Part shown: positions 1 to 22,908 of the stretch, one piece after another
Numbering within the stretch: position 1 is the stretch's first letter
How the letters are laid out: each line of letters begins with the position of its first letter
Origin: a virus
IMG/VR virus record: IMGVR_UViG_3300025383_000111
Location: 1-22,908 of that record
Length of the DNA: 22,908 nucleotides
Reading direction: 5' to 3' (one strand)
The notes under the pieces: model-generated
Told to the model about the DNA's origin: nothing
The model's database searches: none
Seen by the model: only the letters and a program-made list of their open reading frames with translations
Position numbers and translations under genes: made by a program

Positions 1-65
1 TGGGTAACGGATTCGCCTAGGGTTTCACCTAATGCGTACAATTCTCTTCTTGAGTAACTTCTCAT
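1..65 (-). CDS. Phage protein of unknown function, 5' end only
   Basis: Only the first 21 codons are visible; the gene continues off the left edge. It begins MRSYSRRELYALGE and stays open to the window end. The ATG overlaps the TGA of the preceding acetyltransferase-like gene as ATGA, the junction type used throughout this operon, which supports the start. Similar N-termini with an RELYALGE-type motif occur, from memory, in small phage proteins near tail or ejection genes; no function is known to me. Its place after ejection-type genes suggests a virion or ejection role, but that is inference. Confidence 0.6.
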   Translation of the reverse strand, partial: MRSYSRRELYALGETLGESVT

Positions 66-469
66 ATCTTTGCCTCTACAATTCTGTAGCGTTCTTCAAA
101 ACCATATCTACTCCACAAACGGGCTATAGACTCTCTAGCAGCACCTTGTATTTTTGTTGCTCCAAGTTGCTTAAATATACTTGCCATCTGAGCATACGTA
201 TCTTTGTTAGATATTAATCTACCGCCAATAAACGTAATAAAAGCAATCCGGTCATTTGGCATATTTAAAAATGTTACCGTTGCCGCACCGTGTATTGCTC
301 CCTGCTCATCTACTGCTACCAATAACAACCACTGCCCAGTACAAACGTATGATTTTACTTGCTCTAGCGTGTAATCATCACCACCGTATTTTTGCGCTTC
401 TGCTATATGTTTTTCAACATCTGGCCATACTTGAGCGCAATAATTAACGTTTACGTGCTTAACAATCAT
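62..469 (-). CDS. GNAT-fold-like phage protein (T7 gp13-like context)
   Basis: A 135-residue protein with the layout of a small N-acetyltransferase-like fold: an N-terminal helix pair (residues 12-43), strands WLLLVAV (47-53) and AATVTFL (62-68), a strand AFITFIG (76-82), then a helix and a C-terminal RLWSRYGFEERYR stretch (118-129) typical of the last GNAT strand. The acetyl-CoA pyrophosphate signature (Q/RxxGxG/A) is not evident, so catalysis is doubtful. It overlaps the upstream ejection-type gene by ATGA. In T7-like phages the internal virion protein gp13, which I recall being grouped with acetyltransferase folds, lies just after the tail nozzle gene; the order here is comparable. Either a virion-associated GNAT-like protein or a true acetyltransferase is possible. 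Confidence 0.6.
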   Translation of the reverse strand: MIVKHVNVNYCAQVWPDVEKHIAEAQKYGGDDYTLEQVKSYVCTGQWLLLVAVDEQGAIHGAATVTFLNMPNDRIAFITFIGGRLISNKDTYAQMASIFKQLGATKIQGAARESIARLWSRYGFEERYRIVEAKI

Positions 470-1914
470 GCTGGCATGTACTTATCAGCTGTAATCTGTT
501 TACCTTGTTTCGTAGTCCCAGTACGGGCTTTACGAACTTTATTCATCATTGCATATAACTTTTTAGCACCAGCATCGGTAGAACCTTTGCCTAATTCTCT
601 GACTTTCTCTGGAGCTACGATAGCTTCACCATTGGCTACACGAGCAGGCTGTTTGCCTTCAATGCTGGTATGGATGTCATCACTCATGCCATCGCCGTGT
701 CCCATAATAGGACTAGCACCTAGATGTCTTTGCAATGCTTTTAAACCAGCATCCGTAGAGCCGTTACCAAAATGGCTTACTACGTCAGCAGGAACTACAA
801 AAGAACCTTCTTTTAAATGAGGAACTCCACCCGTACTGAATGATGCGCCAGCCCTAGGAGTAGGTTGGTTGCCCATTAAAGACTGAATACCTTGAGATGC
901 CTGCTGTGAGGTAATCCCATATTGTGACATAAGGTCTTGTAATTGCTGTGGTAATGCAGTGCTTTTTTGCATTAAATCTGCAGGTGCTATGCCTTGGCTT
1001 GGTACAGATCCGGGCATTGGAGTAGGAGCGCTGGAAACGTTTCCACCTGTAGCATAACCATATGCTGATGCACGTAATGGTTGATAGTTAGGCGCTAGTG
1101 TTCTGCCTAGGCCATAGGAAGCAGCAGAAGGCGGTGTATAGCCGGGCAAATAGTTAGGCTTCATTGCATTAGACTTTTGCAATGCTAATAGGGTTGCAAT
1201 ACCAGCAGCGCCTAAAGTGCCTTTTTGAGTCCAGTTAAGACCTTTTCCAGAAGTATCTGTAAGGTTTTTCCAATACTGCTCATACCAAGGAGTGCCTGCA
1301 GCTTGAGGGCCACCTACTTGTAATTGCTTTAATTGATCTGGAGTAGGGGTTTCTATGTTGGTTTGTGGCAACTGATCCGTTGGAATTTTTGGAAAACCAT
1401 AACTTGTAGCGTCTGGACCAGATTGCAAAAATGGTTGCATACCGGGTTGGTTTGGTTGCCAAGCGGAAATATCTCCACCCTCTCCCGGCAATACAACGTT
1501 TTGTCCTTGGTAAGTCAGCGAACGATCAGGAATCTGTGGCGCAGCAGGAACATTAGATACTACGTCCTGATTTACAGGAACTAATGGAGTTTGGTCATTA
1601 GATGCTACTGGAGCATATTGGTTAGGATTCTGTACAAAAGAATCCATTTGACCTTGGTTCCAAGCTTGTAATTCTTGAGGGCTTAATGCGTTATTAACGT
1701 TATTTAAGTTGTTTGCTACACTAGCCCCAGTTGCCGCTTGGCTTAGGCTTGGAAGAATAGAGCTCATGCCCTCATAGCCTAACTCAGCATCGGTTGGACC
1801 CATTAATTCAGCGCCAACAAGAGGGGCGTCTGCGCCTCCTGTAGCAATCAGGGATGCTATTCCTAGTCCAGCTCCCACTGCTGGGAGTATTGCATTGCCG
1901 CCGCCACCGCTCAT
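466..1914 (-). CDS. Putative DNA-ejection or internal virion protein with duplicated C-terminal module
   Basis: A 482-residue protein starting MSGGGGNAILPAVG, with two hydrophobic Gly/Ala-rich segments (about 8-27 and 232-246) that could insert into membrane. A long Pro/Gln/Asn-rich linker (70-205) follows the first, and a Gly/Ser-rich region leads to the C-terminus. The C-terminus holds two copies of a module, residues about 366-400 and 425-460, both carrying GSTDAG after a [EN]G[ES]..V.P or A..V pattern. Low complexity, hydrophobic patches and position after the tail hub fit a P22 gp7/gp16/gp20-type or T7 gp14-gp16-type ejection protein, but I see no diagnostic domain. A clear ribosome site (AAAGGA, six bases before ATG) supports the start. 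The ..EGSFVVPADVV.. segment also resembles C-terminal modules of tape-measure-like proteins, an alternative family. Confidence 0.5.
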   Translation of the reverse strand: MSGGGGNAILPAVGAGLGIASLIATGGADAPLVGAELMGPTDAELGYEGMSSILPSLSQAATGASVANNLNNVNNALSPQELQAWNQGQMDSFVQNPNQYAPVASNDQTPLVPVNQDVVSNVPAAPQIPDRSLTYQGQNVVLPGEGGDISAWQPNQPGMQPFLQSGPDATSYGFPKIPTDQLPQTNIETPTPDQLKQLQVGGPQAAGTPWYEQYWKNLTDTSGKGLNWTQKGTLGAAGIATLLALQKSNAMKPNYLPGYTPPSAASYGLGRTLAPNYQPLRASAYGYATGGNVSSAPTPMPGSVPSQGIAPADLMQKSTALPQQLQDLMSQYGITSQQASQGIQSLMGNQPTPRAGASFSTGGVPHLKEGSFVVPADVVSHFGNGSTDAGLKALQRHLGASPIMGHGDGMSDDIHTSIEGKQPARVANGEAIVAPEKVRELGKGSTDAGAKKLYAMMNKVRKARTGTTKQGKQITADKYMPA

Positions 1915-1952
1915 AATAGGTCCTTTACCTCAATTTTATTGGATTTTATCAT

Positions 1953-2258
1953 TTAAACTGCCGATCCGGAAGCATTTACCCATTTTGTTCCATTCCACCA
2001 TATTGGATAGCCTAGAGTGGTATCAAAGTAAACCTGCCCTGTTTGGCGCCCTGTTGTGGGTCTATTATTTGTAGTGCCAGAACTTGGTACTTGGGTGGCC
2101 TGAGTATAGTTATTGAGCTGGTTAAAATACAGACGCATCGTATTGAGCATCTGGTTCTCAAACTGGGTATCATAGGTTTGAGGAGCAGCTACCGGTAAGT
2201 TTGGCGGCGTTGGGTTTAACGGAGTACCGTTATAGTTGTTATAAGTTGGAATAGTCAT
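1953..2258 (-). CDS. Small virion protein with aromatic C-terminal fibre-like motif
   Basis: A 101-residue protein rich in Asn, Thr and Pro, with a helix around residues 30-55 (FENQMLNTMRLYFNQLNNY). Its C-terminus reads GQVYFDTTLGYPIWWNGTKW (73-92). This 'vyFDttlgkpiwwnGt.Wvda.G' signature is common at the ends or joints of phage tail and fibre proteins. The start overlaps the stop of the tail-hub gene by one base (TAATG), so the two are probably translationally coupled. It may be a small tail-tip or hub-associated protein; the exact role is unknown. A 38-base gap follows, the only one of that size in this section. Confidence 0.55.
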   Translation of the reverse strand: MTIPTYNNYNGTPLNPTPPNLPVAAPQTYDTQFENQMLNTMRLYFNQLNNYTQATQVPSSGTTNNRPTTGRQTGQVYFDTTLGYPIWWNGTKWVNASGSAV

Positions 2259-4369
2259 TAACGGCGTCCATCAGGTCTAATATCAATACGTGGAGCGCCT
2301 AATTGCCAAGCTACACCCTGTCCAGTAGACTCTAATCTAAATGCCATTTGACGGCCTCGAACACGGGTATATACCTGCCCAGTAAACTGATTAACCGTAT
2401 AAGCTGGCACAGAAACAGAAAAGTCTTGACTACTTAAAACCTGTGGATTATCTACGTTAGTATTGTAGGCTGAACCAGAGTTTTGGCGTGGTTGTAGCTG
2501 GATAGTTACCGACGGCTGGTTAGTTGTAGAACTATTAAAGTTTACGTCAGGCAACATTCTCCAAACAAAACCAAAGCTCTGCCCGTCACCAATATCAAAG
2601 TCTGAAGACTGAATATAAGCATCTATAGGTTGGGTGCTGGAAGTAGACTGATCGTCGTTGCCGTTTTCGTGGTAAAGCAATCTACCGTTATAGTCAGCTG
2701 CAATTGGGTAAGGTTGGGTTCCAGTTTGTAGCCAAGCACTGCGAGCCATTGTGCCGTAATACCAACATTGGTCTAAATAGTTATAAACGATGTATTTATC
2801 TACAGATGTATTTAAACTGGAGTTACTAACATAAAACCACCAGACTTCGTTAAAGCCTTCATTAGCGCCAGCAAATACTTGGTAGCTTTGATCTTGGTTA
2901 ATATCTTCAAATAAATATTGTTTTAACGAGCAAGGTAAAGTTTTTACTGTACCGTCATACATATAGAAACGGTCACGACCCATCCAATAGGTAATATTGT
3001 TTACGGTAATCGTAGCGTTTGGACCCATAACAGATATGTTGTCCATCAAAATCTGGAAACCCCAAACATATGGCGCACCAATATATTGCATGGAATATAT
3101 TGCTGAATCTGTCCAAACCAAAATCTCTTGGCGAGTTGCACGGGCACACATAATGTATGAGCCGTTTGTTAAAGTATATTCACCCGACTGGTTGGTAAGT
3201 TGTGGAATCCATTGATATTGGTTAGCTTGATCAGACCAGCGCACAGTCATAGGATTAAATGCGGTATTGGCATTATTTGGACTATATTGGTTTGCCCCAA
3301 AACAGATAATAAATTCTTGAACCTCTGATGAAATAACTTGATAGGTTTGAGTTGGCACAAACGCACCAGCATAAGAAAAGTTATAGTTGCCCGCATTAAC
3401 ACCAGTTGTAGGTGAAGTAATCGGTACAGATGTAGATCCGGTTATGTAGCTTGAAGCCACTTGAGTTCCCGCAGTAATGTGAGTACCAGTAATTTCCATG
3501 TAAGGAAAAATATACGGCGCATTAGCTGTGCTAACCGTTATGGTTGTAGCGCTGGCAGTAAATGTAGAAGCATCGGTAACTGCAGTTGTAGAATTAGCTA
3601 AGTTGCTTAAATATTGAGCGCGGGTTGATACTGTTCCGCTATCTTGCCAATAAAATACTGGACCACCACGAGGAGCTAATACAAGGTCAGCACCAAAATT
3701 ATCGTTAGACCAAAGGCGTAACTGTTGTCCAACACCCGAAGAATACGCAGAACCCCACGTTCCTCGACCCCAAGGACCAGCACCCCATCCTGTGCCAATG
3801 GTATAAACGTTTAGACCGCTAGGATAGTTATAGGCCGCAGTTACTGTGCCACCACCAGTTGCTGTACTTGTTGCATTAGACCCAGCATTAATTGTGTATG
3901 TAGTTGAACTTGGTACAGTTAAGACTTGATACTGTCCACTAATAATTAAACCGCCAACCGCCGTTGCACCAGAAAAATTAACAAAATCCCCAATACCCGG
4001 ATTATAGGAAGCGTCAGATACAGTTACGATTGATGAAGCTGATGCTGTTGTAAAAGGGTTAGTTAACATATCTGTTTGTATGATTGGGGTAACATCGTTA
4101 TAGACACCACCGGTATAAATGTAATAGTGGTTATTTGTGCCAACGCCAATATACTGAGTACCAACACCAGCATCTCCATCTAACCATACCCAAATAGAAC
4201 GGGCAACTCCAAGAAATTGATTAGGAGATAGCTGTGTCCAGCCTCCAATTTTTTCAGGTAAACCAGAACGAAAGCGTATTTTATCACAGTCGTACCAACC
4301 ACCTTCGTTACTGTAAATAGTGCCTTCTCTATAAACACCCGGCCTAAATTGTAATTTTTGTAACGGCAT
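2258..4369 (-). CDS. Tail hub / packaged-DNA stabilisation protein (P22 gp10- or T7 gp12-like)
   Basis: A 703-residue beta-rich protein beginning MPLQKLQFRPGVYREGT, followed by GGWYDCDKIRFRSGLPEKIGGW-like text (residues 23-44), a beta-propeller-type opening seen in short-tail hub proteins that plug the portal and hold packaged DNA. Repeated WxxG, FYWQD and YYIYTGGVY strands and a C-terminus ending in APRIDIRPDGRR fit this class. Two probable added beta domains interrupt the propeller: about residues 101-185 (ending GGGTVTAAY) and 262-335. It lies downstream of two adaptor-like genes but is separated from them by the fibre and lysis genes. Start and stop are both TAATG overlaps with neighbours. 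The assignment rests on family resemblance from memory and on size. Confidence 0.6.
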   Translation of the reverse strand: MPLQKLQFRPGVYREGTIYSNEGGWYDCDKIRFRSGLPEKIGGWTQLSPNQFLGVARSIWVWLDGDAGVGTQYIGVGTNNHYYIYTGGVYNDVTPIIQTDMLTNPFTTASASSIVTVSDASYNPGIGDFVNFSGATAVGGLIISGQYQVLTVPSSTTYTINAGSNATSTATGGGTVTAAYNYPSGLNVYTIGTGWGAGPWGRGTWGSAYSSGVGQQLRLWSNDNFGADLVLAPRGGPVFYWQDSGTVSTRAQYLSNLANSTTAVTDASTFTASATTITVSTANAPYIFPYMEITGTHITAGTQVASSYITGSTSVPITSPTTGVNAGNYNFSYAGAFVPTQTYQVISSEVQEFIICFGANQYSPNNANTAFNPMTVRWSDQANQYQWIPQLTNQSGEYTLTNGSYIMCARATRQEILVWTDSAIYSMQYIGAPYVWGFQILMDNISVMGPNATITVNNITYWMGRDRFYMYDGTVKTLPCSLKQYLFEDINQDQSYQVFAGANEGFNEVWWFYVSNSSLNTSVDKYIVYNYLDQCWYYGTMARSAWLQTGTQPYPIAADYNGRLLYHENGNDDQSTSSTQPIDAYIQSSDFDIGDGQSFGFVWRMLPDVNFNSSTTNQPSVTIQLQPRQNSGSAYNTNVDNPQVLSSQDFSVSVPAYTVNQFTGQVYTRVRGRQMAFRLESTGQGVAWQLGAPRIDIRPDGRR

Positions 4370-4797
4370 TAAACCACCTCAAACCGGTTAGATTTTGTTA
4401 AATTGTCTTGCCTTGAGATTACTTTTAAGTTAGATGGCACATGTAAGCCTGATACATTTTTTCCTAACAAAGGAATATCATGGTCCACTTCCCAAGGGTT
4501 ACCAGTTATTTTAGTCAATAAAGCCGCTAATTGATACTGAGTTTGTATGCGCTCAAAATCAATAGGAGTTAACCAATTTGGAGTTCTAAGTCTAATATGT
4601 TTTTTACGCCTAGTAGTATTTGCTATTACTCTACCGGGGTTTGCTTGTTTCCAAGCTTTAGTTCTAGCTCGCACTTTTTCTGGATCTTCTAAAGAAGTGC
4701 CTTTATTTGCACGGCGAATGGTTTGAAGTTTATTCTCCCTAGCTCTATAAGCGGGATCTTTTCTTCTTTCTTTTTTCCATTCTTGTTTGTTAAACAT
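4369..4797 (-). CDS. HNH endonuclease, free-standing
   Basis: A 142-residue protein with a very basic N-terminal half (residues 5-72, many Arg/Lys and an ARENKLQTIRRANKGT-type helix) that probably contacts DNA. A C-terminal HNH core follows: DHDIPL (105-110) supplies the Asp-His pair, GLHVPSNL (117-124) the middle Asn, and RQDNLTKSN (129-137) the final Asn. All expected key residues are present, so it is probably active. HNH enzymes cut or nick DNA, in phages as homing endonucleases or packaging partners. Here no terminase is adjacent and the gene sits between endolysin and tail hub, which suggests an inserted homing-type gene. It overlaps the hub start by TAATG, so it has become part of the operon rather than breaking it. 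Confidence 0.85.
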   Translation of the reverse strand: MFNKQEWKKERRKDPAYRARENKLQTIRRANKGTSLEDPEKVRARTKAWKQANPGRVIANTTRRKKHIRLRTPNWLTPIDFERIQTQYQLAALLTKITGNPWEVDHDIPLLGKNVSGLHVPSNLKVISRQDNLTKSNRFEVV

Positions 4798-4803
4798 GCG
4801 GGT

Positions 4804-5397
4804 TTACCCTAGTATTTGTTTTGCTTTAGTTATTTTAGCAATTCTGTCATCTAAACCCAAGGTCCCGCCGTTAATTCTTTTGGTCATCTGACCGTACTCT
4901 TGAGCATCTGCTAGGTCATTAAGACCAGCTTTATTCCAAAACCAGCCTGCGCTCAAAGACGCATATTTAGGATCAAGCAACCAATTAGGGTTCCCAACAA
5001 AATCCACACCCAAACCAGATCCGCATCGCTCATAGTTCTCTTTGCCAGTAAGCTGAATTAAGCCTCTGCCGTGGTATTTCCAGCCATCACCAGACTCCTC
5101 GTCACCATTGCCCATACGACCCGCATATACCTTATTAGCGATCTTTTCTGGGTTATTAGCGTATTGAATAGCATATTCTAATGTAGTAAAGCGAGATGGC
5201 CACACCTTCATCAAAGACTCAGCTTTGTAGTGTAAGTTCTCTTCTAATGTTTTAAAGTTATTAGATTCATGCATGCATTGACCTAAGAAAGAGGCCTGAC
5301 GTTGGGTGGTGCTGATGTTGTACTTAATAAAAGTATCCATCAATGGTTGATACCATTTTGTATCAATTCCTAGCTGGGTTAATTGTTGTTCAGTCAT
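4804..5397 (-). CDS. Endolysin, glycoside hydrolase family 19-like
   Basis: A 197-residue single-domain lysozyme-like enzyme that would cleave peptidoglycan glycan strands at the end of infection. Visible family marks are GQCMHESNNF (residues 39-48) with the presumed general acid Glu44, LEENL (51-55) with a second acidic pair, KVYAGRMGNGDEESGDG (89-105), and the strongly conserved YHGRGLIQLTGKENY (108-122), followed by SAGWFWNKAGLN (149-160) and RINGG (174-178). The length is normal for phage GH19 endolysins lacking a separate binding domain. There is no signal peptide or anchor, so export would depend on a holin. Its start overlaps the end of the i-spanin by ATGA. Confidence 0.93.
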   Translation of the reverse strand: MTEQQLTQLGIDTKWYQPLMDTFIKYNISTTQRQASFLGQCMHESNNFKTLEENLHYKAESLMKVWPSRFTTLEYAIQYANNPEKIANKVYAGRMGNGDEESGDGWKYHGRGLIQLTGKENYERCGSGLGVDFVGNPNWLLDPKYASLSAGWFWNKAGLNDLADAQEYGQMTKRINGGTLGLDDRIAKITKAKQILG

Positions 5398-5837
5398 TTA
5401 ATGCCTACCTGTTCATTTATCCACTTTTGTAACTCAACCAACATTAAGGTTGTTTGGGCGCAGTTTGCAGCAAGTTCATTGTAGGAGGAGACAACATCAG
5501 CTGACTTGGGGGCTGCGGAAATGCCGGACACGGAGCCGCCACCATTGTTGCTCCACACGCTTGTAGACTTGTAATAATTACGCAGAGTATTAAGCTTCGC
5601 ATCGTATTCATCAGATATTCCTTTAGTTACTAATTCATGTTGTTTTTGGATTGCCGCTGTTTGGTCCGCTTGTTTTTGTGCAGTAATAGCAACTTCATCT
5701 TTGAATTGAACAAAACGCAAATGCTCCACATAAAAGCCAGCTCCAAAACCGCCAACAGCCAAAGCCAAATATATATAAATTTGGACACTAGACCCACCTA
5801 TAAAACTGGTAGCTAAACTAAATAAATTTTTCCACAT
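5394..5837 (-). CDS. i-spanin (Rz-like inner-membrane lysis protein)
   Basis: A 147-residue protein with one N-terminal membrane segment (about 18-37, IYIYLALAVGGFGAGFYV), then a polar, Gln/Lys/Glu-rich stretch likely to form a periplasmic coiled coil (41-90). The C-terminal YNELAANCAQTTLMLVELQK (119-138) matches the conserved end of Rz-type i-spanins. Paired with an outer-membrane lipoprotein it would fuse inner and outer membranes in the last lysis step. It lies between a holin candidate and the endolysin, as in lambda-like cassettes. Its coding sequence contains the complete o-spanin gene in the +1 frame (5444-5611). The partner and the context make the call firm. Confidence 0.88.
   Translation of the reverse strand: MWKNLFSLATSFIGGSSVQIYIYLALAVGGFGAGFYVEHLRFVQFKDEVAITAQKQADQTAAIQKQHELVTKGISDEYDAKLNTLRNYYKSTSVWSNNGGGSVSGISAAPKSADVVSSYNELAANCAQTTLMLVELQKWINEQVGIK
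5444..5611 (-). CDS. o-spanin lipoprotein (Rz1-like), embedded in the i-spanin gene
   Basis: A 55-codon gene lying wholly inside the i-spanin gene in the +1 frame; it is easily missed because it is short. It reads MNTMRSLILCVIITSLQACG, a textbook lipoprotein signal: Arg5, a hydrophobic core (6-15) and lipobox LQAC with Cys19. The mature 37-residue peptide is Pro-rich (AAPCPAFPQPPSQL.. and ..SPPT..), as Rz1 proteins are. AAAGGA at 5624-5619 stands seven bases before the ATG at 5611; a second in-frame ATG at 5602 lacks such spacing. It ends in TAA at 5444. It would sit in the inner leaflet of the outer membrane and bind the i-spanin C-terminus. A fully nested Rz/Rz1 arrangement is known from lambda. 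Confidence 0.88.
   Translation of the reverse strand: MNTMRSLILCVIITSLQACGATMVAAPCPAFPQPPSQLMLSPPTMNLLQTAPKQP
5619..5624 (-). promoter_or_regulatory. Ribosome binding site of the embedded o-spanin
   Basis: Minus-strand AAAGGA, seven bases before the ATG at 5611. It sits inside the i-spanin reading frame and decides between the two in-frame ATGs (5611 and 5602) in favour of the first. Confidence 0.65.
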
Positions 5838-6073
5838 TATTGTGCGTCCGGTTCAGCACCAGCCATTTGTTTACCAGCAACAGAAGCAGCACCGGAACCA
5901 GAAACAATACCTAATGCACCAGCTAATTCGGTCAAACTAATATCTTTGCCGGTATAAATTAAATAAATTGCGGAACAACCAACAAGGAAAAAACCTAGCA
6001 TCCATGCCCATTTAGCAATATCGTGTGTCTCGTTGTCTTTACCAGTTAGAATATGTTTTAGTATGTCGTTCAT
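5837..6073 (-). CDS. Putative holin (small membrane protein)
   Basis: A 78-residue protein opening with a short polar segment containing TGKDNETHDIAKW (10-22), then a strong membrane segment (about 22-41, WAWMLGFFLVGCSAIYLIY). A weaker Gly/Ala/Ser-rich segment (47-66) follows, and a short charged tail. The 'GKDNxTxDI' start followed by one or two membrane spans is, from memory, common in small phage membrane proteins encoded beside lysozymes. Directly upstream of spanins and endolysin, and TAATG-coupled on both sides, it is the best holin candidate in the window. The other candidate is the neighbouring tail-anchored 151-residue protein. Topology (N-in with one or two spans) cannot be settled from sequence alone. 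Confidence 0.55.
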   Translation of the reverse strand: MNDILKHILTGKDNETHDIAKWAWMLGFFLVGCSAIYLIYTGKDISLTELAGALGIVSGSGAASVAGKQMAGAEPDAQ

Positions 6074-6528
6074 TAAATTACTCCCAATACAAATTTAAGC
6101 CATAAAGTCACAATCAAAGCAGCTACAAAACAATAAAACTGCACCCGCCTTACTTCTTTTAAATCATGCTGGAACTCTTCGTTATCTTTTCTTTGAAGGT
6201 TTTCAATATCCAGCTTAATTTTTAATACTGCTTCCCACTCTTTTGCACCGTACTTCTTTACAAAATCAATTTTCAATTTTGCCTCCTCATCGGAGATTTG
6301 TTTCTTACGCTTCCACTCTTCAAGCGCTTTAATCAGCGCCCTTTCTTTCTTTACTTCTGCTTCCCGTCTGGCACGGATGCGTTCTTGTGCCTGACGCTGC
6401 GCTACTTCTAAACCATCTTTTTGTATATTTTCAATCTGCTTAGAAACTGATTTACTTGCTTCACGAGCAGAATCTAAGCTTGCATTAAGCCCTTTGACTC
6501 CTTCTGAAAGTCCTAATGGGTCTGGCAT
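6073..6528 (-). CDS. Coiled-coil, C-terminally membrane-anchored phage protein
   Basis: A 151-residue protein. Residues about 20-125 are almost entirely charged helix (Glu, Lys, Arg, Gln) suited to a long coiled coil. Residues 130-150 (QFYCFVAALIVTLWLKFVLG) form one membrane anchor with almost no tail after it, so the coil would face the cytoplasm. Proteins of this design, beginning with a 'DPxGL..GVKGL' type segment, recur from memory in environmental phages close to lysis genes. A role in lysis timing or membrane association is possible but unproven. It overlaps the holin candidate by TAATG. Confidence 0.6.
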   Translation of the reverse strand: MPDPLGLSEGVKGLNASLDSAREASKSVSKQIENIQKDGLEVAQRQAQERIRARREAEVKKERALIKALEEWKRKKQISDEEAKLKIDFVKKYGAKEWEAVLKIKLDIENLQRKDNEEFQHDLKEVRRVQFYCFVAALIVTLWLKFVLGVI

Positions 6529-6545
6529 AACACACTTTTTTCACC

Positions 6546-7691
6546 TTACGTTTTAATAATAAAGCTAATACCAAGGTATGGAGAAATGGTAGTTGCTGCA
6601 GTACCAGAACCAGTATTACCAATAGATACAGAAATATTAGTAACCTCAACGGAAACGTTACCGCCACCAGAGTTACCAGAAGAACCCATTGCCGCACCCG
6701 CTCCGCCGCCATTGTATGCGCCGTTATATAAAGCATGGTGGTAGTGACCGGGATCTGTAACAGATGCGCTATGGCTGTGTGCTGGCAAATTAGATGTACT
6801 TAAAGTTGTAGTAGAAGAACCGCCAGTAGCGCCAATCGTAGCCGCAATAGTACCTTTACCAATAGGCATTCTATCTGTGTAGTTTGGTAGGTTAAATGTT
6901 GTAGATCCGTCACCAGAACCAAAAGTTGTTCCGACAACCCCATAAAGAGCAGAGTAGGTTGTACGAGAAACAGCAGAGCCATCACATAATAAATACCCAC
7001 TAGGTGCGCTAGTTGTAGGCCACATAGAAATCTGACCGGTAATAGTAGCGCCTGAAAGAGCGGTTTGTACAAAAGCAGTAGTAGCGCCTTTAGTGGAGTT
7101 ATCAGAACTGCTTGGAGTAGGCATTAAAGGGCTTGCAGAGAATACAGAAGACGCCGTAGTGTTTGTAAATGCAGCCGTTCCAGAAATTGTTAAAGATCCA
7201 GCGGTTACAGAGCTAGCAGTTAAAACGCCTGTATCGGTTACGCCAGTTGCAGTTAAAGTACCATTTACAATAAAGTTACCGGCAGAACCTGTTTGGGCTG
7301 AAAAAAATCCAGTAGACCCATCACAATAAACTTGAGCTGTGACTCCGTTAGGAATAGTAATAATAGAACCCGTAGAAGCACCAATCTGGATAGCGTATCC
7401 GCCAGTAGTATTATTTGAGACAATATAGAATTTAGGCACTAAAGGCGCAACGACTTGGTATATACCCGAATTGGTTCCGGTAACGTTTAATACCATATTA
7501 CGGGCTTCATCTGAAACACCGTTTAGGTTGGTCATCGTATAGTTAGCATTTGTCATAGGGATATTTACTACCCCAGCGACAGCCTGTTCAATCAAAGTCC
7601 AGTTAGTATTGGTAGTATTACCCCATGTACCAGATTGGTCACCAGTACCAATTTCTTGGATTTTTAGACTAGTTGTATACGTTGATGCCAT
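6546..7691 (-). CDS. Tail fibre protein with phage tail-collar domain
   Basis: A 381-residue fibre. The N-terminus (STYTTSLKIQEIGTGDQSGT, 3-22) is a common attachment-type segment of phage fibres ('lrl..ig.GdqaGtWG..tN.n'). A Thr/Ser/Gly-rich shaft follows (135-215). The collar domain (about 219-280) is clear: GQISMWPTTSAPSGYLLCDG, then YSALYGVVGTTFGSGDGSTTF, LPNYTDRMPIGKG. Beyond it are AHSHSASVTDPGHYHH, an HxH-bearing stretch of the kind that binds metal in trimeric fibre tips, and the typical end ISPYLGISFIIK. It is the last fibre of the array before the lysis genes. A clear AAAGGA site precedes the start. Confidence 0.85.
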   Translation of the reverse strand: MASTYTTSLKIQEIGTGDQSGTWGNTTNTNWTLIEQAVAGVVNIPMTNANYTMTNLNGVSDEARNMVLNVTGTNSGIYQVVAPLVPKFYIVSNNTTGGYAIQIGASTGSIITIPNGVTAQVYCDGSTGFFSAQTGSAGNFIVNGTLTATGVTDTGVLTASSVTAGSLTISGTAAFTNTTASSVFSASPLMPTPSSSDNSTKGATTAFVQTALSGATITGQISMWPTTSAPSGYLLCDGSAVSRTTYSALYGVVGTTFGSGDGSTTFNLPNYTDRMPIGKGTIAATIGATGGSSTTTLSTSNLPAHSHSASVTDPGHYHHALYNGAYNGGGAGAAMGSSGNSGGGNVSVEVTNISVSIGNTGSGTAATTISPYLGISFIIKT

Positions 7692-7700
7692 ATTTGTCCT

Positions 7701-8423
7701 TTAATACTGTGTATTATTAATTTGTTGCCAGTTAGGGTTTTGATCGTCCCCTGTATTTGTCCAAGTAATACTTTGGTTATTGTTTACAGCCTGCCAAGTT
7801 ACGGTCTGGTCATCATCAATTCTAAACCATCCATAGGCAATTTGGGTATCAATAAATGTGATTAACTCGGCTATTGAAGGTTTAAAATTAGCCTGCGCTG
7901 CCCAAACATCTGTTAGATTGAACGACTCTAGCACTGTCGTAGCAAACCCAGCGTTACCCGTGTAAGCATCTGAAAATGAAGGGTTTTCTGAAATAGCGCC
8001 TACAAAGTTAGCATTTGCTGCCCAAACATCTGAGAATGTAACCGTATCTGTATCCGTTACGTTGGCATTTAAAGAACCGGTTTGAACGGCTGTAAGTGTA
8101 AACGTTTCCGCATCGGTAGGGGCAAATGCCGCCTGAGCCGCTTGGGTTGTAGTTAAAGTAGTTGTTTCTGAAACTGTCAGCGTTCCAGTCCAGTTTCCAG
8201 TATAGGCATCCGATAAAGTAAAAGATTCATTGACAAAAGGACGGAAATCAAAACTTGGGCTATCCCCGTCCGTACTAGTAAAAGATTCAGAATCCGTTAC
8301 ATTAAAGGCAGCAGGTCCAGCATAAGAATCGGATAGAGTAAAGCTTTCAGAAACCGAGACAGGATAAGACGTTCCCCCTAAAGAGGCAAACGGTGACTGT
8401 GCAAAGGCTGAGATTCCAAACAT
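7701..8423 (-). CDS. Tail-fibre-like protein of nine exact 20-residue repeats and three 11-residue repeats
   Basis: A 240-residue protein. Residues 21-200 are nine consecutive 20-residue repeats without one insertion or deletion, consensus roughly xVTxSESFTLSDAYTGNAxF. Residues 204-236 are three 11-residue repeats of [DN][DN]Q...W...[NG] type. Such regular Ser/Thr-rich units suit a beta-solenoid or stacked-sandwich shaft. The chosen ATG overlaps the stop of the previous gene as TAATG; the frame stays open upstream to 8588, but that extension is out-of-frame Gly-rich DNA giving a Trp/Cys/Tyr-rich peptide. The N-terminus MFGISAFAQS looks like the end of a signal peptide without its basic start, which may be chance. 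Its place among fibres suggests a virion adhesin; I do not recognise a named family. Confidence 0.65.
   Translation of the reverse strand: MFGISAFAQSPFASLGGTSYPVSVSESFTLSDSYAGPAAFNVTDSESFTSTDGDSPSFDFRPFVNESFTLSDAYTGNWTGTLTVSETTTLTTTQAAQAAFAPTDAETFTLTAVQTGSLNANVTDTDTVTFSDVWAANANFVGAISENPSFSDAYTGNAGFATTVLESFNLTDVWAAQANFKPSIAELITFIDTQIAYGWFRIDDDQTVTWQAVNNNQSITWTNTGDDQNPNWQQINNTQY
7716..7814 (-). repeat. Three tandem 33-bp coding repeats (11 residues each)
   Basis: Residues 204-214, 215-225 and 226-236 of the repeat protein align column by column: two Asp or Asn, Gln at position 3, Trp at position 7, Asn or Gly at position 11. The DNA copies have diverged; the period is exact at the protein level. 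Confidence 0.7.
7824..8363 (-). repeat. Nine tandem 60-bp coding repeats (20 residues each)
   Basis: Residues 21-200 of the repeat protein divide into nine 20-residue units in constant register. Position 10 is usually Leu, Phe or Ser, positions 6-9 are ESFT-like, positions 11-16 are SDAYTG-like, and position 20 is often Phe. DNA identity between copies is only partial, so this is an old amplification maintained by selection rather than a recent slippage tract. Confidence 0.8.
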
Positions 8424-9061
8424 TAGAAATATGCTGTAATAATAATAATGCCACCAGAACCATTTCCGCCAGCCCAACCAGATGTACCAGCAGCGCCTCC
8501 AGATCCAGCAGAACCAACTGAATACGCATAAGTAGCAGACGGAGACGTAATTAATTTTTCCAAATAACCGCCAGCACCGCCACCACAAGCTGCATTTTGA
8601 CCAGCGGGAATATTACCAGCACCAGCACCACCTGCGCCATATCCAGTTGCAGCATATCCATTTACACCTGTATTTGGAGTGGATCCTCCTAAACCTAATA
8701 AATTGCTACCTCCAGCGCCAGCATTAGTACTTTGAGCGTTGTTAGAAACGCCCATACCGTTTTGACCTGTAATATTAATATCACCACCACTAGCGGTACC
8801 ACCAGAACCACCAGTAAAATAATTTGGCGATCCTGAACCACCATTACAAGTTAAAAATGCGCTACCAAAAGTTGTGTTGCCACCACTTGTGCCATTTCCT
8901 GGGCTTGTTCCGTTTCCTGATCCACCAGCACCGCCACCAGCCATACGAACAGTAAGATAAGAGCAATTAGCTGGAGTTGTATAGGTACCAGATCCAGACG
9001 TATAAACAGTTACGGCTGGACTAGAGGACATCATTGCCCCTTGGACTTTAGTTAGAGCCAT
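8423..9061 (-). CDS. Glycine-rich tail fibre / adhesin tip protein
   Basis: A 212-residue protein with a short start (MALTKVQGAMMSSSPAVTVY) and a beta strand YTTPANCSYLTVRMAGGGAG (26-45). A long run of GGxGG, GGSGG and GAGG blocks follows, and it closes with GGAGGYLEKLI (160-170) and a final GGIIIITAYF. The 'T.p.g.t.l.V.m.GGGGGG' opening and the 'y..G.gG.gg..g...Gg.G.iii..yf' ending are typical of phage Gly-rich fibre-tip domains, which fold as polyglycine-helix sandwiches and contact the receptor. It overlaps the preceding gene by 14 bases with AAAGGA before its ATG. It is related in style to the 333-residue protein at 9350-10351. Confidence 0.75.
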   Translation of the reverse strand: MALTKVQGAMMSSSPAVTVYTSGSGTYTTPANCSYLTVRMAGGGAGGSGNGTSPGNGTSGGNTTFGSAFLTCNGGSGSPNYFTGGSGGTASGGDINITGQNGMGVSNNAQSTNAGAGGSNLLGLGGSTPNTGVNGYAATGYGAGGAGAGNIPAGQNAACGGGAGGYLEKLITSPSATYAYSVGSAGSGGAAGTSGWAGGNGSGGIIIITAYF

Positions 9062-9353
9062 TTGGTAATCCTTTAGCTGGTACTTCCCACAGCCATGTTG
9101 TTGTGTTTAATGTTGCATTTTCAGATGGTTTTGGTGGAATAAATACATCATTTTCTCTGTCGTATGTAAAACCAATTCCAGCAAAATTACCACGAAGCGG
9201 AGTGCCACCTAAAAGATGTTTGTTTCCTTGGGTATTGTAGGATGTTTGAATCCACTCACCGGGACTTGTATCTACAAATGTATCAAAAAAGTCTTGTTCT
9301 GCAACAATAACTTGCTCAACAATTCCGTTGTGAACTTTAGCGAAATGACTCAT
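9048..9353 (-). CDS. Small conserved fibre-associated phage protein
   Basis: A 101-residue protein starting MSHFAKVHNGIVEQVIVAEQ, then FFDTFVDTSPGEWIQTSYNT and PLRGNFAGIGFTYDRENDVF (53-72), followed by IPPKPSENATLN (73-84). This small domain is widespread beside or fused to tail-fibre genes in aquatic phages ('fA.v.ngiV.qVIvae.dfi.....g.WvqTsyn...g.....g.PLr.NyAgiGy.YD...daFipP.P'). Its role is not known to me; a fibre-associated virion protein or assembly helper is likely from position. It sits between the two Gly-rich fibre genes and overlaps both, ATGA with the upstream gene and 14 bases with the downstream one. Confidence 0.7.
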   Translation of the reverse strand: MSHFAKVHNGIVEQVIVAEQDFFDTFVDTSPGEWIQTSYNTQGNKHLLGGTPLRGNFAGIGFTYDRENDVFIPPKPSENATLNTTTWLWEVPAKGLPNGSN

Positions 9354-10351
9354 GCCGTATATGTCCCCGAAGATTTAAAAATCATTACTGTATTTGAACC
9401 ATTAGTAACTACTGTTGGACTTCCAGTTGTAGTACCAGAATATGTCCCAGTTGGAACAGAAAGAATAAATACACCTGAACCACCTGATGGAGAAGTTCCA
9501 CCAGATAAACCATATCCACCTGAACCTCCACCTGAATTTGCAGAGCCGTTGGTTGGATTTGTTACTGTTCCACCACCACCATTACCTAACGCACCAGTTC
9601 CACCACCACCATAACCACCAGCAGCAATCGTTCCCGAGTTATAAACAGAACCAGAACCACCACCAGCAAAATAAACCGAAGAACTTACAACTTGACCAAC
9701 TGAAGCGGATGTTGCTTGAGCTGTGGTAATAATAGTAGTTACAGCACCAACACCACCTGCACCAGCATTTGTTCCGCCATTACCGCCAATTCCACCAGCA
9801 CCGCCACCACCGCCAGATCCATAGTTTCCTGATGCTCCAGCAGAGTTACCGCCAGCATAGCCTTGACCTGAAGTTCCTGATGCACCTGTGGTATAGGAAC
9901 CTGAACCACCACCTCCACCTGAACCCCCGCTTGAAGGTGCTCCTGAACCGCCACCACCGTCAGCGCCATAACCACCACCAAGAGCGGTTAATCCAAAAGC
10001 AGTAGAGTTTGACCCGTTTGCTTTGGCGCCACCCGCTGCTCCAGCTCCAACAACAAAAGTATATGTTGTGCCAATAGATAATGAATAGGTTCCTGTTAAC
10101 AAACCGCCAGCACCGCTTCCACCAGATGGAGCACCACCAGCACCACCAGCTACAAGTAAATATGTTCCTGTATAAATAGGTGGAGTTGAAACTGTTGTCC
10201 AGCTAGTACCGTTGTAATATTCTAAGCCACCATAACTTGAATTATATCCAGTTAATCCAGCGACACCCGTAGGGCGAGTAGCCGTAGTCCATGTTGGCAT
10301 TTGAAGTGAACCGTTAGAACCGAGTGCTGCTAAGTTAGCTGCTTGTGTCAT
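9350..10351 (-). CDS. Glycine-rich tail fibre protein
   Basis: A 333-residue protein. Residues 1-55 form a fibre joint: ATRPTGVAGLTGYNSSYGGL, then EYYNGTSWTTVST. Residues from about 62 run as YLLVAGGAGGAPSGGSGAGG and continue through many GGG, GSGGGGG and GAGG blocks broken by beta strands such as YTFVVGAGAAGG and YFAGGGSG. The C-terminus is SGVFILSVPTGTYSG.. and ..NTVMIFKSSGTYTA. This is the Gly-rich tip architecture used for receptor recognition; such tips are often hypervariable. It overlaps the upstream 51-residue protein by ATGA and the downstream 101-residue protein by ATGA, forming a tight fibre/helper/fibre cassette. Confidence 0.78.
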   Translation of the reverse strand: MTQAANLAALGSNGSLQMPTWTTATRPTGVAGLTGYNSSYGGLEYYNGTSWTTVSTPPIYTGTYLLVAGGAGGAPSGGSGAGGLLTGTYSLSIGTTYTFVVGAGAAGGAKANGSNSTAFGLTALGGGYGADGGGGSGAPSSGGSGGGGGSGSYTTGASGTSGQGYAGGNSAGASGNYGSGGGGGAGGIGGNGGTNAGAGGVGAVTTIITTAQATSASVGQVVSSSVYFAGGGSGSVYNSGTIAAGGYGGGGTGALGNGGGGTVTNPTNGSANSGGGSGGYGLSGGTSPSGGSGVFILSVPTGTYSGTTTGSPTVVTNGSNTVMIFKSSGTYTA

Positions 10352-10503
10352 TCTGCTGCCTCCGGTGTATTGCCTTCAGCTACCCATTTTAAGTAGGCTT
10401 GGTAGTCTGTGTTGGATGGGTCAAATGGAATTAAAGCTCCGTCTGTTAAACGAATTACGCTATATGCTTTTCCGTCAGGTGCGTTTTGTTGTAATTTATA
10501 CAT
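10348..10503 (-). CDS. Very small fibre-associated protein, possible tail-fibre assembly helper
   Basis: A 51-residue gene filling the space between the 521- and 333-residue fibre genes. It reads MYKLQQNAPDGKAYSVIRLT, then DGALIPFDPSNTDYQAYLKW and VAEGNTPEAAE. The 'IP.D..N.DYq.YlkWvaeGNTPepa' ending is a very common small phage module found as the C-terminal part of short tail-fibre assembly or chaperone-like proteins. The start is supported by GGAG upstream and by a one-base gap after the preceding TAA; the stop overlaps the next ATG (ATGA). Coupling to both fibres suggests a cognate folding or attachment helper, but only by analogy. Confidence 0.82.
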   Translation of the reverse strand: MYKLQQNAPDGKAYSVIRLTDGALIPFDPSNTDYQAYLKWVAEGNTPEAAE

Positions 10504-10504
10504 T

Positions 10505-12070
10505 TTATAACTCCGCAGAAAGAACCGCTACAACATTACCAGAGCTACCGCCACCAAGATAAAAATTGGTAGTTCCACCATAAAATCCAACTTGATCAGG
10601 TTGTGCATAAATTGTTGGTGTTGTGCCACTCCATGCGCCACTATTTTGAAGCGTTAAAGAAGGTGCTGACCTAAATGTTGCTTTTAAAGGCCACCAAGCC
10701 CAAGTAGTTCCGCAATTTGCTGATGATAAATAAATTCCAAAACCATTTGCTTCAATAACTTGTGCATAACGCTGGCATAAAGCTAATTCTTGACCATATT
10801 GGCGATACTCATATCCAGTAGCACTACTTCCTACTTCTAGTTGAACACCAGTAATGTAGAAGGTTGCACCGCTTGTTCCTACTACGGATGTAGCACCTGT
10901 GGCTGAAAAATAGTTATTTGCCGACCAACTACCAGCAGTTCCGCTAAATGAAGAACCACACCCTAAACCAAACGCTACTTGAACTCCTGTGCCATTATTT
11001 GTTACCCATGTTCCGCTTGTTGGGCCAGCAATAGTTATTGAAATTTGCGTCCAAGTGTTTGCTGAAGAAATGGTGTAAGTGAAGGGATATGCATAAGAAG
11101 AACCTTGACCATTATTTAATGCACCACCAAAAATTCCTGTTAATGAAGATTGCACCCAAAATGACAAAGTAACTGTTTTTGCATTAGCAGTTCCCCACCC
11201 TAAATCTGCAATATTTAATCCTTCAATTCCTTGATAAAACAAAAAGTAATCACCACTTCCTACAGAATATGCAGAAGAAGAAGTAAAACTTAATGAATTA
11301 ACAAATCCTGCTGGTGCAGTAGATGATTGATTGGCGGTTCCTTTTGATGATTGTGATGCAGTATAAGACCATCTATCAACGCTATATCCACTAGAAGTTA
11401 CACTTGCACCACGCTGAAAAATTGTCATCGCACCATTAATAATGCGGTTCTTCATAATAGAAGCATTACCAGCACCAAGGCTTGTATTTGCTACCGAAGT
11501 ATTAATCTTGTCTATAGTCGGCGTTGTTAGGGTTACGCTTGACTGGATGTTGGATGTGCCAACAGAAGCTGGACTATTAGGAATAGCATTTAATACGCTT
11601 GAGACGTAGAAGCTTTCCGTAGTAATAAGGTCGCCAGCGGTAGCGCCAGTAGCAAGGACCACGGTTGTGCCGTTTGATGCAGTGTAATCGGCAGAACCCA
11701 GCAAAACTCCGTTACGGAAAACATCTATATACCCCACTGTATAAGAAGGCGGTGTGAATGTAGTCTGTCCAGCGGTCGCCGTAAATTCGGTTTTAGTTCT
11801 ATAAGCTGTAGTTGTTACGCCTGTTACTGGAACGCCAAGATAACGGCATGAGATGTTGCCTGTACCAGATGGAGGGGCAGTTGTGAAGTTAAGCGTGTTA
11901 CCAACTACACCATAAGTAGATGGATCTTGAACTACACCAGAAACCACAACCAGCACGTTAGATGTGCCAGCAGGAGCCACCGACATTGTGAAAGCCGTAG
12001 TAGAGCCGTTACCGCTAAATTGGTCGGTAACAAAAGCCGATTGGTATATGGGGTTTCCGATGTATGGCAT
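10505..12070 (-). CDS. Tail fibre protein with carbohydrate-binding-like receptor-binding domain
   Basis: A 521-residue fibre with three parts. Residues about 14-80 are a beta domain, FSGNGSTTAFTMS.. to ..FTTAPPSGTGNISCRYLG, of the T7-fibre-N-terminal-like type that recurs in the 347-residue fibre. Residues 90-155 are a second joint, TEFTATAGQTTFTPPSYTVG and VFRNGVLLGSADYTASNGTT. Residues 207-435 begin with KNRIINGAMTIFQRGAS and YSVDRWSY and end near GVQLEVGSSATGYEYRQYGQ, the signature of jelly-roll, CBM-like fibre modules that bind surface sugars. The last 85 residues form a separate tip. It directly abuts the preceding fibre (stop at 12071, start at 12070) and is followed by the 51-residue helper candidate. 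Confidence 0.82.
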   Translation of the reverse strand: MPYIGNPIYQSAFVTDQFSGNGSTTAFTMSVAPAGTSNVLVVVSGVVQDPSTYGVVGNTLNFTTAPPSGTGNISCRYLGVPVTGVTTTAYRTKTEFTATAGQTTFTPPSYTVGYIDVFRNGVLLGSADYTASNGTTVVLATGATAGDLITTESFYVSSVLNAIPNSPASVGTSNIQSSVTLTTPTIDKINTSVANTSLGAGNASIMKNRIINGAMTIFQRGASVTSSGYSVDRWSYTASQSSKGTANQSSTAPAGFVNSLSFTSSSAYSVGSGDYFLFYQGIEGLNIADLGWGTANAKTVTLSFWVQSSLTGIFGGALNNGQGSSYAYPFTYTISSANTWTQISITIAGPTSGTWVTNNGTGVQVAFGLGCGSSFSGTAGSWSANNYFSATGATSVVGTSGATFYITGVQLEVGSSATGYEYRQYGQELALCQRYAQVIEANGFGIYLSSANCGTTWAWWPLKATFRSAPSLTLQNSGAWSGTTPTIYAQPDQVGFYGGTTNFYLGGGSSGNVVAVLSAEL

Positions 12071-12628
12071 TTATTGTTTTACTTCCATTAAAGTAATCAT
12101 TCCAACTGCTCCACCAATACAAGTAACAATAGTATTTGTATACGCTGCACAATAAATAGTATATGTAGTGCTTCCTGTAGTTGCTGGGCTATCTAAATAT
12201 TGTAAATGTGACCTGCCCCATCTAAATACGTTATTGGAAGTGGACGGGTTTGTAGAAGAATAGCCTTCATCGTAAGCATTTGTATCTGTAAAAATAGCCG
12301 AACCACCACGATAAATTGCTAGCCCTGCTCCATATGCTCCCGATCCACTTACAGCTAGAGGTATAGAAGTTGTTATATATATTTTGCTGTTGGAAAATTG
12401 AGGTGTAATTGTTGCAGCTATACCTGTAGTTGCGTAAGATGTAGAAGAGTAAGTAGTAGACGTATTACCAGTACCATAAACAAGCTGAATAATACTTCCA
12501 GCGGGCATAGCACTAGCTGGTAAAGCCGTAGCATTCGTTAAGTTAATAGCTGATGGTGTACCTAAATTAGGTGCAGTCAGCGTCAACGGAGCGTTTAAGC
12601 CATTTTGGTTTATCGTGGAGATAGCCAT
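12071..12628 (-). CDS. Short tail-fibre protein with exchangeable C-terminal tip module
   Basis: A 185-residue protein. The N-terminus (TINQNGLNAPLTLTAPNLGT, 5-24) is the short 'g..lg.p.s..LtnatalPasampaGsviQv' connector common in phage fibres. Residues about 42-185 form a beta-sandwich tip: GSIIQLVYGTGNTS, ITPQFSNSKIYITTSIPL, LQYLDSPATTGSTTYTIY and ITLMEVKQ. This tip is homologous to the end of the 347-residue fibre upstream and shares a 23-bp identical DNA segment with it. It abuts the next fibre gene without a gap. It is probably a short fibre or a tip subunit; the exact role is unknown. Confidence 0.7.
   Translation of the reverse strand: MAISTINQNGLNAPLTLTAPNLGTPSAINLTNATALPASAMPAGSIIQLVYGTGNTSTTYSSTSYATTGIAATITPQFSNSKIYITTSIPLAVSGSGAYGAGLAIYRGGSAIFTDTNAYDEGYSSTNPSTSNNVFRWGRSHLQYLDSPATTGSTTYTIYCAAYTNTIVTCIGGAVGMITLMEVKQ
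12177..12199 (-). repeat. 23-bp exact repeat, copy 1 (encodes YLDSPATT)
   Basis: Identical over 23 bases to 13027-13049. It lies at the equivalent place in two homologous fibre tip modules whose flanking DNA is well diverged, which makes it a candidate recombination joint. Confidence 0.75.
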
Positions 12629-12630
12629 TA

Positions 12631-12891
12631 TTATGCCTTTGGATACTTATCTTTTACTGCTTTAATTTGTGCTTTCCAACCATCATAGCCTTCATGGTAA
12701 AGGGTATCAAGCTGGTCTTTAATAGATGGATATTCTACATGGCGTTGGTACTTATAAGCTTCTGGGTCACTCCATGCTTGTACAGCATCTAAGTCAATTT
12801 CTACTAAATTACCATCTTTGTCAAAAGCACCAGCTTCATCTGAGATAGTAACAACTTGTGGATAAAGTGCATAAATTGCTTTATGGCTCAT
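12631..12891 (-). CDS. Small phage protein, possible tail assembly or fibre helper
   Basis: An 86-residue protein starting MSHKAIYALYPQVVTISDEA, with AFDKDGNLVEIDLDAVQAWS (22-41) and the C-terminal signature EYPSIKDQLDTLYHEGYDGW followed by KAQIKAVKDKYPK. The 'YPsi.dQLDmlyhdg.dgWka.I..vK..yPK' ending is widespread in small phage proteins beside tail-fibre genes, in some phages fused to fibre-assembly chaperone-like domains. The start overlaps the stop of the 347-residue fibre by ATGA, suggesting coupled translation with that fibre. Function is inferred from location only. Confidence 0.75.
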   Translation of the reverse strand: MSHKAIYALYPQVVTISDEAGAFDKDGNLVEIDLDAVQAWSDPEAYKYQRHVEYPSIKDQLDTLYHEGYDGWKAQIKAVKDKYPKA

Positions 12892-13931
12892 GGTGTAACT
12901 TCCATAACTGTGATGGTAGAAATATAAGTTCCAGTTGCAGCGTTGTTTGCATTTAAACCGTTTGCGTTTACGTTAGCAGTTGAACCGTTATTATTGGAAA
13001 TATATGGTTGATAGGTAGTTGCACTAGTAGTTGCTGGGCTATCTAAATAATTTATTACAAGATTATAAGTATCGCTTACATCGTTTACACGACCAGCACC
13101 TGTGGTTGCTTGAGTTCTAGAACCTGACGCAGTACCAACTGCACCAGTCAAAATTGAACCATTTCTATATAAAGCAACAGGCTGAAAAACAGTAGCAACA
13201 GAATTTCCACAAACAATATTAGCAGTTACCCATATTTTATTAGATGCGGAAGTTGGCGTAATAGAAACAGACAAACCAGTAATTGCTGTATAAGAAGTTG
13301 ACGTTGTTGAAAATAAAGTAGTAAGCGTTGTTGATTTAACTTGAACTACTGCGCCACTGGAAGGGGTTACCCATGTTGGAGGTGTGCTTGTACCAGTAGA
13401 TTGAAGAACTTGCCCAGAAGTACCATAAGAAGGACTTGTACCTACACCTAAAGCACCGTTTGCATTTAAAGCTAAAAGACTTGTACGAGCAGAAGTACCG
13501 CCGTTATAAAGTGTAATGCCATCTGCTGCACCAGCAGTAATACGCCCATTGCCTGTTACATAATCAACAATAGTTCCGTCAACAAATGAAGCACCAAAAG
13601 AACCAACGGCTAAGTAACCGCCAGAAGCTGTAATATCACCAACAACAGATGGGCTTTGAGACAGAGCTGCGTAAGTAGTAATTAAACTTGTGTACTCAAC
13701 CCAGATATTGTTTGAGCCAGCTAGTGGGGCAGATGTAAAAGTAATTGATGATCCACTAACTGAATAGGCCGTACTTGGGTTTTGGATGACGTTATCAACG
13801 GCAACAATCATCTGCGTAACAGAAGCTACTGGGCGAGATAAAGTAAAAGTTACAGTTGAGCCATTACCGCTAAAGTAATCAATAGCGGGGGTAAAACCTT
13901 GGGTCTGGACTGTATTACCAATAAATGCCAT
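12888..13931 (-). CDS. Tail fibre protein, mosaic of T7-fibre-like N-terminus and tip module
   Basis: A 347-residue fibre. Residues about 17-82 (DYFSGNGSTVTFTLSRPV.., ..TFTSAPLAGSNNIWVEY) repeat the N-terminal beta domain of the 521-residue fibre. A middle shaft (95-190) contains GDITASGGYLAVG, ITAGAADGITLYNGGTSART and GTSGQVLQSTGTSTPPTWVT, the last a very common fibre hinge. Residues about 193-347 match the tip of the 185-residue protein, sharing ITPTSASNKIWVTANIV, INYLDSPATTSATTY and a final ITVMEV. It is therefore built from parts shared with two different downstream fibres. The stop overlaps the start of the 86-residue helper candidate. Confidence 0.8.
   Translation of the reverse strand: MAFIGNTVQTQGFTPAIDYFSGNGSTVTFTLSRPVASVTQMIVAVDNVIQNPSTAYSVSGSSITFTSAPLAGSNNIWVEYTSLITTYAALSQSPSVVGDITASGGYLAVGSFGASFVDGTIVDYVTGNGRITAGAADGITLYNGGTSARTSLLALNANGALGVGTSPSYGTSGQVLQSTGTSTPPTWVTPSSGAVVQVKSTTLTTLFSTTSTSYTAITGLSVSITPTSASNKIWVTANIVCGNSVATVFQPVALYRNGSILTGAVGTASGSRTQATTGAGRVNDVSDTYNLVINYLDSPATTSATTYQPYISNNNGSTANVNANGLNANNAATGTYISTITVMEVTP
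13027..13049 (-). repeat. 23-bp exact repeat, copy 2 (encodes YLDSPATT)
   Basis: Identical to 12177-12199; it encodes the same eight residues in the homologous tip module of the upstream fibre. Confidence 0.75.
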
Positions 13932-13932
13932 A

Positions 13933-14259
13933 TTAGACCGCCGTTAGAGCTGAAACCCAACAATCACAGGATGTGGCTGCACTGGCTAAAACATAAAGCG
14001 AATCGCCCGTTATCAGTACAACCCTATTGCCTTGTATGACTTCCAAAGAGCCCCCAACAGGTACAGTAGCTTGATAAACCAAATAGTAGTTCACTGAACT
14101 ACGGGTAATGTAGGCGCTAACTGTAATTGGCGCTGCGCTGGTGTTAGACAAAATTAAACTAGATACGGCTACAGTTCCTGAAGCAATAGTAGTAATGACT
14201 GCTGAACCAGTAGTTGGTACGTTTTTATACGCATACGAAGTGTTTGAATAAGTTGCCAT
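13933..14259 (-). CDS. Small beta-rich virion protein
   Basis: A 108-residue, nearly all-beta, Ser/Thr/Val-rich protein: ITTIASGTVAVSSLILSNTS (22-41), APITVSAYITRSSVNYYLVY (42-61), QATVPVGGSLEVIQGNRVVL (62-81), then ITGDSLYVLASAATSCDCWV (82-101). The pattern 's.l.lsNtsaa.itv.vyvtr.....ylv....vPvGgslev..g.kvvL..GDsl.v.ss' is a recurrent small phage domain encoded near fibres and adaptors. An immunoglobulin-like or jelly-roll decoration fold is plausible. It lies between two fibre genes with single-base spacers. Whether it decorates the capsid or the tail is unknown. Confidence 0.65.
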   Translation of the reverse strand: MATYSNTSYAYKNVPTTGSAVITTIASGTVAVSSLILSNTSAAPITVSAYITRSSVNYYLVYQATVPVGGSLEVIQGNRVVLITGDSLYVLASAATSCDCWVSALTAV

Positions 14260-14260
14260 G

Positions 14261-15070
14261 TTAGCCCATCATAAAGGATAAGAAGTACGCTTGGTCTACA
14301 GAAGCTGCTGAATTTGTTGCCCATATAGGAGCTGCGGTAGAGCCGCTAGAAGTTAATATTTGACCAGCACTGCCATATAAACCATTAAATGCTACAGCGT
14401 TGTTGTTATTGATTGTAACTGCATCTGTAGTCTGTGAGTTAGTAACAAGGTGTATAGCATTAGAACCGTAAGTACCGATTGCTAAATCTGTAGAAGCAGC
14501 GGCTAAGTAAACGTTTCCAGCAGCGCTAAAAGCTCCAGTACCAGTAAAGCCGCCAGAGTTAATACCAAACTCACCAAAGTTAGTGTTTGCCGTGCCGTTG
14601 TTATTTGATACGTTAAAGTTGGTTGAAGCGTTAGTTGCAGAGCTGGTGTTTTGTAGAATGACTTGGTTATAGCCAGCCGTTGCATTAGCAAACGAAGCAA
14701 TGATGCCTGTATCTGTATAGTTAATTGCAGAACCAATAGTTGCTACACCATTGGCATCATAGTTTATAGACTTTTCAGCTGGGTAAGTAACAAAGACAGT
14801 TTTGGAACCTGTAGTAAAAGAAACCAAACTACCGCTATTAGAAGAAGCGAGTACAGTAGTACGAGCAAGAGTAGAACCGGTAGTTGAGTACGTGCCAATA
14901 CCAACCTCCCAATTTGCACCGCCTTGGTCTGCGATGGTGTAGAAGGTTGTGTTACCGTTTCCGATGACGGCAAAACTTTGATACCCAGTGACCGCTCCAC
15001 CCAGCGTAACAGAACCCGTACCAGTAGTGGTCGTAGTTTCTTGTACACGATCTGCTAAGACTAACGCCAT
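14261..15070 (-). CDS. Tail fibre protein, first of the fibre array
   Basis: A 269-residue fibre. The N-terminus LVLADRVQETTTTTGTGSVT (3-22), then GYQSFAVIGNGNTTFYTIAD and WEVGIGTYSTTGSTLARTTV, with TTGSKTVFVTYPAEKS, is a well-known phage fibre head domain that probably docks on the tail. The rest is an Asn/Thr/Ser-rich shaft (120-235) containing NFNVSNNNGTANTNFGEFGI and NAIHLVTNSQTTDAVTINNN, and a GQILTSSGSTAAPIWAT hinge. The end SVDQAYFLSFMMG is unlike the tip modules of the later fibres, so this one may need another protein for its tip. An AGGGGG site precedes the start. Confidence 0.8.
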   Translation of the reverse strand: MALVLADRVQETTTTTGTGSVTLGGAVTGYQSFAVIGNGNTTFYTIADQGGANWEVGIGTYSTTGSTLARTTVLASSNSGSLVSFTTGSKTVFVTYPAEKSINYDANGVATIGSAINYTDTGIIASFANATAGYNQVILQNTSSATNASTNFNVSNNNGTANTNFGEFGINSGGFTGTGAFSAAGNVYLAAASTDLAIGTYGSNAIHLVTNSQTTDAVTINNNNAVAFNGLYGSAGQILTSSGSTAAPIWATNSAASVDQAYFLSFMMG

Positions 15071-15082
15071 GTTAGCCCCCTA

Positions 15083-15676
15083 TTAGCCAGCTGCGCTGAG
15101 TGTGTAGGTTACGTTAATGGTATCGCCAGAAGTTACTGTTTTGGAGCCAGCAGTAAATGCACCAATACTAAACAAAACACCTGTGGTATTGTCAATTGCA
15201 GTAGAGCCGCCGATATTAATAAAAGCACCATAAACAGTACCAGAGCTAGTCATTGAAAAAGTAACAGCTGCGGATGTAGTCAATACAGATGGGTTAGCAG
15301 ATGTCGCTGAAGAAAATGATGGAGTCTTACGAGTGCCAGAATAAGTAGGGGCATTAGCGTTACCAACTTCATACCAGCCCGGATGTGAAGACTGAGTATC
15401 TGAATAAGCTGGAGTAAACGTAGCAGAACCGTTAGCGCCACCTAAACCCATAACAACAGTACCACCGCCTGTATTAGCAAAATAAGAGTTTAATAAACTT
15501 TGGCGACCTACGTTAGTAGTCAAGTTTTCAATAGTGTCAGACCACTTCTCAACGCCGTTAGCATCAAAACAAGTAAATGTGTAGACACCTTCTAAACCAA
15601 AATTATCAGCTGAAGCACCGCCAAAAGCAGCACTAGCTCCAACGCTGTCACCAATTTTTGTAATCTCATCACTCAT
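15083..15676 (-). CDS. Virion structural protein, beta-rich
   Basis: A 197-residue protein with GVYTFTCFDANGVEKWSDTI (29-48), ENLTTNVGRQSLLNSYF, VMGLGGANGSATFTPAYSDT, then PGWYEVGNANAPTYSGTRKT. This matches a common phage family ('g.ytftc.da.G..kW.d.i.N.vt..G...lld..l......yvgLi......f...dt.ash.GW.E') encoded with adaptor and fibre genes. The family is taken to be a virion protein; I know no precise role. A TAGGAG site precedes the start, and the 12-base gap before the fibre array is the boundary between this group and the fibres. Confidence 0.65.
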   Translation of the reverse strand: MSDEITKIGDSVGASAAFGGASADNFGLEGVYTFTCFDANGVEKWSDTIENLTTNVGRQSLLNSYFANTGGGTVVMGLGGANGSATFTPAYSDTQSSHPGWYEVGNANAPTYSGTRKTPSFSSATSANPSVLTTSAAVTFSMTSSGTVYGAFINIGGSTAIDNTTGVLFSIGAFTAGSKTVTSGDTINVTYTLSAAG

Positions 15677-15684
15677 AAATACTC

Positions 15685-16140
15685 CTAATCTGGACTGCTA
15701 TAGTTAATACTACTAGTGGTAGTACCAAGGGTTAAAATTGCGGACGAATAACTCGCCGTTGGAAATTGCACGGTAAAGCTAGTAGTACAGGTCTTGTCCG
15801 ACCCAAAATTTAATACAAAACATGCTGCTCCAGTAGTAGCATTGTATACTAATGCCCCCCTAGCGGTAAAGGACGCTGGGTTCCAAACTGCGTTTTGGAA
15901 AGACACGTAAGTGACGTTGTACTGGTTATTTTGGGTAGGTGGTACGGAGATAGTCAATACTTTGCCCCCAGCTGTATAGCCGGTTCCTACTACTTCATTA
16001 GTGGTTGTGTAAGCCGTAGTCTGCTGCCCTAGGTTTGCCAACGCATTGTACAGGGCTATTTTATAAGTCCCGGTGGTAAAGTTTTCATTACCGTTTAGCA
16101 AATTCTGCTGAAAAATTGTGCAGGAAGTCTGGGTAATCAT
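15685..16140 (-). CDS. Small virion protein, beta-rich
   Basis: A 151-residue protein: SCTIFQQNLLNGNENFTTGT (6-25), YKIALYNALANLGQQTTAYT (26-45), TTNEVVGTGYTAGGKVLTIS (46-65), and SFTARGALVYNATTGAACFV (90-109) followed by LNFGSDKTCTTSFTVQF. The family pattern 'sFkqelL.G.h.F....yKiALYts.A.l...T..Yt.t.Ev.gtGYtaGG..L' and 'aRgAliYn' is frequent next to podovirus-type adaptor genes. It is probably a head-tail joint or tail decoration protein; the role is inferred from neighbours. The start overlaps the stop of the 319-residue adaptor by ATGA. Confidence 0.68.
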   Translation of the reverse strand: MITQTSCTIFQQNLLNGNENFTTGTYKIALYNALANLGQQTTAYTTTNEVVGTGYTAGGKVLTISVPPTQNNQYNVTYVSFQNAVWNPASFTARGALVYNATTGAACFVLNFGSDKTCTTSFTVQFPTASYSSAILTLGTTTSSINYSSPD

Positions 16141-17096
16141 GAGACCACATTACCTTTAAGATTAATATTAAGCTTGGTCTGACCGTCCCTGTAAGCATCA
16201 CCACGATCAAGACCGTCACAGAAGCGTCTAAACTCTAACAAAGCCTCATTATATTTTTGCTCGTAGTATGCCACTAAGTCCTGCTCTTGCTTCATAAACA
16301 GCATAGCTTCACGCATAGCGCCATAGAAAAGAACGGGGTCGTAGTTATCGCCAAGCCAGCTTGTGCCAGATGCATTAGATACCGTAGATACAGTAACTGT
16401 AAATCCAGAACCGGTAGGTCCTAAAGAAGAGCAAGACAAAATGTCTCCTACAACATAGAAATTCCCACCGAAAGTAATATTACAAGAAGTAATTGCGCCA
16501 CCAGTAATAACGATATCTGCTGTAGCATTGGCTCCTGAGCCTCCTGTTAATGGAACGTTTTGGTATACACCGTTGGTATATAGCGATCCTGCATTAGAAA
16601 TAGATGAACCACTAATTTGACCTTGCACAATGGTAGGTGGGTAGTAGTAATAGTGCATCTCTACTGGATAGGATTGGTCTGGCGTAGGAGCTACCATCAA
16701 CGTCATTTCGTTAATATTGCTGTATTGCGAACCAAATAGCGCATAGTACTTAGGAGTGCCGCCCGGAGTACCTTGATAGGTGGTTCCGTTACTAGTAGCA
16801 AAAGGATAAGCCTGACGCAAGAAGTTAACATCTTTGTTAATAAGATAGTTATACATGCCTGTAGTTGGGTCAATCACAGCCACAGAATAGTTAGCCAACC
16901 AGTCCATAGGCAAAGAAATGTATTGGTTTCCTGCGGTCATAGTACCGGTTACATTTTTACGTAATGACGGTACGTTTACGGAGTTATATATACGAGTTTC
17001 AGCTTCCTCAACAAACGTGGGGATATTAGCCACGAACAGCTGTTCAGTGTTCTCGGCGTAAGCTTGAATCGTGTTATATAACGTTTCGTAATTCAT
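16137..17096 (-). CDS. Head-tail connector / adaptor (T7 gp11-like) with inserted beta domain
   Basis: A 319-residue protein. The N-terminal helical part (YETLYNTIQAYAENTEQLFV, 3-22; IPTFVEEAETRIYNSV, 25-40) and the strands VPSLRKNVTGTMTAGNQYIS (42-61) and LPMDWL are typical of a tail-tube or adaptor family placed below the portal. The C-terminus resumes with GDNYDPVLFYGAMREAMLFM (249-268) and QDLVAYYEQKYNEALLEFRR (272-291), the usual helix pair. Between HYYYYPPTI and SWLGDN, residues about 160-242 form a Gly/Thr-rich beta insertion (VPLTGGSGANATADIVITGG, then NFYVVGDILS). The protein would form a ring joining the portal complex to the tail hub. Its start is TAATG-coupled to the small basic protein upstream. 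Confidence 0.65.
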   Translation of the reverse strand: MNYETLYNTIQAYAENTEQLFVANIPTFVEEAETRIYNSVNVPSLRKNVTGTMTAGNQYISLPMDWLANYSVAVIDPTTGMYNYLINKDVNFLRQAYPFATSNGTTYQGTPGGTPKYYALFGSQYSNINEMTLMVAPTPDQSYPVEMHYYYYPPTIVQGQISGSSISNAGSLYTNGVYQNVPLTGGSGANATADIVITGGAITSCNITFGGNFYVVGDILSCSSLGPTGSGFTVTVSTVSNASGTSWLGDNYDPVLFYGAMREAMLFMKQEQDLVAYYEQKYNEALLEFRRFCDGLDRGDAYRDGQTKLNINLKGNVVS

Positions 17097-17416
17097 TATG
17101 CCATTGGACCTCTAGACATACGACCTTTAGTTGCAGCCCCAGCACCACGCATTTCAATACCATCAGTCTTAGGACCACGAGTATTGTTACCAATAGATAC
17201 ACGCATAGCTGGCATACCGCCCGGAGTTACTTCATTTGCTTTCATGGTATTTGGGTCAGTTGCATAGCCAACACCTAAATCAACATCTGATGTTCCAATA
17301 GCTTTTCCAGACATTTTGTGTGGTTTAGCGTAATCTTCAGCGGATTTATTATCTTTTGCATGACCAGTACGCATAGGCGAGCTGTTCTTTTTTGTAGGTT
17401 TAATTTGGGTTGCCAT
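17096..17416 (-). CDS. Small basic Gly/Lys-rich phage protein
   Basis: A 106-residue protein without predicted globular core: a Lys-rich start (ATQIKPTKKNSSPMRTGHAK), SAEDYAKPHKMSGKAIGTSD (25-44), and a C-terminus TDGIEMRGAGAATKGRMSRG (84-103) ending PMA. Its DGIxxRGxxxxTKG segment matches DGIAERGKTKTK in the 107-residue protein at 20072-20395, so the two may share a binding function. The 'tDGI..RG.g.atKG...rGPm' ending is common in small phage proteins of marine and freshwater genomes, with no established role. It is probably structural or nucleic-acid-associated, from charge and location. Confidence 0.65.
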   Translation of the reverse strand: MATQIKPTKKNSSPMRTGHAKDNKSAEDYAKPHKMSGKAIGTSDVDLGVGYATDPNTMKANEVTPGGMPAMRVSIGNNTRGPKTDGIEMRGAGAATKGRMSRGPMA

Positions 17417-17417
17417 A

Positions 17418-17633
17418 TTAACGACCTCTTGAGCTAGACTTCTGGTTCATAGCACGAGCCATATTACGACCCACAGCTTTCATTTCTTTACCAGTTACGC
17501 CGCCTTTTTTGAGCTTGGAAAGGTTAGTGCCTTTGCCGCCCTTGTGTTCTTGAGCATCATGCATTTTAAAAGCTTTTTTAACAATAGCTTTATCTTGCTT
17601 GATATCTTCTTTCATGCTTTCCATTTTTGCCAT
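17418..17633 (-). CDS. Small Lys-rich phage protein with KKGG motif
   Basis: A 71-residue protein: MAKMESMKEDIKQDKAIVKK with a following helix AFKMHDAQEHKGG, then NLSKLKKGGVTGKEMKAVGR (37-56) and a tail NMARAMNQKSSSRGR. The 'dikqDkamvkkaf.kHe...HkGgk.tkL.kGGvt...mk..GRnmaka.nq...rG' pattern is widespread in environmental phage structural operons; function unknown. The very high positive charge suggests contact with DNA or with acidic capsid surfaces. It is separated by one base from the next gene, and AAGGAG precedes its start. Confidence 0.7.
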   Translation of the reverse strand: MAKMESMKEDIKQDKAIVKKAFKMHDAQEHKGGKGTNLSKLKKGGVTGKEMKAVGRNMARAMNQKSSSRGR

Positions 17634-17644
17634 TTTACTGCTCC

Positions 17645-18076
17645 TTATGTTGTTACTACAGTTACTGTGCCTATTTTAATCGCTAAATTCAAATCATTGG
17701 GACTAAATGCATCCGCAAAACTTCTTGGACCACCCACTGGATTCCAGCCCCATTGAGTCTGTCTGCTACCGTCACTAGGATATCCGGCATTATTTACACT
17801 ATTGCTAGCATTAGGATTGACATACAATCCCGTGCTTCCAGATGAATAATAGCTGACATCCGGCCTTGGATCCCTAACTCCTTGCGGGTCATTAACAGGA
17901 TACAAACCTAGTTGTAACTGTGGCTGATCTGGATCCCAGCAAGTTGGACAAACCCTAATATTAAAAGGTTTTGTCTTAATAATCTCAATTTTTAACTGAT
18001 GCAACTTATACCGCTGTCCGCACCGGTCACATTCGGCTATCGAGTGCTTACCAGAAGCATACTTAGATGCGGTCAT
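17645..18076 (-). CDS. Zinc-ribbon phage protein
   Basis: A 143-residue protein with a probable zinc site: CDRC at residues 16-19 and CPTC at 43-46, separated by 23 residues that form a small ribbon (GQRYKLHQLKIEIIKTKPFN). It continues CWDPDQPQLQL, a 'CwdprhPq' pattern that is very common in small phage proteins encoded beside head-tail adaptors, then a Pro/Asn/Ser-rich region (65-120). A C-terminal hydrophobic strand LNLAIKIGTVTVVTT ends the protein. It probably serves as a small virion or assembly protein; there is no direct evidence of DNA binding. It follows the 317-residue adaptor by two bases. Confidence 0.72.
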   Translation of the reverse strand: MTASKYASGKHSIAECDRCGQRYKLHQLKIEIIKTKPFNIRVCPTCWDPDQPQLQLGLYPVNDPQGVRDPRPDVSYYSSGSTGLYVNPNASNSVNNAGYPSDGSRQTQWGWNPVGGPRSFADAFSPNDLNLAIKIGTVTVVTT

Positions 18077-18078
18077 AA

Positions 18079-19032
18079 TTACCTAGAATAGAACAAATTA
18101 CGGGGCACAAACCGTAGGGATGCCTTTTCACGGTCTTCATCAGCAGCTAATTGGAACTGTTGCTCATAATCAGCCTTTAACATTGGTACTCGATTCATAT
18201 CAATATTAGGTAACTTCATGGATAGGTAATAAGCCAATCCAGAGGCCATAGCAGGGATAAACCGGAATGGGATATCCTCGGTATTGATACCGGTTCCTGA
18301 GTCCTGTATACGGCGCATACGGTAGTAAATGAACGTGTATTGAGTGCCAGATACGCCAGTAGGCCAGATATTGATATTAGGCAAGTAATTGTTGTATACC
18401 AAAGATCCTGCTGTATGCGATGCAGCAGTTGTGTTATTCATGCCACGGTAGCAGTTAAGCAACTGGTTAGCATTACCGGCTGCTGCGGTTCCTAGGTTTT
18501 GGTACAGAATGGTTTCACCGTCAATATTGATGTAGCCTTGACTACGCATATTAGCTGTAGAGGTTACATAGATAGTGGTATCTGTAGCGCCAATAGGGTA
18601 TCCGCTAGCCAAAGTTGTTACTGGAGATGCGTCAACGTTTCCAGATTGACGATCAATCCACACTTGAATAGGACGTCCTTGAGCGTTCTTAGTAGGAAGA
18701 TCTAAGTAATCATCAGCAGAGATGCGGGTAATATTGATATCCACTTGGTTTTGACCAGTACCCTGACGAATAACGTGGTCGTATAGGTCAATCGTATCTA
18801 CAGGAATTGGATAGCTAATCTGCCCGCCGTTAATGTTGATAGGAATCTGACCTTGCTCAATAGTCCATAAGTTGATTCCACGGTTAGCCCACTCAATAGT
18901 AAGCATATTAACGCTACGAGCAGCCGTTCTAAAGTCGTAACCAGAACGGGATTGCGTACCGCAACGCTCAAAGGCTTCCTCAATGAGATCGCCCATGTCT
19001 AAATTAAACGATGCGGTTCCGGATGTAGCCAT
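18079..19032 (-). CDS. Head-tail adaptor (P22 gp4-like) with inserted beta domain
   Basis: A 317-residue protein. Residues 8-60 (SFNLDMGDLIEEAFERCGTQ, then AARSVNMLTIEWANRGINLW) form the helical bundle typical of adaptors that bind below the portal, followed by ISYPIPVDTIDLYDHVI. The C-terminal part has FIYYRMRRIQDSG (234-246), DIPFRFIPAMASGLAYYLSM (253-272) and QLAADEDREKASLRF (294-308), the family's usual end. Between VWIDRQ and LPNINIWPTG, residues about 134-215 form an extra beta domain with YINIDGETILY, LLNCYRGMNNTTAASHTAGS, a common 'iDgE.i.Y...l..c.RG...T.Aa.H..G' virion module. It should act as a connector ring; the choice between gp4-like and gp11-like for this and the 319-residue protein is uncertain. 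Confidence 0.65.
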   Translation of the reverse strand: MATSGTASFNLDMGDLIEEAFERCGTQSRSGYDFRTAARSVNMLTIEWANRGINLWTIEQGQIPININGGQISYPIPVDTIDLYDHVIRQGTGQNQVDINITRISADDYLDLPTKNAQGRPIQVWIDRQSGNVDASPVTTLASGYPIGATDTTIYVTSTANMRSQGYINIDGETILYQNLGTAAAGNANQLLNCYRGMNNTTAASHTAGSLVYNNYLPNINIWPTGVSGTQYTFIYYRMRRIQDSGTGINTEDIPFRFIPAMASGLAYYLSMKLPNIDMNRVPMLKADYEQQFQLAADEDREKASLRFVPRNLFYSR

Positions 19033-19271
19033 TACTTAGCCTTTTTAACAACTTTAGTTTTCTTTTTGGCAACAGTTTTTACTGGAGCTTTTGGCTTACG
19101 AGTGGTTGCTTTCTTTACTTGTGGACGTGGCTTAGGCTCAAACGGTGGAGTAATTTGAACTTGAGATGGACGTGGTTCTGCAGGAAATGGCCAAAAATCT
19201 ATTTCCTTGTCAGTAGCAGGACCAAATCTACTAATCGCCCACTTAATAAAGTTTTGTATGCGCTTAATCAC
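19032..19271 (-). CDS. Small protein with lysine-rich histone H1-like tail (GTG start)
   Basis: A 79-residue protein starting at GTG, which overlaps the TGA of the preceding gene as GTGA. The N-terminal half is IKRIQNFIKWAISRFGPATD and a Pro-rich linker (PFPAEPRPSQVQITPPFEPK). Residues about 52-79 are Lys/Ala/Thr/Pro repeats ending KTVAKKKTKVVKKAK, resembling H1-type tails. It presumably binds nucleic acid or an acidic protein surface. No enzymatic domain is visible. It is coupled (TAATG) to the 317-residue adaptor and belongs to the run of small basic genes upstream of it. Confidence 0.6.
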   Translation of the reverse strand: MIKRIQNFIKWAISRFGPATDKEIDFWPFPAEPRPSQVQITPPFEPKPRPQVKKATTRKPKAPVKTVAKKKTKVVKKAK

Positions 19272-19444
19272 TTTTTTAAACCTTTTAAGGTTTCCGCCAG
19301 TCTAGCCCGCTTACCCATCGTACCGGGTTTCTTTGCAGCTGCAGCTAGTTTACTGGCTGGAATCTTTTCGCCAGACTTAACACCTAAAGACTTGCGTAAT
19401 GCACCGGGTTTTTTAATTGCCTTTTGAATCCATTTTTCAGCCAT
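19268..19444 (-). CDS. Very small Lys/Ala-rich protein (58 residues)
   Basis: A short gene occupying what would otherwise be a gap. It reads MAEKWIQKAIKKPGALRKSL, then GVKSGEKIPASKLAAAAKKP and GTMGKRARLAETLKGLKK. This 'MAEkWIqkAIkkPGaLrksLGvk.GekIp..kL..Aak.pg..gkrArLA.TLkglkk' pattern is widespread in phages and prophages as a small basic protein of unknown role. The start overlaps the previous TAA as TAATG and the stop overlaps the next GTG as GTGA, so it is tightly coupled on both sides. The opposite strand is also open here, but the protein pattern and overlaps favour this strand. Confidence 0.85.
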   Translation of the reverse strand: MAEKWIQKAIKKPGALRKSLGVKSGEKIPASKLAAAAKKPGTMGKRARLAETLKGLKK

Positions 19445-19704
19445 TATTTTTTCCTTGCAGCTCTCATGTTATCAACTAAGTTAGGGTATGGTCTACCAGC
19501 AGCTTTAGCCATTGCTTTTGCACTAGCCTTTTTAGCTTCTGATAATTTCTTAGGCTTACCTAATCCTTTAGGACGTGGTTTATCCCAGACCTCACCGCCT
19601 TTTTTATAAAGCGTCACATCATTCGGATCATCTTTCCGAACAATAGTTTTGCCTTTAGGCATCTTTGATGGGCTCATAGCTCCCATCCCACGAGAGGAGC
19701 GCAT
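19444..19704 (-). CDS. Small Lys-rich phage protein with KKGG motif
   Basis: An 86-residue protein, MRSSRGMGAMSPSKMPKGKT, then DDPNDVTLYKKGGEVWDKPR (25-44) and a Lys/Ala-rich helix (50-70, PKKLSEAKKASAKAMAKAAG) ending in PYPNLVDNMRAARKK. I chose the ATG at 19704, which overlaps the upstream TAA (TAATG); the frame stays open to 19740, but that extension is inside the His-rich gene. The 'MrssRGMGam..skmPk.kti.rkD.p..v.lykkGG' start recurs in environmental phages. No function is known; it belongs to the KKGG group. Confidence 0.72.
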   Translation of the reverse strand: MRSSRGMGAMSPSKMPKGKTIVRKDDPNDVTLYKKGGEVWDKPRPKGLGKPKKLSEAKKASAKAMAKAAGRPYPNLVDNMRAARKK

Positions 19705-20069
19705 TACTTGTGCTTCTTGCTCATATAGCCACCACCGCACATAGCTTTTACGTGCTCGTGATGCATCTTGTGGTCATTGCCGCCATAGTGCTTGGCAACT
19801 TTTTCTTGCTCATGCATATGGTCGTGGTCTTTGCCATAGTGATGCTTTACGTGATCTACGTTGTGTTTGTGTTCCATAATTTTCCCACCTTTTTTCATAG
19901 CTGCAGGCGTAACTACATCGCCCATTGGATTGACATTAGGGATATTTTGCTCGGTTGTACCGAACATTTTATAGTCCCGTTCTGCTTCTTGACGAATACC
20001 ACGCTCTTTATTGGCCTTCATGTAGGCCTCACGCTTGGCTTTCTCTTTACCGGTTTCAGAGTATGGCAT
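19704..20069 (-). CDS. Small His-rich protein with KKGG motif
   Basis: A 121-residue protein. The first 60 residues are charged helix (PYSETGKEKAKREAYMKANK) and a linker NIPNVNPMGDVVTPAAM. The KKGGKI motif lies at 59-64. From residue 65 on it is His-rich, with 14 His in 57 residues in patterns such as HKHNVDHVKHHYGKDHDHMH and KMHHEH, then CGGGYMSKKHK. The cluster could bind zinc, nickel or another metal, or be pH-sensitive. I chose the ATG at 20069 (two bases after the upstream TAA); an in-frame TTG at 20081 would lie inside the previous gene. No family function is known to me. Confidence 0.72.
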   Translation of the reverse strand: MPYSETGKEKAKREAYMKANKERGIRQEAERDYKMFGTTEQNIPNVNPMGDVVTPAAMKKGGKIMEHKHNVDHVKHHYGKDHDHMHEQEKVAKHYGGNDHKMHHEHVKAMCGGGYMSKKHK

Positions 20070-20071
20070 GA

Positions 20072-20395
20072 TTATTTGCAATGAACCAAAGGACCATTAC
20101 CAACTGTGTTACCAGCCATCTTTGGGTATTTAGTTTTGGTCTTGCCACGTTCTGCAATACCATCAATGCTAGGAGCGCCAGTCTTAACTTTGCCCATAGT
20201 CATTGGACCCATTGTTTCTTTCTGTGATACTTTTTTGATTCCCATAATAACTCCACCTTCTTTAAATTTTTTGCCTTTATCGGCAGTTGCAAAATCCCGT
20301 CCAACGGACTGGGGTATTCCTACTTTCTTAGCAAAAGCCTTGTTATGGGCTACTGCTTCCATTAGATTATGCTGCTTTTTACTTACGCTTGGCAT
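20072..20395 (-). CDS. Conserved small phage protein (PSVSKKQHNLM family)
   Basis: A 107-residue protein beginning PSVSKKQHNLMEAVAHNKAF, then AKKVGIPQSVGRDFATADKG (22-41). This N-terminal module ('MPSvSkkQhnlM.avAhn.aFakkvGiPqsVGkdf..AdkGkkF') is one of the most frequent small phage domains in aquatic genomes; its role is unknown. The second half has KEGGVIMG (45-52), TMGPMTMGKVKTG and DGIAERGKTKTK (78-89), the latter shared with the protein at 17096-17416. It looks like a fusion of two small modules. The start is TAATG-coupled to the membrane protein upstream. Confidence 0.8.
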   Translation of the reverse strand: MPSVSKKQHNLMEAVAHNKAFAKKVGIPQSVGRDFATADKGKKFKEGGVIMGIKKVSQKETMGPMTMGKVKTGAPSIDGIAERGKTKTKYPKMAGNTVGNGPLVHCK

Positions 20396-20637
20396 TATTT
20401 ATGTCCTTCAATAAAGCGGTCAAGCTTTGCTTCAATACGGTCAAATCGGTTGATAATTTGGTCCATATCGTTGCGAACTTCTGTTTTAGTAATGTAATCA
20501 CGAGCAATTTCCTCACGGGTTTTGTTTAACAAAATGGTGATGCGCTCTAGACTGGAAAATTTTTCTTTAAAAAAGAAGCCCATAATTCCCATTACCAGAG
20601 TTAAAGCTGCACTCCAAAAATGAAGCATGTAGTCCAT
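20395..20637 (-). CDS. Small membrane-anchored coiled-coil protein
   Basis: An 80-residue protein with an N-terminal membrane segment (about 5-23, LHFWSAALTLVMGIMGFFF). A charged helix follows: LERITILLNKTREEIARDYI (30-49), then TKTEVRNDMDQIINRFDRIE. The heptad-like spacing suggests an oligomer with the coil in the cytoplasm. The 'l.lLnktREeiArdYvtk.evh.d...il.rldrld.KlDR' pattern is common in small phage membrane proteins next to structural genes. It may be an additional holin or antiholin-like protein, or a membrane-docking assembly factor; it is far from the lysis cassette here. Confidence 0.7.
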   Translation of the reverse strand: MDYMLHFWSAALTLVMGIMGFFFKEKFSSLERITILLNKTREEIARDYITKTEVRNDMDQIINRFDRIEAKLDRFIEGHK

Positions 20638-20638
20638 C

Positions 20639-20884
20639 TTAACATTTCCATTTTCTTAAAGACTTATTGATTCTGCTATCAGGATCATTAGCAGTCTTTT
20701 CCGAAGTTAACTTTTTCTTCATACCAGACATACGTGCGCAAAAAGACTTCTTACGTGAACCGCCTTCAGGTTGAGGGGCTTTTAAATTCATTCCCTCTTT
20801 TTTAGCGGAAGCACGTCCTTTAGCGTTCAAACCACCGCTAGGGCTTTTACCTTCTTTGCGCTGCCATGCAGGTGTCTTAGCCAT
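20639..20884 (-). CDS. Conserved small basic phage protein of unknown function
   Basis: An 81-residue protein, AKTPAWQRKEGKSPSGGLNA, then KGRASAKKEGMNLKAPQPEG (22-41) and SRKKSFCARMSGMKKKLTSE followed by KTANDPDSRINKSLRKWKC. This sequence pattern is strongly conserved across many tailed phages and is catalogued as a domain of unknown function (I believe DUF6321, not verified). Two Cys (48 and 81) are part of the conserved pattern; disulphide or metal binding cannot be told. It is encoded near packaging or capsid genes in many phages. It lies one base from each neighbour. Confidence 0.85.
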   Translation of the reverse strand: MAKTPAWQRKEGKSPSGGLNAKGRASAKKEGMNLKAPQPEGGSRKKSFCARMSGMKKKLTSEKTANDPDSRINKSLRKWKC

Positions 20885-20885
20885 G

Positions 20886-21671
20886 TTAGCTACCGTTAGA
20901 AATTAGCTTGCCAATAACAATAACACCAGCCGCAATAGTTCCAGTATTGGTATTTAGTTGGAACTGTAAATCTGTTTTTTCTGTATAAGCAAATGGATTG
21001 GAAGATCTATTTACCGTATAGATTGAAACAAACGGTTGCTGCAAAATGGTACGTGTTACGCCAGTAACGTTATCACCTGCTTGCACTTTGTAGGTAACAA
21101 TCGTAGAACCAGTATAGCTATTTGAAGTATTAACCTCAACCCAATCTAAATAGAAAGTATTGCCAGCCGGTACAGTATAGATTGTGCTTTGAGACTTACC
21201 AATACCAGCGTTAATTTGCGCAAGGATATTAGTAGTCTGTTTTACAGTAATTGTTCCAACGTTTGATGTTTGACCAGATGCTACGCCAACCATATTTAAG
21301 CTGTTAACCCTAAAGTATTTATTTTGAGTTGTTACGCCTGTTGTTCCGTTTAATACAACTACTTCAGAAACTGGGTTAAAGTTTGCATCCAACCCATTGA
21401 TAGTAAAAGCTGCGGGCGACACATCAGTTACAGAGGTGCTAGAACAGGTTAAAGTTGTGGCTGTAGTTGGATAAGTATAAGTTGTAGCGTTTTCCCAAAT
21501 AGGAATTGCAGTTGCTGTTACGCTTGTTTGGTAACCAAAAAGACTTACAACACTATGACCAGCAACTTGACCACGTGCTACTTGTAAATCAAAAGGCTCA
21601 GTTTGACCTGAACGGGTAATTGACATTACCGAATTGTTAGTGCTCGGTATTCCACTTGGGCTTTGTGCCAT
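20886..21671 (-). CDS. Virion structural protein, beta-rich
   Basis: A 261-residue protein: SITRSGQTEPFDLQVARGQV (18-37), AGHSVVSLFGYQTSVTATAI (38-57), PIWENATTYTYP, then VLNGTTGVTTQNKYFRVNSL (106-125) and TIYTVPAGNTFYLDWVEVNT (169-188). The family pattern 'pfdLQVaRGqi.GHs.v..fG....v......iWe....Y.yp..at...vsS' with a later 'YTiPaG.tayl' strand is a common phage virion family, perhaps a capsid decoration or head-fibre protein. A TAGGAG site precedes the start. It is separated from the previous gene by a 92-base non-coding segment, unusual in this operon. Confidence 0.72.
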   Translation of the reverse strand: MAQSPSGIPSTNNSVMSITRSGQTEPFDLQVARGQVAGHSVVSLFGYQTSVTATAIPIWENATTYTYPTTATTLTCSSTSVTDVSPAAFTINGLDANFNPVSEVVVLNGTTGVTTQNKYFRVNSLNMVGVASGQTSNVGTITVKQTTNILAQINAGIGKSQSTIYTVPAGNTFYLDWVEVNTSNSYTGSTIVTYKVQAGDNVTGVTRTILQQPFVSIYTVNRSSNPFAYTEKTDLQFQLNTNTGTIAAGVIVIGKLISNGS

Positions 21672-21690
21672 ATTAATCTCCTAAAGTTAT

Positions 21691-21748
21691 AAAAAAGGGC
21701 GGTGTTAAGGACACTCGTTTAAGCGCAACGACCTTCAGCTGTGCGCCC
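21691..21748 (-). terminator. Terminator- or attenuator-like RNA structure between two virion genes
   Basis: Read on the minus strand, GGGCG (21748-21744) can pair with CGCCC (21701-21697), which is followed at once by six T (21696-21691). Inside lies a hairpin GTGT/ACAC with a five-base loop (21714-21702). An alternative stem GCGCA (21746-21742) with TGCGC (21727-21723) uses some of the same bases, so the two folds exclude each other. This is the only sizeable gap (92 bases) within the operon. It could reduce expression of everything after the 233-residue protein or switch between states. The long-range stem is unusual for a plain Rho-independent terminator, so confidence is moderate. Confidence 0.45.
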
Positions 21749-21763
21749 CATTTATTCGATTAA

Positions 21764-22465
21764 TTAGTCAAAGTTACCGTATGGGTAGGTTGTAGCATTA
21801 CCAATGTTCAAGTCTTGCTGGATGTAACGTAAAGAAACTGCAATCTGACCAGCTGAAACAGTAGTCAATGAACTGCCAGTAATCTTTAGTGTTACAACAA
21901 TTTGGCTAAACCATGTAGGCTGTTGACCGGGCTGAATGTTTTGAACATCTTGCAATGTACCATAGCAGTTGTCTAACTGAGTGCCAGTAAAAGTACAAGC
22001 TGTACGACCTACTGAAGTAATAGAACCAAATGTTGCATATACGCCAGCAGAAGTAGCAAACTGGTTAGAAACGTATGGTTGAATTGCAGTAGCAGTTACA
22101 CCGCCACCAGTTGGCAATGTGCCAACGTCAATATCAACAGAATAAATGTTTGAACCTTGTGGGATCAAAAAAGATACACCACGATAAATAGTGCCTGAAG
22201 TATCAGCTGTTGGAGCAGTCGCAACGGTAGGACCATTGGTGCTGTAGCTACCACTTTGTGGTGTCCAAATAGTTGCTGGACCGTTAGGAATGTTTCCAGA
22301 AGAAACAAAAGTACCAGATGCGCCACCGTAGTTAGCGGTGTTTGGTGTTGTTACAGCAAAATCTAAAAAAGCTTGTTGAAACAAAGCCATGTAGCCAACG
22401 TCACGTTGTGGGCCAAAACGATTATCACCAGATAGAACTGGACCTTCAAATGTACTACGTCCCAT
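21764..22465 (-). CDS. Virion structural protein, first gene of the minus-strand operon
   Basis: A 233-residue protein starting MGRSTFEGPVLSGDNRFGPQ, a start pattern common to small phage virion proteins. It then has VGYMALFQQAFLDFA and beta-rich segments such as GTIYRGVSFLIPQGSNIYSV, VDIDVGTLPTGGGVTATAIQ and IAVSLRYIQQDLNIG. I chose the ATG at 22465 because AAGGAG lies eight bases before it; an in-frame ATG at 22483 overlaps that ribosome site and is rejected. It probably belongs to the capsid surface or head-tail vertex. Being followed by a terminator-like element, it may be made in larger amounts than later genes. No closer function is recognisable. Confidence 0.7.
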   Translation of the reverse strand: MGRSTFEGPVLSGDNRFGPQRDVGYMALFQQAFLDFAVTTPNTANYGGASGTFVSSGNIPNGPATIWTPQSGSYSTNGPTVATAPTADTSGTIYRGVSFLIPQGSNIYSVDIDVGTLPTGGGVTATAIQPYVSNQFATSAGVYATFGSITSVGRTACTFTGTQLDNCYGTLQDVQNIQPGQQPTWFSQIVVTLKITGSSLTTVSAGQIAVSLRYIQQDLNIGNATTYPYGNFD

Positions 22466-22554
22466 AATGGACTCCTTATGCAAAAGTACCTATCCCGATC
22501 TTTGCATCGTCTGCTGGGGCAGTGGTGGAATAGGCGAATCACCCAGATGTTGTA

Positions 22555-22582
22555 ATTCTACATCAAAAATTGCATTTGCAAA
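22555..22582 (-). promoter_or_regulatory. Candidate promoter for the minus-strand virion operon
   Basis: On the minus strand, TTTGCA (22582-22577) stands 16 bases before TAGAAT (22560-22555), which differs from the sigma-70 -10 consensus at one position. Initiation would fall about 80 bases before the first virion gene. The -35 match is weak, and the phage might use its own polymerase or an activator. Confidence 0.35.
22570..22581. repeat. Dyad TTGCA-TT-TGCAA, possible operator
   Basis: Two five-base half-sites with a two-base centre. It overlaps the -35 regions of both divergent promoter candidates, a natural place for a regulator that controls both directions. Confidence 0.35.
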
Positions 22583-22599
22583 ATGTTTTAATATACAAT
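22570..22599 (+). promoter_or_regulatory. Candidate promoter for the TPR gene
   Basis: TTGCAT (22570-22575), an 18-base spacer and TACAAT (22594-22599), the latter one mismatch from the -10 consensus. The start codon at 22607 is only seven bases past the -10 box, so a transcript from here would be leaderless or nearly so. The -35 box is poor. Confidence 0.3.
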
Positions 22600-22606
22600 C
22601 GGGCAA

Positions 22607-22908
22607 ATGAACAAAAACCTCACGAACCAGGTTCAAGTCCTATACAACCGAGCTTTAGCGCTAAAAAATCAAGGACAAGCACAGGCATCTTTAGCCGAGT
22701 GCGACAGAATACTAAGCATAGTACCAAAGCAGTTTGACGCCTTAATCTTAAAAGGTATTATTCTTGGTGAACATGGTAAACAAATAGACGCACTTACTTT
22801 TTTTAATGATGCGTTAAGTGTCAAAAAAGACCCAGCAATTCTTAATAATAGGGCAAATATTTACCAGCAAATGAAGCAATTTGACCTTGCTATGGAAGAT
22901 TATGACGC
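22607..22908 (+). CDS. Tetratricopeptide-repeat protein, 5' part
   Basis: The only plus-strand gene; 100 codons are visible and it runs off the right edge. Three TPR-like helix pairs can be read: residues about 12-41 (LYNRALALKNQGQAQASLAE to SIVP), 42-74 (LILKGIILGEHGKQIDALTF) and 75-100 (ILNNRANIYQQMKQFDLAME). The Ala/Gly/Leu spacing and Pro40 fit the 34-residue TPR pattern. An in-frame TAA at 22589 limits the start to this ATG; the ribosome site is weak (GGG three bases before). TPR proteins mediate protein-protein contacts; in phages and their hosts such N-terminal arrays are often joined to glycosyltransferase or methyltransferase domains, which would lie beyond the window. Confidence 0.8.
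   Translation, partial: MNKNLTNQVQVLYNRALALKNQGQAQASLAECDRILSIVPKQFDALILKGIILGEHGKQIDALTFFNDALSVKKDPAILNNRANIYQQMKQFDLAMEDYD

Follow-up and report, generated by a model that had tools for sequence, protein, structure and literature searches.

The window, by which we mean the whole 22,908-nt stretch of DNA analysed here, is positions 1 to 22,908 of IMG/VR record IMGVR_UViG_3300025383_000111, and it carries a lysis cassette on its minus strand. The i-spanin gene (5394..5837, (-)) is a 147-aa open reading frame recognized by its homologs, by its hydropathy and by matches of members of its family to PHROG 'Rz-like spanin' families. Its stop codon overlaps the start of a GH19-type endolysin gene (4804..5397, (-); Pfam PF00182, E 5e-10; phrog_181 endolysin, 3e-81) in the sequence ATGA, and its start codon overlaps the stop of the gene for a 78-aa membrane protein (5837..6073, (-)) in the sequence TAATG. 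The latter protein is likely the holin, as judged by position and hydropathy; Pfam and PHROG searches gave no convincing family match for it. Beyond it lies an open reading frame for a 151-aa protein whose hydropathy indicates a C-terminal membrane segment (6073..6528, (-)), a probable further neighbor in the cassette. When 10 relatives were scanned for endolysins near their spanin genes, GH108 enzymes were found in six, GH19 enzymes (the type in the window) in three and a phage lysozyme in one. The flanks of loci L015, L022, L041, L084 and others place one spanin gene family beside these differing endolysins and beside two or more small holin-like membrane proteins that are unrelated to each other, and such varied neighbors are those of a shuffled lysis cassette. 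Elsewhere on the minus strand of the window, two proteins (16137-17096 and 18079-19032) matched the Pfam SU10 adaptor family with E-values of 1e-19 and 2.8e-5, the latter below the cut-off.

A second gene lies wholly within the i-spanin gene. Its frame (5611..5444, (-)) is +1 relative to the i-spanin frame 5837..5394 (-), and it runs from an ATG 226 nt into the i-spanin gene to a TAA that ends 50 nt short of the i-spanin end; its start and end are thus at 0.51 and 0.89 of the i-spanin length (L). The sequence upstream reads AAAGGA-ATATCTG-ATG, in which the Shine-Dalgarno sequence AAAGGA (5624..5619, (-)) lies 7 bases 5' of the ATG and coincides with i-spanin codons K72-G73. In the 55-aa product, Arg5 and a hydrophobic stretch are followed by the lipobox LQA|C19, which was assessed from pattern and hydropathy only; the codon of Cys19, the predicted lipidation residue, is at 5555..5557 (-), and cleavage there would leave a mature peptide of 37 aa (the Cys counted; 5447..5557, (-)) with nine prolines and one further Cys. 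An earlier note on this DNA, which gave no strand, had described just this 55-codon frame at 5444-5611 with its AAAGGA, lipobox and Pro-rich mature peptide, and all of these are present as it described them on the minus strand. The host i-spanin has a probable N-terminal membrane segment at about residues 17-35, followed by the periplasmic part. The hydropathy score of this segment is 1.45 in the window, below 1.6, and among the homologs it is at least 1.6 in 51/65 and at least 1.4 in 64/65.

Homologs were collected by searching with the i-spanin, which found 27 viral loci, and with its alignment (A1), which found 80. Examination of 87 loci gave 65 distinct hosts after a 25-residue fragment (L027) was dropped; L001 is not independent, since its i-spanin is identical to that of the window. 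All 65 distinct i-spanins carry a nested lipoprotein frame in the identical +1 phase that ends inside the host gene, starting at 0.43-0.52 L and ending at 0.85-0.91 L (L073, which is cut at its 3' side, reads 0.94), so the same frame with its lipobox, which the earlier note had proposed to look for in related phages, is general in the family. An SD-like sequence precedes the nested start across the upstream regions of the 65 hosts, the motif PPxxL[MT]xxPPT occurs in 65/65, and Cys19 and PPxxL..xPPT..LL are invariant in the 30 o-spanins that were aligned. A search with the o-spanin alignment gave 80 loci, all 80 of them embedded in +1 (contig ends cut five at the 5' side and two at the 3' side) and many of them on the same contigs as the loci found with the i-spanin. 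Because the portion of the 2018 survey of spanins used here (Kongari et al. 2018, PMC6139136) reports no spanin family that mixes embedded with other architectures, these relatives were screened for overlapped or separate o-spanins, and none was found among the 80 loci.

Seventy-seven of a third set of 80 loci carry the o-spanin by pattern. The other three are L238, which is intact with the atypical lipobox QLAC, L247, which runs off its contig, and L205 (host from 1201), in which an intact i-spanin gene is accompanied by an in-frame stop in the Pro-rich part of the o-spanin. An intact i-spanin with a stop in the +1 frame is what the earlier note had named as telling against a nested gene. L205 is the sole premature stop among all the loci examined, and it reflects either genuine loss or an error in the sequence. 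A profile search of bacterial and archaeal contigs with alignment A1 gave no i-spanin homolog, and tblastn of the 55-aa o-spanin against phages gave no match. The same search with the i-spanin matched only two records of the phage collection (35.9% and 31.8% identity, none at 40%). The nested o-spanin is unannotated in both of these records, MW202520 (L030) and MW202796 (L031), the former of which also lacks an annotated i-spanin, which bears out the earlier expectation that such a gene is easily missed by gene calling.

Long out-of-frame open reading frames are common in this DNA (there are 87 of at least 50 aa in the window), so could the +1 frame be an untranslated accident of the i-spanin codons? 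We recoded the i-spanin gene synonymously 20,000 times with the codon usage of the window. The +1 span stayed open in 434 of these trials, which leaves an accidental opening conceivable, and it was open with an ATG in 285, but no nested lipoprotein ORF of at least 45 aa arose anywhere in the 20,000. Recodings of all 65 distinct hosts predict 0.12 nested lipoproteins in total, and 63/65 native genes satisfy the identical strict criteria; the exceptions, L018 and L084, have frame and lipobox but lack K/R near the start. The translation signals are also conserved as host codons. Among the 43 core homologs the Shine-Dalgarno codons are AAA in 40/43 and GGA in 37/43, against a background of 145 GGA among 680 Gly codons in the genes of the window, and the i-spanin D codon that contains the o-spanin start is GAT in 43/43. 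Because K72-G73 spell the Shine-Dalgarno sequence and the D codon holds the start, the best-conserved motif of the i-spanin, KGIxDEY, may in part be a footprint of the nested o-spanin start.

Selection in the two frames was compared through the mean number of changes per host codon position, with 45 non-redundant hosts on the tree. Upstream of the nested gene the values for positions 1, 2 and 3 are 8.2, 6.1 and 9.6; the overlap has 6.2, 3.4 and 5.6, and the part after it has 6.7, 2.6 and 13.2. The drop at third positions in the overlap relative to both flanks (p 1e-7, a nominal value since the sequences are related) is the synonymous-site conservation that the earlier note had suggested looking for. 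Pairwise identities among the 43 core homologs are 0.66 (host) and 0.49 (nested) in the signal-peptide part, 0.54 and 0.77 in the Pro-rich core, and 0.64 and 0.38 in the nested C-terminal tail, respectively. The nested/host identity ratio in the core is 1.28-1.43, compared with a maximum of 0.85 in 66 control windows. Since the host leads in the signal and tail and the nested frame leads in the Pro-rich core, the two genes share their DNA by turns; constraint alternates segment by segment, one frame being conserved where the other is loose. The earlier view of constraint on both proteins across 56 codons therefore holds for each protein in its own segments and not for both throughout.

The above results argue against chance, because 65/65 homologs carry the o-spanin frame, 0/20,000 recodings do, and third-position changes fall inside the frame. 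The start, SD-like sequence, lipobox and Pro motif are present in every one of the 65 hosts, and the nested identity in the core exceeds that of the host beyond any control window, so that an untranslated accident is exceedingly improbable. Might the nested gene instead encode a lipoprotein other than a spanin, for example a superinfection-exclusion lipoprotein of the Cor type? The Cor family phrog_1119 does match 4/30 o-spanins (best E 0.03), but Rz-like spanin families match 28-29/30 with better E-values. The nested position inside an i-spanin gene of a lysis cassette, the similarity of the Pro-rich motif to that of lambda Rz1 and the invariant partner Cys of the i-spanin likewise speak against it, and we consider a non-spanin lipoprotein very improbable. 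Individual family matches are as follows: phrog_3198 ('Rz-like spanin') matches 29/30 o-spanins, mostly with modest E-values (best 3e-6); the o-spanin of the window alone matches PHROG 'Rz-like spanin' weakly, at E 0.12-0.31 as a single sequence; and phrog_739 ('Rz-like spanin') matches 20/45 i-spanins (best 2e-4). Pfam Rz1 (PF06085) weakly matches 7/30 o-spanins (best E 0.0036), that of the window not among them. The gathering cut-off of Pfam Phage_lysis (PF03245, Rz) was not reached: 2/45 i-spanin family members matched it (best E 0.03), and the window protein matched no Pfam family. Comparison by hhalign gave a probability of 91.5% for o-spanin versus lambda Rz1 and of 10% for i-spanin versus lambda Rz, the latter confined to the C-terminal 28 residues.

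We are therefore highly confident that 5444..5611 (-) encodes the o-spanin of an embedded two-component spanin, given its frame and signals, the selection on the +1 frame and its placement beside holin-like and endolysin genes. By analogy with lambda, one transcript would be read in two frames, giving the i-spanin, a type II inner-membrane protein, from 5837 and the o-spanin from 5611 by way of its own Shine-Dalgarno sequence. After export, the o-spanin would receive its lipid at Cys19 and be tethered to the outer membrane, where its Pro-rich peptide would contact the periplasmic part of the i-spanin. After the endolysin has cut the wall, the spanin complex would join the inner and outer membranes and so open the last barrier. 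Lipidation, complex formation, disulfides and membrane fusion are thus ascribed to this pair on the lambda model. Regarding disulfides, Cys126 of the i-spanin is invariant in 45/45 non-redundant hosts, and the further Cys of the o-spanin is present in 57/65 hosts and absent in 8/65. In the o-spanins of L048, L051, L061, L108, L121 and L140 it is replaced (PQAPFP, KQADFP, KQAEFP) and the i-spanin Cys is retained. These losses fit the statement in the survey text that one intermolecular disulfide is enough in lambda spanins (PMC6139136).

The +1 frame has a further open stretch upstream of the o-spanin, and we call this candidate second nested frame ORF-A (5630..5788, (-)); in the window it has 52 codons, a GTG start preceded by an AGGTGG-like Shine-Dalgarno sequence, a hydrophobic segment and a basic tail, and a longer version could start from a GTG at 5797 (-). 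It is open in 77/85 lineages, where about four are expected. Over 41 codons, 41/43 core homologs are open (0.95 compared with 0.04 expected, or 1.7 sequences), as are 15/19 (1.07 expected) and 21/23 (1.47 expected) of the lineages unused for its discovery, and the +2 frame, examined as a control only, is open in none of the three lineage sets. Two of the 15 (L110 and L135) have the open frame without the usual start motif. Before the nested o-spanin the longest +1 run of 45 hosts averages 52.7 codons, compared with 30.5 in recodings. An xTA codon before A or G creates a +1 TAA or TAG, and in i-spanin genes xTA occurs in 41/453 cases before A/G and 116/293 before C/T (counts from related sequences), whereas neighbor genes show no such avoidance (1801/5252 and 803/2738, respectively). 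In 41/43 core homologs an ATG (35) or GTG (6) lies ahead of the hydrophobic segment, whose score exceeds 1.6 in all 41, and the tail charge of these 41 is +5 to +11. The start is followed by Ser in 38/43 and by Lys in 38/43; the V/I host codons at the Ser site end in TC in 37 and TT in 2, while other genes of these loci use GTT 1994 times and GTC 433 times. Dividing +1 identity by host identity gives 1.04 for the TM half and 0.73-0.80 for the other ORF-A windows (the 66 controls average about 0.6), and at the residue level support for ORF-A appears good in the TM half and weak in the tail. In 43/43 the frame has a stop codon that starts 18 or 21 nt ahead of the o-spanin ATG (21 nt in the window).

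These features suggest, at a confidence that falls a little below even, that the i-spanin gene carries two nested +1 genes and that ORF-A encodes a small single-TM protein ([M/V]..SK, ~20 hydrophobic residues and a basic tail). Its putative topology is probably N-out/C-in, and it may tune the holin, or feed ribosomes to the o-spanin by way of the stop 18-21 nt before the o-spanin start. If there are two nested genes, the host motifs YVK and KGIxDEY could both be partly footprints of nested starts, a view that we hold equally tentatively. About an even chance is given by us to the alternative that there is no product and that the frame is open through common ancestry of a TM-coding module together with its base composition. 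Base composition does account for part of the ORF-A hydrophobicity, which scores 2.32 as observed and 1.74 in open recodings. In a forward neutral simulation the mean number of open tips was 2.0-3.9 of 43 and the maximum was 12, but neighbor genes exceed this simulation too, so it is too strict and was set aside as evidence in favor of recodings and control families. Most windows of the control families are near expectation, but one GH19 window is at 0.48 open and one GH108 window at 0.78 open. The latter is in the second half of the GH108 endolysin (L041, L044, L132, L163 and others), where 78% of 27 sequences keep a 41-codon stretch of the +1 frame open compared with 3% expected, mostly in one subclade, which is perhaps inertia or another overlapping frame. 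A pairwise synonymous test for ORF-A was not significant and underpowered (5/16 versus 4/6, p 0.18). Eight of the 85 lineages are broken: L002 (by one TAG), L084, L107, L114, L140, L167, L217 and L241. The i-spanin N-termini of L084, L107, L114, L140 and L167 lack the YVK motif, as do those of the distant relatives L030 and L031, which are outside the 85. No consistent SD precedes ORF-A in the 43 core homologs; the window clade has the AGGTGG-like sequence 5 nt before the GTG, and L033 has AGGAGG. Searches of ORF-A against Pfam and PHROGs gave no consistent family, and no ORF-A-like product was recognized among the papers listed for spanins, holins, overlapping genes and ribosome profiling. 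Against an absence of product stand the openness of all three lineage sets with none in the +2 frame, the TM-half ratio of 1.04 above the control maximum, and the avoidance of xTA before A/G in the i-spanin gene and not in its neighbors. If ORF-A is a gene, a 444-nt gene would encode three membrane-directed lysis proteins, and a lysis gene already doubly used would hold a third product for which annotators of embedded spanins should check.

The embedded spanin architecture itself is known, textbook from phage lambda; what is new is this family from uncultivated phages, a well-supported addition to the embedded spanins. According to the survey text (PMC6139136), the embedded class accounts for 182 of 528 two-component spanins, and within that class about 70% start at 0.4-0.5 L and end at 0.9-1 L. 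The survey also counts 196 o-spanins that annotation had missed. An o-spanin wholly within the i-spanin gene and out of frame, the architecture by which that text defines the class, is found here, as is at least one periplasmic Cys (Cys126, 45/45). The family was probably outside the survey, because the i-spanin matches only the two phage records above, neither at 40%. In lambda (J02459) Rz1 occupies 287..469 and Rz 67..528 of L032, again in +1; Rz1 starts 220 nt into Rz and stops 59 nt short of the Rz end, close to the 226 and 50 nt of the window. The earlier note had contrasted the window with lambda in that the nested gene starts and ends well within its host, and this distinction fails since Rz1 does the same. 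The mature o-spanins are similarly Pro-rich (9/37 in the window and, from the survey text, 10/40 in lambda; PMC6139136), and the i-spanin C-terminus has QK[YW]INEQ as in Rz. Sequence similarity is otherwise weak, with likeness to Rz only over the last 28 residues. Gene order differs, the GH19 endolysin following the spanins in the window and R preceding Rz in lambda, and lambda has no +1 frame of at least 50 aa upstream of Rz1 to compare with the extra open frame here. In the part of their study drawn on here, Cahill et al. (PMC5295617) found that regions of one lambda protein silent to mutation lie opposite sensitive regions of the other. Here that hand-over between frames shows up in evolutionary rates, from natural variation in a distant family rather than from mutants, and this variation shows selection switching frame by segment in agreement with lambda genetics.
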